From assembly GCF_000219875.1 (NCBI RefSeq), contig NC_017167.1:2565361-2629360 (forward strand): a DNA stretch of 64,000 nucleotides. The letters run 5' to 3'. The notes under the pieces were generated by a model. That model had not been told where the DNA came from and did no database searches. It worked only from the letters and a program-made list of their open reading frames with translations. Origin of the DNA: Alicyclobacillus acidocaldarius subsp. acidocaldarius Tc-4-1. Lineage in GTDB: Bacteria; Bacillota; Bacilli; Alicyclobacillales; Alicyclobacillaceae. Below, piece by piece: positions 1-64,000 of this stretch; position 1 is the stretch's first letter; each line of letters opens with the position of its first letter. A program made the position numbers and the translations under genes.

Positions 1-1116
1 GGCCGCGAGCGCCGACTTGAGCGGAAAACCTGGCTTATCGGCGATCCGGCCGTTTTCCACGTACAGCCCGAGGTGCACCTTGTCGCCGTCCTCGATGCGG
101 CCGAGGTGATCGTCCGACGAGTGCCAGACGAGTTCGCGCGGCGGCGCGAGCCTTTTCCCCACACGGCGCTCGGTCTCCTCGCGGAACCAGTCCACGCCGC
201 GCGACTCGACGAGGTACTTCATGCGGGCGAACTTGCGGTTCTCGCGGTTGCCGTGATCGCGCTGGATGGTGATGATGGCCTTGACCACGTCCACGAGCTC
301 ATCCGGCGTGACGAAGGCAAAGGGCTTCGCGAGCGCCGGGTGCGTCTCTTTGTCGCTCGCGGTGCGCCCCATGCCGCCGCCGATGAGGAGCGTGTACCCG
401 GCCACGCTCTCGCCGTCCCGGTGGGCCACGATGCCGATGTCGTTCGAGTACACGTCCGAGCAGTTGTCGCCCTCGTAGGCGAAGCCAATCTTGAACTTGC
501 GCGGCAAGTACGTTTCGCCGTACAGCGTCTCCCGGGCGCGGTCGACTTCCGGATCCACCCGCTCGCCGTCGAGCCAGATCTCGTGGTACGCATTCGTCTT
601 GGCGCTCGTCTCGTCCACGAGCCGGAGCAGATCCCGGCGGACCGCTTCCTCGAACGGGCCCTGGTGCGGATGCGCACAGCCGACGGTGTTGCGGACCTGA
701 TCGCCACAGCCGCCGAGCGTCGTGATGAGCGCCTCGTTAATACGGCGAATCGTGGACTTCAGGTTTCGCTTCAGCACGCCGTGGAGCTGAAAGGTCTGGC
801 GCGTCGTGATGCGCATGGTGCCGTTGCCGTACTCGTCGGCCAGGCGGTCGAACACGAGGTATTGCTCCGCGCTCAGGACGCCGCCCGGGATGCGGGCGCG
901 GATCATCATGATGTAGTGACGTTCCTTGCCCTGCTTCGTCAGTTCCCGGCGCAGGTCGCGATCGTCCTGCTGGTACGTGCCGTGGAACTTGAGCACCTGC
1001 ACGGCCTCTTCGGTGAAGTGGGAGGCGTCGTTCTGGAGCTCCTCCTGAAGCGACCCGCGCAGGAAGCGGCTATCCTTCTTGATGATCTCGACCTTCGACA
1101 GCTTCTCCTCAGACAC
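1..1116 (-). CDS. cysI: Assimilatory sulfite reductase hemoprotein subunit, C-terminus cut by window edge
   Basis: The reverse strand reads open for 372 codons from a GTG at 1116 to the first base of the window, so the C-terminal part, with the expected siroheme/[4Fe-4S] cysteines, lies outside. The N-terminal part is typical of the sulfite/nitrite reductase hemoprotein family: a ferredoxin-like half-domain containing RQTFQLHG, then a siroheme-binding region with CGDQVRNTVGC, and later GVDWFREETERR and WHSSDDHLGR. The family reduces sulfite to sulfide with six electrons. GTG 1116 has the Shine-Dalgarno GAGGGGG about seven bases upstream. The gene follows cysH by 12 bases, so both are probably one transcript. 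Assignment as sulfite rather than nitrite reductase rests mainly on the cysH neighbour. Confidence 0.9.
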   Translation of the reverse strand, partial: MSEEKLSKVEIIKKDSRFLRGSLQEELQNDASHFTEEAVQVLKFHGTYQQDDRDLRRELTKQGKERHYIMMIRARIPGGVLSAEQYLVFDRLADEYGNGTMRITTRQTFQLHGVLKRNLKSTIRRINEALITTLGGCGDQVRNTVGCAHPHQGPFEEAVRRDLLRLVDETSAKTNAYHEIWLDGERVDPEVDRARETLYGETYLPRKFKIGFAYEGDNCSDVYSNDIGIVAHRDGESVAGYTLLIGGGMGRTASDKETHPALAKPFAFVTPDELVDVVKAIITIQRDHGNRENRKFARMKYLVESRGVDWFREETERRVGKRLAPPRELVWHSSDDHLGRIEDGDKVHLGLYVENGRIADKPGFPLKSALAA

Positions 1117-1128
1117 GCTCGCACCCCC

Positions 1129-1833
1129 TCACTGATCGGCGTGAAGGCCGCACTCGGTCTTGTCGAAGCCGGCCCAGCGGCCGCTCCGCGGGTCTTCGCC
1201 CGGCTTCACGGGACGCGTGCAGTGCAGGCATCCGATGGACGGATAGTTGCGATCGTGCAAGGGGTTGTAGGGGACGCCGCGTTCCACGATGTAGTTCCAG
1301 ACGTCCTTCTCCGTCCAGCGCACGAGCGGATTGACCTTGACGATGTTGAATTTCGCGTCCCACTCGAACACCTTGGCGTTGCGGCGCGTCGGCGCCTGTT
1401 CGCGCCGGATGCCGGTAATCCAGCCGTCGTAGCCAGCGAGAAAATCCGCGAGGGGCTCCACCTTGCGGATCTTGCAGCACAGGTTTGGGTCGCGGCTCCA
1501 GAGCGCGTCGCCGTATTGGGCCGCCTGCTCCTCGAGCGTCAGCTTCGGCAGCACCTGGTGCAGGTTCGGAATGCCGTACTTGGCGACGGCCTGCTCAATC
1601 AACTCGTACGTCTCGGGAAACAGCACGTTGGTGTCGAGATAGAATACATCGGCCTGTGGGTCGATGGACATCAGCATGTCGAGGATCACCATGTCCTCGG
1701 CGCCGAATGAGCAGGCAAAGGTGATGTTCGGCACTCTGCGCAGCGCTTCGCGCAGGATGTCCTCCGGTCGCGCCTCTTCGTACGTCGCGGCCAACTCCTC
1801 AATCCACGCCGCCTCTTCCAGGGTCACAGCCAC
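1129..1833 (-). CDS. cysH: Phosphoadenylyl/adenylyl sulfate reductase (thioredoxin-dependent)
   Basis: This 234-residue protein belongs to the PAPS/APS reductase family, which reduces activated sulfate to sulfite. Visible features are the nucleotide-binding loop with CSFGAEDMVILDML near residues 40-53, the cysteine pair NLCCKIRK, the later pair SIGCLHC, and the C-terminal catalytic ECGLHADQ. The CC plus CxxC arrangement is what [4Fe-4S]-containing enzymes of the APS-accepting type carry, so APS may be the substrate; this is inference from family knowledge. The GTG start at 1833 is preceded by GGGGTG. The gene is first in a cysH-cysI unit and diverges from a siroheme synthase gene, which supplies the cofactor of sulfite reductase. 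Confidence 0.93.
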   Translation of the reverse strand: MAVTLEEAAWIEELAATYEEARPEDILREALRRVPNITFACSFGAEDMVILDMLMSIDPQADVFYLDTNVLFPETYELIEQAVAKYGIPNLHQVLPKLTLEEQAAQYGDALWSRDPNLCCKIRKVEPLADFLAGYDGWITGIRREQAPTRRNAKVFEWDAKFNIVKVNPLVRWTEKDVWNYIVERGVPYNPLHDRNYPSIGCLHCTRPVKPGEDPRSGRWAGFDKTECGLHADQ

Positions 1834-1885
1834 GGACGTTCACCCCAAATTCCAATTGGTTTATGCGATATTCTGCCGTATCTCC

Positions 1886-1914
1886 ACGTTAATCTCGTTT
1901 GACCATAATGTCAA
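1886..1914 (-). promoter_or_regulatory. Candidate sigma-A promoter of cysH-cysI
   Basis: On the reverse strand a perfect TTGACA (1909-1914) is followed after 17 bases by TAACGT (1886-1891), a weak -10. It lies about 50 bases upstream of the cysH GTG. Between it and the start codon is the palindrome CCAATTGG inside AACCAATTGGAATTTGG, which could be an operator for a sulfur-responsive repressor; this is only suggestive. Confidence 0.45.
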
Positions 1915-2062
1915 TCGGATTTTGGGGTGATTGGGGCGGAGCACGGCCGGGTCCCTGACGCGCCGTTTGTGCGAGGATGCAGGGAGCGAGGCAGGGTACC
2001 GCCAGAACCGAGTCTCGGGCGGTGGAGCAGAGGTGGAGCGGCGCGCAGCGCCATGCGTTTTC

Positions 2063-2094
2063 GGTTTGGTGAAACCAGGAGCGTGACCTATGAT
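2063..2094 (+). promoter_or_regulatory. Candidate promoter and operator of siroheme synthase gene
   Basis: TTGGTG (2066-2071) and TATGAT (2089-2094) are separated by 17 bases, a good sigma-A-like arrangement. The inverted repeat GGTTT-ggtg-AAACC (2063-2076) lies over the -35 element and could be a repressor site. The transcript would have a leader of about 100 bases. Confidence 0.45.
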
Positions 2095-2201
2095 GGAGGG
2101 AGAAATGTGCAGAGAGCGCGCTGAATCCGCCGTGAGGGCCGTAGGTCCGTCGATGCCAGGCCCGTCGACGTCGGGCGGCGCGCCTGAAGGGAGCATGCGG
2201 T

Positions 2202-2756
2202 GTGTCCAAGTCGGCCGAACGTCCGCACCGAGGCGAAGCCACGCCTGCGAATCGGGTTCCCGTCTGGCTGAAGCCTCGCGGCATGGCGTGCGCCGTGATC
2301 GGCGGCGGGCGCGTGGGCGCGAGGCGCGCCAGGCGGCTGGCGGAGGCTGGCGCGAAGGTCACCCTGGTGAGCCCGGCGCTTGGACCGGAGGCCGCCCTTC
2401 TCGTCGAGCGAGGCCTGGTGACGTGGATGAGCCGGGCCTACCGGTATGGCGACCTCGCCGGCTTTGCCCTCGCCGTGGCCGCGACGGACGATCCAGCAGT
2501 GAACGCCGCGGTGCGCGAGGAGGCGCGTGCGCGCGGCATCTGGTGCAATCGGGCGGACGACGCTTCCGATAGCGATGTCGACTTCGCCAGCGTCATCCAG
2601 GTCGGCGAGGTTTCCGTGTCCATCGCAACCGGCGGAGCCCACCCCGGCCTCGCGAAACGCCTTCGCGAAGCGCTGGCACAAGATCTCGCGACAGGCGGAA
2701 ATGCGTTCATTCGGCTGCTTCGGCGACAGGCCGACGGGCCCGGCGACGAGGCATGA
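2202..2756 (+). CDS. Precorrin-2 dehydrogenase / sirohydrochlorin ferrochelatase (siroheme synthase, CysG N-terminal type)
   Basis: The 184-residue product has an N-terminal Rossmann motif (AVIGGGRVGARRA, about residues 30-42) and the conserved N-R-A-DD and ATGGAHP segments of the siroheme synthase NAD-binding family. These enzymes oxidise precorrin-2 and can insert iron to make siroheme, the cofactor of the sulfite reductase encoded next door. The GTG start at 2202 is preceded by AGGGAG. The C-terminal 16 codons overlap by 50 bases with the convergent GT-C gene, an unusually large overlap for unrelated genes. No uroporphyrinogen methyltransferase domain is present, so precorrin-2 must be made by a separate enzyme. 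Confidence 0.88.
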   Translation: MSKSAERPHRGEATPANRVPVWLKPRGMACAVIGGGRVGARRARRLAEAGAKVTLVSPALGPEAALLVERGLVTWMSRAYRYGDLAGFALAVAATDDPAVNAAVREEARARGIWCNRADDASDSDVDFASVIQVGEVSVSIATGGAHPGLAKRLREALAQDLATGGNAFIRLLRRQADGPGDEA

Positions 2757-3942
2757 CCTCCCGAGCCATGACCACGCCCATCGCCCCGTACGCGGCGAGA
2801 TTCAGGTAAACCATCCACGCGTCCTGCTGCGCGTTCACCGCGCCAAAACACACGACCCACAGGTTCCAGAACGCGCTGAACGCTAGCGCCGTGGCCACGG
2901 CGCGCCACCGCCTGTCGAGCGCGGCGAGCCATGAGACGAGGGTCACCGCGAGCACCACGTACCGCTCGTGCATCTCGGTCGCCAGCATGAAAAACGAGAA
3001 GCCGACGAACGCGGCGGCGCTCGTTGCCCGGATGGGAAGGGCCCGGCGGGATCGGGCGAGATACGCGAGGGCGGCCAGACAGGCAGCGGCGAGGAGCGAG
3101 AGTCCCACCTCCTTGTAGGTGAGCCCAAGGAGGGCGGGCGCGCGATCCGACGCATACGGCGACGCGTCGAAGAAATCAAACCAGATGTTCATCGCGTTCA
3201 TGCTGAGGTACGGGTACTCGCCGGTGGTGGCGATGTACGCAGAGCGAATCATGGGCCAAAGCCCTCCGCCACAAAGCGGCAGGGCGACAAGCGCGAGAGA
3301 CATCAGCGCCCCACACGCGAGTTGGCCCAGGCGGCGCAGGCGCGGCGGCTGCGCCCACGCGGCGGCGAGCAGCACCGGAAGCACCACGATGGTCTCGAAT
3401 TTCGCCGCAAGACCCAGCCCGAACGCCACGCCCGCCACAAGCGGCCGCTTGCTCACCAGCCAAACCGCGGCGAGCGCGAGCGTCGCGTCGATGACGTCCA
3501 CCTGCCCCCACACCGCGGTGTCGAAGATGAGGACCGGGTTCAGGCAGTACGCGGCGATGGCCCACCGGCGCTTCTCCGCTCGCATTCCCCGCGACAGCGC
3601 CCACATCGCCGGCATGAGCGCCGCGTAGATGGCGATGCCAGGCAGCTTGGCCCAGAACGTACCCGGGCGAAGACCCAGATGCAGCGCCGACGCAAGGCGC
3701 GCGTAGGCGTCGAGCACGTACAAGTAGAGCGGCGGATAGTCGATCCCGCCCGCCTCATACGCGCGCGACAGGCCCCCCGTGCGCACGGCCTCCGTCCAGC
3801 GGAGAAAGATGGCCTGATCCGCCACGTAGCCGCGGGTGGTGGCGGCAAGCGCCAGCTGAATCGCGACCGACGCCGTGCAGCACGCGAGACACCACGCCCA
3901 GCCAGGGAGCTTGTGCAACATGCGTAGAGACGCCTCACTCAC
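2707..3942 (-). CDS. Polytopic GT-C type glycosyltransferase (mannosyltransferase-like)
   Basis: This 411-residue, very hydrophobic protein has about ten predicted membrane segments and an extracytoplasmic DYPPLYLYVL motif after the first one, as in polyprenyl-phosphate-sugar-dependent GT-C enzymes of the GT87/DUF2029 type. WGQVDVIDA, which resembles the conserved G-Q-x-D of these families, follows near residue 170. The likely role is transfer of a sugar from a polyprenyl carrier outside the membrane; donor and acceptor cannot be told. GTG 3942 overlaps the upstream GT2 gene by eight bases and suits translational coupling; ATG 3921 is an alternative. It is last in a three-gene glycosyltransferase operon and converges on the siroheme gene. 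Confidence 0.75.
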   Translation of the reverse strand: MSEASLRMLHKLPGWAWCLACCTASVAIQLALAATTRGYVADQAIFLRWTEAVRTGGLSRAYEAGGIDYPPLYLYVLDAYARLASALHLGLRPGTFWAKLPGIAIYAALMPAMWALSRGMRAEKRRWAIAAYCLNPVLIFDTAVWGQVDVIDATLALAAVWLVSKRPLVAGVAFGLGLAAKFETIVVLPVLLAAAWAQPPRLRRLGQLACGALMSLALVALPLCGGGLWPMIRSAYIATTGEYPYLSMNAMNIWFDFFDASPYASDRAPALLGLTYKEVGLSLLAAACLAALAYLARSRRALPIRATSAAAFVGFSFFMLATEMHERYVVLAVTLVSWLAALDRRWRAVATALAFSAFWNLWVVCFGAVNAQQDAWMVYLNLAAYGAMGVVMAREVMPRRRARRPVAEAAE

Positions 3943-4993
3943 GCGGCGAAGCCTCCCTCCGCACGCCCACGGCGCGATCGACAATGTAGAGAGGTCGGCC
4001 GCGCACCTCGTCGAGGACGTTGCCCACGTAGAGCCCGAGAAGCCCGACCGAGACCAGCACGGCGCCCGTGCAGACCACCACGCCGGAAAGCACAAGCGCC
4101 ATCACGTCCATCATCTTCCCGCTCACGGCAAAGAGCGCCGCGAACGCCGCGAAGGCGGCGAGGCCTAACAGGCCGGCGACCGCCCCCGCGTAGAGCGGCC
4201 ACCCGAGCGGGCGCGTGGAAAACGACGTCACCGCGTCCAACGCCAGTCGCACCATCCTGCGAAGCGGATACTTGGATTCGCCGGCGAAGCGGGGCTGGCG
4301 GACGTACTCCACCTCGGCCTGGCGGAAGCCCATCCAGGCCACCAGCCCGCGCACGAACCTGCGGTGCTCGGGCAGCGCCCGGAGCACGTCGCACACCTTC
4401 CGGTCCATCAGCCGAAAGTCGCCCACGTCCACCGGAATCTCCACGTCCGTCAGGCGGTTCAGCACGCGGTAAAAGGCGGCCGCCGTCGCGCGTTTGAACC
4501 ACGTCTCTCCAAAGCGAATGGCTCGGCGCGCCAACACAACTTCGTACCCCTCGCGCCACTTGGCGACGAGCTCGGGGATGAGGTCCGGCGGGTCCTGCAG
4601 ATCCGCGTCGATCACGACCACGGCGTCGCCCATGGCCGCGTCGATCCCGGCCGTGATCGCCAGTTGGTGGCCGAAGTTGCGCGCGAAGTGAATGACGCGC
4701 ACGCGCGGATCCCCTTCTGCCAATCGGTCGAGGAGCGCCGGCGAGGCGTCGGTACTGCCATCGTCCACATAGAGGACCTCCCACGACAGCGGGAGGCCGT
4801 CGAGCACCGCCGTCAGCCGCTCGTGCGTCGTGAGGATCACGTCCTCCTCGTTGAACACCGGGACGACCACGGAGAGGAGTTGACCTTGTGAGCCCCGGAC
4901 CTGAGGCAGGTCCACGTCGCGCGGACAGACCGAGCTGACCGTGTGCGCCTGCCTGAGAGGCCACTCACGCCTGGGCGTCGCCTGTGTAGACAT
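3935..4993 (-). CDS. Polyprenyl-phosphate glycosyltransferase, GT2 (GtrB/YkcC type)
   Basis: The 352-residue protein has an N-terminal GT-A domain beginning SVVVPVFNEED, with VDDGS and DADLQDPP, the metal and nucleotide-sugar binding signatures of dolichol/undecaprenyl-phosphate sugar synthases. The C-terminus carries two hydrophobic segments, as in GtrB, CsbB and YkcC. The family moves glucose or mannose from a nucleotide sugar to undecaprenyl phosphate on the inner face of the membrane. ATG 4993 has GGGGGG ten bases upstream; TTG 5002 is an alternative. It overlaps the upstream GT39 gene, reproducing the ykcB-ykcC pairing of Bacillus. With galU divergent upstream, UDP-glucose is a plausible donor. 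Confidence 0.87.
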   Translation of the reverse strand: MSTQATPRREWPLRQAHTVSSVCPRDVDLPQVRGSQGQLLSVVVPVFNEEDVILTTHERLTAVLDGLPLSWEVLYVDDGSTDASPALLDRLAEGDPRVRVIHFARNFGHQLAITAGIDAAMGDAVVVIDADLQDPPDLIPELVAKWREGYEVVLARRAIRFGETWFKRATAAAFYRVLNRLTDVEIPVDVGDFRLMDRKVCDVLRALPEHRRFVRGLVAWMGFRQAEVEYVRQPRFAGESKYPLRRMVRLALDAVTSFSTRPLGWPLYAGAVAGLLGLAAFAAFAALFAVSGKMMDVMALVLSGVVVCTGAVLVSVGLLGLYVGNVLDEVRGRPLYIVDRAVGVRREASPRE

Positions 4994-7172
4994 ACAGTTC
5001 AAGCCCCCCTATGCCGCCGAATCCGCCGAAGCTGGAGCGATTGGCTGACGAGCTCGACGACACACCGCCCCACGCGCTCGCCGGCACGAGTTTGCAGTGC
5101 TTCTCAATCCAGGCGACGAGCTGGCTGTTGCCTCGCCCGCCGAATCCGCCCCCGCCGAGGAGGAAGTACTTCACTTTGCCTTCCTCGCACAGCTGCTGGA
5201 GCTTTGCGACGGTCATCGCCGCGTCGGACCCCGAGAAACCGCCCATGGCCATCACCGGCAGGCCCGTCGCGATGATGATGGGCTCGGCGGGCTGGGCGTT
5301 TAGCGTCGCCACGAGGAACGAACCCTTGGACGGCCGGTAGTGCGCCACCAGGTAGCGAATGAGCTTGTCATACTGCGCGACGTTGTCGTTCTCGCTCGTC
5401 CGGCCCGCAAATCCCATGCCACCGCCCGCCGATCCGGCCGGACCCGCCGCGGGCATCGAGCCGTTCACGCCGTAGAGCGCAGGTGTGAGCGACCAGTATC
5501 CCGGCACAGCGAGGAGGGAGAGGAGCCCGATGACAGCGCCCGCGCGCCGCCAGCGCAAAGACAGCCGCGGCAGGAACAAAAGCGCCGCCGAGAGAGCCGC
5601 CAGCGCGACGGTCACCGCGATGAGCGCGACGCGCACCGTCGGATAGCTGCGGACCATCAGACACTCGTAGACGAGATCGAGCAAAACCGCGCCGAGCAAG
5701 TACCCCTTCCAGCGGCCACCTGCCCGGAAGTCGCGCCACATCGTCGTGAGCCCCGCCCCGACCAGCGCGGCGATGGCAGGCGCCAGCGTGATGAGGTAGT
5801 ACTGGTGAAAGAACCCAGCCACGCTGAAGAACGCGCCGACGGGAACGAGCCACGCGGCCCAGAAAATCGTCGCCCGTTCGCGATCCGTCAGCTCGCGGCG
5901 CCGCTTCCAGCGCACGTTGCGAAGCAGTGGAACAAGGCCGAGGCAGGCGATGGGCAAAAGCCAGCCAATCTGCGGCCCGAGTTCCGCCTGGAAGAGGCGC
6001 AGGACGCCGCGCGTGCCGGTGTCGAACATGCCACCGCCACCAAAGCCACCGCGATTGAAGCCACCGCCGAAGCCGTCTCCAAAACGATGGCCGAAGCCGT
6101 CAATCCCGAACACTCGGCCAAACTCGCCGTTGCCAAACGGGAACGGCGCCTGACTGCCCTGGCCGCCTGGGAATCCGGCGCCCGATCCGCCGAACGCCCG
6201 GCCTGTCCCGCTTTGCCCCTCGCCTTGACTCTCGGCCGAACCCGAACCCGGGAAGGCACCGCCTGGAAATCCCCCCGCTCCCTGCGTGAAGCGACGCCCA
6301 AATTCGCCCGCGCTGGGGAAACGTCCGAACTCCATCCTGAAGCTCCCCCCACCAACGCCCATGTTGCCCGTAAGCCGGTTCACGCCGTTGTATCCGAAAA
6401 TGAGTGTGAATTCGTTATTGTCGGTGGTGCTGCCGACGTAGGGGCGCTCGTTCGCGGGCGTCAGTTGCACGGCGGTCGCCCAACTGAAGGAAATCGCGCC
6501 GAGGAGCGCGGTCATGACGCCGAGATAGGCCAGCTTCTTACGCCACGGAAGTTTGCTCGCGACGAAGTAGCCCACGTAGATGGCGGGCAGGATGAGATAC
6601 GCCTCCATCATTTTCGTGTTGAACGCGAGCCCCTCCATGATGGCGACGCCTATCAAGGGGCGGAGGCGATGGGTCTCAATGGCACGGAACAAGAACCAAG
6701 TGGCGATGAGCATGAGAAACACGAGCACACCGTCCACCTGGTTGGTGCGGCTCACCGCCACAGCAATGGGCGTGAGCGCCATCGCGGCCGACGCGATGAG
6801 TCCTGCGGCCTTGCCGAAGTGACGCTTGACCAGCGTGAACATCAATAGGACGGAACCCACGTCGGCCAGCGCCTGGGGCAGGATGAGAGCCCAGCCGTGA
6901 AAGCCGAACACGTACGCGAATGCAGCCTGAATCCAGAAGTCCAGAGGAGGCTTGTCGATGGTGATGAAGCCGCCGGGATCGAACGAGGCGAAGAAGAAGT
7001 TGTGCCAACTCTCCAGCATGCTGCGCACGGCCGCAGCGTAGTACTCGTTCGCGTAGCCCTCCTTGTTGAGCGCGTACAGATTGAGGAACAGGGCCACGGT
7101 CGCGATAAGTGCGAGCACGCTCCTGTCCCAGGTCCATCGGCGTTTGGTCTCCAATGCCACTCCACTCCCCAT
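4965..7172 (-). CDS. GT39/PMT-family membrane glycosyltransferase (YkcB type)
   Basis: This large integral membrane protein (735 residues from ATG 7172) begins with a membrane segment after RRWTWDRS, followed by NEYYAAA and the acidic DKPPLDFWIQA loop seen in protein-mannosyltransferase/ArnT-like GT-C enzymes. It should use a polyprenyl-phosphate sugar made by the GT2 enzyme encoded downstream, to glycosylate an extracytoplasmic acceptor. A roughly 110-residue Gly/Phe/Ser-rich, low-complexity insertion (encoded at about 6015-6350) and a second Gly/Ser-rich patch near the C-terminus are unusual. The track-length start TTG 7211 is unlikely because a -10-like CATGAT lies downstream of it at 7197-7202; GTG 7160 is another possible start. 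Confidence 0.85.
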   Translation of the reverse strand: MGSGVALETKRRWTWDRSVLALIATVALFLNLYALNKEGYANEYYAAAVRSMLESWHNFFFASFDPGGFITIDKPPLDFWIQAAFAYVFGFHGWALILPQALADVGSVLLMFTLVKRHFGKAAGLIASAAMALTPIAVAVSRTNQVDGVLVFLMLIATWFLFRAIETHRLRPLIGVAIMEGLAFNTKMMEAYLILPAIYVGYFVASKLPWRKKLAYLGVMTALLGAISFSWATAVQLTPANERPYVGSTTDNNEFTLIFGYNGVNRLTGNMGVGGGSFRMEFGRFPSAGEFGRRFTQGAGGFPGGAFPGSGSAESQGEGQSGTGRAFGGSGAGFPGGQGSQAPFPFGNGEFGRVFGIDGFGHRFGDGFGGGFNRGGFGGGGMFDTGTRGVLRLFQAELGPQIGWLLPIACLGLVPLLRNVRWKRRRELTDRERATIFWAAWLVPVGAFFSVAGFFHQYYLITLAPAIAALVGAGLTTMWRDFRAGGRWKGYLLGAVLLDLVYECLMVRSYPTVRVALIAVTVALAALSAALLFLPRLSLRWRRAGAVIGLLSLLAVPGYWSLTPALYGVNGSMPAAGPAGSAGGGMGFAGRTSENDNVAQYDKLIRYLVAHYRPSKGSFLVATLNAQPAEPIIIATGLPVMAMGGFSGSDAAMTVAKLQQLCEEGKVKYFLLGGGGFGGRGNSQLVAWIEKHCKLVPASAWGGVSSSSSANRSSFGGFGGIGGLELYVYTGDAQA

Positions 7173-7196
7173 CTGTGCTCGTGTCGTTGCGTGGAC

Positions 7197-7262
7197 ATCA
7201 TGCGCGAACAACCTGAATCGCGTTTGAGCGCAAGCTGAAAGGATCCTGAGGGCGATACTGAA
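7197..7262 (-). promoter_or_regulatory. Five response-regulator-like half-sites upstream of the GT39 operon
   Basis: On the reverse strand TTCAG/CTCAA-like pentamers begin at forward positions 7213, 7224, 7235, 7246 and 7258, with spacings of 11, 11, 11 and 12 bases. The nearest -10-like hexamer, CATGAT (7197-7202), starts ten bases beyond the last box. This matches the geometry of PhoP/OmpR-family direct-repeat sites that replace a -35 element. No -35 consensus is visible. Confidence 0.6.
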
Positions 7263-7270
7263 GGCGTCCG

Positions 7271-7324
7271 TTCAACAGAGTTTCAGCCTTGGTTCAGGCG
7301 CGATTCAGGCTGGGAAGGCAAGAT
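7271..7324 (+). promoter_or_regulatory. Four response-regulator-like half-sites upstream of galU
   Basis: On the forward strand TTCAA (7271) and TTCAG (7282, 7293, 7304) recur at exactly 11-base intervals. A weak -10-like CAAGAT (7319-7324) lies ten bases after the last pentamer, mirroring the arrangement on the other strand. The two arrays point away from each other and share a perfect 11-base inverted repeat, CCTGAATCGCG at 7212-7222 and its complement at 7299-7309. Confidence 0.6.
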
Positions 7325-7369
7325 GCCGATGGTGGCAAGAACCCGGACTGCGAGGAGAGGTTGAGACGC

Positions 7370-8164
7370 ATGCGTATTGGTTGCGCCGTGATTCCGGCCG
7401 CGGGTCTTGGTACGAGGCTGCGACCGGCAACACTGTGGATTCCAAAAGAGATGTTCCCCATCCTGGACACACCCGCCATCGCATTCGGGCTCGAGGAGGC
7501 GCGTGCCTCCAAGGTGGCGCGCGTCATCGTCGTGATCCATCCGGAGAAAAGGATGCTCGTGGACTTCGTACAGAACTGGGCGAAGGAGCTGCGGACGATC
7601 AAAGGTGAAGTGCCGGAAATCCAGTTTGTGGTCCAGGAACGGCCGCCCGGCCTGGGCCACGCGGTGTGGAGCGCGAGAGACGCTGTAGGAGAAGAGCCGT
7701 TTTACGTCCTCTTGCCAGACGAGCTGTTCTTCCCGGAGACACCCTCCCTCCTCGCGCTGGGGCGGAACGCACCCGCATCGTGGGTGGCACTCGTGGGAAC
7801 GCAGAAGGTCCCCCCCGACGAGATACACCAGTATGGCATGGTGGGATTGCACGAAGGAGCGCGCGTGGTGAAGGTGGTGGAAAAACCGAGGCCAGACGAG
7901 GCTCCGTCGAATGTCGCCATGGTGGGGCGATATGCGTTTCAGCCAAGCATCTTCGACGCGCTAGCTGAAACGGCGCCCGACCCGAGCGGCGAGATCCAGT
8001 TGGCGGACGCCATTCGTCTTCTTCTACCAGATGGCGTGTACGCGCAGTGCTTGGCCGGGGAACGGTTTGACATTGGCAATCCGTCCGGTTGGGCGCGCGC
8101 GGCACAGGCACTGGCGCGCGTTCGGCGGACGGCCGCTGCATCGCAGAGCGCCGCCCGCTCATGA
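7370..8164 (+). CDS. galU: UTP-glucose-1-phosphate uridylyltransferase
   Basis: The 264-residue product has the nucleotidyltransferase signature AAGLGTRLRPAT at residues 10-21, a conserved WIPKEMFPILD, and the downstream EKPRPDEAPSN and GEIQLADA segments of the GalU/GtaB family. It makes UDP-glucose from UTP and glucose-1-phosphate. ATG 7370 has GGAGAGG about nine bases upstream; an in-frame ATG 81 bases earlier would add a non-homologous leader and overlap the half-site array. Divergent orientation to the glycosyltransferase operon and shared regulatory sites suggest it supplies the sugar donor for that pathway. The protein is slightly shorter than Bacillus GtaB. Confidence 0.88.
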   Translation: MRIGCAVIPAAGLGTRLRPATLWIPKEMFPILDTPAIAFGLEEARASKVARVIVVIHPEKRMLVDFVQNWAKELRTIKGEVPEIQFVVQERPPGLGHAVWSARDAVGEEPFYVLLPDELFFPETPSLLALGRNAPASWVALVGTQKVPPDEIHQYGMVGLHEGARVVKVVEKPRPDEAPSNVAMVGRYAFQPSIFDALAETAPDPSGEIQLADAIRLLLPDGVYAQCLAGERFDIGNPSGWARAAQALARVRRTAAASQSAARS

Positions 8165-8196
8165 TCCGGACGTCCACTTGATTCGGCGCACGGCCG

Positions 8197-9885
8197 CTAT
8201 GCCTCCGGCCGGGGCCGAAGTGTCCTGCGAACGACCGCCACCTTGCGGCGCGAGCCTTCGGCCACCGCGGGTGGCGCCTCGTCCGTCGGCGCTTGTGCAG
8301 ACGCACTCGCCCGCTTGACGTTGCGCAAGAAGAGCGATAGCACGAGCGCGACGAGCGCAATCCCAGATGCAACCAGAAAGCTGTCGTCGATGCCCTCCAC
8401 GGTGGAGAGGAGTTGCGCCTGGCCATAGAGCAGGTATGTCACGAGGGCGTTCGCCTGTTGTGCAGTCATCGGCGCCATCGCGGCGAGCGCGTGCACGAAC
8501 TGAGCCAGGGTGATGTTCAGAAACGGGTTGTTCATCTGCACCGAATCGACGAGCTGCTGGTAGTGCATGTTGGACCGATCCGTCATGATGGTGATGAGAA
8601 GCGACGTGCCGAGCGACGCCGCAATGGTGCGCACTGTGTTGGCCGCCGCCGTGCCGTGGCTGTTATACTGCCGCGGCAGGTGGTTCAGGCCCGCCGTCAT
8701 GATGGTCATCATGATGAAGCTGAGTCCAAACATGCGAACCGTGTAGATCCACATGATGTCACTGAGCGGCGTCTGCAGGTCGACGCGCCCCAACTCCCAC
8801 GTCGTGATGACCGTGATGACAAGCCCCACGATGGCGAGCGGCCGAATCCCGATTTTATCGAGCAACGCGCCGGAGATGGGCGACATGACGCCCATCAAGA
8901 TGGCCCCCGGCAACAGGATCAAACCGGAGTCCAACGCCGAGTACCCGCGCACGTCCTGCACGTAGATGGGCGTGAGGAGCGATCCGCCGAACATCGCCAT
9001 GTTCGCCACACAGCTCACGACCGCGGCGATGGTGAATCCGCCGTATCGAAAGACGCGCAGGTTCAGGAGCGGGTGATCCGATGTCAGTTCTCTGACGACA
9101 AACAGAATCAGAAACACCACGCCGAGCACAATGCTCACCAGGACCTCCGTAGCGCCCCATCCCTTGTTGCCCGCCTCGCTGAAGCCATACAGAAGCGAAC
9201 CCAGCCCAATGGTGGACGCCGCGAAGCTCCAAAACTCGAACTTCGGAAACGTGCGCTCAGTGACGTTTTTGAGGAAGATGGAGGCCACGACGAGATCGAT
9301 CACGGCGACGGGCAGCACGATGTAAAACAGCACTCGCCACGAGTAGTTCTGCACAATCCAGCCGGACAGCGTCGGGCCGACCGCGGGGGCAAAGAACATC
9401 GCGATGCCGATGGTGCCCATGGCGCGGCCGCGCGTCTCCGGTGGATACAGGTTGAGGATCACGGTCATCATGAGCGGCATCATGATTCCCGCGCCGGCCG
9501 CCTGGACAATCCGCCCGATGAGCATCACCGGGAAATCGGGGGCCAATGCACACAGGAGCGTTCCCACGCCAAACAGGAACATGGCCCCGAGAAACAACTG
9601 GCGCGTGGTGAACGTGCCAATGAGATACGCCGTCAGCGGGATGACGATGCCGTTCGTCAACAGGTAGGCCGTCGACAGCCACTGCACCGTGCTCGCGGAT
9701 ACGTTGAAATCGGCCATGAGCTTCGGCACAGCCACATTCAGCAGCGTCTGATTCAGAATGGCCGCAAACGCCCCCAGGATGAGCGAGAAGAGGATGGTCC
9801 CCTTGTGTACCACCGGCTGCTCATCCGTGGGCCCGCCGGGGCCTGGTGCAGGCGGGCGGCCGACGATGGTCTCTCCACCGTTCAT
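8197..9885 (-). CDS. MFS drug exporter, DHA2 family (EmrB/QacA type, 14 TM)
   Basis: This 562-residue protein has the size and pattern of 14-helix drug:proton antiporters. After a short hydrophilic N-terminus come LNQTLLNVAVPKLMADF in helix 1, WLSTAYLLTNGIVIPLTAYL in helices 2-3, and the motif-C-like AVGPTLSGWI near residue 170. The family expels hydrophobic toxicants across the cytoplasmic membrane. The start ATG 9885 follows GAGGGGGCGGG. It lies 12 bases downstream of the membrane-fusion protein gene, so the two form an EmrAB-like pair; in a Gram-positive there is no outer membrane channel. The C-terminus has a basic tail. It converges on galU with only 32 bases between. Confidence 0.88.
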   Translation of the reverse strand: MNGGETIVGRPPAPGPGGPTDEQPVVHKGTILFSLILGAFAAILNQTLLNVAVPKLMADFNVSASTVQWLSTAYLLTNGIVIPLTAYLIGTFTTRQLFLGAMFLFGVGTLLCALAPDFPVMLIGRIVQAAGAGIMMPLMMTVILNLYPPETRGRAMGTIGIAMFFAPAVGPTLSGWIVQNYSWRVLFYIVLPVAVIDLVVASIFLKNVTERTFPKFEFWSFAASTIGLGSLLYGFSEAGNKGWGATEVLVSIVLGVVFLILFVVRELTSDHPLLNLRVFRYGGFTIAAVVSCVANMAMFGGSLLTPIYVQDVRGYSALDSGLILLPGAILMGVMSPISGALLDKIGIRPLAIVGLVITVITTWELGRVDLQTPLSDIMWIYTVRMFGLSFIMMTIMTAGLNHLPRQYNSHGTAAANTVRTIAASLGTSLLITIMTDRSNMHYQQLVDSVQMNNPFLNITLAQFVHALAAMAPMTAQQANALVTYLLYGQAQLLSTVEGIDDSFLVASGIALVALVLSLFLRNVKRASASAQAPTDEAPPAVAEGSRRKVAVVRRTLRPRPEA

Positions 9886-9897
9886 GCGCCCGCCCCC

Positions 9898-10542
9898 TCA
9901 CTTGTGAATCCGAACCGTCGCGCTCATCCCAGGCACGAGTTGCCCTGTGTAGGTCTGAAGCCGGATGCGCACTGGGATGACCTGCGTCACCTTGGTGAAG
10001 TTCGCGTTGTTGTTGGTCTGCGGGAGCAGCGAGAACGTCGCCGCCGTGGCGAGGCCAATCTGCTGCACGACGCCCTGGAACGACGTCCCCGGGAACGCGT
10101 CCACATAGACGTCCACGTTCTGGCCAACGTGCACGTCGTTGATGTCCGTCTCCTTGACGTTCGCCGTCACCCAGAGATCGTTCAGATTGTACGCATACGC
10201 AAGGGGCGTGCCCGCCACGACGAACTGATGGTTCACGGCCTGATTCTGCACAATCGTAGAGGTCTCCGGCGCGGTCACGCTGACCGTCGCGCCCTTCGCA
10301 CCAGGCACGCTGATGGTGCCAATCACGTCGCCTGCCGAAAACTGCGCGCCTTCAGTCCCGTTCCACGACGTGAGCTCGCCGGAGGCCGGCGCCGTGATGA
10401 CAATCTGCCGCCCCGTGACCTGAGCGTCGTCCGTCTTCAGATACAGCGTCGACTGATGGTAAAAATAGTACCCCACAAATCCGGCCACGAGGATGACCAC
10501 GAGGATGATCACCTGGATGAGCAGAAGCCTCCTTGCATTCAT
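9898..10542 (-). CDS. HlyD/EmrA-family membrane fusion protein
   Basis: The 214-residue protein has one N-terminal membrane helix (about residues 7-27), then a biotinyl-lipoyl-like beta domain beginning YLKTDDAQVTGRQIVITAPASG and a beta-barrel segment with NLWVTANVKETDI-type sequence (seen here as NDLWVTANVKE). The usual long coiled-coil hairpin is absent, which makes it much shorter than E. coli EmrA (about 390). Such short forms are found with Gram-positive DHA2 exporters. It is first in the two-gene exporter operon. ATG 10542 has GGAGGT six bases upstream, and the surrounding RNA can fold so that this site is masked (see the hairpin entry). Confidence 0.85.
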   Translation of the reverse strand: MNARRLLLIQVIILVVILVAGFVGYYFYHQSTLYLKTDDAQVTGRQIVITAPASGELTSWNGTEGAQFSAGDVIGTISVPGAKGATVSVTAPETSTIVQNQAVNHQFVVAGTPLAYAYNLNDLWVTANVKETDINDVHVGQNVDVYVDAFPGTSFQGVVQQIGLATAATFSLLPQTNNNANFTKVTQVIPVRIRLQTYTGQLVPGMSATVRIHK

Positions 10543-10543
10543 C

Positions 10544-10582
10544 GGGACACCTCCGCCAAAACTTCGTCAAGTGAAGTGTCCC
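10544..10582 (-). promoter_or_regulatory. Inverted repeat covering the exporter operon ribosome-binding site
   Basis: GGGACAC (10544-10550) and GTGTCCC (10576-10582) are perfect complements. They enclose a smaller ACTT-cgtc-AAGT palindrome (10561-10572). In the reverse-strand RNA the 3' arm ends one base before the ATG and overlaps the GGAGGT Shine-Dalgarno, so pairing would block translation. It may equally be a DNA operator for an unlinked repressor. Confidence 0.45.
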
Positions 10583-10633
10583 ACGGACGCAAGGCTTCAT
10601 GCTCACCGTCACTTTCCATCTATATCCACATCT

Positions 10634-12721
10634 TTACGGGCTCTGCTCTGGAATTTGATATGCGGGCGACGACTTCCAGTTCGCCGGGATGGAGGTGTCG
10701 GTCCACCCGCTCTTCGGCATGAACGGCGCGTGATGCTCGTTGAAGTACGCGTCCAACATCTGCCGCGCGATCACGGCCGAAAACTGCGCGCCATAGCCAC
10801 CTCCGGGTGCCATGACGGCCACCGCGACCTGCGGATGGTCAGCCGGCGCATAACAAATGAAGACCGAGTTATCGGTCGGCTTGCCGCCGAGCATGATCTG
10901 CGCCGTCCCCGTCTTGCCCGCGACCTGATACGGCGCCCCCGCAAACGCGGCGTACGCCGTGCCGTTGGGACTCGACGTCACGCCGATCATGCCGCGCTGA
11001 ACCAGGTTCCACTGCCAATCCGGCGCGTCCACCCGACCGACCACCTTCGGTTTCACCGTGGACACGGGTTTCGCCCCATTCGTCGGCGTCCCGTTCGGCC
11101 CGTAGACCGCCTGCAACACGTGCGGCGTCACCCGGACCCCTCGATTCGCGAGGGTGAGCGCGTATTCCGCGAGCTGAAGCGGCGTGAACATCTGCGACTG
11201 GCCGATCGCGGCATCCGCCAAACTCGCTGGCGATCCATAGTTCACGTACTCCCCTGTCTTCGCGATGGACCGCTCGCTGGCCTTCAGGTCATACGGAACC
11301 TGCCGGTTGCCCTGGCGCGAGTCGAGGATATAAAACGCGCCGTCGCTCTCGTACGGCAAGTCGATCCCCGTCTTGTAGCCGAGGCCGAAGTCGGCTTCGC
11401 CCTGAAACAGCGCGTTCATCCCCTTTGCGAGGTCGGTGTTCAGGTAATGCTGATACGATCCGTCCTGCGCTGGCCAAGACCCGCCCTGCGTCGCGCTCGA
11501 TCCGAACCATTTGCCGAGCCACAACCCGACCTCGTAGAAGAACACGTCGCTTGACACCGTGATGGCTTCGACGGGATCCACGGCGCCGAACGCGAACCCT
11601 TCGTCCTCGTTCTTGCGCGACTTGCCGATGTAGATGTACCCGTCATCCTGGATGGTGGTCTGCGGATTCACCAGCCCCGCCTTCATCGCGGTGATGAGGT
11701 TGGCCGGCTTGACCGTCGATCCCGGGTAATTCACCATAGCAATGGCGTTGTTCACCTGGGCGCCCGAGTTCGACACGTAGTGCGCGTGTTGCTCCAGCGT
11801 GCCCAGGGTGAACCAGTTGGGATCCAGGTACGGATAGCTCACCATGGCAATGACGCCGCCCGTCTTGACGTTGAGCATCACGGCGGCGGCGTTCTCGACC
11901 GCGTTTTTGTCGCTCGCCTTCTGGATCATGTTCTGCATGATCATCTGTGCGCACGCCTGCTCGTGACCGTCGAGGGTGAGCTGCAGGTTGTCGCCGTTCT
12001 GCGGCGGGATCTCGCCCGCCTCCGCGATGGCATTGCCGGCGCTGTTGATGGTCACGAGCTCATACCCGGGTTTGCCCTGCAAAAGCGGCTCGTATTGCTC
12101 TTCGACCCCCGTCTCTCCGACTTTCTGGCTGTACAGATACCCTTGGTATCGGCTCACGTTCTCCGCCGTGATGGCGCCGACGTAGCCCAGCACCTGGCCG
12201 GCGAGATCGCCGTACGGATACTCGCGGATGTAGTCCTGAATCACCTGCACGCCGGGAAGCTCGGACTGGTGCTCCACCACATACGCGACCTGGGCGAGCG
12301 AGACGTTTTTGGCGAGCGTCACCTGAATCGTGCCGGAGTCGGATTTCATGAGGCGATAGAGCGCCTGCGGCGTCTGATGAAGAACGGGCGCCAACGCGCT
12401 CGCAAGATGGCGATAGGTCGCGTCCGACGTGGTGGAATACCGGTTCATCACGATGGACAACGACGGTTTGTCCCACGCGAGTACCTGGCCGTTGGCATCG
12501 TAGATCCAGCCGCGCTGCGGCAGGACGGGGATCCGCGCCTTGGGAATGCTGAGTTCGGCCTGCCGATACGCTTTTCCATTCGAGATCTGCACGTACGCGG
12601 CGCGCAAGAGAAGGCTCGTGAAGGACAAAAAGATCATGGCGTAGATCACGTGCGTGCGAAACTGGCGCTTGCGCCAGCGGCGCTCCTCTTCGGTGAGTTC
12701 TTCGCGTTTCCAAAATCGCAT
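10634..12721 (-). CDS. Class B penicillin-binding protein (PBP2-type D,D-transpeptidase)
   Basis: The 695-residue protein has an N-terminal cytoplasmic stretch rich in charged residues, one membrane helix (about residues 24-42), a PBP dimerisation domain beginning RGWIYDANGQVLA, and a C-terminal transpeptidase domain. The active-site Ser is S335 in GSTVK, and the KTG triad is at about K603 (AGKTGTAQ). The family cross-links peptidoglycan during elongation or sporulation with a SEDS partner; the partner gene is not in this window. ATG 12721 has AAAGGACGAGG upstream; longer in-frame starts would enter the divergent GT2 promoter region. The exact PBP2 subclass is not decided from sequence alone. 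Confidence 0.88.
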   Translation of the reverse strand: MRFWKREELTEEERRWRKRQFRTHVIYAMIFLSFTSLLLRAAYVQISNGKAYRQAELSIPKARIPVLPQRGWIYDANGQVLAWDKPSLSIVMNRYSTTSDATYRHLASALAPVLHQTPQALYRLMKSDSGTIQVTLAKNVSLAQVAYVVEHQSELPGVQVIQDYIREYPYGDLAGQVLGYVGAITAENVSRYQGYLYSQKVGETGVEEQYEPLLQGKPGYELVTINSAGNAIAEAGEIPPQNGDNLQLTLDGHEQACAQMIMQNMIQKASDKNAVENAAAVMLNVKTGGVIAMVSYPYLDPNWFTLGTLEQHAHYVSNSGAQVNNAIAMVNYPGSTVKPANLITAMKAGLVNPQTTIQDDGYIYIGKSRKNEDEGFAFGAVDPVEAITVSSDVFFYEVGLWLGKWFGSSATQGGSWPAQDGSYQHYLNTDLAKGMNALFQGEADFGLGYKTGIDLPYESDGAFYILDSRQGNRQVPYDLKASERSIAKTGEYVNYGSPASLADAAIGQSQMFTPLQLAEYALTLANRGVRVTPHVLQAVYGPNGTPTNGAKPVSTVKPKVVGRVDAPDWQWNLVQRGMIGVTSSPNGTAYAAFAGAPYQVAGKTGTAQIMLGGKPTDNSVFICYAPADHPQVAVAVMAPGGGYGAQFSAVIARQMLDAYFNEHHAPFMPKSGWTDTSIPANWKSSPAYQIPEQSP

Positions 12722-12882
12722 ACGATAACCTCGTCCTTTGCGATATCGAGCGGTCGCGCCGTGCGGGCGCGGCGAGATCGGCGTACAATGAGGTGGGCAG
12801 GCAGGATTTGTTGGACTGTGCCCCACGCCTAGATTACCATAAAGTTGTGGACCCCCGCGGCGCGAAAAGGGGGAATGATCCG

Positions 12883-14076
12883 ATGTTCTCCAACTTCGTG
12901 TGGTCCTGGCTTTCGCACGCGCTTCCGCGGGCGGCTTGGCTGCCCGTCCTGTGCGCGGTGGTGTGGACAGCCATCTTTCTCCGCACCATCCCGGACCTCG
13001 TGCGAACGCCGCGCCTTCGGCCCCGTGAGGCGGCGAGAGCGAGCCCAGAATCGTATGGCCGCGTCAGCGTCGTGGTGGCGGCGCGCGACGAGCGGGAGCA
13101 CATCGAGGCCACGCTCGAGTCGCTGCTGCGCCAGACGTATCCAGATCTCGAAATCGTGGCGGTCGATGACCGGTCGACGGATGGGACGGGCGACGTGATC
13201 GACCGGATGGCGGCCCGCGATTCGCGGATTGTGCCGGTGCACATCCGGGAACTGCCGCGCGGATGGCTGGGCAAGAACCACGCCCTGTATACAGGCGCTA
13301 TGCGCGCGACGGGCAACTGGCTTTTGTTTGCGGACGCGGACGTGCGGTTTTACCCGGACGCGGTGGAACGGGCGATGGCCTACGTGCACGCGCATCGGCT
13401 GCATCACCTGACGGTGGCGCCGAGGCTCATCGCATCCGGCTACGCGCTGAAGCTGTTGACGGCCATGTACATCTTCAACTACGTGCTGTTCAAGAGGCCC
13501 CAGAGCGCGTACCGCAGGCGCACCCGCGCGCACGCCGGCATTGGCGCGTTCAACCTCGTCAGCCGGGAGGCGTACGAGCGCATTGGCACGCACCGGGCCA
13601 TCAGCTTGCGTCCCGACGACGACCTCCACCTCGGCAAGCTCATCAAGCGGTATGGATTTCGGCAGCGATTCGTCGTGGCGCAGGACATGATTGAGATCGA
13701 GTGGTACCCGAGCTTCCGCGCGATGGTCGTTGGCATGGAGAAGGCGCCGTTGCCGGCGTTTCACTACTCCGCGGCGCTTTTGACGGCGGCCATGATGCTG
13801 ATGATGGCGCTGTACACGACGCCCTTCGCAGGGGCCATCTTCGGGCCGGGCTGGTATCGGTTGGTGTATCTGTATTGTCTCGTCCTCATGGGCATCTTAT
13901 ATGAACTTCATGCCGTGTTTTTGAGGCTGCCCAAGCACCAGTTCCTCATCCTGCCGCTCGGCATGTTGCTGTACAGCTACGCCTTTATTCGTTCGGCCGT
14001 GCTGGCCGTTCGCCGAGGAGGGCTCGTGTGGAGGGACACGTTTTACACGCTGCGGGAACTCCGCCGAGGGCTGTGA
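12883..14076 (+). CDS. GT2 glycosyltransferase with membrane anchors (CrtQ/HpnB-like)
   Basis: The 397-residue protein starts with a hydrophobic segment (residues 15-32), then a GT2 domain: SVVVAARDERE, VDDRSTDGT, LLFADADVRF, and a downstream RPDDDLHLG with a catalytic-type Asp. The C-terminus has three or four more membrane segments. The arrangement resembles carotenoid or hopanoid-associated GT2 enzymes, so a lipid acceptor is plausible, but neither donor nor acceptor can be read. ATG 12883 is preceded by AAGGGGG. It diverges from the PBP gene and is followed by a strong terminator. It is not adjacent to the hopanoid operon at 22769-33507, so a hopanoid role is only a guess. Confidence 0.75.
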   Translation: MFSNFVWSWLSHALPRAAWLPVLCAVVWTAIFLRTIPDLVRTPRLRPREAARASPESYGRVSVVVAARDEREHIEATLESLLRQTYPDLEIVAVDDRSTDGTGDVIDRMAARDSRIVPVHIRELPRGWLGKNHALYTGAMRATGNWLLFADADVRFYPDAVERAMAYVHAHRLHHLTVAPRLIASGYALKLLTAMYIFNYVLFKRPQSAYRRRTRAHAGIGAFNLVSREAYERIGTHRAISLRPDDDLHLGKLIKRYGFRQRFVVAQDMIEIEWYPSFRAMVVGMEKAPLPAFHYSAALLTAAMMLMMALYTTPFAGAIFGPGWYRLVYLYCLVLMGILYELHAVFLRLPKHQFLILPLGMLLYSYAFIRSAVLAVRRGGLVWRDTFYTLRELRRGL

Positions 14077-14141
14077 CCTGGCCCTCCTATCTCCGTGGGG
14101 CTCGACGATCCCGGCAGAACCGCGACAACGCCTGCACGCAG

Positions 14142-14195
14142 CCACAAGAAAGGCGTCCGCTCCCCCACGCTGGATGGCGGACGCCTTTCTTGTGG
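14142..14195. terminator. Strong bidirectional terminator
   Basis: A perfect 19-base inverted repeat (14142-14160 and 14177-14195, loop 16 bases) carries GAAAGGCG/CGCCTTTC near the outer end. It separates the convergent GT2 and NlpC/P60 genes and can serve both. Confidence 0.8.
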
Positions 14196-14230
14196 AATAG
14201 CCGTGTTCCGGCCAGGCGGACGTTTGAAGT

Positions 14231-15406
14231 TCAACCGCTCGTCGTGATGAACCGGCGCGCGCCCAGGTACTTGGGTCCCCAGTACGAGTTGAACACGCTG
14301 TCGATGGAGACGCCCATGTCCTGCGCGTCGATCATCAGGCCGTTGCCAATGTAGATGCCGACGTGGGTCGCGCCGGGAGCGTACGTGCTGAAGAAGACGA
14401 GATCCCCCGGCTGAAGGTCGTTTTGGCTGACCGGAACGCCGACGGCAAACTGCTCTTCGGACGTCCGCGGGATTTGAATCCCGAAGTGCGAAAACACGTA
14501 CTGCGTGAAGCCCGAGCAATCGAAGCCGCTCGGCGATTCGCCACCCCACACGTAGGGCGTTCCCAAGAATTGCTCCGCGTAGCCGATGATGCTGTTGGGA
14601 TCAGCCGGAACGAGCGCGGCCTGCTGTTGAGCCACGTACTGCGCGTTCGATTCCTTCTGCTCGGCTGCCGCCGTCGCCGCTTCGATGGCCTGGATGTCCG
14701 ACTGCGTGAGTTGAATCTGACTCTCGAGCATGCCTTGCTGCTGCTTGCCCTGCTCGATGTCCTGCAAAACAGCGTTCAATTTCACCTGCTGCGCCTGCTT
14801 GAGGGATTCGTCCATGGCTTCGAGCTGGTTCAGCTGTTGGCCCACTTGCTCCGCTTGCTGCTCGGCTGCCTGAACCTCATGCTGCTTCTCCACGATGGAG
14901 GCCTGCAGCGCCTTGACGGACTGCACGACTTGGTCCTGCGTCTTCGAGACAATGGCGAGATCATACAGCCGGGAGAGGAAATCCGTGAAGCTGGTGGCGT
15001 TGAACAGCACCTCGAGATACGACACATTGCCGTCCTCGTACTCGCCGCGCACAATCTGCGCAAGCTCCTCCTCGGCCTGGTTGAGCTGCGCCTCGTTCTG
15101 CTTCAACTGGATGCCGAGCTCGTGCTCCTGCTGGCGCAGGGCCGCCATGCGGGCCTGATTCGCCTGGATCTGCGCCTGGACGTTCTCGATGGAGACCTGG
15201 TACGCGCGAATGGCGTTTTTCAGCGTCTCCTCTTTCACGGCATCCTCGGAAAGCCGATTTTCCACGGCGCGCTTCTGACTCTGCAGCTGCGCCAACTGCT
15301 GCTGCGCCTGCGAAAGCGTTTCCGCGCTGGCGGGTCTGGGACACAAGGCGAACGACAGGGCAACGACGACCGATGCTCCAGTCAACCACTTGGATTGGAT
15401 CCGCAT
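14231..15406 (-). CDS. Secreted NlpC/P60 peptidoglycan endopeptidase with coiled-coil N-domain (CwlO/PcsB-like)
   Basis: The 391-residue product has a Sec signal peptide (about residues 1-28, ending PASA), then about 220 residues of Gln/Glu/Ala-rich coiled coil, and a C-terminal NlpC/P60 domain. Catalytic Cys is C297 in GFDCSGF, followed by PGATHVGIYIGNG with the His. This layout is that of the D,L-endopeptidases CwlO and PcsB, whose coiled coil is bound by FtsEX during growth. FtsEX genes are not present here. ATG 15406 has GGGGAG six bases upstream. The 324-base upstream region contains nested inverted repeats that may form a structured leader. Confidence 0.9.
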   Translation of the reverse strand: MRIQSKWLTGASVVVALSFALCPRPASAETLSQAQQQLAQLQSQKRAVENRLSEDAVKEETLKNAIRAYQVSIENVQAQIQANQARMAALRQQEHELGIQLKQNEAQLNQAEEELAQIVRGEYEDGNVSYLEVLFNATSFTDFLSRLYDLAIVSKTQDQVVQSVKALQASIVEKQHEVQAAEQQAEQVGQQLNQLEAMDESLKQAQQVKLNAVLQDIEQGKQQQGMLESQIQLTQSDIQAIEAATAAAEQKESNAQYVAQQQAALVPADPNSIIGYAEQFLGTPYVWGGESPSGFDCSGFTQYVFSHFGIQIPRTSEEQFAVGVPVSQNDLQPGDLVFFSTYAPGATHVGIYIGNGLMIDAQDMGVSIDSVFNSYWGPKYLGARRFITTSG

Positions 15407-15730
15407 AATCGCTCCCCACAACCCCAAGTTTCGCGCGTTTGCGACAGGCTGGACCCCGCAACGCGCTTTCTCGCTACGAAGCACGGATATTCGACAGGAA
15501 ATGAAGAATTCCTGCTTGATAGATTCGTTTTTTGCGAGAAAGCGCACGCATGGTGCCACGTGTCAAATCGCATCCCGGTTCCTTGCGAAGCGAGCACAGC
15601 GTCGGCTCGGCTCCTTTTGAACTTTTTTTGATAAAATGGCCTCAGAGCGCCGGATTTCAACCGGAATTCAAGCTTGGGCCCGTATGCTCGAGCCAAACCT
15701 GCGACACGCGCTTGGCGGAGGGGATGGGCA
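15407..15730. other. Divergent intergenic region between nlpC-type gene and comA
   Basis: This 324-base region has no coding sequence I can support. It holds nested inverted repeats at 15464-15544, and an AT-rich stretch near 15615-15640 (ttgaacttttttt then TAAAAT) that may be part of a promoter for the phosphosulfolactate synthase gene, although no standard 17-base spacing is visible. Confidence 0.5.
15464..15544 (-). promoter_or_regulatory. Nested inverted repeats in the leader of the NlpC/P60 gene
   Basis: CGCTTTCTCGC (15464-15474) is exactly complementary to GCGAGAAAGCG (15534-15544). Inside lies CAGGAA (15495-15500) with TTCCTG (15509-15514). The element ends about 58 bases before the ATG of the cell-wall hydrolase. 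It could be a 5'-UTR structure such as an attenuator or riboswitch; I cannot match it by eye to a known class. Confidence 0.4.
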
Positions 15731-16552
15731 ATGGATTCGCGATGGACAGAGGTGCTGAACCAACCCGAGCGGCCCGAAAAGCCGAGAGAAATCGGCCTGA
15801 CCGTCGTGATTGACAACGGGGTCCCTGTTGGATGGTTTCGAGACGCCATGGAGTCGAACGGGGCGTGGATCGACTGCGTGAAATTCGGCTGGGGAACGGC
15901 CATGGTCACCCCGAGGCTAGAGGAGAAAATTGAAGTCCTCAATCGGCTCGGCATTCGCTACTTCTTCGGCGGCACGCTGTTTGAAAAGTTTCTTATCCAG
16001 GGGCGGATGGACGACTACGAGGCGATGTGCCTGCATTACGGCTGCCGCGACGTCGAGATCTCGAACGGAACCGTGCCGCTCGCCAATGCGGAGAAGGCCC
16101 GGTTCATCGAGCGGTTTGCTCGCCGCTTCCGGGTGTTGAGCGAGGTGGGATATAAGGACGTGAAGCAGTCGCTGCTCCTACCGCCGCACCGCTGGATTCA
16201 GTTCATCCGGGAGGACTTTTCCGCAGGCGCCTCGTATGTGATCACGGAGGCGCGCGAATCGGGCACGAGCGGCATCTGCCGCGAAAACGGGGAACTGCGC
16301 TTCGGGCTCATCGAGGAGATCCTCGAGGCTTCCCTTGACACGAATCGCCTCATCTTCGAAGCGCCCAACAAGACCCTGCAAAAGTACTTCATCGACAAGC
16401 TCGGGCCAAACGTGAATCTCGGCAACGTGGCCATCGGCGACGCCATCCCCTTGGAGACCTTGCGCAGAGGCCTGAGGTCCGACACGCTGCTCCAGTTTGA
16501 GACGGGCGATCTTTCGCTGCCGGACGCCGAGCCCGCGCTCTGGCATTCGTAA
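15731..16552 (+). CDS. comA: Phosphosulfolactate synthase (ComA/YitD family)
   Basis: The 273-residue protein matches the ComA family: TVVIDNGVPVGWFRD near the start, VKFGWGTA, YFFGGTLFEKF, DVEISNGT, and the C-terminal GPNVNLGNVAIGD. The enzyme adds sulfite to phosphoenolpyruvate to give (R)-phospho-3-sulfolactate. In archaea this begins coenzyme M synthesis; in Bacillus the homologue YitD belongs to the route to 3-sulfolactate stored in spores. The latter fits here because germination receptor genes follow directly. ATG 15731 has GGAGGGG about seven bases upstream. The ATG further upstream (15674) has no conserved extension. A VOC-family gene follows by 14 bases. Confidence 0.88.
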   Translation: MDSRWTEVLNQPERPEKPREIGLTVVIDNGVPVGWFRDAMESNGAWIDCVKFGWGTAMVTPRLEEKIEVLNRLGIRYFFGGTLFEKFLIQGRMDDYEAMCLHYGCRDVEISNGTVPLANAEKARFIERFARRFRVLSEVGYKDVKQSLLLPPHRWIQFIREDFSAGASYVITEARESGTSGICRENGELRFGLIEEILEASLDTNRLIFEAPNKTLQKYFIDKLGPNVNLGNVAIGDAIPLETLRRGLRSDTLLQFETGDLSLPDAEPALWHS

Positions 16553-16566
16553 GGAGGCTGACATCT

Positions 16567-16965
16567 ATGCGAAATCCGAACGACGTCTTTCACCTGGCCA
16601 TTCCTGCGCGCGATCTCGACGAGGCGTACGACTTCTACGTCACGAAGCTCGGTTGCAAGCTGGCGCGCCGGTATCCAGACCGGATCACGCTCGATTTCTT
16701 CGGCGATCAGCTCGTGTGCCACTTGTCGGATCGCTGGGACCGCGAGGTGAGCATGTATCCTCGCCACTTCGGCATCACGTTCCGGGACAAGAAGCACTTC
16801 GACAATTTGTACAAACTCGCCAAACAGCGCGGCATCCCGTTCTACCACGACCTGTCCCGCCGCTTTGAGGGCCTCATCGAGGAACACGAGACCTTTTTCC
16901 TGATCGATCCGTCCAATAACCTGCTGGAGTTCAAGTACTACTTCGACGACCGCATGATGTATTGA
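16567..16965 (+). CDS. VOC-superfamily protein (glyoxalase/dioxygenase fold)
   Basis: The 132-residue protein is a single vicinal-oxygen-chelate unit with paired beta-alpha-beta modules: FHLAIPARDLDEAYDFY at the start and NNLLEFKYY at the end. Candidate metal ligands are His9, a His in the central PRHFGITF strand, and the Glu in LEFKY. Function cannot be read from the sequence; members include lyases, dioxygenases and resistance proteins. It has an excellent AAGGAGG and follows comA by 14 bases, so it is probably cotranscribed and might act on a sulfolactate-pathway intermediate or a related metabolite. The stop codon abuts the stop of the convergent ger permease gene with no gap. Confidence 0.75.
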   Translation: MRNPNDVFHLAIPARDLDEAYDFYVTKLGCKLARRYPDRITLDFFGDQLVCHLSDRWDREVSMYPRHFGITFRDKKHFDNLYKLAKQRGIPFYHDLSRRFEGLIEEHETFFLIDPSNNLLEFKYYFDDRMMY

Positions 16966-18063
16966 TTACGGCGCGCGCTGAGGCTTCGGCTGGCGTGAGC
17001 TCGGCTTGGGCCCCAACAGGGCCACTACGATGGCGCCGAGCGCCGGAATCCCGAGCCACAGGGCCATGACGACGAGCGGCCAGACGTCGTCGACGGCCAC
17101 CACCTCCGTCGACGTGTGAAACAGCCATAGGCTCACGACGAGGGCGAGCGAGCCGAGCGAAGGCGCCACCTGCGCCGCCTGCAGCTGCGGGATGACTTGC
17201 CGCATGCAGGCGATGGTGAAATACAGGTTCAGCGCAATCTTCACCACGATGGTCGGCAGCCAAATGCCGACAATGAGGATGTCGAACCGATCCAGAAAAT
17301 CGGTCACGCGCACCTCGCGCACCGCTTCGTACGCGGGATACATGAGATGACCCGCGAGCGGGCTGCCGAGATTCAACTGGCAGATGACCAGGACAAACTC
17401 GAGAAACAAGGACGAAACGGCCAACGAGATCCAGGCCTGGCGAAACGAGAACCGCTCGTGCGAAAAGAGCATGGGCAGGATCGTGATGCTGCCGATGGCA
17501 TTGAGCGCATACCACACCCCAACGGCCGGGCGTTCCATGCCGTACTCGAAGAACGGCTGCAGATACTGCCAACTCAGATCCGGAATGAGCAGCGCGCCGC
17601 AGAACACGGAAAAGAGAAGAAACACGGGCAGATACAGTTCCGTCATCCGCGCGATGACCTCAATCCCGCCCCGCACCATGAACACGCACGTGGCCATGAT
17701 GAGCGCCCCGACCACGACCGCCGGCGTCACCGGCAAAAAGACCACGCTGACGAAGTCGACCCCGAGCCGCACGTCTTTCGCCATAATCACGAGCGAAAAC
17801 AGGACGTAGACCAACAGCACCGCCTTGCCCAGCCAACCGAACTTCTCCACGAACAACGTCAACAGGTCTTTTCCCGGGTTTCGCGCCAGCGCGCGATCCG
17901 TCAACCACAGCACCACGAGCACCGCGAGGCTGCACAGCGGCACCCCCACCCAGGCGTCCTGCCTGGCGGATCGCAGGATCTGCCCGGGCCAGGTCACGAG
18001 CGTCGCGGAGAAGACGTAACAAAAGCCCATCAGCACCACTTGCCGGGACGACACCTGATTCAT
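16966..18063 (-). CDS. Spore germination permease, GerAB family
   Basis: The 365-residue protein has about ten hydrophobic helices and the pattern of the GerAB/GerKB subfamily of amino acid/polyamine/organocation transporters, beginning VSSRQVVLMGFCYVFSATLV. In germinant receptors this B subunit sits in the spore inner membrane and binds the nutrient germinant. It ends a four-gene operon (A, C, small ORF, B), seven bases after the small ORF. The order A-C-x-B differs from the textbook A-B-C of Bacillus gerA. The germinant cannot be predicted. Expression late in the forespore would be expected from the family. Confidence 0.87.
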   Translation of the reverse strand: MNQVSSRQVVLMGFCYVFSATLVTWPGQILRSARQDAWVGVPLCSLAVLVVLWLTDRALARNPGKDLLTLFVEKFGWLGKAVLLVYVLFSLVIMAKDVRLGVDFVSVVFLPVTPAVVVGALIMATCVFMVRGGIEVIARMTELYLPVFLLFSVFCGALLIPDLSWQYLQPFFEYGMERPAVGVWYALNAIGSITILPMLFSHERFSFRQAWISLAVSSLFLEFVLVICQLNLGSPLAGHLMYPAYEAVREVRVTDFLDRFDILIVGIWLPTIVVKIALNLYFTIACMRQVIPQLQAAQVAPSLGSLALVVSLWLFHTSTEVVAVDDVWPLVVMALWLGIPALGAIVVALLGPKPSSRQPKPQRAP

Positions 18064-18070
18064 CCGCGAT

Positions 18071-18277
18071 TCACCTCACGTGAAAGGGCTTGGGCAGCCA
18101 CGCGAAGGACGTGTGCCAGTTCGGAAATACGTTTGAAACCACCCAGGCTCCCGCGGTCATCGTCATCATGGCCGCCATGGCGACCTTCGTCGGCCGGTTG
18201 GCCTGGCGCCACTCCTTCCACTGCAACGCGCACAACGCGGCGATAAACGCCGCCGCCTCAATGAAGTTGACGATCAC
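18071..18277 (-). CDS. Small membrane protein in germination operon
   Basis: This 68-residue ORF has two hydrophobic stretches (about residues 3-18 and 30-50) with a charged loop KEWRQANRPTK between them. It starts with GTG 18277, which overlaps the stop of the upstream gerC-type gene as GTGA, and has GGAGG upstream. Tight coupling on both sides argues that it is real. Small two-helix D subunits occur with some Bacillus GerK/GerA receptors and modulate receptor function; this may be an equivalent, which is inference only. Confidence 0.65.
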   Translation of the reverse strand: MIVNFIEAAAFIAALCALQWKEWRQANRPTKVAMAAMMTMTAGAWVVSNVFPNWHTSFAWLPKPFHVR

Positions 18278-19476
18278 GCCTTCAAATCCTCCTCCGGAAT
18301 CGCCACCGGAGACGTCGCGTTGCCGCTGTTGCGAAGATCGAGCTCGACGTGCACGTCAACCGGGATGTGGGCGTAGAGCGATTCGCGCCAGTCTTGCTTC
18401 TTTGCGTGCCAGAGCGCGGGATAGAGCCGATACACGCGGTTGCACAGCCCCACCGGATCCGCGCGCATGGCCTGTAGCGCCTTCATCCCCGCCGCAATCT
18501 CGTCCGCAATCTCGAGGGACGCCTCATGTTCGAGGCGCGGCAAGTTCTGAGTGACCTCGTACATATACGGGGACGCGTTTTCGGCGAGCGTCCCCATCGC
18601 CTTCACCGTGATCCGGCAGGAGACGCCCTCGCCATCCCGGTGCATGGCGACGCGCGTCCGGTACCTCGTGACGATGACCGAAATGTGGCCCGTGCCGTGT
18701 GGGGCCGGCACCGTCACGGTCGGCCGTTTGATCTCGCCGAGGGCCCACAGCACGCCGTCGGCCTCGCGGCCCTTGAGCACCCCGACCATCCGCGGGCCGC
18801 GAAAGATGGCGAGCCCGGTGACCTTCACATACGTCTGGCGGCGTGCCTCGTCGCCGGGCGTGGTCTCAATCACGGAGACAAGCGGCATATACGGATCCTG
18901 GCCTTCGGCCAACAGGGCCTCGGTGACTCGCTTGACCGTTCGCGGATGCCGCTCGGACTGGCTCGCGAGCTCGCGCAAAAATTCGGCCGGCGTCTTTTCC
19001 ATGCTCGACTCGGTGTTCAGTACGTCGGCGCCAGGGCCCTCGCTCACCACCAGGTAGGTCGTCATGCGGTTCTGCGGCACGCGCGCCATGACATCGATGG
19101 CCTGTGCAATGTTGTCCCGCGCGAGCGCTTCGCCAAACACGAACACACGCATGTGCGCAAAGTACAACTGGCGGGACATTGCCTTCTGCTGATCTGCGTT
19201 TGCCTGCCGAAACGTGTCGCCTACCGTCGAGTCGATGAAATACGCCTTCGTTCCGCTCGATCCGCCGCCCCCACCGAGGTTGCCCACGGACGAGATCTTG
19301 CCCGGGAGCGGCACCTCCACCGTCACACGGTACTTGCCGTCCTCCGTGCGATCCGCCGCGCAGGCCGTGACAAACGCCATGTCGTTGATCTCTCGGCGGT
19401 CCCAGCAGCCCGAGACGAAAGGCACGAGCGCGAGGGCCAGCATGCTCACGGCCCACTTTCGCGTCTTCACGCGCAT
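18274..19476 (-). CDS. Spore germination lipoprotein, Ger(x)C family
   Basis: The 400-residue product has a lipoprotein signal peptide with the lipobox VSGC (Cys24) followed by WDRREINDMAFV, the hallmark start of GerAC/GerBC lipoproteins. Later segments such as GEALARDNI and RVPQNRMTTYLVVSEG match the family. A Gly/Ser-rich loop near residues 65-75 is an insertion. The C subunit is the lipid-anchored component of the germinant receptor on the outer face of the spore inner membrane. The gene lies 12 bases after the A-subunit gene and overlaps the small ORF downstream. Confidence 0.9.
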   Translation of the reverse strand: MRVKTRKWAVSMLALALVPFVSGCWDRREINDMAFVTACAADRTEDGKYRVTVEVPLPGKISSVGNLGGGGGSSGTKAYFIDSTVGDTFRQANADQQKAMSRQLYFAHMRVFVFGEALARDNIAQAIDVMARVPQNRMTTYLVVSEGPGADVLNTESSMEKTPAEFLRELASQSERHPRTVKRVTEALLAEGQDPYMPLVSVIETTPGDEARRQTYVKVTGLAIFRGPRMVGVLKGREADGVLWALGEIKRPTVTVPAPHGTGHISVIVTRYRTRVAMHRDGEGVSCRITVKAMGTLAENASPYMYEVTQNLPRLEHEASLEIADEIAAGMKALQAMRADPVGLCNRVYRLYPALWHAKKQDWRESLYAHIPVDVHVELDLRNSGNATSPVAIPEEDLKA

Positions 19477-19488
19477 GGTCTCACCCCA

Positions 19489-21243
19489 TCATTGCGGGTT
19501 GCCTTCCGGGCGAGGCATCATCTGCTTGTTCATGCGCTTGCGGTTCTGGTGGGCGTACGAAGAAGGCCGATACACCATCTCCCACCAGGGCGGCCGGACG
19601 AACAAATCCTTGACCTCCTGGCGCTTGTAGGGTGCGAAACCAGAGAGATACGGGACGCCAAACGAGCGCAGCTTGCACAGGTGCACGGTGACCCACATGA
19701 CGCCGATGACCAGGCCGAACATGCCGAGCACGGCGCCGAGGAGCATCATGGGAAAGCGCAGCAGGCGAATGGCGATGGCGGCGTTGTACCTCGGCACCGT
19801 GAACGAAGCGATGCCGGTCAAGGCCACAATGATGACCATTGGCGCCGAGACAATGCCGGCTTCCACTGCCGCCTCCCCGATGACGAGTGCGCCCAGGATG
19901 CTCACGGCATGCCCCACAGCTCGCGGGAGGCGGATGCCCGCCTCGCGGAGCGCCTCGAACGTGAGTTCCATGATCAACGCCTCGATGATGGCCGGAAACG
20001 GAATGCTCTCCCGGGCCGCCGCGATGCTGATGACGAGATTGGTGGGCAGCATGTCCTGGTGATACGTGGTCACCGCGATGTACATGGCCGGGAGAAACAG
20101 GGCGATGAACAGGGAGACATAGCGCAGCACGCGCACCAGATACACCAGAAAGAAGCGCTCATAGTAGTCCTCGCTCGCCTGCAGGAACTGCCACCACGTC
20201 ACCGGAGCCACCAGCGCAAACGGCGTCCCGTTTGTGAGGATGGCAAATCGACCCTCAAGAAGCTGCGCCGCGACCGTGTCCGGCCGCTCCGAGTACTGAA
20301 ACTGGGGAAACGGTGACAGCGGCTGATCCTCGATGAGCTCCTCCAAATATCCGCTCTCGAGAACGCCATCGATCTCAATTCCCTCGATCCTGCGCTTGGC
20401 CTCCGCGATGACCTGCTCGTCAGCCAAGCCCTCGATGTACACCAGCCTGACCTCCGTCTTGGTGTACGAGCCCACGTAATACGGGATGGACTTCAGCTTC
20501 GGCGTGCGCAGTTTCTGCCTCAACAGCGACATATTCACGGTGATGTCCTCGGTGAACCCCTCGCGCGGCCCGCGGACCACGGACTCGGTTTCCGGCTCCG
20601 AGATGGCGCGGCGCGGAGGCGACGTGGTGGTGAGCGAGATGGCGGCGTCAAATCCGTCGACGAACAGCACGGCCCGCCCCAGGACAATGGCGTCCACCAC
20701 GTCGTCGATGGTCCTCACCACGTCCGCCTGGGCCACCGGCAGTGACCGCCCGGCCAACTGCTTCGGATCGTAGTCGCCGACGGTGTGCGGGTGAAACGCT
20801 GTCAAAAGCGGCTCCAGCGCCTCATCGCTCAGTTCGTCGAGCGCCACCATGGCTGTGAAATAGACGAGCGCGGCGTGGCGCGAGGCCTCAAGCTCGAGAT
20901 GGCGGAACTGGACATCCGAGCAGCCGTGGAATAGCTCGTGCAGCACCGCGAGATTGTCTTCGAGACCGCGGTAAAGCTGCTGTTGGGACGCGTAGCCGCC
21001 TGGCTCCGACTGCGCCGGCGGAGCGCCCGCGGATGTCCCACCTGCGCCACGGCCCTGACCCCGGCGATCCGCCGACGCCCTGGTCCGGCGCTTCGCCAGT
21101 ACAGACGTTTCCGGCGCTCCGGGGCCGCGCGCACCGCTCTCCTGTTCGCCGCCCGATTGCGCCTCTCTGCCCTGTTCGGCGCCCGGCTGGACTGCGCTCC
21201 CCTGCGGCCGGCGCCTCGGGCGAATGCGCACACCACTTTTCAC
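19489..21243 (-). CDS. Spore germination protein, GerAA family
   Basis: From GTG 21243 the product has 584 residues. An unusual N-terminal 70 residues, rich in Arg, Gly, Ala and Gln, precede the soluble GerAA domain, which begins near ASQQQLYRGLEDNLAVLHE. The C-terminal half has about five membrane helices, with the family segments GRFAILTNGTPFALVAP and FLPAMYIAVTTYHQDMLP. The A subunit contributes to the germinant-gated ion channel. The start was chosen because AGGAGG sits eight bases before GTG 21243 but directly against the longer GTG 21252. It heads the operon, behind the terminator of htrA. Confidence 0.88.
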   Translation of the reverse strand: MKSGVRIRPRRRPQGSAVQPGAEQGREAQSGGEQESGARGPGAPETSVLAKRRTRASADRRGQGRGAGGTSAGAPPAQSEPGGYASQQQLYRGLEDNLAVLHELFHGCSDVQFRHLELEASRHAALVYFTAMVALDELSDEALEPLLTAFHPHTVGDYDPKQLAGRSLPVAQADVVRTIDDVVDAIVLGRAVLFVDGFDAAISLTTTSPPRRAISEPETESVVRGPREGFTEDITVNMSLLRQKLRTPKLKSIPYYVGSYTKTEVRLVYIEGLADEQVIAEAKRRIEGIEIDGVLESGYLEELIEDQPLSPFPQFQYSERPDTVAAQLLEGRFAILTNGTPFALVAPVTWWQFLQASEDYYERFFLVYLVRVLRYVSLFIALFLPAMYIAVTTYHQDMLPTNLVISIAAARESIPFPAIIEALIMELTFEALREAGIRLPRAVGHAVSILGALVIGEAAVEAGIVSAPMVIIVALTGIASFTVPRYNAAIAIRLLRFPMMLLGAVLGMFGLVIGVMWVTVHLCKLRSFGVPYLSGFAPYKRQEVKDLFVRPPWWEMVYRPSSYAHQNRKRMNKQMMPRPEGNPQ

Positions 21244-21269
21244 CTCCATCACCTCCTGAAATATTTTAT

Positions 21270-21292
21270 GGCATAATACACCATATCATGCC
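21270..21292 (-). promoter_or_regulatory. Near-palindrome upstream of the ger operon
   Basis: GGCATAATA (21270-21278) and TATCATGCC (21284-21292) are inverted copies with one mismatch. They lie in the only AT-rich stretch ahead of the ger operon, 27-49 bases from the start codon. This may be an operator or part of a forespore promoter, since CATAAAATA follows on the reverse strand; no standard -35/-10 spacing fits well. Confidence 0.35.
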
Positions 21293-21294
21293 AC

Positions 21295-21322
21295 AAAAAA
21301 GTGGTCGGAGCTGCCCGACCAC
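21295..21322 (-). terminator. Rho-independent terminator of htrA
   Basis: On the reverse strand GTGGTCGG (21315-21322) pairs with CCGACCAC (21301-21308) around a six-base loop and is followed by six T residues (21295-21300). It lies just after the htrA stop and isolates the ger operon downstream. Confidence 0.85.
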
Positions 21323-21331
21323 GTCCTCGTC

Positions 21332-22639
21332 TTAGTACCCAAACGGGTTTGTCGAATTGAACGGATTTGGGAAGATGCTTCCTCCCCCAGAGCCGAACGG
21401 GTTCTGCGACGACTGGTTCGACGAATTGCCGCTCTCCGTCGTGTTCGGCGACTGTTCCTCGCCAATCTTGATCTGAAGGGTCAACTTCCTATCGCCGCGG
21501 TACACCACGATGGGCACGGTCTGACCGGGCTTCAGCGTGAACAGTTCCGTCCGAAGATCCGCGATGGACTGCACCGTCTTGCCGTTGAGGGCGATGATCA
21601 CGTCTCCCTGCTGCAGACCTGCGCGCTTGGCGTTGGCTGAATCCACCGACTCAATGTACACGCCGTAGTCCACAGGGATGTTGTCCGGCAGGTATCCGCT
21701 CGGGATGCTGGACAAGTCGATGCCTTCGATGCCGAGCGCCGGGTGGACCGCGTGACCCGTCTTGATGATCTGGAACGCGATGTTCAGCACTTCGTTCGAC
21801 GGGATGGCAAAGCCCATGCCTTCGAAGTTGGGCGCCACGATCTTGCTACAGTTGATGCCAACGACCTGCCCCGCCGCGTTCAACAGGGGCCCGCCGCTGT
21901 TGCCGGGGTTGATGGCCGCGTCCGTCTGGATGACGGGCTGATAGTCGAGCACCGCGTCCGACGTCGGGTCCTCGACCGGCATCATCCGCTGATCGCCGCT
22001 GATGATCCCGGCCGTCACCGTGTCAGCAAAGTCCAGTCCCATCGGCGTGCCGATGGCAATCGCGGGCTCGCCCACCTGGATGTCGTCCGAATTCGCAAAT
22101 TGGGCCGGTTGGATGCCCGGGAACGTGGAGGCAGGCACGCGCAGGACCGCAAGGTCCGTGTACGGATCCGTCCCCACCACCGTCGCGTTGACCCGCTTGT
22201 TCGTCATGAGGACAATTTGCACTTTCGATCCGCCCTGCACCACGTGGTTGTTGGTGACGATGTACGCATTGTCCCCGTTCCTGTAAAAGTAAACGCCCGA
22301 GCCGATGTCCGACTCCTGGGTCTGCGACTGCTGCGTGAAGAAGTTGCTGGTGGTGGTGTAGTTCACCACCGCCACGACGTCAGGCTCGACCTTCTTCACG
22401 ACCTGTGTGATGTCGTCGTTGATGTTCACATTCACCGACATGGGCTTGGTGGTCGAAGCCGGCGGCGCCGAGTTGCTGGTGGTGTTGAGCGACAGGCTCT
22501 CGTTTCGCGTGGCGGCCACCACACCGAGTGTCGCGCCCGCGCCGACGAGCGCCGACACCACCACGGTCACAATCCAGCGCAACGTCCCACCAGGTTCGTA
22601 GAAGAAGCCGCTGTCCGAGCGCGGACGATAGAAGCGCAT
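21332..22639 (-). CDS. htrA: HtrA/DegP-type membrane-anchored serine protease
   Basis: The 435-residue protein has an N-terminal membrane anchor (about residues 21-43), a trypsin-like domain and one PDZ domain. The catalytic triad is visible as His132 in NNHVV, Asp162 in YTDLAVL and Ser248 in PGNSGGP. The PDZ part runs from about residue 315 to 395, and the C-terminus is a Gly/Asn/Pro/Phe-rich tail. The family degrades misfolded exported proteins outside the membrane. ATG 22639 has AAAGGG upstream. It is apparently monocistronic: a terminator follows, and the hopanoid operon ends 129 bases upstream. The FGYxNPF-type tail is of unknown role. Confidence 0.92.
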   Translation of the reverse strand: MRFYRPRSDSGFFYEPGGTLRWIVTVVVSALVGAGATLGVVAATRNESLSLNTTSNSAPPASTTKPMSVNVNINDDITQVVKKVEPDVVAVVNYTTTSNFFTQQSQTQESDIGSGVYFYRNGDNAYIVTNNHVVQGGSKVQIVLMTNKRVNATVVGTDPYTDLAVLRVPASTFPGIQPAQFANSDDIQVGEPAIAIGTPMGLDFADTVTAGIISGDQRMMPVEDPTSDAVLDYQPVIQTDAAINPGNSGGPLLNAAGQVVGINCSKIVAPNFEGMGFAIPSNEVLNIAFQIIKTGHAVHPALGIEGIDLSSIPSGYLPDNIPVDYGVYIESVDSANAKRAGLQQGDVIIALNGKTVQSIADLRTELFTLKPGQTVPIVVYRGDRKLTLQIKIGEEQSPNTTESGNSSNQSSQNPFGSGGGSIFPNPFNSTNPFGY

Positions 22640-22768
22640 GTACGATCACCCTTTATCCAGGTCTTGACCTTTTCTGCGCTTAGTATGCTTCTCCAACCTT
22701 GAAACCGCATCGAAAGCCCGAACAGCGCAGGTTCCCGCGTTCCGACCATCGCGTTGTGCGCTTCGCGC

Positions 22769-24112
22769 TCACGCCAATCCGTCCTCGCGGGCAGCCGCGG
22801 CAGCCATTTCGCCGCTCCGAACGGCCCCCTCCAGGCAGGCCGGCCAGCCCGTGTCGACCCAGTCGCCGGCGAGGTACAGGCCCCTGAGGCGGGAGCGCAC
22901 ACCCGGGCGCCTGAGCCCCAACTCCGGCTCCGCGAGAAACGTCGCCTTCGGCTGCCAGACCACCTTGCCCCAGCGTGCACCCACTTCCCTCGCGGCGGGA
23001 AACATCTCGGCCACCGCCGCCTCCACTTCGCGGGCGATCTCGTCCGCGGCCCACGAGCGATACGCGTCCGCGGCCGAGATGGAGATGGACAAAAGGCGCC
23101 CGTCGAGTTCGGCGTTGCCCAAGAGCCGGCCGCGGTTGAAGACGAACATGCCGCCCATCGCGTACGAGGCCGCGACGTCCGCCTCCATCACTGCGTGCGG
23201 ATACTCGAGGTACACGTTCAAAATCGGGCTGTAGCGCACACGCGCGAGCCACGCCGTCCGGTCGATGGCGCCGTCAGGAAGGACCGATCGCGCCTGATCG
23301 TGCGGGACGGCGAGGATGACGCATCGCGCAGAAAGCGACGATCCGTCCGCCAGCCGCACGCTCGTCACGCCGGTTTCGTCCGCGACGACCCGGACCGCGC
23401 GGCCGCGCCGCAGCTCGACTCCGCGCGCTTGGAGGGACGCCACGGCTTCCGCGGCGAGATCGCCAAGCGGGCGCGTGAAGAGGCCGAGCCGGCTCGGTTC
23501 GGGGCCGCGCAAAAAGCCTATCTGGAACGATTCGACGGCGAGCCCCGCAGAGATGTCGCCGGCGTGGCCGTTCAAAATGGCGGTGCCGACGAGATCCCAG
23601 ACGAGGCGGATGACGTCGTCCGTCTGGCCGTGGCGCTCAAGAAAGGCGCGGAACGAGTGCGCGTCGAGATGATCGGGGCGGGCGGCGAGCATGGCGAACG
23701 CGGCCTGAGCGATGCGCAGGCGCCCGTCGAGCGAGACGTGCGCGTACCGGAGGAGCGAGGGCACGAGGTGAAGCGGTCCGGGGAGCCTGCGGCTTTCGAT
23801 GGAACAAAAGCGCCCGTTGGCATACACCGGGATGGACAGAAGCGGCTGAAAGCAAACGCCCGGATGGCGGGTCAATTCGTGCAAGAGGCGCGTAAAGGCC
23901 GTGCAGCACCCGAGGAGCACGTGCTGGCCATTGTCCAACACGTGACCCGACTCCCGGTCGACAAAGGAAAAGGCGCGGCCGCCCACGTGCGGCGCGCGCT
24001 CCAAGAGCAGGACGCGTTCCCCAGGCACACCGGCGCAAAGCAGGTGGTGGACCGCGCTCACGCCCGCAAAACCCGCACCTACGACGATGATCCGATCGCG
24101 CGCTTGTTCCAT
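22769..24112 (-). CDS. hpnE: Hydroxysqualene dehydroxylase (squalene-associated FAD amine oxidase)
   Basis: The 447-residue flavoprotein has the FAD dinucleotide motif IIVVGAGFAGVSAVHHL at the N-terminus, the GGR motif (HVGGRAFSF), and a C-terminal GLYLAGDWVDTGWPACLEGAVRSG that closes the FAD site. HpnE reduces hydroxysqualene to squalene and completes the HpnCDE route from farnesyl diphosphate. The start ATG 24112 is close to GGGGGG and overlaps the end of hpnD by 34 bases; GTG 24124 is an alternative. It is the last gene of the nine-gene isoprenoid/hopanoid run. No clear terminator follows. Confidence 0.9.
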   Translation of the reverse strand: MEQARDRIIVVGAGFAGVSAVHHLLCAGVPGERVLLLERAPHVGGRAFSFVDRESGHVLDNGQHVLLGCCTAFTRLLHELTRHPGVCFQPLLSIPVYANGRFCSIESRRLPGPLHLVPSLLRYAHVSLDGRLRIAQAAFAMLAARPDHLDAHSFRAFLERHGQTDDVIRLVWDLVGTAILNGHAGDISAGLAVESFQIGFLRGPEPSRLGLFTRPLGDLAAEAVASLQARGVELRRGRAVRVVADETGVTSVRLADGSSLSARCVILAVPHDQARSVLPDGAIDRTAWLARVRYSPILNVYLEYPHAVMEADVAASYAMGGMFVFNRGRLLGNAELDGRLLSISISAADAYRSWAADEIAREVEAAVAEMFPAAREVGARWGKVVWQPKATFLAEPELGLRRPGVRSRLRGLYLAGDWVDTGWPACLEGAVRSGEMAAAAAREDGLA

Positions 24113-24948
24113 AGGACCCCCCACACCAGCCTCAATTTCTGCGATCCACTGAGCGAGATGCGCTCATCGAAGACCCGAAAGCCGCGCGCCTCAATCTTGT
24201 CCAAGAGGCGCCGATACATGACGTACAGCATGCTCAGGCAGCGGAGACTGTCGGGTTCCACGAGCGAAAACAGCTCCGCGGCGCGCGCGTAGTACGCCTT
24301 CGCGCGCTCGGCCTGTGCCCGCATGACGGCGAAAAAGGCGGGCGTCATGCGCCGCTCGGAGAGATCGGCTAGGGAATAGCCGAACCGCTCCATTTCCTCT
24401 TCCGGCAGATACACGCGGTCGCGCGCGAGGTCTTCGGCGAGATCGCGCAGGATGTTGGTGATTTGCAGCGCGCGGCCCATGTCCCGGGCGAGGTCGAGCG
24501 CGCGTGGGTCGCGAAAGCCGAAGATGTGCACGCACATGAGTCCGACGGTGCCGGCCACGTCGTCGCAGTAGGCGTCGAGATCGGCCTGGGACTTGAGGCG
24601 CACGGGCGCCATGTCGACCCGCATGCCGCGGATGAGATGGGCGAACGGCTCCTGCGGGATGCTGTAGCGCCGCACGGCGTCTCCCAGCGCCACGACGACG
24701 GGATGGGACGACGCGAGGTAGTCGTCGGCGTAGGCGGCCTGGTAGATGCGCTCGGCGGTGGCGAGGTGGGAGGCGGCATCGGCGCCGGTGTGATCGTCCA
24801 CGGCGTCGTCACAGAGACGGCTCCACGCGTAGATGGCGTACATGGCGCGGCGCTTGGCGGGCGGCAGCATGCGCATCCCGTAATAAAATGAGCTGCCGGC
24901 TTCGCGCGTGCGCCGCGCGCAGTATTCGTAGGCCGAAGCCAGATTCAT
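24079..24948 (-). CDS. hpnD: Presqualene diphosphate synthase
   Basis: The 289-residue protein belongs to the squalene/phytoene synthase family. The two aspartate-rich motifs are clear: CDDAVDDH near residues 45-52 and DLAEDLARDRVYLP near 170-183. With HpnC and HpnE beside it, the assignment as the enzyme condensing two farnesyl diphosphates to presqualene diphosphate follows the established HpnCDE pathway. ATG 24948 overlaps the hpnC stop as ATGA. The C-terminus overlaps hpnE, so all three should be translated in step. Confidence 0.9.
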   Translation of the reverse strand: MNLASAYEYCARRTREAGSSFYYGMRMLPPAKRRAMYAIYAWSRLCDDAVDDHTGADAASHLATAERIYQAAYADDYLASSHPVVVALGDAVRRYSIPQEPFAHLIRGMRVDMAPVRLKSQADLDAYCDDVAGTVGLMCVHIFGFRDPRALDLARDMGRALQITNILRDLAEDLARDRVYLPEEEMERFGYSLADLSERRMTPAFFAVMRAQAERAKAYYARAAELFSLVEPDSLRCLSMLYVMYRRLLDKIEARGFRVFDERISLSGSQKLRLVWGVLWNKRAIGSSS

Positions 24949-25820
24949 GCCGACCCTCCTTCGCCGTTTGCGCCGCCGGCGAGCACCGAGAGCGCGATGC
25001 GGAGCTTCTGCCTGCCTGAGACCACGGGCCTGCCGGCAAACGGGTTGTAGCCCTGGCGGCGAATGGCCGCGAGGATGGCCTGGCCGCCGAGGCGGTACAG
25101 CTTCAGCTGCCGAGCCAGGCGCGGTGGCACGAGGGCTTCAAGCCTCCGGCCCTCGTCGAACAGCGCCTGGGCGCGATCCACCTCGAGCGCGATGCAGCGG
25201 CGCACGCCCTCCGTCGCCCGCCGGGCGCGAATGTCGTCCAGCGTCGCGCCGAACCGCTCGAGGTCCGCGCGCGGGACGTAGATGCGGCCAAGGGCGAGAT
25301 CCCGGTCGATGTCCTGCATGTGGTTGGCCACCTGCAGCGCCGTGCAAGTGGCGTCGGACAGGCGCGCGCGCTCGTCGTCCAGGCAGCCGAAGATGCCGAG
25401 CACAAGCCGGCCGACGGGATCGGCCGAATAGCGGCAGTAGTCGCGAAGGTCCTCCCAGGTGTCGTACGTGTGCTTGCGCTGATCGCGCCGGTTGGCCTCG
25501 ATGAGCCGAAGAAACGGCTCCATGGGCAGGTTGCAGGTGGCGATGGTGAACTGAAGCGCGCGGAACGCAGGCGTGGTGGCCTCGCCCGCAAACGCGCGCC
25601 GCAGTTCCTCCTCGTAGACGTCGAGGGCCGCCATGCGGTCTCCCGCATATTCGTCGCCGAGATCGTCCACGCCGCGACAAAAGGCATAAACCGAATAAAA
25701 GTGCGGACGAAGATGGCGCGGCACGAACAGCGACACCACCGAGAAATTTTCGTAGTGACTCCGCGTGAGCCGTCGGCAGACCTCGAAATCGCCTCGGAGT
25801 TCGACTGGCACAGATTCCAT
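24945..25820 (-). CDS. hpnC: Hydroxysqualene synthase
   Basis: This 291-residue squalene/phytoene synthase homologue carries CRGVDDLGDE as the first Asp-rich motif and MQDIDRDLALGRIYVP as the second. HpnC converts presqualene diphosphate to hydroxysqualene by water attack, feeding HpnE. The position directly after shc and before hpnD supports HpnC rather than a second presqualene synthase. ATG 25820 has GAGGG six bases upstream; GTG 25832, overlapping the shc stop as GTGA, is possible but lacks its own site. Confidence 0.9.
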   Translation of the reverse strand: MESVPVELRGDFEVCRRLTRSHYENFSVVSLFVPRHLRPHFYSVYAFCRGVDDLGDEYAGDRMAALDVYEEELRRAFAGEATTPAFRALQFTIATCNLPMEPFLRLIEANRRDQRKHTYDTWEDLRDYCRYSADPVGRLVLGIFGCLDDERARLSDATCTALQVANHMQDIDRDLALGRIYVPRADLERFGATLDDIRARRATEGVRRCIALEVDRAQALFDEGRRLEALVPPRLARQLKLYRLGGQAILAAIRRQGYNPFAGRPVVSGRQKLRIALSVLAGGANGEGGSA

Positions 25821-25828
25821 CGCAACCC

Positions 25829-27724
25829 TCACCTGCGCTCGATGGCTTGCTTGTAGCGGCCGAGCGCGAGCGTCGGAAACACGTGGCGGTACATGGTGTA
25901 GCCGAGGTAGAAATCCCCTGGGAAGCCCGTGCCGGTGTAGTATGGCTCATCCCAGCCGCCGTCCGGGCGCTGCGTCTCCACGAGGTATTGTACGCCTCGG
26001 CGCGCGGCCTCGGAATCCGCCCTGCCGCCCGCGATGAGCGCCATCAGCGCCCACGCCGTCTGCGATGGGGTGCTCGCGCCCTTGCCCGCGTACGCCGGGT
26101 CCTCGTACGAGCGGCAGTCCTCGCCCCAGCCGCCGTCCGGGTTCTGATGCTGCTCCACCCAATCGAGCGCCTTTTGAATGTACGGCTCGCGCATGTCGAT
26201 CCCGACCGCCTTCAGCGCCGACACCACGGCGCCCGTGCCGTACAGGTAGTTCACGCCCCAGCGACCGAACCAGCTGCCGTCCGGCTTCTGCTCCCGCTTG
26301 AGGTAGGCCACCGCGCGCTGGATCACCTTCCAGGCGTCATCGTACCCAAAGCTGCCGAAACACTCGAGCACGTGGGCGGTGACGTCCTCTGAAGGCGGAT
26401 CGGTCACTTCGCCGAAGTCGCAGAAGGGGATGTGGTTCGGGAGATCGCTCGTGTTGTCGACGTCGTAAGCGCCCCAACCGCCGTTCGAGCTCTGCATGCC
26501 GACAATCCAGCGGAATCCCTTCGTCATGGCGTCTCGCCTGCGGCGCTCGTCCGGCAGGCGCAGGGTGTTGAGCGCCCAAACCACGACGGCCGTGTCGTCC
26601 ACGTCCGGGTAGTACACGTTGTCGAACTGGAACGCGAACCCGCCCGGCTTGAGATTCGGACGCTTCACCGCCCAGTCGCCCGGGACGGTGATCTGCCGGT
26701 CCAACAGCCACTCGCCCGCCTTGACCAAGCGGTCGTGATCGGCCGGAAGCCCGGCAGCGCGCAGCGCGAGCACCGCGAGCCCTGTGTCCCACACGGGCGA
26801 GATGGAGGCCTGAAACATCCAGCCGCCGTAGTCCAGATCCACGCCGTACAGCTCGAGGCCTTCCCAGCCCTTGATGAACGCCGGATGCTGCGTCATGTCG
26901 AGAATCTTAAGCGCAATGAGCGCGTAAAACCAAGGCGGCTGAATCCCGCCCCAACTGCCGTCGCCGGCCTGGCGCTCAAGCAGCCAGTCCAGGGCGCGAA
27001 TCTCGGCCGCGCGGCGGAACGGGTGCACGGACAGCTTCTGATACCAGTGCAACGCGGCGTCGAGCGCGTCGAAGATCCGCCCGCCGCCTCCCTTGGCCCC
27101 TCGCCGGCGCGGCGGCACATTGGTCTCGTACAGTTCGGGCACGCGCGCGTGCTCGGGCAGCGGGAATACCGGCTGGCGGCTCATCACAATCGAGAGCGCC
27201 ACGACCGTGGCCCGGGCCCACGACCCAAACTCGTAGATGTTGAGCGGCATGCGCTTGCCGAGGAACATGATTTCCGGGGGAACCATGGGGACCTTCTCCC
27301 ACGGATATTCGCCGACGAGCGCCAGCCACATCCGCGTGAAGACGCGCGACGACTCGATTCCCCCTTGGCTCTGGATGAACCGCAGCGCCTTCTGCATCGG
27401 CTCTTCGTCGCGCGACATGCCGATGTACTTGAGCGCCACGTACGCCTCGATAGTCGTGTCGAGGTCCGGCGGCCCACCCGGGTAGAGGGCCCACGTGCCG
27501 TCCTCGCGCTGCTCGTGCAACAGGTAACGCCGGATCTTCTCCATGCGGTCGCGATCGACGCGATCGAGAATGTGGCACAAGAGGACGTACTCCGCTTCCA
27601 TCGTGACGTTGCTCAGAAGCGGCCCCCACCAGTAGCCTTCGTCCTTCTGGCAGGAGAGGAGATATTCCACCGCGCGATCCAGCGTCCGCGCGTAGGCCGG
27701 CGCTTCCACCAACTGCTCAGCCAT
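25829..27724 (-). CDS. shc: Squalene-hopene cyclase
   Basis: At 631 residues this equals the length of the structurally studied Alicyclobacillus enzyme. The catalytic acid motif is D374-V-D376-D377-T, and many QW repeats (such as QRPDGGW, QNPDGGW, QKPDGSW and QAGDGSW) line the alpha/alpha barrels. The enzyme is a monotopic membrane protein that cyclises squalene to hopene and hopanol. ATG 27724 has an ideal GGGGGAGG. It lies in the middle of an operon that supplies squalene (hpnCDE, downstream) and modifies the hopene product (hpnH, hpnG, hpnA, upstream). Nothing in the sequence suggests impairment. Confidence 0.98.
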   Translation of the reverse strand: MAEQLVEAPAYARTLDRAVEYLLSCQKDEGYWWGPLLSNVTMEAEYVLLCHILDRVDRDRMEKIRRYLLHEQREDGTWALYPGGPPDLDTTIEAYVALKYIGMSRDEEPMQKALRFIQSQGGIESSRVFTRMWLALVGEYPWEKVPMVPPEIMFLGKRMPLNIYEFGSWARATVVALSIVMSRQPVFPLPEHARVPELYETNVPPRRRGAKGGGGRIFDALDAALHWYQKLSVHPFRRAAEIRALDWLLERQAGDGSWGGIQPPWFYALIALKILDMTQHPAFIKGWEGLELYGVDLDYGGWMFQASISPVWDTGLAVLALRAAGLPADHDRLVKAGEWLLDRQITVPGDWAVKRPNLKPGGFAFQFDNVYYPDVDDTAVVVWALNTLRLPDERRRRDAMTKGFRWIVGMQSSNGGWGAYDVDNTSDLPNHIPFCDFGEVTDPPSEDVTAHVLECFGSFGYDDAWKVIQRAVAYLKREQKPDGSWFGRWGVNYLYGTGAVVSALKAVGIDMREPYIQKALDWVEQHQNPDGGWGEDCRSYEDPAYAGKGASTPSQTAWALMALIAGGRADSEAARRGVQYLVETQRPDGGWDEPYYTGTGFPGDFYLGYTMYRHVFPTLALGRYKQAIERR

Positions 27725-27761
27725 CCGACCTCCCCCTTTCACGTGATGATGGTCGATCCCG

Positions 27762-28751
27762 TCACGCCATCTTGGCGCTCCGAAACCATTCGATGGCGCG
27801 AAGCAAGGCATCCTCCACCGGCGACTGCGGCAGCCCGAGCTCCCGCACCGCCTTGGACGCGTCGAAGTACATCGGCTCCCTCGCAAGCCGCACGCCGGCC
27901 ACCGGCGCCCGCGCCGGCCGCTTCAAAAGCGGCGCCAGGACCCGCTCGTCCATCACGGCGTACGCCATGGCCGCGAAAAAGGGAATCCTCAGCCGCGGGG
28001 GTTTTCGTCCAGCGAGCTCCGCAATGAGCCGCACCAACTCGCCGAAGTGCATGTTCCGGTTGCCGAGAATGTACCGTTCGCCCGCGCGTCCTCGCTCATA
28101 CGCGAGCAGGTGGCCGATGGCCACGTCCTCCACCGCCACGAGGTTCAGTCCCGTTTCCACGTAGCCAGGCATCCTGCCGAGCATGGTATCGAGCACAATA
28201 CGGCCCGTCGGCGTCGGCTTCACATCGTACGGGCCAACCGGCGTGGAAGGATTCACGACGACCACGTCCATGCCCTCGGCGGCAGCCTGCATCACCAGGC
28301 GCTCGGCGAGCACCTTGGTCCGCTTGTACGTGCTCACGACGCGGTCGGGATCGTTGAAGCCGTCCGCCTCGGTCGACGGCTGGCCGTCGTGTCTCAGCTT
28401 GACCGCCGCAGTGGAACTCGTGTAGACGAGCCGCGGGCCACCGGCCTCGCGGACCGCCTCAAGCACGCGGCGCGTCCCCTCCACGTTCGCCGCGTACATC
28501 AGCGCGTCGTCGCGCGGATCGAGCGAGTAGTGCGCCGCCACGTGAAACACGGCGTCACAGCCGTCGATCCCGGCCCGCAGCCCCTCGCCGGTGGCGAGAT
28601 CGCCCTGAATCATGTCCACGCCGAGCGCCTTGAGATGTGGGGCGCGGCCGGGATCGCGCACCAACGCGCGCACGCGGTGGCCGTGTTCGACCAGCACCCG
28701 GGCGACGTGATAGCCCACAAAGCCTGATCCCCCGGTCACGAACGCCAGCAT
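27762..28751 (-). CDS. hpnA: Hopanoid-associated NAD-dependent sugar epimerase/dehydratase
   Basis: The 329-residue extended SDR has the NAD-binding motif FVTGGSGFVGYHVA at the start, VFHVAAHYSL, the Ser/Thr of YTSSTAAV, and the catalytic pair in STYKRTK (Y and K four apart). HpnA is consistently found in hopanoid clusters, but its exact reaction is not settled in the literature known to me; it probably acts on the sugar part of the hopanoid side chain. ATG 28751 is preferred over ATG 28757 because GGGAGG has correct spacing to the former. It overlaps the end of hpnG by 16 bases and ends 37 bases before shc. Confidence 0.85.
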   Translation of the reverse strand: MLAFVTGGSGFVGYHVARVLVEHGHRVRALVRDPGRAPHLKALGVDMIQGDLATGEGLRAGIDGCDAVFHVAAHYSLDPRDDALMYAANVEGTRRVLEAVREAGGPRLVYTSSTAAVKLRHDGQPSTEADGFNDPDRVVSTYKRTKVLAERLVMQAAAEGMDVVVVNPSTPVGPYDVKPTPTGRIVLDTMLGRMPGYVETGLNLVAVEDVAIGHLLAYERGRAGERYILGNRNMHFGELVRLIAELAGRKPPRLRIPFFAAMAYAVMDERVLAPLLKRPARAPVAGVRLAREPMYFDASKAVRELGLPQSPVEDALLRAIEWFRSAKMA

Positions 28752-29362
28752 GGCCATTCCCTCCCGAAAGCGCGAAGCGTGCGGCGCGCCCGGAGTGCGC
28801 GTGCGGGCAAACGCAGCGCGCTTCGCCACGCCGACGGCCGCCAGGAGGCGAGGGGTTCGCCGGCCTCGTCCAGCACCACGCGCACGGCGACAAACGGAAT
28901 GCCTGCCTCGCGGGCCACGCCCGCCCACGCGAACGTCTCCTGATCGACCGCCGATGCCTCGAACCGACGGGCCAGTTCGCGCTTGTCCGCCGGCGTCGAG
29001 GCGATGCGCTCGACCGACACGATGCGCCCGCCGATCTGCGCGGATCCGCCGTGGGCCTCGGCGAAGCGGCGGGCGAGTTCGCACAGCCGCTCGTCGAGGG
29101 CAAGCGGCGCGCACGAGCCCTCCGGCGTCACCGCCTCCGCCGGCAGGACGAGATCGCCAAGGCGCAGGCCGGAGTCCAGCGCGCCGCACACCCCTGCGCC
29201 GACGACGAGCGCGGGCCGCTCCGCCCGAATGAGCCGCGCGAGCCCATCCGCCGCCCGCGCAGGCCCCACGCCCGTCGAAGCGACGCACCACCCAGGGCGG
29301 TGCGCCAGATGACGGAACGCCGCGCGCTCAAAGCCGAGCGCCGTGACGACAAGCGTCGTCAC
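28736..29362 (-). CDS. hpnG: Adenosylhopane nucleosidase/phosphorylase-like protein
   Basis: The 208-residue protein is of the purine nucleoside phosphorylase/MTAN type: VVTALGFERAAF at the start, ASTGVGPARA, VVGAGVCGALDSGLRLGDLVLP, and ASAVDQETFAWAG containing the Glu/Asp pair that contacts the ribose. HpnG removes adenine from adenosylhopane to give ribosylhopane. The GTG start at 29362 overlaps the hpnH stop as GTGA and lacks its own Shine-Dalgarno, so translation is probably coupled. It is somewhat shorter than many homologues. Confidence 0.82.
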   Translation of the reverse strand: MTTLVVTALGFERAAFRHLAHRPGWCVASTGVGPARAADGLARLIRAERPALVVGAGVCGALDSGLRLGDLVLPAEAVTPEGSCAPLALDERLCELARRFAEAHGGSAQIGGRIVSVERIASTPADKRELARRFEASAVDQETFAWAGVAREAGIPFVAVRVVLDEAGEPLASWRPSAWRSALRLPARALRARRTLRAFGREWPCWRS

Positions 29363-30369
29363 GAGGCGAAGAACCACCGAACCAGGCGCCAGGTATCGCG
29401 GGGCGTCAGGGCCTTGAGAGCCGCCATCTCGTAGCCGGAGTGCATCATGCAGCTCGCGCACCGGGGATTCTCGCCGTAGCCGAACTCCTCCCAGTTGGTC
29501 TTCTCCATCATCTCCTGGAACGTCTCGTAGTGTTCGTCCGTCAGCAGGTAGCAGGGGCCTTTCCAGCCCTTCGGATTGCGGTTCGGCATGGCCCAAGGCG
29601 TGCAGCGCAGCTCGCGCTTGCCCTGCAGGAAGTCGAAGTAGATGGGCGTGTCGTAGAACCGGATGCGATCCCCGCAGCGCGCCATGATATCCCGCACGAG
29701 CTGGTGCACTTCCTTGCGGTGCAGGAAGATGTCGCTGTGGGACGGATCGACCTCTTCATACGTGAACGCCGGCGACACGATGCAGTTGTCGACGCCCATC
29801 TCCATGAGCTCCATCAACAGCTCGGCCGTGTCCTCCGCGCTCGCGCCCTTGTACAGCGTGGTGTTGGTTGCGACGCGGAATCCGCGTTCCTTCGCCGCCT
29901 TGATGCCCTTCATCACGATGTCGAAGACGCCCTTGCGCTCCACCATCTTGTCGTGGTGCTCGCGCTTGCCGTCGAGGTGGAACACAAAGGTGAAGTTCGG
30001 GTGAGGCTTCAGCTTGTCGAGGACCCGGTGCAGCAAGATCCCGTTGGTGCACAGCATCACGAGCTTCCGCCGCTCCAGCATGCCATTGACAATCTCGACA
30101 ATCTCCGGGTGCACAAGCGGCTCTCCGCCCGCGATGGACACGGCGGGCGCACCGCACTCGTCGATGGCCTTGAAGCAGTCCTCTGCGGTCATCCGCATCT
30201 TGAGGACGTCCGGGCTCTGCCGGATCTTCCCGCAGCCTGTGCACGTCAGGTTGCACAATTCCGTCGGCTCGAGCATGAGGACCATCGGGTACCGCTTGAT
30301 ACCCTTGATGCGGTTTTTCGCCAGGTACTTCACCATGTCGACCGTTGCGGAGAATGACTGTCGCGCCAT
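29359..30369 (-). CDS. hpnH: Radical SAM adenosylhopane synthase
   Basis: The 336-residue protein has the radical SAM cluster motif CNLTCTGC (Cys39, Cys43, Cys46), the GGE motif in SIAGGEPLVHPE, and a C-terminal cysteine pair in NPRCASC, as in HpnH. HpnH attaches the 5'-deoxyadenosyl group of SAM to diploptene, the first step of side-chain extension. ATG 30369 follows GAGGAGGG. A 110-base gap upstream separates it from fni and holds a weak candidate promoter, so the hopanoid genes may also be transcribed independently of dxs-fni. Confidence 0.92.
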   Translation of the reverse strand: MARQSFSATVDMVKYLAKNRIKGIKRYPMVLMLEPTELCNLTCTGCGKIRQSPDVLKMRMTAEDCFKAIDECGAPAVSIAGGEPLVHPEIVEIVNGMLERRKLVMLCTNGILLHRVLDKLKPHPNFTFVFHLDGKREHHDKMVERKGVFDIVMKGIKAAKERGFRVATNTTLYKGASAEDTAELLMELMEMGVDNCIVSPAFTYEEVDPSHSDIFLHRKEVHQLVRDIMARCGDRIRFYDTPIYFDFLQGKRELRCTPWAMPNRNPKGWKGPCYLLTDEHYETFQEMMEKTNWEEFGYGENPRCASCMMHSGYEMAALKALTPRDTWRLVRWFFAS

Positions 30370-30435
30370 GCCAATCCCTCCTCCTCAATCCGATTCGACG
30401 CATGAATACGTAGAAAAAAGGCCATCTAAAGGAAA

Positions 30436-30463
30436 GGATATCTCTGGTTTACCGCGATCGCAA
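30436..30463 (-). promoter_or_regulatory. Weak candidate promoter ahead of hpnH
   Basis: Reverse-strand TTGCGA (30458-30463) and ATATCC (30436-30441) are 16 bases apart in the 110-base fni-hpnH gap. The -10 match is poor. The gap could instead only hold a leader for readthrough transcription. Confidence 0.25.
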
Positions 30464-30479
30464 ATGGCGTGTCCGGGGC

Positions 30480-31574
30480 TCACGCGCCGAAGGGAGCCCG
30501 CCCCCGCGCGTCCATCCACCCCTTCAATCCACGCGCCTCGAGCCATTCCCGGAGCCAGCCCAGGATGACGACCGGCTTGCCGCGCAAGTCGGAGAAATTG
30601 CGGCAGCCGGTAAGCACCAACAGGGCGCGGAGCCCGAAGTGAAGGTCCTCGATAAAACGATTTAGTTGCTCTTCCCCGTTTGGCTGCGTCACGAGTCGGA
30701 CAAGCGGTCCCGCGATGCCCACTGCGCTCGCGCCAAGCGCCATCGCCTTCGCGACGTCGAGCGCCGTGCGAATGCCCCCGGACGCAATCACGTCAGCGCG
30801 CTCCCCGACCGCCGCCGCGACTTCGCACAGCGATGCGGCCGTCGGCAGCCCCCAACGGTTCCAAAATTCGTCGATCTCGGCACCCCGGCGCCAGGCTTCG
30901 ACCGCGATGAAGTTCGTCCCGCCAAGGCCGCCCACGTCGATGGCCCGCACGCCAGCGTCGGCGAATCGGATGGCATCCTCCGCCGAAATCCCTTGCCCAA
31001 CCTCCTTGGCCACCACCGGGACCCCCACGCCGCGCGCGACTTCCGCAAGCGCGTCGAGCGCACCGCGAAAGTCGCGGTCTCCCTCCGCCATGAACAGTTC
31101 CTGCGCGGCGTTGAAGTGAACCTGAAGCAGATCCGCCCGTACCAGCTCCACGGCCTTCCGCGCGCGCTCCAGCCCGGTGCCCATGCCCACGTTGGCGATG
31201 ACCACGCCGTCCTGATGGATCTCCCGCACGACGCGGTACGTGTAGGCCACCTCGGGAGAGGCGAGGCCAGCCGAAGCGGACCCGAGCGCCATAGCCAGGC
31301 CGAAGCGGCGCGCGACCTGCGCGAGCTTTCGATTGATGTCGTACACTTCGTCCGCGCCGCCCGTCATCGCGTTGATGAGAATCGGCGATTCCAGGCGGAT
31401 GCCGCAGAGTTCGGTGGCCAGGGACACGTCGTCCCAGGCCACCTCCGGCGCAGAGCAAGGCACGAGTGAGACGCACTCGAACCCATTCGAGACGCCCGTC
31501 GGATCGCCGAGCGCTTGAACGGCATGCACGTGCTCGACCTTGCGCCGCTGCCGGACGTCTCGCGTCAACGTCAT
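30480..31574 (-). CDS. fni: Type 2 isopentenyl-diphosphate delta-isomerase (FMN)
   Basis: The 364-residue TIM-barrel protein starts with RKVEHVHAVQ, followed by INAMTGGADEVYDIN, the FMN-binding VGMGTGLERA region, LQVHFNAAQELFMAEGDRDF, and the phosphate-binding DVGGLGGTNF and ASGGIRTALDVAKAMALGA. It interconverts IPP and DMAPP using reduced FMN and NADPH. ATG 31574 has GAGGGAGG. It sits 37 bases downstream of dxs and thus links the MEP pathway entry to hopanoid assembly in one run of genes. Confidence 0.92.
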   Translation of the reverse strand: MTLTRDVRQRRKVEHVHAVQALGDPTGVSNGFECVSLVPCSAPEVAWDDVSLATELCGIRLESPILINAMTGGADEVYDINRKLAQVARRFGLAMALGSASAGLASPEVAYTYRVVREIHQDGVVIANVGMGTGLERARKAVELVRADLLQVHFNAAQELFMAEGDRDFRGALDALAEVARGVGVPVVAKEVGQGISAEDAIRFADAGVRAIDVGGLGGTNFIAVEAWRRGAEIDEFWNRWGLPTAASLCEVAAAVGERADVIASGGIRTALDVAKAMALGASAVGIAGPLVRLVTQPNGEEQLNRFIEDLHFGLRALLVLTGCRNFSDLRGKPVVILGWLREWLEARGLKGWMDARGRAPFGA

Positions 31575-31611
31575 ACGGCCTCCCTCTTTCCGTCCGCCAG
31601 ACCGCGTGTCG

Positions 31612-33507
31612 TCACGTGCCAACCCGATTCAGGGCGTGCGGCACCTGACCGGCTTGGCGCATGAGTTCCAGCGCGTCCGCCACGATGCCGTCGGCATCGA
31701 GGCCGAGCCGATGCAGGACCTCGTCGCGACCGCCGTGTTCCACGAAGTGATCCGGCACGCCCTTGCGGCGCATCGGCACCATGACGCCGCGATCCAGGAG
31801 AAGCTCGGCGACGGCCGATCCCATCCCGCCCGCGAGCGACGCCTCCTCTACGGTGAGGATGGGCCTGCCCGTCTTCGCCAGGCTGAGCAACAGCTCCTCG
31901 TCGAGCGGCTTCACGAAGCGCAGATTCACGACCGTCGCCTCAATCTGGTGCTTCGCGGCGAGTCGCTCCGCGGCTTTCATCGCCTCGGGCACCATGGGCC
32001 CCAGCGCCACGATGGTAAGATGCCGCCCTTCGCGCAGCACCTCGGCTTTCCCCCAGGGCAGCGCGTGCAGCGGTTCGTCCATCGGCACGCCCACGCCGTC
32101 CGCACGCGGATACCGCACGGCCACAGGTCCGTCGTGCTGCATCGCCGTGAACAGCATGTGCCGAAGTTCGTTCTCGTCCTTCGGCATCATGATGGACATG
32201 TTCGGTACGGTGCGCAGGTAGGCGATGTCGAAGACGCCTTGGTGCGTCTCCCCGTCCGGCCCGACGATCCCGGCGCGATCGACCGCGAGGACCACCGGGA
32301 GGTTCTGAATGCAGATGTCGTGGATGGTCTGATCGTATGCGCGCTGCAGGAACGTGGAGTAGACGGCGAAGATCGGCCGCTTCCCTGCTGCGGCGAGCCC
32401 GGCGCAGAACGTCGCCGCGTGTTGCTCGGCGATGCCAACGTCGAACGTGCGCGTCGGAAACTCCTTCTGAAATTTCACCAGCCCGCTGCCCGACAGCATG
32501 GCGGGCGTGACCACGACAATCCGCTCGTCCTTTCTCGCCATCTCCGCGACGGTCTGCGCGAACACGCTCGTGTACGACGGCGCTTGGTTGGGCTTGGCCG
32601 CGCTGGGCCACGCGTGCCACTTGTCCTCCGAGTTCTCCGCCTGCGGATACCCCTTGCCCTTCTGCGTCAGCACGTGGAGCAGGATGGGCCCCTTGAGTTC
32701 CTTCACGCGCTCGAAGACCGGGATGAGCTGGCGGAGGTCATGACCGTCGATGGGGCCGATATACTTGAAGCCGAAGCCTTCAAACGGCGTGATGGGCAAG
32801 ATCATGTGGCGCGCCGCCTCCATGGCGCGATCCAACACCTTCGTCACCTTCTGGCCCACGTTGCTCAGGTGGCGCAGGAGGTGATCGATGTCCTGCTTGG
32901 CGCGCGCGTAATTCGGATCGGACCGAAGCCGCGTGAGGTACTTCGAGACCGCGCCGACGTTATTGGAGATGGACATCTCGTTGTCGTTCAAAATGACGAT
33001 GAGATCGGTGCCGAGATCGCCCGCGTGGTTCATGGCCTCCATCGCCATGCCCCCCGTGAGCGCCCCGTCACCGATCACGGCGATGACGTGGTAATCCTCG
33101 TTGCGCAGATCGCGCGCGACGGCCATGCCGAGAGCTGCCGAGATGCTCGTGGACGAGTGGCCCGCCCCAAACGCATCGTGCTCGCTCTCGGACCGCTTGA
33201 GAAATCCGGCCAGCCCGCCCAGTTTGCGCAGCGTCGGGAACATGTCCTTGCGGCCCGTGAGGATCTTGTGCACGTACCCCTGATGGCCGACGTCCCAGAT
33301 GATCTTGTCTCGAGGGCTGTCAAACACGCGGTGTAACGCGATGGTCAGTTCCACGACGCCCATGTTGGCGCCAAAATGCCCGCCGGTCCTCGAAATGGAC
33401 GTGACGAGAAAGTCGCGAATTTCCTGAGCCAACGTCACCAACTGCGACTCGCTGAGCTTTTTCAGGTCTTTTGGGTCGTGAATGGAATCGAGTAACGTAG
33501 TCAACAC
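31612..33507 (-). CDS. dxs: 1-deoxy-D-xylulose-5-phosphate synthase
   Basis: From GTG 33507 the protein has 631 residues, the usual DXS length. It starts LTTLLDSIHDPKDLKKLSESQL, with the thiamine diphosphate domain containing TSISRTGGHFGANMG and GDGALTGGMAMEAMNHAG, and later EQHAATFCAGLAAAG and PVAVRYPRADG. DXS condenses pyruvate and glyceraldehyde-3-phosphate at the head of the MEP pathway. The start is uncertain: GTG 33507 has a GGTG eight bases upstream, while a longer frame with an unconserved cysteine-rich leader continues to an ATG at 33612. Other MEP genes are not present in this window. Confidence 0.93.
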   Translation of the reverse strand: MLTTLLDSIHDPKDLKKLSESQLVTLAQEIRDFLVTSISRTGGHFGANMGVVELTIALHRVFDSPRDKIIWDVGHQGYVHKILTGRKDMFPTLRKLGGLAGFLKRSESEHDAFGAGHSSTSISAALGMAVARDLRNEDYHVIAVIGDGALTGGMAMEAMNHAGDLGTDLIVILNDNEMSISNNVGAVSKYLTRLRSDPNYARAKQDIDHLLRHLSNVGQKVTKVLDRAMEAARHMILPITPFEGFGFKYIGPIDGHDLRQLIPVFERVKELKGPILLHVLTQKGKGYPQAENSEDKWHAWPSAAKPNQAPSYTSVFAQTVAEMARKDERIVVVTPAMLSGSGLVKFQKEFPTRTFDVGIAEQHAATFCAGLAAAGKRPIFAVYSTFLQRAYDQTIHDICIQNLPVVLAVDRAGIVGPDGETHQGVFDIAYLRTVPNMSIMMPKDENELRHMLFTAMQHDGPVAVRYPRADGVGVPMDEPLHALPWGKAEVLREGRHLTIVALGPMVPEAMKAAERLAAKHQIEATVVNLRFVKPLDEELLLSLAKTGRPILTVEEASLAGGMGSAVAELLLDRGVMVPMRRKGVPDHFVEHGGRDEVLHRLGLDADGIVADALELMRQAGQVPHALNRVGT

Positions 33508-33822
33508 CTCGATTACACCAGAGTGTGAAACTGACGCCTCCGCCTCAGGACGTTTTGGACAGGCAAATCCGCGCGCGCACACCCCCTCATCTTCACATGG
33601 GTTCCGTATCATGAATTTATAAAGCCTGATCTTAACTGAAAGCGTACCAAAGTCAGGTGTGACACTGCAATTGTGCCGCGGGACTTTTCGTGGTACCAAA
33701 CAAGCAATTCGAAACGCGTGGCTCCTTCCATCTGCCTGTGTGAGGCGGCGCGCACACCCAGTGCGGAAGCCCTCGCTGTTGTATATGCGAGCGAGGACGA
33801 GCGTATGCGCCGCCTCCCGTTC
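33508..33822. other. Intergenic region upstream of dxs
   Basis: This 315-base stretch between dxs and the small membrane protein gene shows no supported gene. On the reverse strand TATAAA (33616-33621) is a good -10, but the matching -35 is weak. The dxs frame stays open back to 33699, which I do not regard as coding. Confidence 0.4.
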
Positions 33823-34362
33823 TCAGGGGTGAAACAGCCGCAGCAGCGCAAATCCGCCGTACGCGATGACAAACGCCGAACCCACCATCCCCGCGACGAC
33901 CGCTGCAAGCACCCGAAGCGGATTCCACCTAAGGATGCTGCCGATGGCCAGACAGGCATACGCCCCAAGCAGCGGGCACAGGGGCGCAAGAACCCAGACC
34001 CCGTACTTCCCGTATTTGCGTGACAGCGCCTCCGCCTTCGCCAGCCACCTACGCACGAAGCGAAATCGCTGGATGGCCTGCCGCAACCCTACCATCAGGA
34101 CGGGCACCGCGATCATGTTGGCGAGGATGGAAATTCCGGCTCCTGTGGGCGGATCGAACCCGAGCGGAATGCTCGCAGCGGCGGCGGGCTGGGCCTCCAG
34201 CACGATGGACGTGCCGATGAGGGACAAAGTCGGCCAGAGGCGGCCTTGACTCAATCCCAACGCGAGACTCCCGGCAAAAAAGAGGAAGGATGCGGCCGCA
34301 CCGTACAGCATCAGTCGCCAGAACGGGAGCCGAGCCACGATGAGGGTCCACGAACGTGTCAA
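33823..34362 (-). CDS. Small multi-pass membrane protein (small multidrug export family-like)
   Basis: The 179-residue protein has about five hydrophobic segments: residues 15-35, 43-60, 75-95, 120-140 and 150-172. The pattern GISILANMIAVPVLMVGLR, then a basic loop and YGVWVLAPLCPLLGAYACL resembles the small multi-drug export protein family (COG2426-like), whose function is poorly known. The TTG start at 34362 has GGGAGG eight bases upstream. It is in the same direction as dxs but separated from it by 315 bases, so it is probably not part of the isoprenoid operon. Confidence 0.6.
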   Translation of the reverse strand: MTRSWTLIVARLPFWRLMLYGAAASFLFFAGSLALGLSQGRLWPTLSLIGTSIVLEAQPAAAASIPLGFDPPTGAGISILANMIAVPVLMVGLRQAIQRFRFVRRWLAKAEALSRKYGKYGVWVLAPLCPLLGAYACLAIGSILRWNPLRVLAAVVAGMVGSAFVIAYGGFALLRLFHP

Positions 34363-34705
34363 GCTTTACACCTCCCGGGCGTGAGGATGAGGGATGAGCG
34401 ATTGAGACATGCGCCTGGGACAGAAATGCGACATGGGGTGAACGTCACGCGGGGACACGGAGGCACCTTTTGCATGCATTGTACCTCAAGCGCACGGGAA
34501 GCGATCCGGGCTTGTTCCATTGCAAGTGTACGGGGCGCGCATCGAATCCATGCGCGTAAAAGCGGCGGCCGCGCCTGAACAGAAGTCACGTGAGATCTCA
34601 AAATTTGATGAAATTTTGAGCGCACGACTCGTATGTTGAAGTCGCAGGAGGTCGGGATACTGAGACTCGGCTTCTGCACCCCAGGAGACGCTAGGTGATG
34701 ACCAC
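34363..34705. other. Divergent intergenic region between membrane protein and acid peptidase
   Basis: This 343-base region has no supported gene. It includes a perfect 10-base inverted repeat (34597-34620), described separately, and a short AT-rich tract around it. No clear -35/-10 pair for the peptidase gene is visible. Confidence 0.5.
34597..34620 (+). promoter_or_regulatory. Perfect inverted repeat upstream of the G1 peptidase gene
   Basis: CTCAAAATTT (34597-34606) and AAATTTTGAG (34611-34620) flank a four-base GATG loop, about 85 bases before the peptidase start. It could be an operator dyad. As an RNA hairpin it would be AU-rich and has no following T-tract, so a terminator is less likely. 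Confidence 0.4.
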
Positions 34706-35650
34706 GTGTGGACGGTCAAGAAAGCGCTTGTCTCGCCGGGCGCAAAGTTCCCCGAGAAACCTGCCCCCTTGCGCGGCGCGATGGGGACGGCTGCATGCAC
34801 CGCAATGGCGTTGGCTGCATCAGGGTGCGTGTGGACCGCCGCTTTCCATTCGGCCGAATCGCCTCGCACGCCCGCCCTCCATGTCAAGGCTGCACCGGTC
34901 AATCCCGCCCTGGAAGGCGCATCGCCGCGAGGCATAGATGGTGCGCTGTCCATCTCCGACCTCGGGTGGGCCACCCTCAACTGGTCGGGCTACGCACTCA
35001 CAGGAGGCCGGTACTGGGATATCTCGGGCAACTGGGTGGTCCCCGCCGTCAGCCCATCGCGAGGCAACTCGTATTCCTCCACCTGGATTGGCATCGACGG
35101 ATTCAGCAACGACGACTTGATTCAGATTGGGACCGAAGAGAACTACGTGGATGGGCGAGCTCAGTACTTCGCCTGGTGGGAAATCCGGCCGGTTCACCCG
35201 ACGGAGGTGGTTATTCCCTCCATGGCGGTGGCGCCGGGTGACGCGATGGAGGCCCGCATCTACCGCGACGGACATGGCACGTGGACGCTTACGCTCGACG
35301 ACCTCACACAGAACGAGCAGTTCACCAGCACGCAGCCGTATTCGGGTCCCGGGGCGTCCGCCGAGTGGATTCAAGAGGCGCCCGAAATTCGCGGTCACGT
35401 ATCCACGCTGGCCGATTACGGGACGCTCACCTTTGTGCCTGGAACGGTCAACGGTCGCCCGCCACACCTCACGCCGTCGGACGGCGGATATATGATGGAC
35501 GACCACCTCATCTTGTCCGTCCCGTCCGGGCCAAACCCCGCGACCGGGGGGTTTGACGTGTTTTACGTCGCGCCCACCTCCCACCGGGAGCAAACCTTGC
35601 TGGACGCGCCCTGCGTGTGGCCTCCACCCGCACCTCGCCTGGAGCCGTGA
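34706..35650 (+). CDS. Exported acid peptidase, eqolisin (G1) family
   Basis: The 314-residue protein fits the glutamic peptidase family G1. NWSGYALTGG opens the beta-sandwich, followed by ISGNWVVP, STWIGIDGF, NDDLIQIGTE with the catalytic Gln (Q140), AWWEIRPVHP and GPGASAEWIQEAPE with the catalytic Glu (E220 or E224). These enzymes hydrolyse proteins at low pH and are pepstatin-insensitive, which suits an acidophile's exterior. The N-terminus has a long basic region, then a hydrophobic stretch ending LAASGC, a possible lipobox. The GTG start at 34706 has GGTGAT upstream; the true start could lie downstream, nearer the hydrophobic stretch. Confidence 0.82.
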   Translation: MWTVKKALVSPGAKFPEKPAPLRGAMGTAACTAMALAASGCVWTAAFHSAESPRTPALHVKAAPVNPALEGASPRGIDGALSISDLGWATLNWSGYALTGGRYWDISGNWVVPAVSPSRGNSYSSTWIGIDGFSNDDLIQIGTEENYVDGRAQYFAWWEIRPVHPTEVVIPSMAVAPGDAMEARIYRDGHGTWTLTLDDLTQNEQFTSTQPYSGPGASAEWIQEAPEIRGHVSTLADYGTLTFVPGTVNGRPPHLTPSDGGYMMDDHLILSVPSGPNPATGGFDVFYVAPTSHREQTLLDAPCVWPPPAPRLEP

Positions 35651-35785
35651 GGTCTCAGCACGCTAGGCGACCCGCCCAGGGCAACCAGCAGGGTGAACCT
35701 TCGCGCGCCTGCCTCCAGCTTTCGAAACAAGTTCGAGGCGGATCGGATACAATGTGGTGAGTTGCGAGAGAGACAAGGGGGCAAG

Positions 35786-36979
35786 GTGCTCGTGGGGAAA
35801 CGATACCTGGACGAGATCGACTTGATGCGGGCGTTTGTCATTCTCGGCGTGCTCACCGTGCACACGTTGTCCTTTTTTAATGTGCTCAACAACGACGGCA
35901 CACCTGGCTTTTACGCCCTCGGCGCGCTCATCACCGCGACGCACTTCACCCGCGAGACGTTCATGTTTGTCACGGGCCTTGTGCTCTTCACCACGTATCT
36001 TCAGCAGGATCCGTTTCACCCGCTTCCCTTCTGGCGCAAGCGATTCCAGCTCATCGTGATTCCATACGTGGTCTGGACGCTGGCCTATATCGCGTTCGTC
36101 GCGCTATTGACGCCAGGCTTCTCGTGGACATGGTCCAACTTGGTGCCTGCCATCATCCACAACCTTCTTACTGGAAACATGTTTTTTCTGTACTTTCTTG
36201 TGGTGTCCATGCAGCTTTATCTCATCTTCCCGCTCCTGCTTCGGGGCGTTCGCAAGGCGGCCAGGTATCACGTCCACATTTTGGTGGCAAGCTTTGTGCT
36301 CGAGATGTGCTTGATGTGGCTCAACCAAAACGTCCTCGACAGCCTCACGCCCACCGGCTGGCCCAAATGGCTGTATGATCTGTACACGTATCGAGATCGA
36401 AATCTCCTGATGTACCAGTTTTGGTTTATCGCCGGCGGCGTCTTGGCGTGCCACTACGATCAGGTGGCGGCATGGATGGAGCGCCACCGCAAGGCGCTCT
36501 TCGTCGCACTCGTCACCTCCCTCGGCATCCTATTCGGGCACTATTTCCTCGAGCGGCTGGTTCTGCACGACGGCGAGGACGACGCCGAGCTCGTCCTGCA
36601 GCCCATCATGGTGCCGTACAGCCTGGTCGTGACGTGCGCCTTTTGGTACGCGGGCCTGGCGTGGTCCAAGCGCAAGGATCTGCCTGGATGGCGAGCCTTC
36701 TCGCGCTTCGTGCGCGTGGCCTCCCAGACCTCGTTCGGCATCTATCTCATCCAACCGTTTCCGCTGTACGCGATGGAAGTCGTGATGGACAATCTCGACG
36801 GCCGCGGCATCCCCGTGTGGCTTCACTACGCGCTGTTGCCAGCCGCCATCTTGTTCAGCTACTTCTCTTCGATGTTGGCTGCGTACATCCTGATGAAGAT
36901 CCCGGTGGTGTCCTATGTAGTGGGCCGAAAGGCCAGACTCCGCCGCGCTAGGGGCGAGCCCGTCCGGCGAGCCGCGTGA
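35786..36979 (+). CDS. Acyltransferase-3 family membrane protein
   Basis: The 397-residue integral membrane protein starts KRYLDEIDLMRAFVILGVLTVHTL, the family signature with the conserved R-x10-H motif, and has about ten helices. Later come FMFVTGLVLF and SFGIYLIQPFPLY, typical of OafA/YrhL or OatA-like transferases. These move acyl groups, often acetyl, onto polysaccharides or lipids at the envelope. There is no C-terminal SGNH domain. The start GTG 35786 has AAGGGGG six bases upstream; the ATG at 35693 would add an unconserved leader. It is convergent with the aas-like gene. Confidence 0.83.
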   Translation: MLVGKRYLDEIDLMRAFVILGVLTVHTLSFFNVLNNDGTPGFYALGALITATHFTRETFMFVTGLVLFTTYLQQDPFHPLPFWRKRFQLIVIPYVVWTLAYIAFVALLTPGFSWTWSNLVPAIIHNLLTGNMFFLYFLVVSMQLYLIFPLLLRGVRKAARYHVHILVASFVLEMCLMWLNQNVLDSLTPTGWPKWLYDLYTYRDRNLLMYQFWFIAGGVLACHYDQVAAWMERHRKALFVALVTSLGILFGHYFLERLVLHDGEDDAELVLQPIMVPYSLVVTCAFWYAGLAWSKRKDLPGWRAFSRFVRVASQTSFGIYLIQPFPLYAMEVVMDNLDGRGIPVWLHYALLPAAILFSYFSSMLAAYILMKIPVVSYVVGRKARLRRARGEPVRRAA

Positions 36980-37001
36980 TGGCGTGACGTAGGGCGGCGC
37001 G

Positions 37002-38942
37002 TCAGGCGGGCCCCTTCTCCACCATCGCCTTCAGGGTCACGTAGTCGGTCTTCCCGCTGCCAAGCAGCGGAAATTCGTCAATCACGCGGATCTCCGCCGG
37101 CACGTGCATGCGCGAGTAGCCCAGCTGATCGACGAGATCGCGCATGGGCGCAAGCGTCAGTCCTTTTTGGGTCGTGACAAGCACAATGCGCTCGCCGCGC
37201 GCCGGATCAGGGATGGAGACGGCTGCAAAGGCCGGATGGCCGTACGCGCGCGCCGCCAGTTGCTCCACCAGGTTGAGCGAGATCATCTCGCCCGCGATTT
37301 TCGCAAACCGCTTGAGCCGGCCCACAATCGTCACGAAGCCGTCCTCGTCTACGTCGACGACGTCGCCTGTGTTGTACCAGCCCGTCTGTTCCACGAAGCC
37401 CTCCCCGTGAACCAAATAGCCCTTCATCAGGTTGGGCCCCTGCACGTGCAGCAGTCCCCCTTGCTCGATCCCGTCGACAGGCTCCAGCCGATAGCGAATG
37501 CCCGGCAAGAACCGCCCCACCGAGCCCTGCTTGTGGTTGATGGGGGTGTCCAGGGACATGATGGGCGAGGTCTCGGTGGCGCCGTAGCCCTGCATGATCT
37601 GAAGCCCAAACTTCTGGAGCCACGCCTGCTCCACCTCCGGCTTGAGCCGCTCTGCGCCAGCCACGGCGTAGCGGAGATGCGCAAACTGCTCGGGCGTCGC
37701 GTTCTGCCCGTATTTCTCGAGGAACGACGACGTGCCAAACAGGATGGTCGACTGCTCCTGGCCGCAGATCTCGGGGATGCGCTTATAGTGAAGCGGCGAC
37801 GGATACAGATAGACCTGGATGCCTGCGATGAGTGGCAGCAATGCCCCCGCCGTGAGCCCGAACGAGTGAAACATCGGCATCGCGTTCAGCATGCGATCCT
37901 CGGTGCCAAAATCGATCACGGACCTCGTCTGTTGGACGTTGGCGTAGATGTTCCCGTGCGAGAGCACCACCCCGCGCGGGCGATACTCGCTTCCCGAAGT
38001 GAAAAGGATGATCTCGTTCGATCCGGGATGCGCTGGGCGCTTGCGGCGGAACGCCCACAAACCGGCGAGCTTCGCGCCAAGCCCAATCTGCTTGCGCACG
38101 TCCTCCATGTAATGGAGCTTGTACCTCGCCGTGAGCGCCTGCTCCAGCTCCTGCAGTTGCCCCTTCTCAATGAACTCGCGGGACGTCAGGATGGTATCGA
38201 CCCCCGCGGTCTCACACGCGTCGACGACCGTCTGCACCCCGCTCGAGTAGTTGAGCATCACCGGGGTGAGCCCGGCGTAAAACATCGCGAACAACACCAC
38301 CACGTGGCCCACCGAATTCGGCAGCATCACCCCGACGCGTTGGCGCTGAATCATCCGGCGAAGCGCGGTGCCAAGCACGTAGCTTTGAAGCAGCACGTCG
38401 CGGTAGCGCGCGCTGCCCGTCATGTCCTTGACGATGACGCGGTCTTCCCCGTAATACCGCGCGGACTGCACGAGCTCGTCGAACAGGTTGACCGACGCCA
38501 CCGTGCGCGGTCCCATGTAACTTTGGAGCAAGAACTCCTGTAGGGTGTCGAGCGCCGAGCGCGGGTCGCCGAAAGGAAGCGGGTGTTCCTCGTCGATGAC
38601 AAGCGAATGACCATACACAGGAATGACCGGGATCCGGCGCTCGGTGGCATAGCGGGCGACGGCCTGGAAGCCCCGCTGATCCGTGTCCAGCGCGACGAGC
38701 ACCGCGCCCGTGGACAGCGCCTCCATGAGCGGCTTGAGGGTGATTGGCCGCTCCGCGTCCATCACGCCGACCCGCCGCGCCCCGAGCGCTGTCCCGTACC
38801 GCTCCTGCACCTTCGCATTCACGAATACCGGCACGTGCGCCGGAAAGAGCGCAAGCGCCTCGTGGAACCGCGTGTAGAGAGTGACGTTCAGAAGATAGAT
38901 GGAGGGCGTTTTCCATCGCTCATCAGAAGATAACGCTTTCAT
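37002..38942 (-). CDS. aas: Aas-like acyl-ACP synthetase / acyltransferase with degenerate acyltransferase domain
   Basis: The C-terminal 440 residues follow E. coli Aas closely in motif order: LFTSGSEYRPRGVVLSHGN, AMPMFHSFGLTAG, VYLYPSPLHYKRIPE, LFGTSSFLEKY, YGATETSP, YNTGDVVDVDEDGF and GRLKRFAKIAGEMISL. This is the adenylate-forming 2-acylglycerophosphoethanolamine/acyl-ACP synthetase part. The N-terminal ~190 residues have the spacing of the PlsC-like half, but the NHx4D catalytic motif is replaced (NVTLYTRF) and the substrate FPEG motif is absent (VALDTD). The protein may therefore activate fatty acids without acylating. The start ATG 38942 is preferred because AGGAG lies six bases upstream. 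646 residues. Confidence 0.8.
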   Translation of the reverse strand: MKALSSDERWKTPSIYLLNVTLYTRFHEALALFPAHVPVFVNAKVQERYGTALGARRVGVMDAERPITLKPLMEALSTGAVLVALDTDQRGFQAVARYATERRIPVIPVYGHSLVIDEEHPLPFGDPRSALDTLQEFLLQSYMGPRTVASVNLFDELVQSARYYGEDRVIVKDMTGSARYRDVLLQSYVLGTALRRMIQRQRVGVMLPNSVGHVVVLFAMFYAGLTPVMLNYSSGVQTVVDACETAGVDTILTSREFIEKGQLQELEQALTARYKLHYMEDVRKQIGLGAKLAGLWAFRRKRPAHPGSNEIILFTSGSEYRPRGVVLSHGNIYANVQQTRSVIDFGTEDRMLNAMPMFHSFGLTAGALLPLIAGIQVYLYPSPLHYKRIPEICGQEQSTILFGTSSFLEKYGQNATPEQFAHLRYAVAGAERLKPEVEQAWLQKFGLQIMQGYGATETSPIMSLDTPINHKQGSVGRFLPGIRYRLEPVDGIEQGGLLHVQGPNLMKGYLVHGEGFVEQTGWYNTGDVVDVDEDGFVTIVGRLKRFAKIAGEMISLNLVEQLAARAYGHPAFAAVSIPDPARGERIVLVTTQKGLTLAPMRDLVDQLGYSRMHVPAEIRVIDEFPLLGSGKTDYVTLKAMVEKGPA

Positions 38943-39072
38943 AGCCATCTCCTATCACATCGCAAATCGGGCACTTGTGGCACCAGTGTAGCACGGCCCG
39001 CGCGATTCGGATACGCCCATTTATGGTATGCTTGAGCGGACGAACATTTCTGACGAGTGGGAGAGGTCTTCC

Positions 39073-40776
39073 ATGAAGTTCTCCGAGATGAAGTATCAGC
39101 GGCCGGATTTGGCGGCGCTGAAACACGACGTCCTGCGGCTCATCGACGAATTCGAGGCTTCCACCACCCCGGAGGCCGCCCTCGACGCCCTGCAAGAAGT
39201 GAACCGGCTGCGCATGGATTTCCAGACCATGTTTGAACTCGCGTACATCCGCAATTCCGTGGACACGCGGGACGAGTTTTACCGGGCGGAGAAAGCGTTT
39301 TTCGACGAGGCAGCGCCGGAGATGGAAGCGCTCGAGACTCGGCTGCGCCAGGCGCTCATCGCCTCGCCCCACCGCAAGGCGCTCGAGGAGCGCTTCGGCC
39401 GTCAGTGGTTCCGGCTCGCGGAGGTGCAGACGAGATCGTTCAGCGACGCGATTGTGGAAGACATGCAGAAGATCAATGCCCGCGTGACGGACTACAACCA
39501 ACTCGTGGCGAGCGCCCGCATTCCATTCGGCGGCGAGACGTACAACCTGAGTCAGATGGTGAAGTTCACCGAATCGCCCGACCGCGAGACCCGACAAAAC
39601 GCCGTGCGCGCCATGTTCGGCTTTTTCGCGGAGCACGGCGACTCGTTTGACGAGATGTACGACGATCTCGTCCGGATGCGCACGGCCATGGCCCAGAAGC
39701 TCGGGTACGAAAACTTTGTGCAGATGGGCTACCATCGCATGAACCGCACGGACTACGGCCCGACGGAGACGGCGGCATTCCGCGAGGCCATTCGAAAGCA
39801 TATCGTGCCGCTCGCCGCCGAGATTCGCGACAAACAGCGCGAGCGCCTCGGTCTATCGTCCCTGCGCATCCATGACATCAGCCTTTGGTATCGAGATGGC
39901 AACGCCCACCCGAAAGGCGATCCGGCCTTCATCCTGGAAAACGGCAGGCGCATGTACAAAGAGCTGTCCCCGGAGACGGACGCGTTCTTTCAGTACATGT
40001 TGGACCACGAACTCATGGATCTGTTGAGCCGCGAGGGCAAGCGCGTCGGCGGTTACTGCACCTTTATCCCGAATTTCAAAGCACCGTTCATTTTCGCCAA
40101 CTTCAACGGCACCCTGGGCGACGTGACCGTCCTCACGCACGAGGCCGGGCACGCATTTCAAGCGTATCAGTCGCGCGACATGAAACTGCCCGAGTATTTC
40201 TTCCCCACATCGGAGGCAGCCGAGATCGACTCGATGAGCATGGAGTTCTTTACGTGGAAGTGGATGCCGCTCTTCTTCCAGGAGGACGCGGACAAGTTCT
40301 TTTACACGCACCTGGCGGATTCCGTGGTGTCCATCGCGTACATGGCCGCGGTCGACGAGTTTCAGCACGCCGTGTACGAGCGCCCCGAGATGACGCCTGC
40401 CGAGCGCAAGGCCAAGTGGCGGGAACTGGAGCGCATCTACATGAACCGGGGCGACGAATTTTACGAGGGAATGCCGTACCTCGAGGAAGGCGGCCTGTGG
40501 CAGCGCCAACTCCATATCTACAACTACCCGTTTTACTACATCGACTACGCGCTCGCCCAGGTGTGCGCGCTGCAGTATTTCCTCTGGATGCAGAACAATC
40601 CGTCCGAGGCCTGGGAGTCGTATCTGCGCCTCTGCGGACTGGGGGGCAGCCGCTCGTTCCTGGAACTGGTCAGCGAAGCCGGCCTGCGTTCCCCCTTCGA
40701 CGAATCGACGCTGGCGGACGTCGTTCCAGGCATCCGGGATGTGCTGAGCCAGCTGGAAGCCAAACTGCCGTCCTGA
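39073..40776 (+). CDS. pepF: Oligoendopeptidase F-type metallopeptidase (M3B)
   Basis: The 567-residue protein contains the zinc site H356-E357-AG-H360 (THEAGHAFQ) with the third-ligand Glu in the following ETEIDS-like region, here SEAAEIDSMSMEF. The C-terminal YPFYYIDYALAQVCALQ is typical of the M3 family. Such cytoplasmic enzymes cleave peptides of about 6-20 residues. ATG 39073 has GGAGAGG upstream; an earlier ATG at 39028 has no site. It is probably monocistronic and is followed directly by a strong hairpin terminator. Confidence 0.92.
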   Translation: MKFSEMKYQRPDLAALKHDVLRLIDEFEASTTPEAALDALQEVNRLRMDFQTMFELAYIRNSVDTRDEFYRAEKAFFDEAAPEMEALETRLRQALIASPHRKALEERFGRQWFRLAEVQTRSFSDAIVEDMQKINARVTDYNQLVASARIPFGGETYNLSQMVKFTESPDRETRQNAVRAMFGFFAEHGDSFDEMYDDLVRMRTAMAQKLGYENFVQMGYHRMNRTDYGPTETAAFREAIRKHIVPLAAEIRDKQRERLGLSSLRIHDISLWYRDGNAHPKGDPAFILENGRRMYKELSPETDAFFQYMLDHELMDLLSREGKRVGGYCTFIPNFKAPFIFANFNGTLGDVTVLTHEAGHAFQAYQSRDMKLPEYFFPTSEAAEIDSMSMEFFTWKWMPLFFQEDADKFFYTHLADSVVSIAYMAAVDEFQHAVYERPEMTPAERKAKWRELERIYMNRGDEFYEGMPYLEEGGLWQRQLHIYNYPFYYIDYALAQVCALQYFLWMQNNPSEAWESYLRLCGLGGSRSFLELVSEAGLRSPFDESTLADVVPGIRDVLSQLEAKLPS

Positions 40777-40861
40777 GCGAATTTCGCGACCACGTCGCCG
40801 GAAGTGGCCCCCCGGAGCGGACTCTCACCGCCTGGCCACCGCCTGTGCCGGGCACGGCGGC

Positions 40862-40889
40862 ACGCCCCAGCCCTCAGCGGCTGGGGCGT
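40862..40889. terminator. Bidirectional terminator
   Basis: ACGCCCCAGCC (40862-40872) and GGCTGGGGCGT (40879-40889) form an 11-bp stem with a CTCAGC loop and a short T-rich end. It lies between the convergent pepF and the small Gly-rich protein gene. Confidence 0.75.
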
Positions 40890-40891
40890 TC

Positions 40892-41122
40892 TCACCGCCT
40901 GCGGGCCAGCCACCACACCAGCGCGACGATGGCAATGACGAGAATGAGCGTGAACGGGATGTGGCGCGCAATGCCGTAGCCAATGCCAAATCCGAGCCCG
41001 TGCACCAGCCCGTTCACAAACATGTGACCCAGGCCATAACCTCCGTAACCGTAGCCATAGCTATGAGAAAAGAAACTTCTCGAAAACGCATGCGACGCTC
41101 CAAATCCTCGGAGCCCCCACAT
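40892..41122 (-). CDS. Small Gly/Tyr/His-rich membrane protein
   Basis: This 76-residue ORF has a Gly/Tyr/His-rich N-terminal half (SYGYGYGGYGLGH) and one C-terminal membrane helix followed by RRR, which suggests Nin topology relative to a positive-inside tail. ATG 41122 has GAGGGGG seven bases upstream, and a terminator follows the stop, so expression is credible. No family is recognised. It diverges from the multicopper oxidase pair. The His-rich segment could bind metal, but that is only speculation. Confidence 0.55.
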   Translation of the reverse strand: MWGLRGFGASHAFSRSFFSHSYGYGYGGYGLGHMFVNGLVHGLGFGIGYGIARHIPFTLILVIAIVALVWWLARRR

Positions 41123-41227
41123 GTTCCGTCCCCCTCAATTTTTACGTGGCTTTCACAAAAACGGGGCCTTTTCTTCATATGCAGGCTTCATCATACCCTC
41201 AGAGAGCTGCGAGAGGAGGCCCATCAC

Positions 41228-42307
41228 TTGCGAAACAGGCGCCTGCGTCGAGCCGTTTGGGCAGCCATGTGGGGCTTTGGCGCCGTGTCCCTGGCTGGCA
41301 TCGGAGAGGCCGCGCTGCATCGCGCCGACGCGCAAATTGCAAACGAAGCCGCTTCGATGGCCATGCAGAACGCAACGAGCGACGACGGACCGCCGCCCAC
41401 GCCCCCGCCCGTTCTGACGAATGTCCAAATCCTACAAGAAGACCGGGACGCTGTCAACCTGATGAACGAGGTCGCGCTCACCCCGCGCATCCTGCCCGGC
41501 GGCGTCAAGCAATTCACGCTCACCGCATCCAAGTTCGGTTGGAACTTTTACCGAAACGTAAACCTGTGGGCCTGGGGCTACAACGGGCAAGTCCCCGGGC
41601 CGCTCATCCGCGTCCGCGTCGGCGATCGCGTCGAGATCGTCGTACACAACGATCTCCCCGAACCGACCACCATCCATTGGCACGGAATGGCGGTCCCAAA
41701 CGACATGGACGGGGTGCCAGGCTTTCCCGAGCCCGCCATTCAGCCGGGCGGCACCTTTGTCTACCGGTTCACCGTGACAAGTCAGATGATCGGCACGCAC
41801 TGGTATCACAGCCACTACGACGACGATTATCAGGTGGACGCTGGATTGAACGGCGTGATCATCGTCGATCCCAAAACACCCTCGCCGTCCATGCGCCACG
41901 TGCGCGACGTCCTGTTTGTGCTCGGCGCAGGTAAGCAGGACGGATCGGACAACGAGAACACGTTTCTCATCAACGGCAAGGCGTATCCGGACACCCCGCA
42001 GCTGACGGTGAAACGCGGCACGACGGTGTACATGCGAATTGTCAACGCATGTGCGGAGACGTTCCACGCGATGACCATCGATGGGTATGATGTGAAGATT
42101 GTGGCGCAGGACGGTCAGCTGCAGCCGGATCCGCAGACGGTCAGCGTCGTGTCCATCGCACCGAGCGAAACGGTGGATGTGGAGTTCACGGCGGATCAAA
42201 CCGGCACCTTCCCGTTTTACGACACCGTGGCGAGCTCGCTCATCAATCCGAATGACACCGTGGACCCCGTGGGTGGCATGATGACGCTCATCCACGTGGT
42301 CCCGTGA
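41228..42307 (+). CDS. Exported two-domain multicopper oxidase homologue A (keeps HxHG and HxH motifs only)
   Basis: The 359-residue product starts with TTG 41228, eight bases after GAGGAGG, and has a basic signal peptide (RNRRLRR, hydrophobic core, ADAQ). The N-terminal cupredoxin domain is intact, with TIHWHGM (His150, His152) and GTHWYHSHYD (His194, His196), half of a trinuclear copper site. In the C-terminal domain the expected HxxHxH is reduced to FHAMTIDG and the HCHxxxH motif is missing (FPFYDTVASSL), so neither a type 1 site nor the rest of the cluster can form within one chain. The gene downstream, of equal length and 11 bases away, has the opposite set. Two-domain oxidases are known to build their trinuclear sites between subunits. 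Confidence 0.82.
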   Translation: MRNRRLRRAVWAAMWGFGAVSLAGIGEAALHRADAQIANEAASMAMQNATSDDGPPPTPPPVLTNVQILQEDRDAVNLMNEVALTPRILPGGVKQFTLTASKFGWNFYRNVNLWAWGYNGQVPGPLIRVRVGDRVEIVVHNDLPEPTTIHWHGMAVPNDMDGVPGFPEPAIQPGGTFVYRFTVTSQMIGTHWYHSHYDDDYQVDAGLNGVIIVDPKTPSPSMRHVRDVLFVLGAGKQDGSDNENTFLINGKAYPDTPQLTVKRGTTVYMRIVNACAETFHAMTIDGYDVKIVAQDGQLQPDPQTVSVVSIAPSETVDVEFTADQTGTFPFYDTVASSLINPNDTVDPVGGMMTLIHVVP

Positions 42308-42318
42308 GGAGGTGGACC

Positions 42319-43401
42319 ATGCGCCGAACCGTCCCAGCTCTGGTTGCAGCACTCGGCGCCTGCGCGTCGCTCGCCCTCGCCTGGGTCCACGCGTCGCCCG
42401 TCCTGGGCGCGGGCGCCAAGGTGGCGTCCACGAGCATGTCCATGGCGCCGACGAGCACCATGGGATCGCTCCTCGTGCCGGAAGGCGTTCCCGACGCGGG
42501 CCCGCTGTCCATCACCCCTGCTCTCATTCGCGAACAAAACGCAGACGCCGACCGGGTCATGGACGAGCAGGGCATGACGTCGCAAATGCTGCCCGGAGGC
42601 ATCAAGCGGTTCACGCTCGTCGCGAGCGAGGTGAACTGGTACCTGTATCCGGGCAAGTCGGTCGTCGCGTGCGGATACAACGGGCAGGTGCCAGGCCCTG
42701 TCATCCGCGTGCGCGTCGGCGATCGCGTCCAAATCCTCCTGAAGAACGAGCTGAATGAACCCACCACCCTGAACTTCCCGGGTCTCCCGCTGCCGGCGTC
42801 CCAACTTGGCATCGGCGGCGTGACCGAGCGGCCCGTCCCGCCGGGCGGCGAGCGGTTGTACAGTTTCACGGTGACGCCGGACATGGTCGGCACGCACCTG
42901 TACGAGAGCGGCACCGACATGGCGAGCGAGATTGATCAGGGCCTGCACGGGGTGCTTCTGGTCGATCCGGCGCGCGGACCCCTCTACCCTTTCGCCAAGG
43001 TGGACGCGCTCTTTGAAATCGACGCGTGGATGGTGGACGGATCGACCACCGAGAACGCATTCGGCCTGGACGGGAAACCGTATCCCAACGCGCCCCAACT
43101 GACCGTGCCGTACGGAAGCCGCGTCGTGCTGCGCATCGTGAACGCGAGCAGCATGTGTTATCACGCCATGCACGTGCACGAGACGACCTTTTGGCTCCTG
43201 GCGGAAGATGGGCACCCGCTGCCCGTTCCGCGCCCGATGAACGTGCTCGCCATCGCGCCGGGCGAGACGGCCGATATCGAATTTCCCGCCGACGTGCGCG
43301 GAGACTGGATGTTTCACTGTCACATCCTCGACCACATGATGAATCCGGACGACGAGGTCGACATGATGGGGGGACTGGTCACGTTCATTCACGTGAAATG
43401 A
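42319..43401 (+). CDS. Exported two-domain multicopper oxidase homologue B (keeps HxxHxH and HCHxxxH motifs only)
   Basis: This 360-residue paralogue of the gene above has a signal peptide (RRTVPALVAALGACASLALAW) and the same segments CGYNGQVPGPVIRVRVGDRV and VGTHLYESG, but the copper motifs of domain 1 are gone: TLNFPGL replaces TIHWHGM and HLYESG replaces HWYHSH. In contrast domain 2 is complete: CYHAMHVHE (His282, His285, His287) and MFHCHILDHMM (His333, Cys334, His335, His339). Alone it could hold a type 1 copper but not a full trinuclear cluster. ATG 42319 has GAGGAGGTG six bases upstream. A heteromeric enzyme with A is the natural inference; an electron-transfer cupredoxin is the alternative. 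Confidence 0.82.
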   Translation: MRRTVPALVAALGACASLALAWVHASPVLGAGAKVASTSMSMAPTSTMGSLLVPEGVPDAGPLSITPALIREQNADADRVMDEQGMTSQMLPGGIKRFTLVASEVNWYLYPGKSVVACGYNGQVPGPVIRVRVGDRVQILLKNELNEPTTLNFPGLPLPASQLGIGGVTERPVPPGGERLYSFTVTPDMVGTHLYESGTDMASEIDQGLHGVLLVDPARGPLYPFAKVDALFEIDAWMVDGSTTENAFGLDGKPYPNAPQLTVPYGSRVVLRIVNASSMCYHAMHVHETTFWLLAEDGHPLPVPRPMNVLAIAPGETADIEFPADVRGDWMFHCHILDHMMNPDDEVDMMGGLVTFIHVK

Positions 43402-43453
43402 GGGCGGCGCGATGGCGCCGGGCGCGCTCGTTGTCGGCTATCGTCGCATGGAA

Positions 43454-43485
43454 AAGGCCGAGCGCGGCGACTGCCCCTCGGCCTT
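43454..43485. terminator. Bidirectional terminator
   Basis: AAGGCCGAG (43454-43462) and CTCGGCCTT (43477-43485) form a nine-base stem between the convergent oxidase pair and the GH28 gene; A and T runs on each side are short. Confidence 0.65.
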
Positions 43486-43503
43486 CTGCCTGGTCTCTGT
43501 CTG

Positions 43504-45030
43504 TCAGTGCGGAATCTCGCCGAGCATCGTCACACCCGACTGGATCTGCACCTGATTCTCCACAAGGTTCGAGGTGTTCTGAATCTGCGGCGGCTGGTCT
43601 GCCGTGATGCTGACGTCGTTCAGCGCGATGTTCGAGATGGGTGCGTTCGGCAGGCCATTCATGTAGATGGACTGGCCCGCGTACTCGCAGCTCACGTTCG
43701 AAATGGTCATGTTCTCAAACTGCGGCACGTACGAGTTTGGCCCGGGAGCCTCAAGCGAAGACGTGTCCGCCCCGTTGTCCACATAGCCGTCGTCGAAGGT
43801 GATGGCGGCTCCACTGATGTCCCGCATGACGATGTCATCCATGTAGATGTCCTCCACCAGCCCACCCTTGCCCACGCCGCTCTTGAAGCGCAGGCCCGAC
43901 TCCGTGCCATCGTACACGTCGCCCGTGACCCAGACGTCCCGGATGCCGCCGTCCGTGTAACTGCCGACGGCGAGGCCGCTGTGGCCGTTGTGCACGATGC
44001 AGTCCGCCACGACGACGTCCTGCTCGTTGAACACTCCCGCAGCGTCGTTCCCGCTCGACTCCAACGCGATGCCATCGTCCCCCGTGTCGATCACGTCGCG
44101 ATACAAGACGACCGTGTCATCGGCCGAGACGTCAATTCCGTCCGTGTTCTGCCCGTACCACGGGTTGCGGATGTTCACATCGTCGATGACCACGTCCTTG
44201 GAGGTGTTCACCTTCACAGTCGCAAACGGCGAATTTTCAAAGGTGACGCCCTGGAGCCACACGCCTTGGCACCCCTGGAAGTACACCATGTACGGCCGGA
44301 GGTAGTCCTTCACCTGCAGGTAGTCCTGATACGTCATGTTCGGATGCGCCTTGATATACGCCTGGGCGTTTGCACCCTGCGCCGTCGGCCACCAGGTGCT
44401 TCCGTCTGGCGTCACCACGCCCCCCGACGCCACGAGCGCATTCCACTGTTCCGCCGAGAGCTTCGACTTCTCCACCGGCCGCCACGAGTTGCCGGCACCG
44501 TCGATCACGCCGTGACCCGTGATGGCGACATCCACCGCGTCCGTCGCGCTGATGGGCGATTGAACGATGTAGGCGCTCCCGCTCGGGACGAGCGGATACA
44601 GGTCGTGATCGCCCGAAAACTGGAGCTGGGCGCCGGACTCCACGTTGAGGTCGACGTGACTCTTCAGCACGATGGGACCGGTGACCCAATAGCCCGGCGG
44701 AATGTCGACGATGCCGCCGCCGTGTTGGCTGGCTGCGTCGATGGCCGCTTGAATGGCCTGGGTGTTGACCTGCCCGATGCCCGGCTTCGCGCCGTATTCG
44801 GTGATGTCGTAGACGCGGGGCACGATGTTCGGCAACGACGGGACGGGCATGGCGAACGGCGCGCCGTGCAGGACCTGGGCGAGAGAAGCGTCGAGATCGC
44901 CCGCCTGCGCGACGAGATCGGCCACGTTGTCGGCCTGGGCGAAGCGCGCGTGAGCGGTCCAGCCGGTGGCGGCGGCCGCGACCAGCGCGAGGCTCGCGCC
45001 TGCCGAGAGACTCCGTTTCCACCTAGGCAC
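43504..45030 (-). CDS. Secreted glycoside hydrolase family 28 (polygalacturonase-like)
   Basis: From GTG 45030 the protein has 508 residues, with a signal peptide (RWKRSLSAG, hydrophobic core, AHA) and a pectin-lyase-like beta-helix. The GH28 active-site signatures are visible in order: NTDGID, TGDDGIALE, HNGHSGLAVGS and RFKSG. The family hydrolyses alpha-1,4-galacturonide or rhamnogalacturonan bonds by inversion. The start was chosen because AAGGAGG lies eight bases before GTG 45030. It is the last gene of the pectin-type operon with an ABC sugar importer, so its products are probably the imported sugars. Exo versus endo action cannot be decided. Confidence 0.88.
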   Translation of the reverse strand: MPRWKRSLSAGASLALVAAAATGWTAHARFAQADNVADLVAQAGDLDASLAQVLHGAPFAMPVPSLPNIVPRVYDITEYGAKPGIGQVNTQAIQAAIDAASQHGGGIVDIPPGYWVTGPIVLKSHVDLNVESGAQLQFSGDHDLYPLVPSGSAYIVQSPISATDAVDVAITGHGVIDGAGNSWRPVEKSKLSAEQWNALVASGGVVTPDGSTWWPTAQGANAQAYIKAHPNMTYQDYLQVKDYLRPYMVYFQGCQGVWLQGVTFENSPFATVKVNTSKDVVIDDVNIRNPWYGQNTDGIDVSADDTVVLYRDVIDTGDDGIALESSGNDAAGVFNEQDVVVADCIVHNGHSGLAVGSYTDGGIRDVWVTGDVYDGTESGLRFKSGVGKGGLVEDIYMDDIVMRDISGAAITFDDGYVDNGADTSSLEAPGPNSYVPQFENMTISNVSCEYAGQSIYMNGLPNAPISNIALNDVSITADQPPQIQNTSNLVENQVQIQSGVTMLGEIPH

Positions 45031-45035
45031 GCATG

Positions 45036-45896
45036 TCACCTCCTTTCGCGGTCATCCGCGCAGGCCCGTGGTGGCGATGCCGCGGACGACGTACTTCTGC
45101 AGGAAGAAAAGATAAGGAAGAGCGGAATGAGCGACACGGTGGACATGGCGAACAGCGGCCCCCACTCCTCCTGCGCGACGGCGTTCGCGAGCGACTCCAG
45201 CCCGAGCGGCACCGTGAACTTCTGCGCCGAATTCAAGTAGATGAGTTGAGAGAAAAAGTCGTCCCAGCACCAGATGAAACTGAAGATGGCCGTGGTGATG
45301 AGCGCCGGCACGATGAGCGGCAGGATGACGCGCACAAACAGCGTGAAGGCATTGCAACCGTCGATCTTCGCCGCCTCGTCCAATTCTTTGGGCAGCCCCC
45401 GGATGAATTGCACGATGAGAAAGATGAAGAACGGACTACCAAAGAACGCGGGCACGATGAGCGGATAATACGTATTGATCCAGCCCAGATAGTGAAACAT
45501 CGCGTACTGGGGAATGAGCGTGACCTGCGTCGGCAGCATCATCGTGATCATCATGATGCCAAACAGAATGGATTTCCCTCGAAACGTGAAGCGCGCGAAC
45601 CCGAACGCGACGATGGCGGACGAGATGACCGTGCCGAGAGACACCAGACAGGACACCAACAGCGAATGTAGGATGAACGTGCCAAACGGTAGGCCAGGAA
45701 TCGCGTTCCAACCTTGCGGGTAATTTGCGAGCGTCCAGTGCTTGGGCCAAAACGAAGCACTGGAGAAGATCTCGTTGGTCGGCTTGAACGAGCCAAACAC
45801 CATCCAGAGCACGGGATAGATGAGGAAGAACCCGATGACCACGAGCACGGCGTGGGCGAGAACGATTCCGCGCCTCGTGCGAATGGTTCCCGTCAC
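45036..45896 (-). CDS. ABC sugar transporter permease (MalG type) with C-terminal frameshift
   Basis: The inner-membrane permease has about six helices and the EAA loop ELDEAAKIDGCNAFTLFVRVILPL that docks to an ATPase. The reading frame runs to 45036, but its last 23 residues (from SSCRST) are unlike the family. The expected ending, LFFLQKYVVRGIATTGLRG, lies in the -1 frame and stops at 45052. The switch maps to a run of four A (45107-45110; T on the coding strand), where five would restore the frame. Either a real mutation or a base-call error explains this. GTG 45896 follows AGGAGGAGAGGG. It is fifth in the operon, after the MalF-type gene. Confidence 0.85.
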   Translation of the reverse strand: MTGTIRTRRGIVLAHAVLVVIGFFLIYPVLWMVFGSFKPTNEIFSSASFWPKHWTLANYPQGWNAIPGLPFGTFILHSLLVSCLVSLGTVISSAIVAFGFARFTFRGKSILFGIMMITMMLPTQVTLIPQYAMFHYLGWINTYYPLIVPAFFGSPFFIFLIVQFIRGLPKELDEAAKIDGCNAFTLFVRVILPLIVPALITTAIFSFIWCWDDFFSQLIYLNSAQKFTVPLGLESLANAVAQEEWGPLFAMSTVSLIPLFLIFSSCRSTSSAASPPRACADDRERR

Positions 45897-45915
45897 AGCC
45901 CTCTCCTCCTTTCCC

Positions 45916-46848
45916 TCAGGACTCGTAGTACACGTAGCGGCTTCCGAACCTGAACACCAAGAACGTCAGCACGCCCACCAACACCAGGAGGAACCAGGCC
46001 AGCGCCGACGCGTAGCCCATGTTCTGGAAGTTAAAGGCCTCCTCGTACAGGTAGAGCGCGAAAAACAGCGTCGCGTTCAGCGGCCCGCCGTCCGTGACGA
46101 TGTATCCCTGCGTGAACTGGGTGAACCCATTGATGATGGACATGATCAGGTTGAAGAAAATGACCGGCGACAACATGGGAATGGTGATGCGAAAGAACCG
46201 GTACAGGCGGCCCGCGCCGTCCACGATGGCGGCCTCATACAGCGACTCGGGAATCTGCTTCAGTCCTGCCACGAAGATCATCATCGCCGAACCGAACTGC
46301 CAAGCCTGCAGCATGGCGAGCGTGAACAGGGCCGTGCGTGGTTCGGCGAGCCAATTGGGCCCGTGAATGCCGACGAGCGCCAGGCCTTTGTTGATGAGAC
46401 CGTCGGGCCCAAACATCTGTTGCCACAGGTAGGCGACAGCGACGCTCGTGCCGATGAGCGACGGAACGTAGTACACCGTCCGGTACACGCCGATGCCTTT
46501 GACCTCGAGACTGAGGAGCAGAGCGATGGCGAGGGCGACCACCATCTTGACAGGCACGGAGATCAAGATGTACTCCAGCGTGTCCACGAGCGAAGTGGCA
46601 AACAACTGGCTCTGCGTGAACATGTGCACATAATTCTCGAGACCTATCCACCTGGGTGGCTGTAGGAGATTGTAGTTGGTAAATGAAAGGTAGAGCGAGA
46701 CCAGGATGGGCCCGAGCGAAAAGACCACCAAGCCGAACATCCATGGGCTCAGAAACAGATAGGCGACCTTCTCGTTGCGCGGCCGCACGGCCTTCGCGGC
46801 CTCGCCGTTCGCTTGGACATTGGCTTTGGTCGAGGTTGCCACAGCCAC
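45916..46848 (-). CDS. ABC sugar transporter permease (MalF type)
   Basis: The 310-residue protein has six predicted membrane helices and the EAA loop ESLYEAAIVDGAGRLYRFFRITIPML. It starts with about 25 hydrophilic residues and then KVAYLFLSPWMFGLVVFSLGPI. It forms the translocation path together with the MalG-type permease 19 bases downstream. GTG 46848 with GGGGTGATC upstream is chosen; the longer frame to 46911 would overlap the hairpin and the end of the binding-protein gene. No ATP-binding subunit is encoded in the operon, so a shared MsmX-like ATPase elsewhere is likely. Confidence 0.87.
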   Translation of the reverse strand: MAVATSTKANVQANGEAAKAVRPRNEKVAYLFLSPWMFGLVVFSLGPILVSLYLSFTNYNLLQPPRWIGLENYVHMFTQSQLFATSLVDTLEYILISVPVKMVVALAIALLLSLEVKGIGVYRTVYYVPSLIGTSVAVAYLWQQMFGPDGLINKGLALVGIHGPNWLAEPRTALFTLAMLQAWQFGSAMMIFVAGLKQIPESLYEAAIVDGAGRLYRFFRITIPMLSPVIFFNLIMSIINGFTQFTQGYIVTDGGPLNATLFFALYLYEEAFNFQNMGYASALAWFLLVLVGVLTFLVFRFGSRYVYYES

Positions 46849-46871
46849 GCGATCACCCCGCTTTCCGGAAT

Positions 46872-46892
46872 GGCCCGGCGTTGCGCCGGGCC
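46872..46892 (-). promoter_or_regulatory. Intercistronic stem-loop after the sugar-binding-protein gene
   Basis: GGCCCGGCG (46872-46880) and CGCCGGGCC (46884-46892) form a perfect nine-base GC stem with a three-base loop, 15 bases after the binding-protein stop. There is no T-run, so partial termination or mRNA 3'-end protection, leaving more binding protein than permease, is likely. Confidence 0.6.
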
Positions 46893-46907
46893 CCGTCCTC
46901 GGAGACG

Positions 46908-48233
46908 TCATTCACCGCCGTTCTGCAGGAGGTCGTTCGCCTCCTGCATAAACTGTTCGGCGCCCTGCTGAGCCGTCTCCTTGCCGTATTGCACAGCCTG
47001 GACCATGTTCGCGAAATCCTGGTCGATTTCGTTGTTCGCTTGAGGTGGTGGCGGATCAATCGGAGTCGCCACCTTGAGTGCTTCGTCTGTAAGCGTGAAT
47101 TCCTGCTGCTCAGGTCGTGTCAGCCCGGCTCTTTCAAGCGCAGCGCGGACCGAAGACGACACCGGAATTCCTCGGTCCAAACCGAGCGCTTTTCCTGCAG
47201 AGTCATTGTTCAGCAAGAAATTGACGAACAACTCTGCCTGCTCTGGGTACCTTGTCTTGGAGTAAATGCTCCAAAACTGACTTGGCTTCAGATAAAGTCC
47301 CTCTGGTCCCCCAGGCCGGGTGGGCGGCAAGGACATTCCGAGGGGTTTTGTCATCTCGCTCTGGAAGCTCACAATGTATGCGTCCCATGTCATTTCCGCG
47401 AGAGACTTACCCGGAACCATAGGATCAGTGGGGTCAGCAGCTTGCTTGATTAGTGAAGTGACCGTTCCGGGTGGCACCGCTCCCTCTTTGCGCAGATTTG
47501 CCCAGTAATTTAGATACGCGACGAGTGTACTTTGGGTAAATCCAAGCTTCGTCCCGGCGGCGTTGTATAGATGCTGTCCGTACTGACGAGTCCAATAGCC
47601 GAACGTCTGCCAGTTTTCGTCGTCATCTTCCGCCCACCTACCAGTAATCTTGTGTACTTTCTCCAATAAATTAGCCCACTGGTCCCATGACATGCGCTGA
47701 CCGTGATACCCAGCCTTTGCGAATGCGTTCTGGTCGTATATCACGCTGTAACAGTCAATTGCATTTGGAATACCATATAATCCACCATTGATGTAACCAC
47801 TTCGGAGAACGCTTGGACTAATGGTAGCAAGGTCGAGTCCCTTCACACCCTTTAAATCCAGCAATTGCCCCTCTTTGGCGTACGCCTCGATGTAATCGTA
47901 ATCCATCTGCATAATATCCGGCGCGTTGCCGCCCGCGACCTCGGTGGAGAGCTTCGTGAAGTACTGATTGAACGGCCCGCCGAATTCGGTCTGGATGTGA
48001 ATGTTCGGATAGACTTTCTCAAACGCTTTCACCGCCGCAAGCGTAACCGCTTCTTCCTTCGCGTCACCCCAGAAGCCAAAGGTAAGCGTGACGACCGGCT
48101 TCGAGTCCGCGCTGCCCGCCGCCTGCCCGGCTTGCGACCCGCTCGAACCGCTCTGTGTCGCGGCGGTTCCGCAGCCCGCCACGACCAACGCGGCCGCGGC
48201 GCTCGCCGTCCATGTCCATCTCTTTTTTCGCAT
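46908..48233 (-). CDS. ABC transporter sugar-binding lipoprotein (family 1)
   Basis: The 441-residue protein has a lipoprotein signal (lipobox VAGC, Cys21), a Gly/Ser linker, and then the extracellular solute-binding family 1 fold: VVTLTFGFWGDAKEE, AFEKVYPNIHIQTEFGGPFNQYFTKLS, GNAPDIMQMD. ATG 48233 has GAGGAGG upstream. It captures oligosaccharides, probably galacturonides given the GH28 neighbour. The part encoded at about 47050-47880 is clearly AT-richer (about 42-52 percent GC in sampled lines) than both ends of the same gene and the surrounding DNA, with tttaaa/ataatcca-type stretches, which suggests a recombined segment. Confidence 0.88.
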   Translation of the reverse strand: MRKKRWTWTASAAAALVVAGCGTAATQSGSSGSQAGQAAGSADSKPVVTLTFGFWGDAKEEAVTLAAVKAFEKVYPNIHIQTEFGGPFNQYFTKLSTEVAGGNAPDIMQMDYDYIEAYAKEGQLLDLKGVKGLDLATISPSVLRSGYINGGLYGIPNAIDCYSVIYDQNAFAKAGYHGQRMSWDQWANLLEKVHKITGRWAEDDDENWQTFGYWTRQYGQHLYNAAGTKLGFTQSTLVAYLNYWANLRKEGAVPPGTVTSLIKQAADPTDPMVPGKSLAEMTWDAYIVSFQSEMTKPLGMSLPPTRPGGPEGLYLKPSQFWSIYSKTRYPEQAELFVNFLLNNDSAGKALGLDRGIPVSSSVRAALERAGLTRPEQQEFTLTDEALKVATPIDPPPPQANNEIDQDFANMVQAVQYGKETAQQGAEQFMQEANDLLQNGGE

Positions 48234-48250
48234 GCGGATTCCTCCTCGTT

Positions 48251-49129
48251 TCACGTTGTCACACGCTTGAGACCGACACCCATCAACTGCCACAAAACCT
48301 CCGGATACGGCTCATGACCCCCAGATTGTGCAAGAAACATCGCGCCGTTTGTCACGCCCATGGCCTCGTACGCCGCTTTGACGGCCGCAAACGCTGCACG
48401 CGCACCTTCGAACGGAAACACGCCGTCGCGTTCGCCATGCACAATGGTCAGGCGCCGCGGCGCCACGAGCGCCGCCACATCCCCCCAATCGCCGAAGTTG
48501 AGAAGACCCGGTACGTAGTTGCACAAGCAATGTCGCGTTGCAAGGAGCGAATGCCGGGCGGTGCACATCGCCGACAGGAGGATCAGGTGGCGGACCCGCG
48601 AATCGCAGGCCGCGTGAAACAGCGCGGCCGTGCCGCCGCCTGAAAATCCCGCCGTGACAAGGCTCTCCATGTCGAAGCGCCCGTCCATCTCCATCGCGTC
48701 CAGGAGCTCTATCAGGTCCCGGACGCGGTCGCCGAGGAGCGTCCGGCCGACGAGCAATCGCTGCCGCGCGAACCGCTCACAGCTGTGCTCCAGGCCCAGG
48801 GCGCGATCCGCCGGATCCATCGTGGCGCCAAACCCGCGCAAGGACGGGAGCACCACCGCAAAGCCCGCGTCACGCAGCAGTTCCGCAACGGGTGCGCCCT
48901 TGACGTACACCTCGTTCGCGCTGCGGAAGTAATCGTAGCCGAGCGGCGAATGGCCATGGATCAACACGGCGGTGGGATAGCCGCCCGCGGGCGCCGTGCC
49001 CTCCGGAAGGAGCACGTGGACTTCGCGATCCGCCACGAGTTCGCTCAACGTCCTCCGCTTCTCCGACCGCTCCAGGCCGAGCAGCCGAGCGAGGGCCTCG
49101 ACTCGTTCGCTTGCCGCCCCCCGCGACAC
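48251..49129 (-). CDS. Alpha/beta hydrolase, carbohydrate-esterase-like
   Basis: The 292-residue protein has an alpha/beta-hydrolase core: PTAVLIHGHSPLGYDYF (oxyanion region), the nucleophile elbow TAGFSGGGTAALF, the acid Asp in HGERDGVFPFEG, and the base His in SGGHEPYP. There is no signal peptide, so it acts in the cytoplasm. In this operon it may deacetylate or demethylate imported oligosaccharides. The start GTG 49129 is chosen because GGGAGGG lies seven bases upstream. It fits 17 bases after the Gfo/Idh stop and 17 before the binding-protein gene, indicating one transcript. Confidence 0.78.
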   Translation of the reverse strand: MSRGAASERVEALARLLGLERSEKRRTLSELVADREVHVLLPEGTAPAGGYPTAVLIHGHSPLGYDYFRSANEVYVKGAPVAELLRDAGFAVVLPSLRGFGATMDPADRALGLEHSCERFARQRLLVGRTLLGDRVRDLIELLDAMEMDGRFDMESLVTAGFSGGGTAALFHAACDSRVRHLILLSAMCTARHSLLATRHCLCNYVPGLLNFGDWGDVAALVAPRRLTIVHGERDGVFPFEGARAAFAAVKAAYEAMGVTNGAMFLAQSGGHEPYPEVLWQLMGVGLKRVTT

Positions 49130-49146
49130 CAGGCTTCCCTCCCTCA

Positions 49147-50475
49147 TCACCGGACGCCGACCGGCGCGCTTTCGCCCAACAGATCCGCGATGCGCACGAA
49201 CTGCCCAGTGGCCATCGAGAGATTCGCCGCCACGCCGATCAGGATGGACATGGCCCCCGCGCGCGATCCGGCCACGTGGCCGTAGGGATCGCTGTCGACG
49301 CCGCGGAACAGGTGGTCCTTGAGGCGCCTGTCGCCGCCGCCGTGGCCCTCACGCACATGCGGCACGCGGAACACCTGGACGCCGCCAAAGAGGGGATAGA
49401 AGCGGATTTCCAGCTCGCGCACCTCTTCGGCGGACGACGGATCGCCAAACCGCCAGTCCACCGTGCGGCGAACGTCCTTCGAGCTCCTCCGCGCGAAGTC
49501 CGTCGCGTCCTCCTCGGTGATGAAGTACTCGGGCTCGAACGCCTCCAGCCGGCCCTTGCTGCCGTTGAACGCCACTTGCCAGCCCTCAAATGGCGTGGCC
49601 GCAGTGAGCATGTACGTCGCCTGCACGCCATTCGGATAGCGGATGAGCGCCCCCATCGTATCCTCAATGTCGATGCGTTCGGAGAACACGCACTGATCGC
49701 GGTGGTACCCGTCATAGGCCTCCGCCTGCTTGTAGAGCGCGTTCAGGGTGGCGTCGCGGCCGAGATCGAGGTAAAACGGACAGCGGTCCGCCACCTGGCA
49801 CGTGGCGCAGCGCTCGCCGTGGCCCGGCATGCGATCCGGCACGTAGTAATGGCGCGATCCCATGGCGACAACCTCCTCGGGCTCGAGGCCCAGCCACCAG
49901 TTGATGAGGTCGAAGTGGTGCGTCGCCTTGTGAACAAACAGGCCGCCGGAGTTCTTCTTCTCCGCGTGCCAGCGCCGGAAGTAGTCCGCGCCGTGCACGG
50001 TGTCGAGGTACCAGCGAAACTCCACCGAATGGACTTCGCCGATGATGCCCTCCTGCAACAGCCGCTTGATCTCGGTCTTATATGGCGCGTATCGATAGTT
50101 GAACGTGACGCGGACCGTCTTGCCGCTGCGCCGCTCGGCATCCAGGATCCTGCGGCACCGCTCCGCATCGATGGTCATGGGCTTTTCGGTGATCACGTCC
50201 TTGCCTCGCTCAAGCGCTTTCACGATAAAATGGTCGTGCGTCGCATCCATCGTCGTAACGATGACGCAGTCGCATTCGACGTTGTCCAGCATCTCGTCGA
50301 AATCCGTGAAGCCCGGAATGTCCTTGCCCAGGACTTCCTGCGCATACCGGACGCGCCCCTCGTTGCGGTCGCAAAGCCCCGTGACCCGCGCGACATCCCG
50401 GTAATGCGTGACGAGATCGCGCCCGAACATCGAGATGCCGCGCGATCCGAGCCCGACAATGCAATAGTTGGTCAT
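49147..50475 (-). CDS. Gfo/Idh/MocA-family sugar oxidoreductase with Cys-rich insert
   Basis: The 442-residue protein has the N-terminal NAD(P) motif CIVGLGSRGISMFGRDL, the catalytic-region EKPMTID, and a C-terminal dimer domain with FNYRYAPYK, HKATHHFDLINWWLG and GDRRLKDHLFRG. A less usual segment, ERCATCQVADRCPFY, contains three or four cysteines that could bind a metal or cluster. Such enzymes oxidise or reduce sugars or uronates. It is the first gene after the LacI-controlled promoter. ATG 50475 has GAGGGG upstream. The substrate cannot be read, though an unsaturated galacturonide derivative would suit the operon. Confidence 0.82.
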   Translation of the reverse strand: MTNYCIVGLGSRGISMFGRDLVTHYRDVARVTGLCDRNEGRVRYAQEVLGKDIPGFTDFDEMLDNVECDCVIVTTMDATHDHFIVKALERGKDVITEKPMTIDAERCRRILDAERRSGKTVRVTFNYRYAPYKTEIKRLLQEGIIGEVHSVEFRWYLDTVHGADYFRRWHAEKKNSGGLFVHKATHHFDLINWWLGLEPEEVVAMGSRHYYVPDRMPGHGERCATCQVADRCPFYLDLGRDATLNALYKQAEAYDGYHRDQCVFSERIDIEDTMGALIRYPNGVQATYMLTAATPFEGWQVAFNGSKGRLEAFEPEYFITEEDATDFARRSSKDVRRTVDWRFGDPSSAEEVRELEIRFYPLFGGVQVFRVPHVREGHGGGDRRLKDHLFRGVDSDPYGHVAGSRAGAMSILIGVAANLSMATGQFVRIADLLGESAPVGVR

Positions 50476-50495
50476 GGCCGTCCGTCACCCCTCGT

Positions 50496-50511
50496 ATTAA
50501 CCACGTTGTTA
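50496..50511 (-). promoter_or_regulatory. LacI-type operator 1
   Basis: Reverse strand TAACAACGTGGTTAAT, with the core AACGTGGTTA shared with operators 2 and 3. It lies downstream of the operon promoter and so would block elongation. Confidence 0.6.
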
Positions 50512-50536
50512 GTTGGCCTCATCTCGTTGTTGCTAA

Positions 50537-50563
50537 AAGGTAGCACAGTTCTTCATGGATATC

Positions 50564-50565
<2 letters not shown>
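50537..50565 (-). promoter_or_regulatory. Sigma-A promoter of the pectin-type operon
   Basis: Reverse strand TTGATA (50560-50565) and TACCTT (50537-50542) are 17 bases apart. Operator 2 overlaps the -35 and operator 1 lies past the start of transcription, typical of LacI-family repression. Confidence 0.65.
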
Positions 50566-51764
<1,199 letters not shown>

Positions 51765-51765
<1 letters not shown>

Positions 51766-51792
51766 GCTCGGGCGCCGACGGCGCCCGCCGGG
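51765..51792. terminator. Hairpin between lacI and flavin reductase gene
   Basis: GGGCGCC (51770-51776) and GGCGCCC (51780-51786) with a three-base loop, extended by GAGC/GCTC at the outside. It lies between convergent genes and has little T-run. Confidence 0.6.
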
Positions 51793-51793
51793 C

Positions 51794-52273
51794 TCAACCC
51801 CCGTAGAAAAGCCCCGTCTCGGCGAGCGTGAGCGGCTTGCCGTCGCGATGCACCCCGGCGTCCACGACCTCGCCTACAATGAGCGTGTGATCGCCCCGGT
51901 CGACCACGTCTGTCACGCGGCACTCAAACCAGGACAGCGCGTCGCGCAGGATGGGGCTTCCGGTCGTCGAGGTGTAGAACTCGACGTCCTCAAACTTGTT
52001 CCCCACGCGCTTCAGGGGCTTGAAGAACTTGAAGGCGAGGTCCTTCTGCCCACTCTCCAGAACGTTCACCGAGAACACGCGGCTCTCGAGGATGCCGTCG
52101 CACGACGTGGTGCCCTTCTTGACGCCAATCGCCACGAGCGGCGGCTGGAAAGATGCCTGCGTCACCCAGTTGCCGGTGAACGCGTTGACATCATCCTCTC
52201 CGATTTTGGTGCCAATCACGTAGAGTCCGTACGTGATGTGGCGGAGCGCTGTTTTCTTCGCTTGCTCGTCCAT
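51794..52273 (-). CDS. Flavin reductase-like (FMN-binding) protein
   Basis: The 159-residue protein has the split-barrel FMN-binding domain of flavin:NAD(P)H reductases: LRHITYGLYVIGTK, NAFTGNWVTQASFQPPLVAIGVKKGT, VFSVNVLESGQKDLA, and LSWFECRVTDVVDRGDHTLIVGEVVDA. It may provide reduced FMN to a monooxygenase, but no such gene is adjacent. Alternatively it is a stand-alone reductase. ATG 52273 has AGGAGG upstream. It appears to be a single-gene unit, bordered by the lacI terminator. Confidence 0.82.
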   Translation of the reverse strand: MDEQAKKTALRHITYGLYVIGTKIGEDDVNAFTGNWVTQASFQPPLVAIGVKKGTTSCDGILESRVFSVNVLESGQKDLAFKFFKPLKRVGNKFEDVEFYTSTTGSPILRDALSWFECRVTDVVDRGDHTLIVGEVVDAGVHRDGKPLTLAETGLFYGG

Positions 52274-52336
52274 CCTCGCACCTCCTGATGCCGAAAGGCG
52301 TTTCCCATTTGAGTATACCGCTTCCCTGCCGTTCCA

Positions 52337-52993
52337 TCACCCGGTGGCACGGGCGCTCACCCAGTCGATCACGTCCTTCACGGTCTGCAGCCCGAGCCGC
52401 CCGCACAGCTCCATTTCCTTGCGCCAGACGGCCGCGGTCATGCGCACGTCCGCATCCGCCTGGTGGCGGCCGACCACCGGGATCCCGAGCCATTCGCAGG
52501 CCTCGTCGAGCGTCAGGGGCCTCGCGGCCCGCGCCAGCACCTGGGCCACGACCGCCGTGTCCATCGCGATGGGCCGCAGCCGGAGCCGCCACAGCGCGTC
52601 CGTCGCGCGCTGGAGAAAGCCGAGATCGTGCCGGACGTGGTGGGCCACCCAGACGCGGCCTGCGCCGAGCTCCAGCGCGCGGCGAAGCGCCGCCTCAAGG
52701 GGCTCGCCGTCCCGCACGGCCTGTGGCGTGAGGCCGGTCAGCTCCCAAATGTGCGGGGGGACGTCCGCGATGTCGTCATGGCGCACGATGGCGTAGAAGC
52801 TCTCGTCAGGCTCGCTTCGCCACCCGGAAAACGTGGCACAGGCGACCGAGAGGATCTTGTCGCGCACAGGGGAAAAGCCAGACGTCTCGAGGTCGAGCAC
52901 AAAGTAGGGCGCTTCGCCGAGGGGCCGCTCCCAGACCGGCACCGGTTCGGGAGTCAAGGGCGCGTCTCTCCGGAGGGAGAAAAACCACCTCAT
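52337..52993 (-). CDS. DnaQ-like 3'-5' exonuclease (DEDD)
   Basis: The 218-residue protein shows the three exonuclease motifs: FVLDLETSGFSP (D-x-E), AHHVRHDLGFL, and HQADADVRMT (with the distal Asp), all of the DnaQ/DEDDh type. It is not fused to a polymerase. ATG 52993 overlaps the stop of the nucleotidyltransferase-like gene as ATGA and has GAGGGGATC upstream, so the two are coupled. Such standalone exonucleases act in repair or RNA turnover. A longer frame to 53596 is a shadow of the upstream gene. Confidence 0.85.
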   Translation of the reverse strand: MRWFFSLRRDAPLTPEPVPVWERPLGEAPYFVLDLETSGFSPVRDKILSVACATFSGWRSEPDESFYAIVRHDDIADVPPHIWELTGLTPQAVRDGEPLEAALRRALELGAGRVWVAHHVRHDLGFLQRATDALWRLRLRPIAMDTAVVAQVLARAARPLTLDEACEWLGIPVVGRHQADADVRMTAAVWRKEMELCGRLGLQTVKDVIDWVSARATG

Positions 52994-54021
52994 CTGGATC
53001 CCCTCGGTTTCGGAAATCGTCGACACACCAGGCGCTCGAGGGCTTGGGCCGTGCGCAAATGCTCGTGAAGCGCTTCCTGCCAGGCGGGAGACAAACTCGA
53101 CCGAGGGACGAGATCGACGCTGTCTCGCTGGCCCCGGAGCCAGCATTCCGCGTGGTGGCGCGCCCGCAGCCTCCATCCAAACCAGAGCGCTTGCACAATC
53201 GCCTCCGGCTGCAAGTCTCCGAGGGCGCCGAGGCGGCCGAGTGATGCGGCGCGATCGACCGAGCCGAGCGCGTCGACCCCATGATGCAGACTGAGCAAGC
53301 GAAGCGCGTGGACCATAGGCGCGAGGAACCTGTCCTTGATATGGAAGACCATATCCGCGCCGCTCGCTTCCCAGCGCACGCCGCGCAGGGCGCGAAATCC
53401 AACGGTCCCGCGAATGCCGAGATGCGCCATCTGCCACTTCATGAATGCCGATCCCGCGATGACATCGCGCACCCGCGCCGCAACGGGCGCCCAGTCCGGC
53501 GCGTCGTCGAGAGGAAGCGCGTCCACCGTCATGTACAGGTAGCGGACATTGGCCCAGTCCGGAAACTCCGCATACGACTGAATGCGCGCGGTCCATGCGC
53601 CTGTAGGGCCGAACCAGCGCGGATTGGCACCCATCACGTTGCCCATGCAGGGCGCAAAGCCCATCGGGCCCATCCAGCGCACGAACCGTTCAATGTCCGG
53701 GGCTGCGTCGGCGAGCCGAAGGTCCGCAGTCGTGACGAGCGCAAAGTCGAGATCGCTCTGCGGCAGATCCTCTCCGCGCGCGAGCGACCCAAGCGCGACG
53801 AGACGCGCGCGGCGCCGGACGTCCGGCGACACGGTTTCCGCCCAGCCGGCGAGCACGAAGGCCCGGCGTTGAACCTGATAGCCTTCGAACCAGCGCCGAA
53901 ACGCTGCAGTGTCGTCCGGCGGACCGTCGTCCTGGAGCACGGATTCGCACCACGCGCGCTGCAAATCCTCTCCGCGCTCCCGAATGTCGCCTGCGTTCGT
54001 CACGCATCCCGGCACCATCAC
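52990..54021 (-). CDS. DUF294-type nucleotidyltransferase-like protein
   Basis: The 343-residue protein has a Pol-beta-fold signature, LGSLARGEDLPQSDLDFALV (G-S-x10-D-x-D), around residues 79-98, and then the C-terminal helical domain of DUF294 putative nucleotidyltransferases. Regions such as GFRALRGVRWE and SLHHGVDALGS belong to the latter. The substrate is not known; CBS domains that often precede this unit are missing. It is the first gene of a pair with a DnaQ-like exonuclease. The start GTG 54021, after GGAGGG, is chosen; ATG 54018 is nearly as good. Confidence 0.7.
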   Translation of the reverse strand: MMVPGCVTNAGDIRERGEDLQRAWCESVLQDDGPPDDTAAFRRWFEGYQVQRRAFVLAGWAETVSPDVRRRARLVALGSLARGEDLPQSDLDFALVTTADLRLADAAPDIERFVRWMGPMGFAPCMGNVMGANPRWFGPTGAWTARIQSYAEFPDWANVRYLYMTVDALPLDDAPDWAPVAARVRDVIAGSAFMKWQMAHLGIRGTVGFRALRGVRWEASGADMVFHIKDRFLAPMVHALRLLSLHHGVDALGSVDRAASLGRLGALGDLQPEAIVQALWFGWRLRARHHAECWLRGQRDSVDLVPRSSLSPAWQEALHEHLRTAQALERLVCRRFPKPRGSR

Positions 54022-54124
54022 GGCTATCCCTCCGCCCTAACCCTTGTTCATGCGATGATTGCTAGATTTTCGAGATTTCGTCCTTTATGATCAAGCCAGA
54101 ATCTCATCGGGGTGGTGGCTCATC

Positions 54125-55393
54125 ATGTCAAGTATTGCTTCACTGCTTCGCCAGCTCGAGGCCGAGCGCATCGACACGGTGCAGCTCCAGTTCACCGACC
54201 TGATGGGCGCGGTGAAAGTCGTCTCCATCCCCTCAAGTCGACTACCAGACGTCCTCGGCCGGGGCGTGGGCTTTGACGGATCGTCCGTCGAAGGGTTTGC
54301 GCGGGAGGAAGAGTCCGACATGCGCCTTGTGCCCGACCTCGCGACGGCCTGCACATGGCCCTCCGACTTCAGTGAACGCGCACTGCGCATCATCTGCGAC
54401 GTCGTGCTCCCTGACGGCGTGCCCTTCGCAGGTGACCCGCGCCGCATCTTGGCCCGCGCGGCGGAGCGGGCCAGGGCAGCCGGCGCGCCGGAGATGGCGG
54501 TGTCTGCCGAACTGGAGTTCTTTTTGCTCCCGCAGGACGAGCGCTTGGAAGACGCACATCTCGGCGATCCCGCCCGCTACTTTGACGCGCTCTCCTCCGA
54601 CATCGCCGCGCGCTGTCTGCGATCCATGGCCGGAGGACTCACCGAGGCGGGCGTTCCCGTGACCCAAATCCACCACGAGGCAGCCCCGCACCAATATGAG
54701 ATCAATCTCACCGCGCTGCCGCCGCTATGCGCCGCGGACGCCGTGGTCACAGCGAAACTCGTCATCCGCCGCGAAGCCGCGCGGTTCGGGTTCACGGCGT
54801 CCTTCATGCCGAAGCCGTTCACGGACCATCCCGGCTCCGGCCTGCACCTCACCTTCGCCCCTGCCGGCGAGACGGCCGATGTAGCGCGCTGTGCTGCATT
54901 TGCCGCAGGCATTCTAGCACACGCGCGCGGACTCTCTGCCATCGCCAATCCGACTGTCAACAGCTACAAGCGCCTCGGCGGAAGCGAAGCGCCCGGATTC
55001 GTTGGCTGGTCCGACCACCATCCGGCCCCTTACTTGCGCGCCGTCGGCAGCGCGTGGGAATGGCGAGCGCCCGACGCGTCTGCGAATCCATACCTCGCCA
55101 TCGCCTGTGCGCTCGTGGCAGGAGCTGACGGGATCGAACAGGCGCTGCCCCTGCCGGACCGGCTGGACGAACGGCCGGAAATGTGGTCGGAAGAACAGCG
55201 GTTTCTGCGGCACGTCGCCGCGCTCCCCGAAACGCTTCGGGATGCGCTCGATGCGCTCGAACAAGACGACTGCCTCCAGGCGGCGCTCGGCGATCACGCC
55301 ATGCGCCACTTCCTGGAGGCCAAGCGACTCGAATGGGCTGCCTATGCGAGGACCGTCCATGTGTGGGAACGGGAGCAGTACCTCACGCTTTAG
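54125..55393 (+). CDS. Glutamine synthetase-like protein, divergent
   Basis: The 422-residue protein has the GS-I fold signatures FTDLMGAVKVV, FDGSSVEGFAREEESDM, AELEFFLL, HHEAAPHQYEINL, FMPKPFTDHPGSGLHLTF and NPTVNSYKRLGG. However, the canonical NRSAxxRIP segment, which binds ATP/ammonium with two arginines, is changed to DHHPAPYLRAVG, so the first Arg is lost, and the protein is about 20 residues shorter than Bacillus GlnA. It might be a gamma-glutamyl ligase with another amine, or a regulator. It is not in an operon with GlnR here; it converges on amtB with overlapping stop codons. ATG 54125 is chosen. Confidence 0.72.
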   Translation: MSSIASLLRQLEAERIDTVQLQFTDLMGAVKVVSIPSSRLPDVLGRGVGFDGSSVEGFAREEESDMRLVPDLATACTWPSDFSERALRIICDVVLPDGVPFAGDPRRILARAAERARAAGAPEMAVSAELEFFLLPQDERLEDAHLGDPARYFDALSSDIAARCLRSMAGGLTEAGVPVTQIHHEAAPHQYEINLTALPPLCAADAVVTAKLVIRREAARFGFTASFMPKPFTDHPGSGLHLTFAPAGETADVARCAAFAAGILAHARGLSAIANPTVNSYKRLGGSEAPGFVGWSDHHPAPYLRAVGSAWEWRAPDASANPYLAIACALVAGADGIEQALPLPDRLDERPEMWSEEQRFLRHVAALPETLRDALDALEQDDCLQAALGDHAMRHFLEAKRLEWAAYARTVHVWEREQYLTL

Positions 55394-56802
55394 TTCTGGG
55401 TTCCGTGCTCAAGGGGTGACTCCTTGAGAAGCGGCGTCACGTTGGCGCCGAAATACTTCGGCAGTTCCGACGCCGTGAGCGTCTCTGGATACGCGGATTC
55501 CGCGTGCAGGGCGAGATCGAGCCCCATGATCTCCTCTTCCTTCGTCACGCGCAGCCCCATGACCTTGTCGACGATCCAGAGCAAGATCAGGCTGCCGACA
55601 CCGGAGAACGCCCACGTGCTCGCCACGCCGATGAGCTGGAGCAGCACCTGATGAGGATTGCCGTGCACAAGGCCGTTGGCTCCCGACGGGTTGACCGCAG
55701 TGGATGCGAATAGGCCGGTGGCGATGGCGCCCCACGTTCCGCCGATGCCGTGACCGCCGAACGCATCGAGTGCGTCGTCGTACCCGAGCTTCGCCTTCAT
55801 GAAGGTCGACGCAAAGTAGCAGAACGCGCCACCAAGCAAACCGAGAACGATAGAGTAGCCCGGCGAGACGAAGCCGGCCGCCGGCGTGATAGCCACCAAC
55901 CCCGCAACAGCACCGGCGCAGGCGCCGACCAGCGTGACATGCCCCGTCCGGAGCTTCTCCACGATCATCCAACCCACTGCAGCAGCCGCCGTTGCCGTGT
56001 TCGTGGCAAGGAACGCCTCCGCGGAAAGGAAGTTGGCCGCAACCGCGCTGCCCGCGTTGAACCCGAACCAGCCGAACCACAAAAGCGCCGTGCCTAGGAG
56101 GACGAACGGCACGTTGTGCGCCTTGATCTCACCGGTGCCATGCTCCGCGCGGCGCCCGAGATAGAGCGCAGCCATGAGACCAGCCACACCGGACGAGATG
56201 TGCACCACGGTGCCCCCCGCGAAGTCGAGCACGCCGAGGTTGTGGAGCCAACCGCCTGCACCCCACACCCAGTGCGCTAGAGGATCATAGATAAAGGTCG
56301 CCCACAGGACAATGAACACCACGAACGAAGCGAAGCGGACGCGCTCCGCAAGCCCTCCCACGATTAGTGCCGGCGTGATGATAGCAAACATCATTTGGAA
56401 GATGGCATACAGCAGGTTCGGAATGGTCGGCGCGTAGTCCGAGTCCGGCGCAGCGCCCACACCGCGCATCATGAACCAGTTCAGGTTGCCGATGATGTGG
56501 TGAAAGTCAGGTCCAAAGGCCAGGCTGTACCCGACAATAACCCATTGCAGCGAGACCACCAGGATGACAGCCACCACCTGCAGCATGGTGGTGATCACGT
56601 TCTTCGTGCGCACCAAACCACCGTAAAAGAAGGCGAGTCCTGGTGTCATGAGAAGTACAAGGGCCGAGGAAGCGAGAATCCAGGCCTCGTCGCCAGAGTT
56701 GACCGGGGGTGCCGTGGTCGCAGCAAAACACGTCGCAGGGACCCAAGCGGCACCGAGCCCAGCCATTGCGGACAGAAGCCACTTCCACCGTGTTCTGAGC
56801 AT
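55390..56802 (-). CDS. amtB: Ammonium transporter
   Basis: The 470-residue protein has a signal-peptide-like N-terminus and eleven expected helices of the Amt/Rh family: LVLLMTPGLAFFYGGLVRTKN, DFAGGTVVHISSGVAGL, FGWFGFNAGSA and DAFGGHGIGGTWGAIATG. The pore His pair (VHIS and GHGIGG) is present. It conducts ammonium into the cell. The C-terminus ends with a Leu/Glu-rich region that normally meets a PII protein, not encoded here. A TnrA/GlnR-like site at 56873-56889 lies at about -50 from a good promoter. The stop overlaps the glutamine-synthetase-like gene by four bases. Confidence 0.93.
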   Translation of the reverse strand: MLRTRWKWLLSAMAGLGAAWVPATCFAATTAPPVNSGDEAWILASSALVLLMTPGLAFFYGGLVRTKNVITTMLQVVAVILVVSLQWVIVGYSLAFGPDFHHIIGNLNWFMMRGVGAAPDSDYAPTIPNLLYAIFQMMFAIITPALIVGGLAERVRFASFVVFIVLWATFIYDPLAHWVWGAGGWLHNLGVLDFAGGTVVHISSGVAGLMAALYLGRRAEHGTGEIKAHNVPFVLLGTALLWFGWFGFNAGSAVAANFLSAEAFLATNTATAAAAVGWMIVEKLRTGHVTLVGACAGAVAGLVAITPAAGFVSPGYSIVLGLLGGAFCYFASTFMKAKLGYDDALDAFGGHGIGGTWGAIATGLFASTAVNPSGANGLVHGNPHQVLLQLIGVASTWAFSGVGSLILLWIVDKVMGLRVTKEEEIMGLDLALHAESAYPETLTASELPKYFGANVTPLLKESPLEHGTQN

Positions 56803-56837
56803 CTTCTCTGCCCACTCCTTTGCGTGAATTTTTTATA

Positions 56838-56866
56838 ACGATACACGCGAACATCGGGGACGTCAA
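56838..56866 (-). promoter_or_regulatory. Sigma-A promoter of amtB
   Basis: Reverse strand TTGACG (56861-56866) and TATCGT (56838-56843) with a 17-base spacer. The predicted start of transcription is near 56831. Confidence 0.6.
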
Positions 56867-56872
56867 CGAAAA

Positions 56873-56889
56873 TGTTAGATATGCTAACG
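56873..56889 (-). promoter_or_regulatory. TnrA/GlnR-type site upstream of amtB
   Basis: TGTTA-GATATGC-TAACG fits the TGTNA-N7-TNACA consensus except the last base, and contains the perfect dyad GTTAG-atatg-CTAAC. Its centre is about 50 bases upstream of the predicted start, the position used by TnrA for activation of the Bacillus amtB operon. Confidence 0.6.
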
Positions 56890-57063
56890 TATATAAAGAT
56901 AACATGCTGACACAGGTGCATTGAAAAGCGCTTTCGTCCAATTTCGTTATTTTTATTAACGCAAACGCTTCCACGAACGACATGGCGCCTGCCCGTGGAC
57001 ACACCTGCTTCAACGTTCCATCTCGTGCTATACTCAAGCGACGACGGCCATCGGGAGGTCTAT

Positions 57064-57738
57064 ATGAGAGCGGTGATCTTCGACTTCGACGGGACGCTCG
57101 TCGACACCGAGCGAGCGTGGTATGAAGCGTATGTGGGACTGTACCGCCAACACGGACGGGAGTTCCCGTTTCACCTGTACGCCAAAACCGTCGGGACGAG
57201 CGCCGACGCGTTCGATCCCATCCGGCACCTGTGCGATTCGGACACGTCCATCCGACCGGAAGACGCAGAGCGTGTGGTGGAGCGTGAACACCGAAAGCTG
57301 CTCGATGAAGAGCCTCTTCGCCCGGGTGTGCGGTCGTCTCTACAGGAGCTCCGGCGGCTTGGGGTGTCCCTTGGTCTCGCCACGAGTTCGCGGCGCGCCT
57401 ACGTCGAACCTTTTCTAGTGAAGTATGGAATTCAATCCTACTTTGACGCGATGGCCACGGCCGACGATGTCAGCCAGGTGAAGCCCCATCCCGAATTGTA
57501 TCAGCTGGCGTGTCGGCGGCTCGGTGTGGCGCCCGCGGAAGCACTCGCCATCGAAGACTCGCCCAACGGCGCGCGAGCCGCAATCGCCGCAGGCCTTCAG
57601 GTGCTGTGCGTGCCGAACGCCATCACGGAGCACATGCCGTTTCCGGAAGGATGTCGATTTCGAAGCAGTTTGGAAGGGATTGATTGGCGCTCGTTTCTTG
57701 CGACGATATCGGAGCGTCCAGAAGAAAAGCGAGCATAA
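57064..57738 (+). CDS. HAD-superfamily phosphatase/phosphoglucomutase-like
   Basis: The 224-residue protein has DFDGT (Asp7, Asp9) at the start, LATSSRR as motif II, VKPHPELY with the motif III Lys, and AIEDSPNGARAAIAAG as motif IV. The helical cap between residues 15 and 85 is that of subfamily I (beta-phosphoglucomutase/GPH-like). Substrates of this group are small phosphorylated sugars and cannot be read from sequence. ATG 57064 has GGGAGG six bases upstream. It is a single gene, with a hairpin terminator directly after it. Confidence 0.83.
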   Translation: MRAVIFDFDGTLVDTERAWYEAYVGLYRQHGREFPFHLYAKTVGTSADAFDPIRHLCDSDTSIRPEDAERVVEREHRKLLDEEPLRPGVRSSLQELRRLGVSLGLATSSRRAYVEPFLVKYGIQSYFDAMATADDVSQVKPHPELYQLACRRLGVAPAEALAIEDSPNGARAAIAAGLQVLCVPNAITEHMPFPEGCRFRSSLEGIDWRSFLATISERPEEKRA

Positions 57739-57742
57739 GGCA

Positions 57743-57769
57743 GGGAGAGCGGGCATTGCGCGCTCTCCC
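57743..57769. terminator. Bidirectional terminator
   Basis: GGGAGAGCG (57743-57751) and CGCTCTCCC (57761-57769) form a nine-base stem with a nine-base loop. It serves the HAD gene and the convergent opp operon end. Confidence 0.7.
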
Positions 57770-57782
57770 CTGGCGTGACTTG

Positions 57783-58739
57783 TCACGTGGCTAGATGGCA
57801 TGCCACGGCGTGATTTGGCCCGATGTTCCGGCGTTCAGGCTTGGTCGTCCGGCACCGCTCGACGGCCACGGGACACCTGGGGTGGAAGGGACAGCCCCGC
57901 GGCGGGTCGAACGGCGATGGGATCTCGCCCTGAATGGGCGTGAGCGCTTGGCGTTCCTCCAAGCTCCGCGGCATTTTCAGGATGGACTGGATCAACACCT
58001 GAGTGTACGGGTGCGTCGGGCGCGAGAACAGCTCCTCCGCCGGCGCCTGTTCCACCACCTCGCCAAGGTACAACACCGCGACGACGTCGCTCAAGTACTC
58101 GACCACGGCCAGGTTGTGCGAAATAAAGATGTACGTTAGGTCATAATCCTGCTGAAGTTCGCGCAGGAGTTGAATCACCTGGACCTGAATCGAAACGTCA
58201 AGTGCCGAGATGGGCTCGTCGCAGATGACGAGTTTCGGTTGGAGCGACAACGCGCGCGCAATGCCGACGCGCTGAAGTTGACCGCCCGACAGCTCGTGCG
58301 GATACGCCCACTTCACTTCCCGAGGAAGGCCCACGCGCTCGAGCAGTTCATCGACCCGCTTCTGCCGCTCCTCTTTGGTCCCCATTTTGTGAATGATCAT
58401 CGCATCCTCGATGGCCATGCCGATGGTCATTCGCGGACTCATGCTCGCCATGGGGTCCTGGAAGATGATCTGCATTTCTCGTCGAAGCGGTCGCATCTGC
58501 TTCTGCGTAAAGCGGGTGATGTCCTTCCCCTGGTAGACGATCCGGCCCTCCGTCGCCTCGAGAAGTTTGAGCACCAGCCGCCCCAACGTGGACTTTCCGG
58601 ACCCGCTCTCGCCGACGAGCCCGAACGTCTGCCCGCGCTGAAGTTGAAACGACACCTTCTCCACCGCATGGAGATCGCGGCCCTGCACGCGAAACCGCTT
58701 CGACACCTCGTGCGCCTCGAGCAGCACCTCAGATGACAT
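57783..58739 (-). CDS. oppF: Oligopeptide ABC transporter ATPase (OppF type)
   Basis: The 318-residue ATPase has the Walker [10 protein letters not shown], the signature HELSGGQLQRVGIARAL, the Walker B LVICDEPISALD, and the C-terminal oligopeptide/dipeptide motif with PRGCPFHPRCP, which often binds a cluster in this family. It pairs with OppD to energise peptide uptake. ATG 58739 overlaps oppD by 11 bases. It is last in the oppABCDF operon. Confidence 0.93.
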   Translation of the reverse strand: MSSEVLLEAHEVSKRFRVQGRDLHAVEKVSFQLQRGQTFGLVGESGSGKSTLGRLVLKLLEATEGRIVYQGKDITRFTQKQMRPLRREMQIIFQDPMASMSPRMTIGMAIEDAMIIHKMGTKEERQKRVDELLERVGLPREVKWAYPHELSGGQLQRVGIARALSLQPKLVICDEPISALDVSIQVQVIQLLRELQQDYDLTYIFISHNLAVVEYLSDVVAVLYLGEVVEQAPAEELFSRPTHPYTQVLIQSILKMPRSLEERQALTPIQGEIPSPFDPPRGCPFHPRCPVAVERCRTTKPERRNIGPNHAVACHLAT

Positions 58740-59718
58740 CCTCAAGCACCTCCTCCGCCCGATGACACGCCACCCAATGGCCCGGCCCGATCTCCCGAAG
58801 CTTCGGCAACTCGTTCCGGCACCGATCCGTAGCGAGTGGACACCGCGGCGCAAACGAGCAGCTCCGGGGCATCTCCGTGACCGTGGGCGCCATGCCAGGA
58901 ATGGGTTTCAGCGGTTTCGAGCGATGGCCAATCTCGATGATGGAATGCTTCAATCCGACGGTGTACGGATGCGCCGACTCGCGGATGAACGTGCCTGTAT
59001 CCGCAACCTCCATGATCTGACCCGCGTACAAGACGATGATCCGATCGCAGAAGTTGGTCGCAACGCCAAAGTCGTGCGTGATGATGGCAACGGCCATATT
59101 CCGCTTGCGCCGCTGCTCCTGAAGCAACGCGAGGATCTGCATCTGCACCGTCACGTCGAGCGCGGTCGTCGGCTCGTCCGCAATGAGCAGTTGCGGCTCA
59201 CAGGCCAGGGCGATGGCGATCATGATGCGCTGGCGCATGCCGCCTGAAAACTCGTGCGGATAGTTCCGAAACCGGGCCTTCGGTTCAGGAATGCCCATCT
59301 CGTGCAGGAGCTGCAACGTGCGCTCAAACGCCTCGCGGTGACTGCAGAAATGGTGCGCGAGCATCGCCTCCATGATCTGATCCCCAATCCGCATGACCGG
59401 ATTGAGGCTAGTCATGGGGTCCTGGAACACCACGCCGATCTCGCGGCCGCGGATATCCTCGAGCTGTCGTTCCGATAGCTTCAAGAGGTCCGTCCCCTGA
59501 AACACCGCCCGGCCCGAGCGAATGCGCCCGTTTTCCCGAATCAAGCCGATGGCCGACATCAGCGTGACCGACTTGCCGGATCCACTTTCACCGACAATGC
59601 CAAGCGTTTCTCCTTCCCCAATGGAGAAGCTCACGCCGTTGACGGCGTAGACCGTGTCCTCGCCGCGATCGAATTCGACGTGCAGATCTTCGATGGACAA
59701 AAGCGGCTGTGACACCAT
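58729..59718 (-). CDS. oppD: Oligopeptide ABC transporter ATPase (OppD type)
   Basis: The 329-residue protein has Walker [10 protein letters not shown], signature [19 protein letters not shown], Walker [14 protein letters not shown], and a C-terminal cysteine motif [18 protein letters not shown]. Its start ATG 59718 overlaps the oppC stop as ATGA, and GGAGG lies six bases ahead. It is the OppF partner in the transporter. Confidence 0.93.
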
Positions 59719-60608
59719 CATACGCCTCCCTTCGGACTGAACGCTTCCTGCAGGCCGTCGGCCACGAATAAAAACGACAACAAAGTGATGGCGAACACGC
59801 CGGCCGGAAAATAAAGAAGCCAAGGGAAGCCGAGGATGTTGGCCCCCGCCTGCGCGAGCATGTTGCCAAACGACGGCATTGGCGGATTGAGGCCCATCCC
59901 CACGATGCTCAGCCCGGCTTGCGCGGTGAGATCGTACGGAATGCCGAAGGCGAGCGAGACCACCATGCTGCCAACGACGTTCGGAAACATGTACTTGCGC
60001 GCGATGTGCCACTGCGACGCCCCAAGTGCCCTTGCGGCTTCGACCATCTCGCCGTTGCGCATAGCGAGCACGAGCGAGCGGATGAGGCGCGCGTAGCCCG
60101 CCCACCCCGGAACGCCGATGGCCAAGATCATGGGGAAGATGCCCTTCCCAAGGAGCACCATGAGGATCAGGGCGAAGAAGAACGAAGGAAGCGCGAACAT
60201 GAAGTCCACGGCGCGCATGACGATGATGTCGATGATGCCGCCGGCAAGCCCGGCCCATAGCCCTAGGATGACACCAATCAAAAAGCTGACGCACGTGGCG
60301 CCGAGCGCAATCTCCAGCGCGTACCGAATGCTGTAAAGAATTTGGCTGAAGACGTCGTATCCGACCGTATCCGTGCCGAACCAATGCTGCCAAGAAGGAC
60401 CCGAGTGCATATGGAGGAAGTCCGCGTACGTGTAGCTGTACGGCGCGATCCACGGGCCGATGATGCCGATGATAAAAAAGATGATGACCCAAACAAGCCC
60501 TGCCACGGCAAACCAATTCTTTCGATAGCGCTGCCAGGCGCGATACATGGGTGAGTTGCGCCTCGCGCGCTGTGCCGCCGCCTGAGGCTGGGTTACCGCG
60601 ATGGCCAC
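59718..60608 (-). CDS. oppC: Oligopeptide ABC transporter permease (OppC type)
   Basis: The 296-residue permease has an extended hydrophilic N-terminus and about six membrane helices, with FGTDTVGYDVFSQILYSIR and the EAA loop EMVEAARALGASQWHIARKYMFP. GTG 60608 is preferred over ATG 60614, because GGGAGG is seven bases ahead of the former. It forms the membrane channel with OppB. Confidence 0.92.
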   Translation of the reverse strand: MAIAVTQPQAAAQRARRNSPMYRAWQRYRKNWFAVAGLVWVIIFFIIGIIGPWIAPYSYTYADFLHMHSGPSWQHWFGTDTVGYDVFSQILYSIRYALEIALGATCVSFLIGVILGLWAGLAGGIIDIIVMRAVDFMFALPSFFFALILMVLLGKGIFPMILAIGVPGWAGYARLIRSLVLAMRNGEMVEAARALGASQWHIARKYMFPNVVGSMVVSLAFGIPYDLTAQAGLSIVGMGLNPPMPSFGNMLAQAGANILGFPWLLYFPAGVFAITLLSFLFVADGLQEAFSPKGGV

Positions 60609-60644
60609 GATCATCCCTCCCGTCCGTCTACTGCAAGTGGCGAC

Positions 60645-61610
60645 TCACTGGAGCTTCACGCGCGGATCCATCCACGAGTAGATGAGATCGACGACCAGGT
60701 TCGTCAGCATGATGGTCGCGCCGAGAATGAAGACCGCCGTGATGGCCATGGGGAAATCGAAGTTAGTAAAAGCTGTAGAGATGACCTTGCCCAGCCCGGG
60801 AATGGCGAAGATGTTCTCGACCCAGACGGTGCCGACGACGGTAAACGCAAATTGGGGCCCGATCACGGTGATGAGCGCGGTGAGCGAGTTGCGAACGCCG
60901 TGCCGAAGCACCAGAGCCCAGTACTTGACACCTTTCGCTTTGGCGGTCCGGATGAAGTCTTGTCTCATGGTCTCAATCAGGCTGCCTCGCATGTATCGGG
61001 CGACCACGCCGATGTTCCCTGCGGCCAGCGACAGGATGGGCAAAACCGCATCTGCAGGCGTTCCCCACCCCGTGACGGGCAGGACGTTCTGCCACACGAC
61101 GCCGAAGATGAGAACAAAAAGGACCGCCAGCACAAAGGAAGGGATGGCCTGGCCGAACATCGACAGGGTCGTCACAAGATAATCGACCCACGAGTTCCGC
61201 TTGAGCGCCGCGATGACTCCCATGGGAATGCCGATGACGACCGACACCACGACGGAACCAAACGCGAGAAACACGCTGATGGGCAGCGCGCCCTTGAGTT
61301 GCGACATGATGCTCAACGTGGGGTTCTGCATCGAGTTGCCGAAATTGAATGTGAAGGTGTGCCATTCATAGAGCAGCACCTGTTTCCACAGAGGCAGATT
61401 CAGGCCGTACCGGCTCTGAAATTGCTCCATGAGCTTCTGGTACGCAGCGGGATCCTGAGCGGCGAGCGGCGCTAGTGCCGAGGCGAGCTGCGTCGTGTTC
61501 ATGAAGCCCCCTGGCGAGTAGTACATCATGACGTACGAAATGGCGATGACAGCCGCCAGCGTGATGATGATGGCCACGAAGCGCTTGGCGAGGAATTTGA
61601 CGTAAAACAT
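60645..61610 (-). CDS. oppB: Oligopeptide ABC transporter permease (OppB type)
   Basis: The 321-residue protein begins with FLAKRFVAIIITLAAVIAISYVMM, with a long periplasmic-side loop after helix 1, and the EAA loop ETMRQDFIRTAKAKGVKYWALVLRHGVRNSL. About six helices are predicted. ATG 61610 has GGGAGG upstream. It follows oppA after 58 bases, which hold a GC-rich stem-loop, and precedes oppC by 36. Confidence 0.92.
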   Translation of the reverse strand: MFYVKFLAKRFVAIIITLAAVIAISYVMMYYSPGGFMNTTQLASALAPLAAQDPAAYQKLMEQFQSRYGLNLPLWKQVLLYEWHTFTFNFGNSMQNPTLSIMSQLKGALPISVFLAFGSVVVSVVIGIPMGVIAALKRNSWVDYLVTTLSMFGQAIPSFVLAVLFVLIFGVVWQNVLPVTGWGTPADAVLPILSLAAGNIGVVARYMRGSLIETMRQDFIRTAKAKGVKYWALVLRHGVRNSLTALITVIGPQFAFTVVGTVWVENIFAIPGLGKVISTAFTNFDFPMAITAVFILGATIMLTNLVVDLIYSWMDPRVKLQ

Positions 61611-61630
61611 CGCAGGCCTCCCTTCAACGC

Positions 61631-61654
61631 GCCCGCGGGCGGGAGCCCGCGGGC
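61631..61654 (-). promoter_or_regulatory. Intercistronic stem-loop after oppA
   Basis: GCCCGCGGG (61631-61639) and CCCGCGGGC (61646-61654) form a perfect nine-base GC stem with a six-base loop between oppA and oppB. As in the sugar operon, it may stabilise the upstream message so that the binding protein is made in excess. Confidence 0.6.
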
Positions 61655-61668
61655 ATGCTGCGCTGCTG

Positions 61669-63777
61669 TCACTTGGTGGACAGATACTGGAACTGATAGA
61701 AGTTGCCCCACGCCCACGGGTTGGGCTGCGCGCCGGTCACCCACGGCTTCTCCAGGTAGAACGTCTCGTTGTAGTAAAGCGGGATGACCCAGGCCTGCTG
61801 CTCAAGCGACGTGACGAGTTTGCCGGCCCACACCGCCGCCTGAGACGAGGTCATGCTGTTTTGCTCGTAGGCCTGCCACATCCGCCACTCGCGCTCCTGC
61901 TCGGACTCGTTCGTGTCCCACCAGGCTTGCACGTCGAGCGCGCCCGTGTTCGTGCCGCCGAGCGTCGTCGTCGCAGACTCCGGCGCGACGAACTCCCACG
62001 CGAGAACGAACGCGGCATGTTTCGCGCTCGCCGTTTTGGCACTCTTCCACTGCTGCACGATTTGGTTCCACTGCTGTTGCAGCGAGGGCGTGCCCGGCGG
62101 ATTCAGAATGGCCTGCCACTGGGCGGGCTGCTCCTTCGTCCACTTGTTGATGATAGCGATGTCCTTTTGCACTTCCTTCTGCAGCGGGATCCAGTCGTTC
62201 CAGCTCACGCCGGTGTTCGGATTCTGCGGGTTGCCGTACTTGGCGACAGACGCCGGATCATACGGCGTGTTGTACCACGGGAGCACGTGCTGCACCTGTT
62301 GCGGTGTCCAACCATAATCGCCAGGGAAGTAGATGCCCTGGCTCGCCTGGATGTCCATGTTGGCCGGCTCGAACCAGTTGACAGCGCCCGCCGCGACGAC
62401 GAATCCGGGTTGGATGCCCTTGAGCGGCCCCTCCCAGACGAGCGCGCTGTAGTCCGCCTGATTTTCCTGGACAATCTTGGTCTGGATTCCGAGGTTCTGC
62501 TGCAGTTCCTGGGAAATGGCCTCGGCGACCGGCACGCCCTGTTGGTTCACGTCTGGCACCGGCGCGTACAAGTACAGAACCGGCAGCCCCTTGCCGTTTG
62601 GATAACCGGCTTCCGCCAAGAGCTTCTTGGCTTCGGCTACGTTCTCAGGCAACCCCTTCTCGTACTTGGCGGCCGGCCAGCCTGGCGTCGAGAACGTGTT
62701 GGTTACGCCGCCCATCCCGTCCAACACGTCCTGCACGATGGGCTGGCGTTCGATGGCCATGGCGATGGCCTGTCGCACCTTCGTGTTGTAATACGGCGAC
62801 GGAATAGCGGAATGGTCCCACTCGAGGTATTCGATGCTGTAATCCGGTGCGACGTGGAGTTGGCTGTTCAAGTTGTGCGTCTTGATGTACTGCAGATCTG
62901 ACGGCGATCCGACGAGCGCGACGTCCAACTTGCCCGCCATGTAGTCCTCCACGGCGACCGTGGTGCCTGGCACCAGGTTGATGACCTTCGCGTTCCCGTG
63001 GTTGACCTCACCGGGATGGCCCACGTATTTCGGGTTCGGCACCAGCGTGATAGTCCCGTTCGGCGTAAACGATTTCACAATGTACGGCCCGTCGCCCACG
63101 AAGTACTGCGGCAGATACCAGTTCGTCGGGTGCGCATTGACCACCTTGGGATCCAGCGGCATCGATGCGGACACCGCCAACTCGCCCAGGATGTAGTGCG
63201 GCGTCGTGGTCGTGATCTGCAACTCATAATTATTGATGACCTTGATGCCCACTTGGCTCGCCGGCACGGCGCCCGAGTGGTACTGATAAGCGTTCTTCAC
63301 GTTGTTGAGCACGCTCGCCCAGAGCTGAGCCTGCGAGTTGGCCGGGTTCAGCTGGCGCATCCATGCGTAATAGAAGTCTTGCGCCGTAACCGGATCCCCG
63401 TTAGACCAGCGCGCGTCGTGGCGCAGGTAGATGGTCCAGGTGAGTCCGTCCTTAGAAAGAGAATAGCCCGAAGCGATTTTCGGCACAATCTGATTTTGTT
63501 GATTGTATCCGTAGAGTCCTTCCAGAATCGTGCCCTGGTCCACCAGGATCTGCGCCGCCCACTGCGACGGATCGAGCGATGAGATACCAGGCGGCGAAGG
63601 ATACGTGATGGTCACGGTTCCATTGGTCCCAGCCGCCCGCACGGGAACCGCCGAAGCTGCGCCGCTGTTGGACGTCGTGCTGTGATTTTGGGCCGAGGTG
63701 GCGCATCCCACGAGACCTCCGCTTGCCACAAGCACAGCGACCGGCACATGCCACTTTCTGAGTTTCCGCTTGGCCAC
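61669..63777 (-). CDS. oppA: Oligopeptide-binding lipoprotein (family 5)
   Basis: The 702-residue protein is larger than usual OppA proteins (about 550-600). It has a basic N-terminus, lipobox LVGC (Cys25), a Ser/Thr/Asn linker, and the family-5 core: VPKIASGYSLSKDGLTWTIYLR, DPVTAQDFYYAWMR, SPYYNTKVRQAIAMAIER and PGWPAAKYEKGLPENVAEAK. Extra segments rich in Trp, Pro and Gln lie in the C-terminal half. It captures peptides outside the membrane. The start GTG 63777 is chosen because AAGGAG lies eight bases upstream; the longer frame to 63834 is not needed. Confidence 0.9.
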   Translation of the reverse strand: MAKRKLRKWHVPVAVLVASGGLVGCATSAQNHSTTSNSGAASAVPVRAAGTNGTVTITYPSPPGISSLDPSQWAAQILVDQGTILEGLYGYNQQNQIVPKIASGYSLSKDGLTWTIYLRHDARWSNGDPVTAQDFYYAWMRQLNPANSQAQLWASVLNNVKNAYQYHSGAVPASQVGIKVINNYELQITTTTPHYILGELAVSASMPLDPKVVNAHPTNWYLPQYFVGDGPYIVKSFTPNGTITLVPNPKYVGHPGEVNHGNAKVINLVPGTTVAVEDYMAGKLDVALVGSPSDLQYIKTHNLNSQLHVAPDYSIEYLEWDHSAIPSPYYNTKVRQAIAMAIERQPIVQDVLDGMGGVTNTFSTPGWPAAKYEKGLPENVAEAKKLLAEAGYPNGKGLPVLYLYAPVPDVNQQGVPVAEAISQELQQNLGIQTKIVQENQADYSALVWEGPLKGIQPGFVVAAGAVNWFEPANMDIQASQGIYFPGDYGWTPQQVQHVLPWYNTPYDPASVAKYGNPQNPNTGVSWNDWIPLQKEVQKDIAIINKWTKEQPAQWQAILNPPGTPSLQQQWNQIVQQWKSAKTASAKHAAFVLAWEFVAPESATTTLGGTNTGALDVQAWWDTNESEQEREWRMWQAYEQNSMTSSQAAVWAGKLVTSLEQQAWVIPLYYNETFYLEKPWVTGAQPNPWAWGNFYQFQYLSTK

Positions 63778-63931
63778 GTTGCTCACTCCTTCTTCCTGTG
63801 TCTTGGTGTTTTCGCCCGTCGAGAACGCTTTCAACGACCCCCATCATGCCTCATGCGATTCATGCACCGCCCAGGCCTGGACGCGTACACCACCCCCTGA
63901 TCCCCTTCCAGCGGAGTGGAATCAAGGCGCA

Positions 63932-63963
63932 CAAATCGATTTGCCTTTAGACAAAACGATTTG
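63932..63963. promoter_or_regulatory. Tandem operator-like palindromes upstream of opp operon
   Basis: CAAATCGATTTG (63932-63943) is a perfect 12-base palindrome. CAAAACGATTTG (63952-63963) is a near copy exactly 20 bases further, or about two turns of the helix. The pair lies about 155-185 bases before the oppA start in an AT-rich tract. Confidence 0.5.
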
Positions 63964-63967
63964 GCTG

Positions 63968-63993
63968 ATGTCTCAAACATAAAATTGAGACAT
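63968..63993. repeat. Inverted repeat at the right edge
   Basis: ATGTCTCAA (63968-63976) and TTGAGACAT (63985-63993) form a perfect nine-base inverted repeat with an eight-base AT-rich centre. It could be an additional operator or belong to a gene beyond the window. No T-run follows on either side within view. Confidence 0.4.
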
Positions 63994-64000
63994 GCCAAAA

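Follow-up and report, generated by a model that had tools for sequence, protein, structure and literature searches.

Complementary copper-ligand loss in two tandem two-domain oxidase paralogues of Alicyclobacillus suggests a heteromeric enzyme with one shared trinuclear site

Can two adjacent genes, each encoding a multicopper oxidase-like protein with part of its copper ligands missing, together make one working enzyme? The question is raised by genes A and B of Alicyclobacillus acidocaldarius subsp. acidocaldarius Tc-4-1, found in the 64,000-nucleotide stretch of DNA analyzed here, called the window (G000:C1:2565361-2629360, from a genome of 3.12 Mb in one contig). The reading frames bear out the initial annotation, which gave 359 residues for A, 360 for B and a gap of 11 bases between the genes, both on the plus strand. 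A scores 150.4 bits with Cu-oxidase_3 and 58.1 bits with Cu-oxidase_2, and B scores 90 and 72.1 bits, all above the Pfam cut-offs of 21 and 20.4 bits. Solved two-domain oxidases, including 2zwn, match both proteins, and each has two domains, not the three or six of larger oxidases. As each gene keeps one half of the site and has lost the other, a working enzyme probably requires the two proteins together. Judged from their sequences, A and B are likely to be obligate subunits of one exported oxidase, with one trinuclear centre per complex.

Eleven ligand positions were scored: domain 1 has four of them and domain 2 the other seven. A of the window has all four domain-1 copper His and one of the seven domain-2 ligands (H280, in the type-1 His column), and in B the seven domain-2 ligands are complete and the four domain-1 His all gone. 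Neither chain has the full set, with 5 of 11 in A and 7 of 11 in B, which is complete only when A and B are taken together. Every residue that the initial annotation had named in the kept and lost copper motifs was found at its position (Table 1). The column of Met 350 in B, which we take to be the axial type-1 copper ligand, holds Met in all 11 B proteins of the family, in 1 of 11 A proteins and in 12 of 17 single-gene relatives.

Table 1. Features of the A/B gene pair in the window and of related loci.
Feature	Position	Strand	Basis
Gene A, two-domain multicopper oxidase paralogue, TTG start, 359 aa	41228..42307	+	reading frame, domain matches, ligand table
A: HWHG (H150, H152), domain-1 ligands, kept in 11/11 A	41675..41686	+	ligand alignment
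A: HSH (H194, H196), domain-1 ligands, kept in 11/11 A	41807..41815	+	ligand alignment
A: HAMTID (280-285), degenerate HxxHxH; first His kept, others T and D in 11/11 A	42065..42082	+	ligand alignment
A: YDTVASS (331-337), degenerate HCHxxxH; type-1 Cys gone in 11/11 A	42218..42238	+	ligand alignment
GGAGG, ribosome-binding-like, between A stop and B start	42308..42312	+	sequence; coupling in relatives
Gene B, two-domain multicopper oxidase paralogue, ATG start, 360 aa	42319..43401	+	reading frame, domain matches, ligand table
B: TLNFPG (150-155), degenerate HxHG; ligand columns N and P	42766..42783	+	ligand alignment
B: HLYESG (193-198), degenerate second domain-1 motif; ligand columns E and G	42895..42912	+	ligand alignment
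B: HAMHVH (H282, H285, H287), intact in 11/11 B	43162..43179	+	ligand alignment
B: HCHILDH (H333, C334, H335, H339), intact in 11/11 B	43315..43335	+	ligand alignment
B: Met 350, column taken as axial type-1 ligand	43366..43368	+	alignment
785-residue fused protein, A. cellulosilyticus	L102:5500-7857	+	sequence
785-residue fused protein, A. cellulosilyticus	L066:1386-3743	-	sequence
Phosphoesterase-type gene upstream of A	L071:5430-7079; like genes in L072-L076		PF04185 in two scanned

The search of related genomes for the pair, which the initial annotation had proposed, returned intact adjacent A-B pairs in 11 of the 41 genomes of the family (G000, G002, G003, G007, G008, G010, G013, G014, G021, G022 and G035), with the same ligand split in all of them. 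The 22 A and B proteins were aligned with 17 single-gene relatives, nine from the family and eight from a phylum sample, and with the two units of a fused protein discussed below. Every A has four of four domain-1 and one of seven domain-2 ligands, and every B has seven of seven domain-2 ligands and none or one of the four in domain 1; where one is left (6 of 11 B), it is the first His. Each of the eleven positions is therefore filled by at least one partner. The type-1 motif HCHxxxH of domain 2 is found in all 11 B and in no A. The His that never vary within the aligned core are, in A, the four domain-1 ligands plus the type-1 His and a GTH His, and, in B, the six His ligands of domain 2 plus one His in GTH and another in GLHG. 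A and B of the window are only 53-61% identical to their counterparts in six distant pairs.

In the ligand table, none of the 17 single-gene relatives lacks any of the eleven ligands, and 10 of 13 further relatives are likewise complete; the other three were left out of this count, being three-domain enzymes of about 500 residues that were misaligned by the cut, and their motifs were read by pattern. A relative in G152, whose frame loses reading near its end, was kept out of both the tree and the ligand table. Six weaker matches of two-domain type in the family were left unaligned (G001:C16, G003:C1:3486086, G013:C239, G021:C5:181961, G022:C3 and the frame-broken G033:C51), as was the short match G020:C19. 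Recurrence in 11 of 11 pairs, together with a separate one-chain version, makes the ligand split more than chance. As the pairs share one origin, the independent events number two, not twelve, and the weight of the conservation lies in the long retention of both halves. What would mark a shared-site heteromer at the level of sequence, i.e., that each product gives one half and that the halves are conserved together, is found in all 11 pairs.

An A-type or B-type copy standing alone, which the initial annotation had set down as counter-evidence if fully active, was not seen among the strong matches inspected. The pair can be lost, since one genome (G012; L080, G012:C11:1-14000) holds only frame-broken fragments of both A and B at the place of its relatives' pair. 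An altered ligand in a lone copy does also occur, as shown by a relative on a Deinococcus plasmid with Q for H at one HCH position. Wider genome sets, which overlap, were searched with one query and an E-value limit. No further split pairs were seen among the matches inspected in the order (59 genomes), in a sample of 398 genomes of the phylum, in 154 genomes of another class and in 4 genomes of another order, or among the matches listed and inspected in a class sample.

The origin of the split was addressed with a tree of 41 rows, in which the last 300 residues of each protein were used and the ligand columns were included. All A form one group and all B another (support 100/100 each), and both sit in a larger group (100/100) with the intact singles of G033, G028 and G001. 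Grouping A and B together gave p 0.427, so that a sister relationship between them is neither rejected nor shown by the sequences.

The one-chain version is found in Alicyclobacillus cellulosilyticus (G028), where a chain of 785 residues consists of an N-terminal cupredoxin domain and two oxidase units. Unit 1 has four of four domain-1 and one of seven domain-2 ligands, and unit 2 has one of four and seven of seven. The protein groups with cupredoxin-fused singles (100/99), on a branch distant from A and B. A common origin with the pair was rejected both for A with unit 1 (p 7e-49) and for B with unit 2 (p 7e-6), and the rejection holds although the ligand columns stayed in the tree. Therefore, the division arose twice and in the same order, and on the evidence of the tree only two independent origins of complementary loss are known. 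The replacements are also alike: HxxHxH has become HxxTxD in all 11 A and HxxSxD in unit 1, and HxH has become HxQ in 6 of 11 B and in unit 2. A tandem arrangement does not have to lead to such a division, as the two tandem two-domain oxidases of 366 and 365 residues in another family (L127, G921:C9:37500-44500) are both motif-complete.

Both A and B are under purifying selection. The dN/dS per domain ranges from 0.036 to 0.232 in four comparisons of close species (G000, G002, G008 and G014), in many of which dS is near or above 1, and is similar whether or not the domain carries a site. Among six divergent species, domains 1 and 2 are 66.1% and 63.0% identical in A and 62.1% and 69.5% identical in B, which suggests a slight tilt toward the active halves. 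Compared with three intact singles, the two domains show identities of 60.3% and 43.9% in A and of 54.1% and 58.0% in B. Domains that lack a site are nearly as constrained as the others and must have a job, which we can here call only structural. The gene order is A then B in all 11 pairs, and in the window and the ten pairs of its relatives B starts anywhere from 4 bases ahead of the end of the A stop to 11 bases beyond it.

Two-domain laccases form their trinuclear site where domain 1 of one subunit meets domain 2 of another subunit (PMC6854816). If this interface geometry applies here, domain 1 of A and domain 2 of B would form one full site, and no other junction would bring both halves together. 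We propose that a two-domain oxidase with type-1 copper in domain 2 duplicated to give A and B. A would supply the domain-1 half of the trinuclear site (four His), and B the domain-2 half (four His) as well as the type-1 site (two His, Cys and probably Met), while domain 2 of A and domain 1 of B would have turned structural. The substrate would reduce the type-1 copper in B, which would hand electrons on to the trinuclear site at the A-B junction for the reduction of O2 to water. The complex might be a ring of three two-domain subunits, A2B or AB2, and would then contain a single active site. Such a stoichiometry is awkward, because A and B cannot alternate around three positions. The proposal of the initial annotation is supported in part: a duplication after which each copy lost a different half, and an A-B heteromer with a single type of site, are well backed by conservation, purifying selection, gene order and coupling and the independent one-chain version; the A-B contact, the ring, its stoichiometry and O2 reduction are inferred. 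A metal ion as substrate is a weakly held guess.

Export, as claimed for both proteins, was judged by a hydrophobic N-terminal segment with a 19-residue mean above 1.5. This held fully for B, as all 11 B pass the cut, and in part for A, as 8 of 11 pass and the A of the window is one of the three that fail. A is therefore likely exported too, less clearly than B. The B proteins of G003, G007 and G013 have two hydrophobic N-terminal segments.

The split might also be explained by proteins that work apart, with B as a blue-copper electron-transfer protein, A as a copper-binding or scaffold protein, and neither reducing O2. B does have a complete type-1 site by motif, and its domain-1 loss would leave just that. 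However, the four domain-2 His of B and the four domain-1 His of A that serve only a trinuclear site would then remain unexplained in all 11 pairs, as would the constant pairing, the coupling and the fused version. A trinuclear site is unfinished in either protein alone, yet these His are invariant, which favours a shared site, and we consider separate functions unlikely.

The two proteins could instead form a heteromer whose joint site does something other than four-electron O2 reduction, such as nitrite reduction or copper storage or delivery. The copper nitrite reductase (NirK) model TIGR02376 does score A at 65.4 and B at 53.3 bits, but these values are far under its cut-off of 296.3, and A and B together have the ligands of an ordinary oxidase; such chemistry is, in our judgment, slightly less probable still than separate functions. 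That the pair is decaying after duplication, with no enzyme made, might be suggested by the broken fragments of both genes in G012. This is very improbable and was rejected, as the low dN/dS, the open frames in 11 pairs and the invariant ligands largely refute it. The shared trinuclear site is the reading we prefer.

How this enzyme would relate to known oxidases can be seen from their domain arrangements. Homotrimeric two-domain laccases (SLAC) are alike in their two cupredoxin domains, in the type-1 motif in domain 2 and in the expected inter-subunit trinuclear site (PMC6854816). However, one gene product gives both halves in SLAC, with three sites per trimer, while each half is confined to one paralogue in A/B. 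In three-domain laccases and CueO the site comes from domain 1 and the last domain, with a copper-free domain between, as in A/B, but these are one chain, and A and B (116.5 and 71.2 bits) score far under the cut-off of 525 of the CueO model NF008205. With the CopA-type model TIGR01480, they score 148 and 97.8 bits, below the cut-off of 478.95.

In ceruloplasmin and other six-domain oxidases, one trinuclear site is formed by the first and last domains and the other sites are lost; the site lies between domains 1 and 6 in ceruloplasmin, and between domains 2 and 3 in bacterial and algal six-domain proteins (PMC3600357). A then B resembles ceruloplasmin in having ligands on the first domain 1 and the last domain 2, although ceruloplasmin is one covalent six-domain chain and A/B are two separate two-domain chains. 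By this analogy, the A-B complex would best be read as a separable counterpart of the one-chain pseudo-trimer ceruloplasmin. The A. cellulosilyticus protein has the same complementary loss with the domain-1 giver first, but differs from A/B in joining both units in one chain, in its extra N-terminal cupredoxin domain and in its separate tree branch. The POXA3-type fungal heterodimeric laccase-like enzymes also have two different subunits; however, the partner is described as a small protein without an assigned function that adds stability and activity, and not as a half-site paralogue (PMC10741624).

PDB 9cck was considered as a heteromeric precedent and rejected. Both of its chain sequences match the same part of B, and the longer one has a further cupredoxin-like end, so we take them as two forms of one protein. 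Titles and abstract openings of the open-licence literature on heteromeric, two-domain, heterotrimeric and heterodimeric oxidases and their evolution yielded no such system, and those on Alicyclobacillus oxidases no such pair. Laccase-like oxidases of Alicyclobacillus are mentioned in passages of PMC9296663 that do not mention the A/B pair, and general background is found in PMC7036934 and PMC10707984. The two-domain oxidase is already known, and what would be new is one site divided between two paralogues.

The origin of single-site one-chain oxidases from multi-site trimers is an old question. In one scheme for one-site oxidases, a hypothetical six-domain ancestor had three trinuclear sites and later lost all but one of them (PMC3600357). 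Here, site loss is seen with the parts still separate genes, and separately within one chain. This makes the step testable by mixing, swapping and titrating subunits. If the proposal is true, it describes an oxidase with two half-sites that can be prepared apart and assembled at will, and possibly a living stage in the evolution of larger copper oxidases. For the full account, in which a single trinuclear site is obligately shared by two paralogous subunits in an A2B or AB2 ring, the same division evolved twice (as two genes and as one fused chain), and the pair is a living form of the step from three-site homotrimers to one-site single-chain oxidases such as three-domain laccases and ceruloplasmin, we see about an even chance.

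A third gene supplying complete motifs, which the initial annotation had named as a possible refutation, does exist: about 40 kb ahead of the window lies a three-domain oxidase of 575 aa. Four genomes with the pair (G003, G013, G021 and G022) hold another, unaligned two-domain-oxidase match. Both the 575-aa oxidase and these extra matches look like separate enzymes outside the A-B operon. Sequence clustering of the neighbour genes placed no third oxidase-like subunit beside the pair in the oxidase cluster. Directly upstream of A, 6 of 11 pairs (G003, G007, G013, G021, G022 and G035) have a gene from a single BLAST cluster, which is absent at that place in the other five; both members scanned are PF04185 phosphoesterases. 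The sole PF04185 match in the genome of the window lies elsewhere, away from the pair.

Several oxidases with added N-terminal parts were also observed. The intact singles of G028 and G001 have a ZIP-type N-terminal part, and two-domain oxidases with a ZIP-transporter-like N-terminal half were found at L078:3440-5284, L079:7592-9403, L106-L109 and L119:2140-3951; the ZIP Pfam match was tested in two such fusions and the others were judged by the look of the sequence. One ZIP-oxidase fusion lies on a Deinococcus plasmid beside metal transporters. Three scans of viral contigs gave one useful homologue, L104, a viral-collection contig (L104:951-2852) encoding 633 residues with a hydrophobic N-terminal part and a complete two-domain oxidase. 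Divergent from A, on the minus strand of the window (40892-41122), is a 76-residue Gly/Tyr/His-rich ORF with a hydrophobic end, and a similar small ORF occurs at the same place in L070. On the other side of the pair, also on the minus strand (43504-48293), lie a glycosyl hydrolase family 28 gene and ABC transporter genes (two permease and one binding-protein), a set that looks like one for pectin-sugar use.
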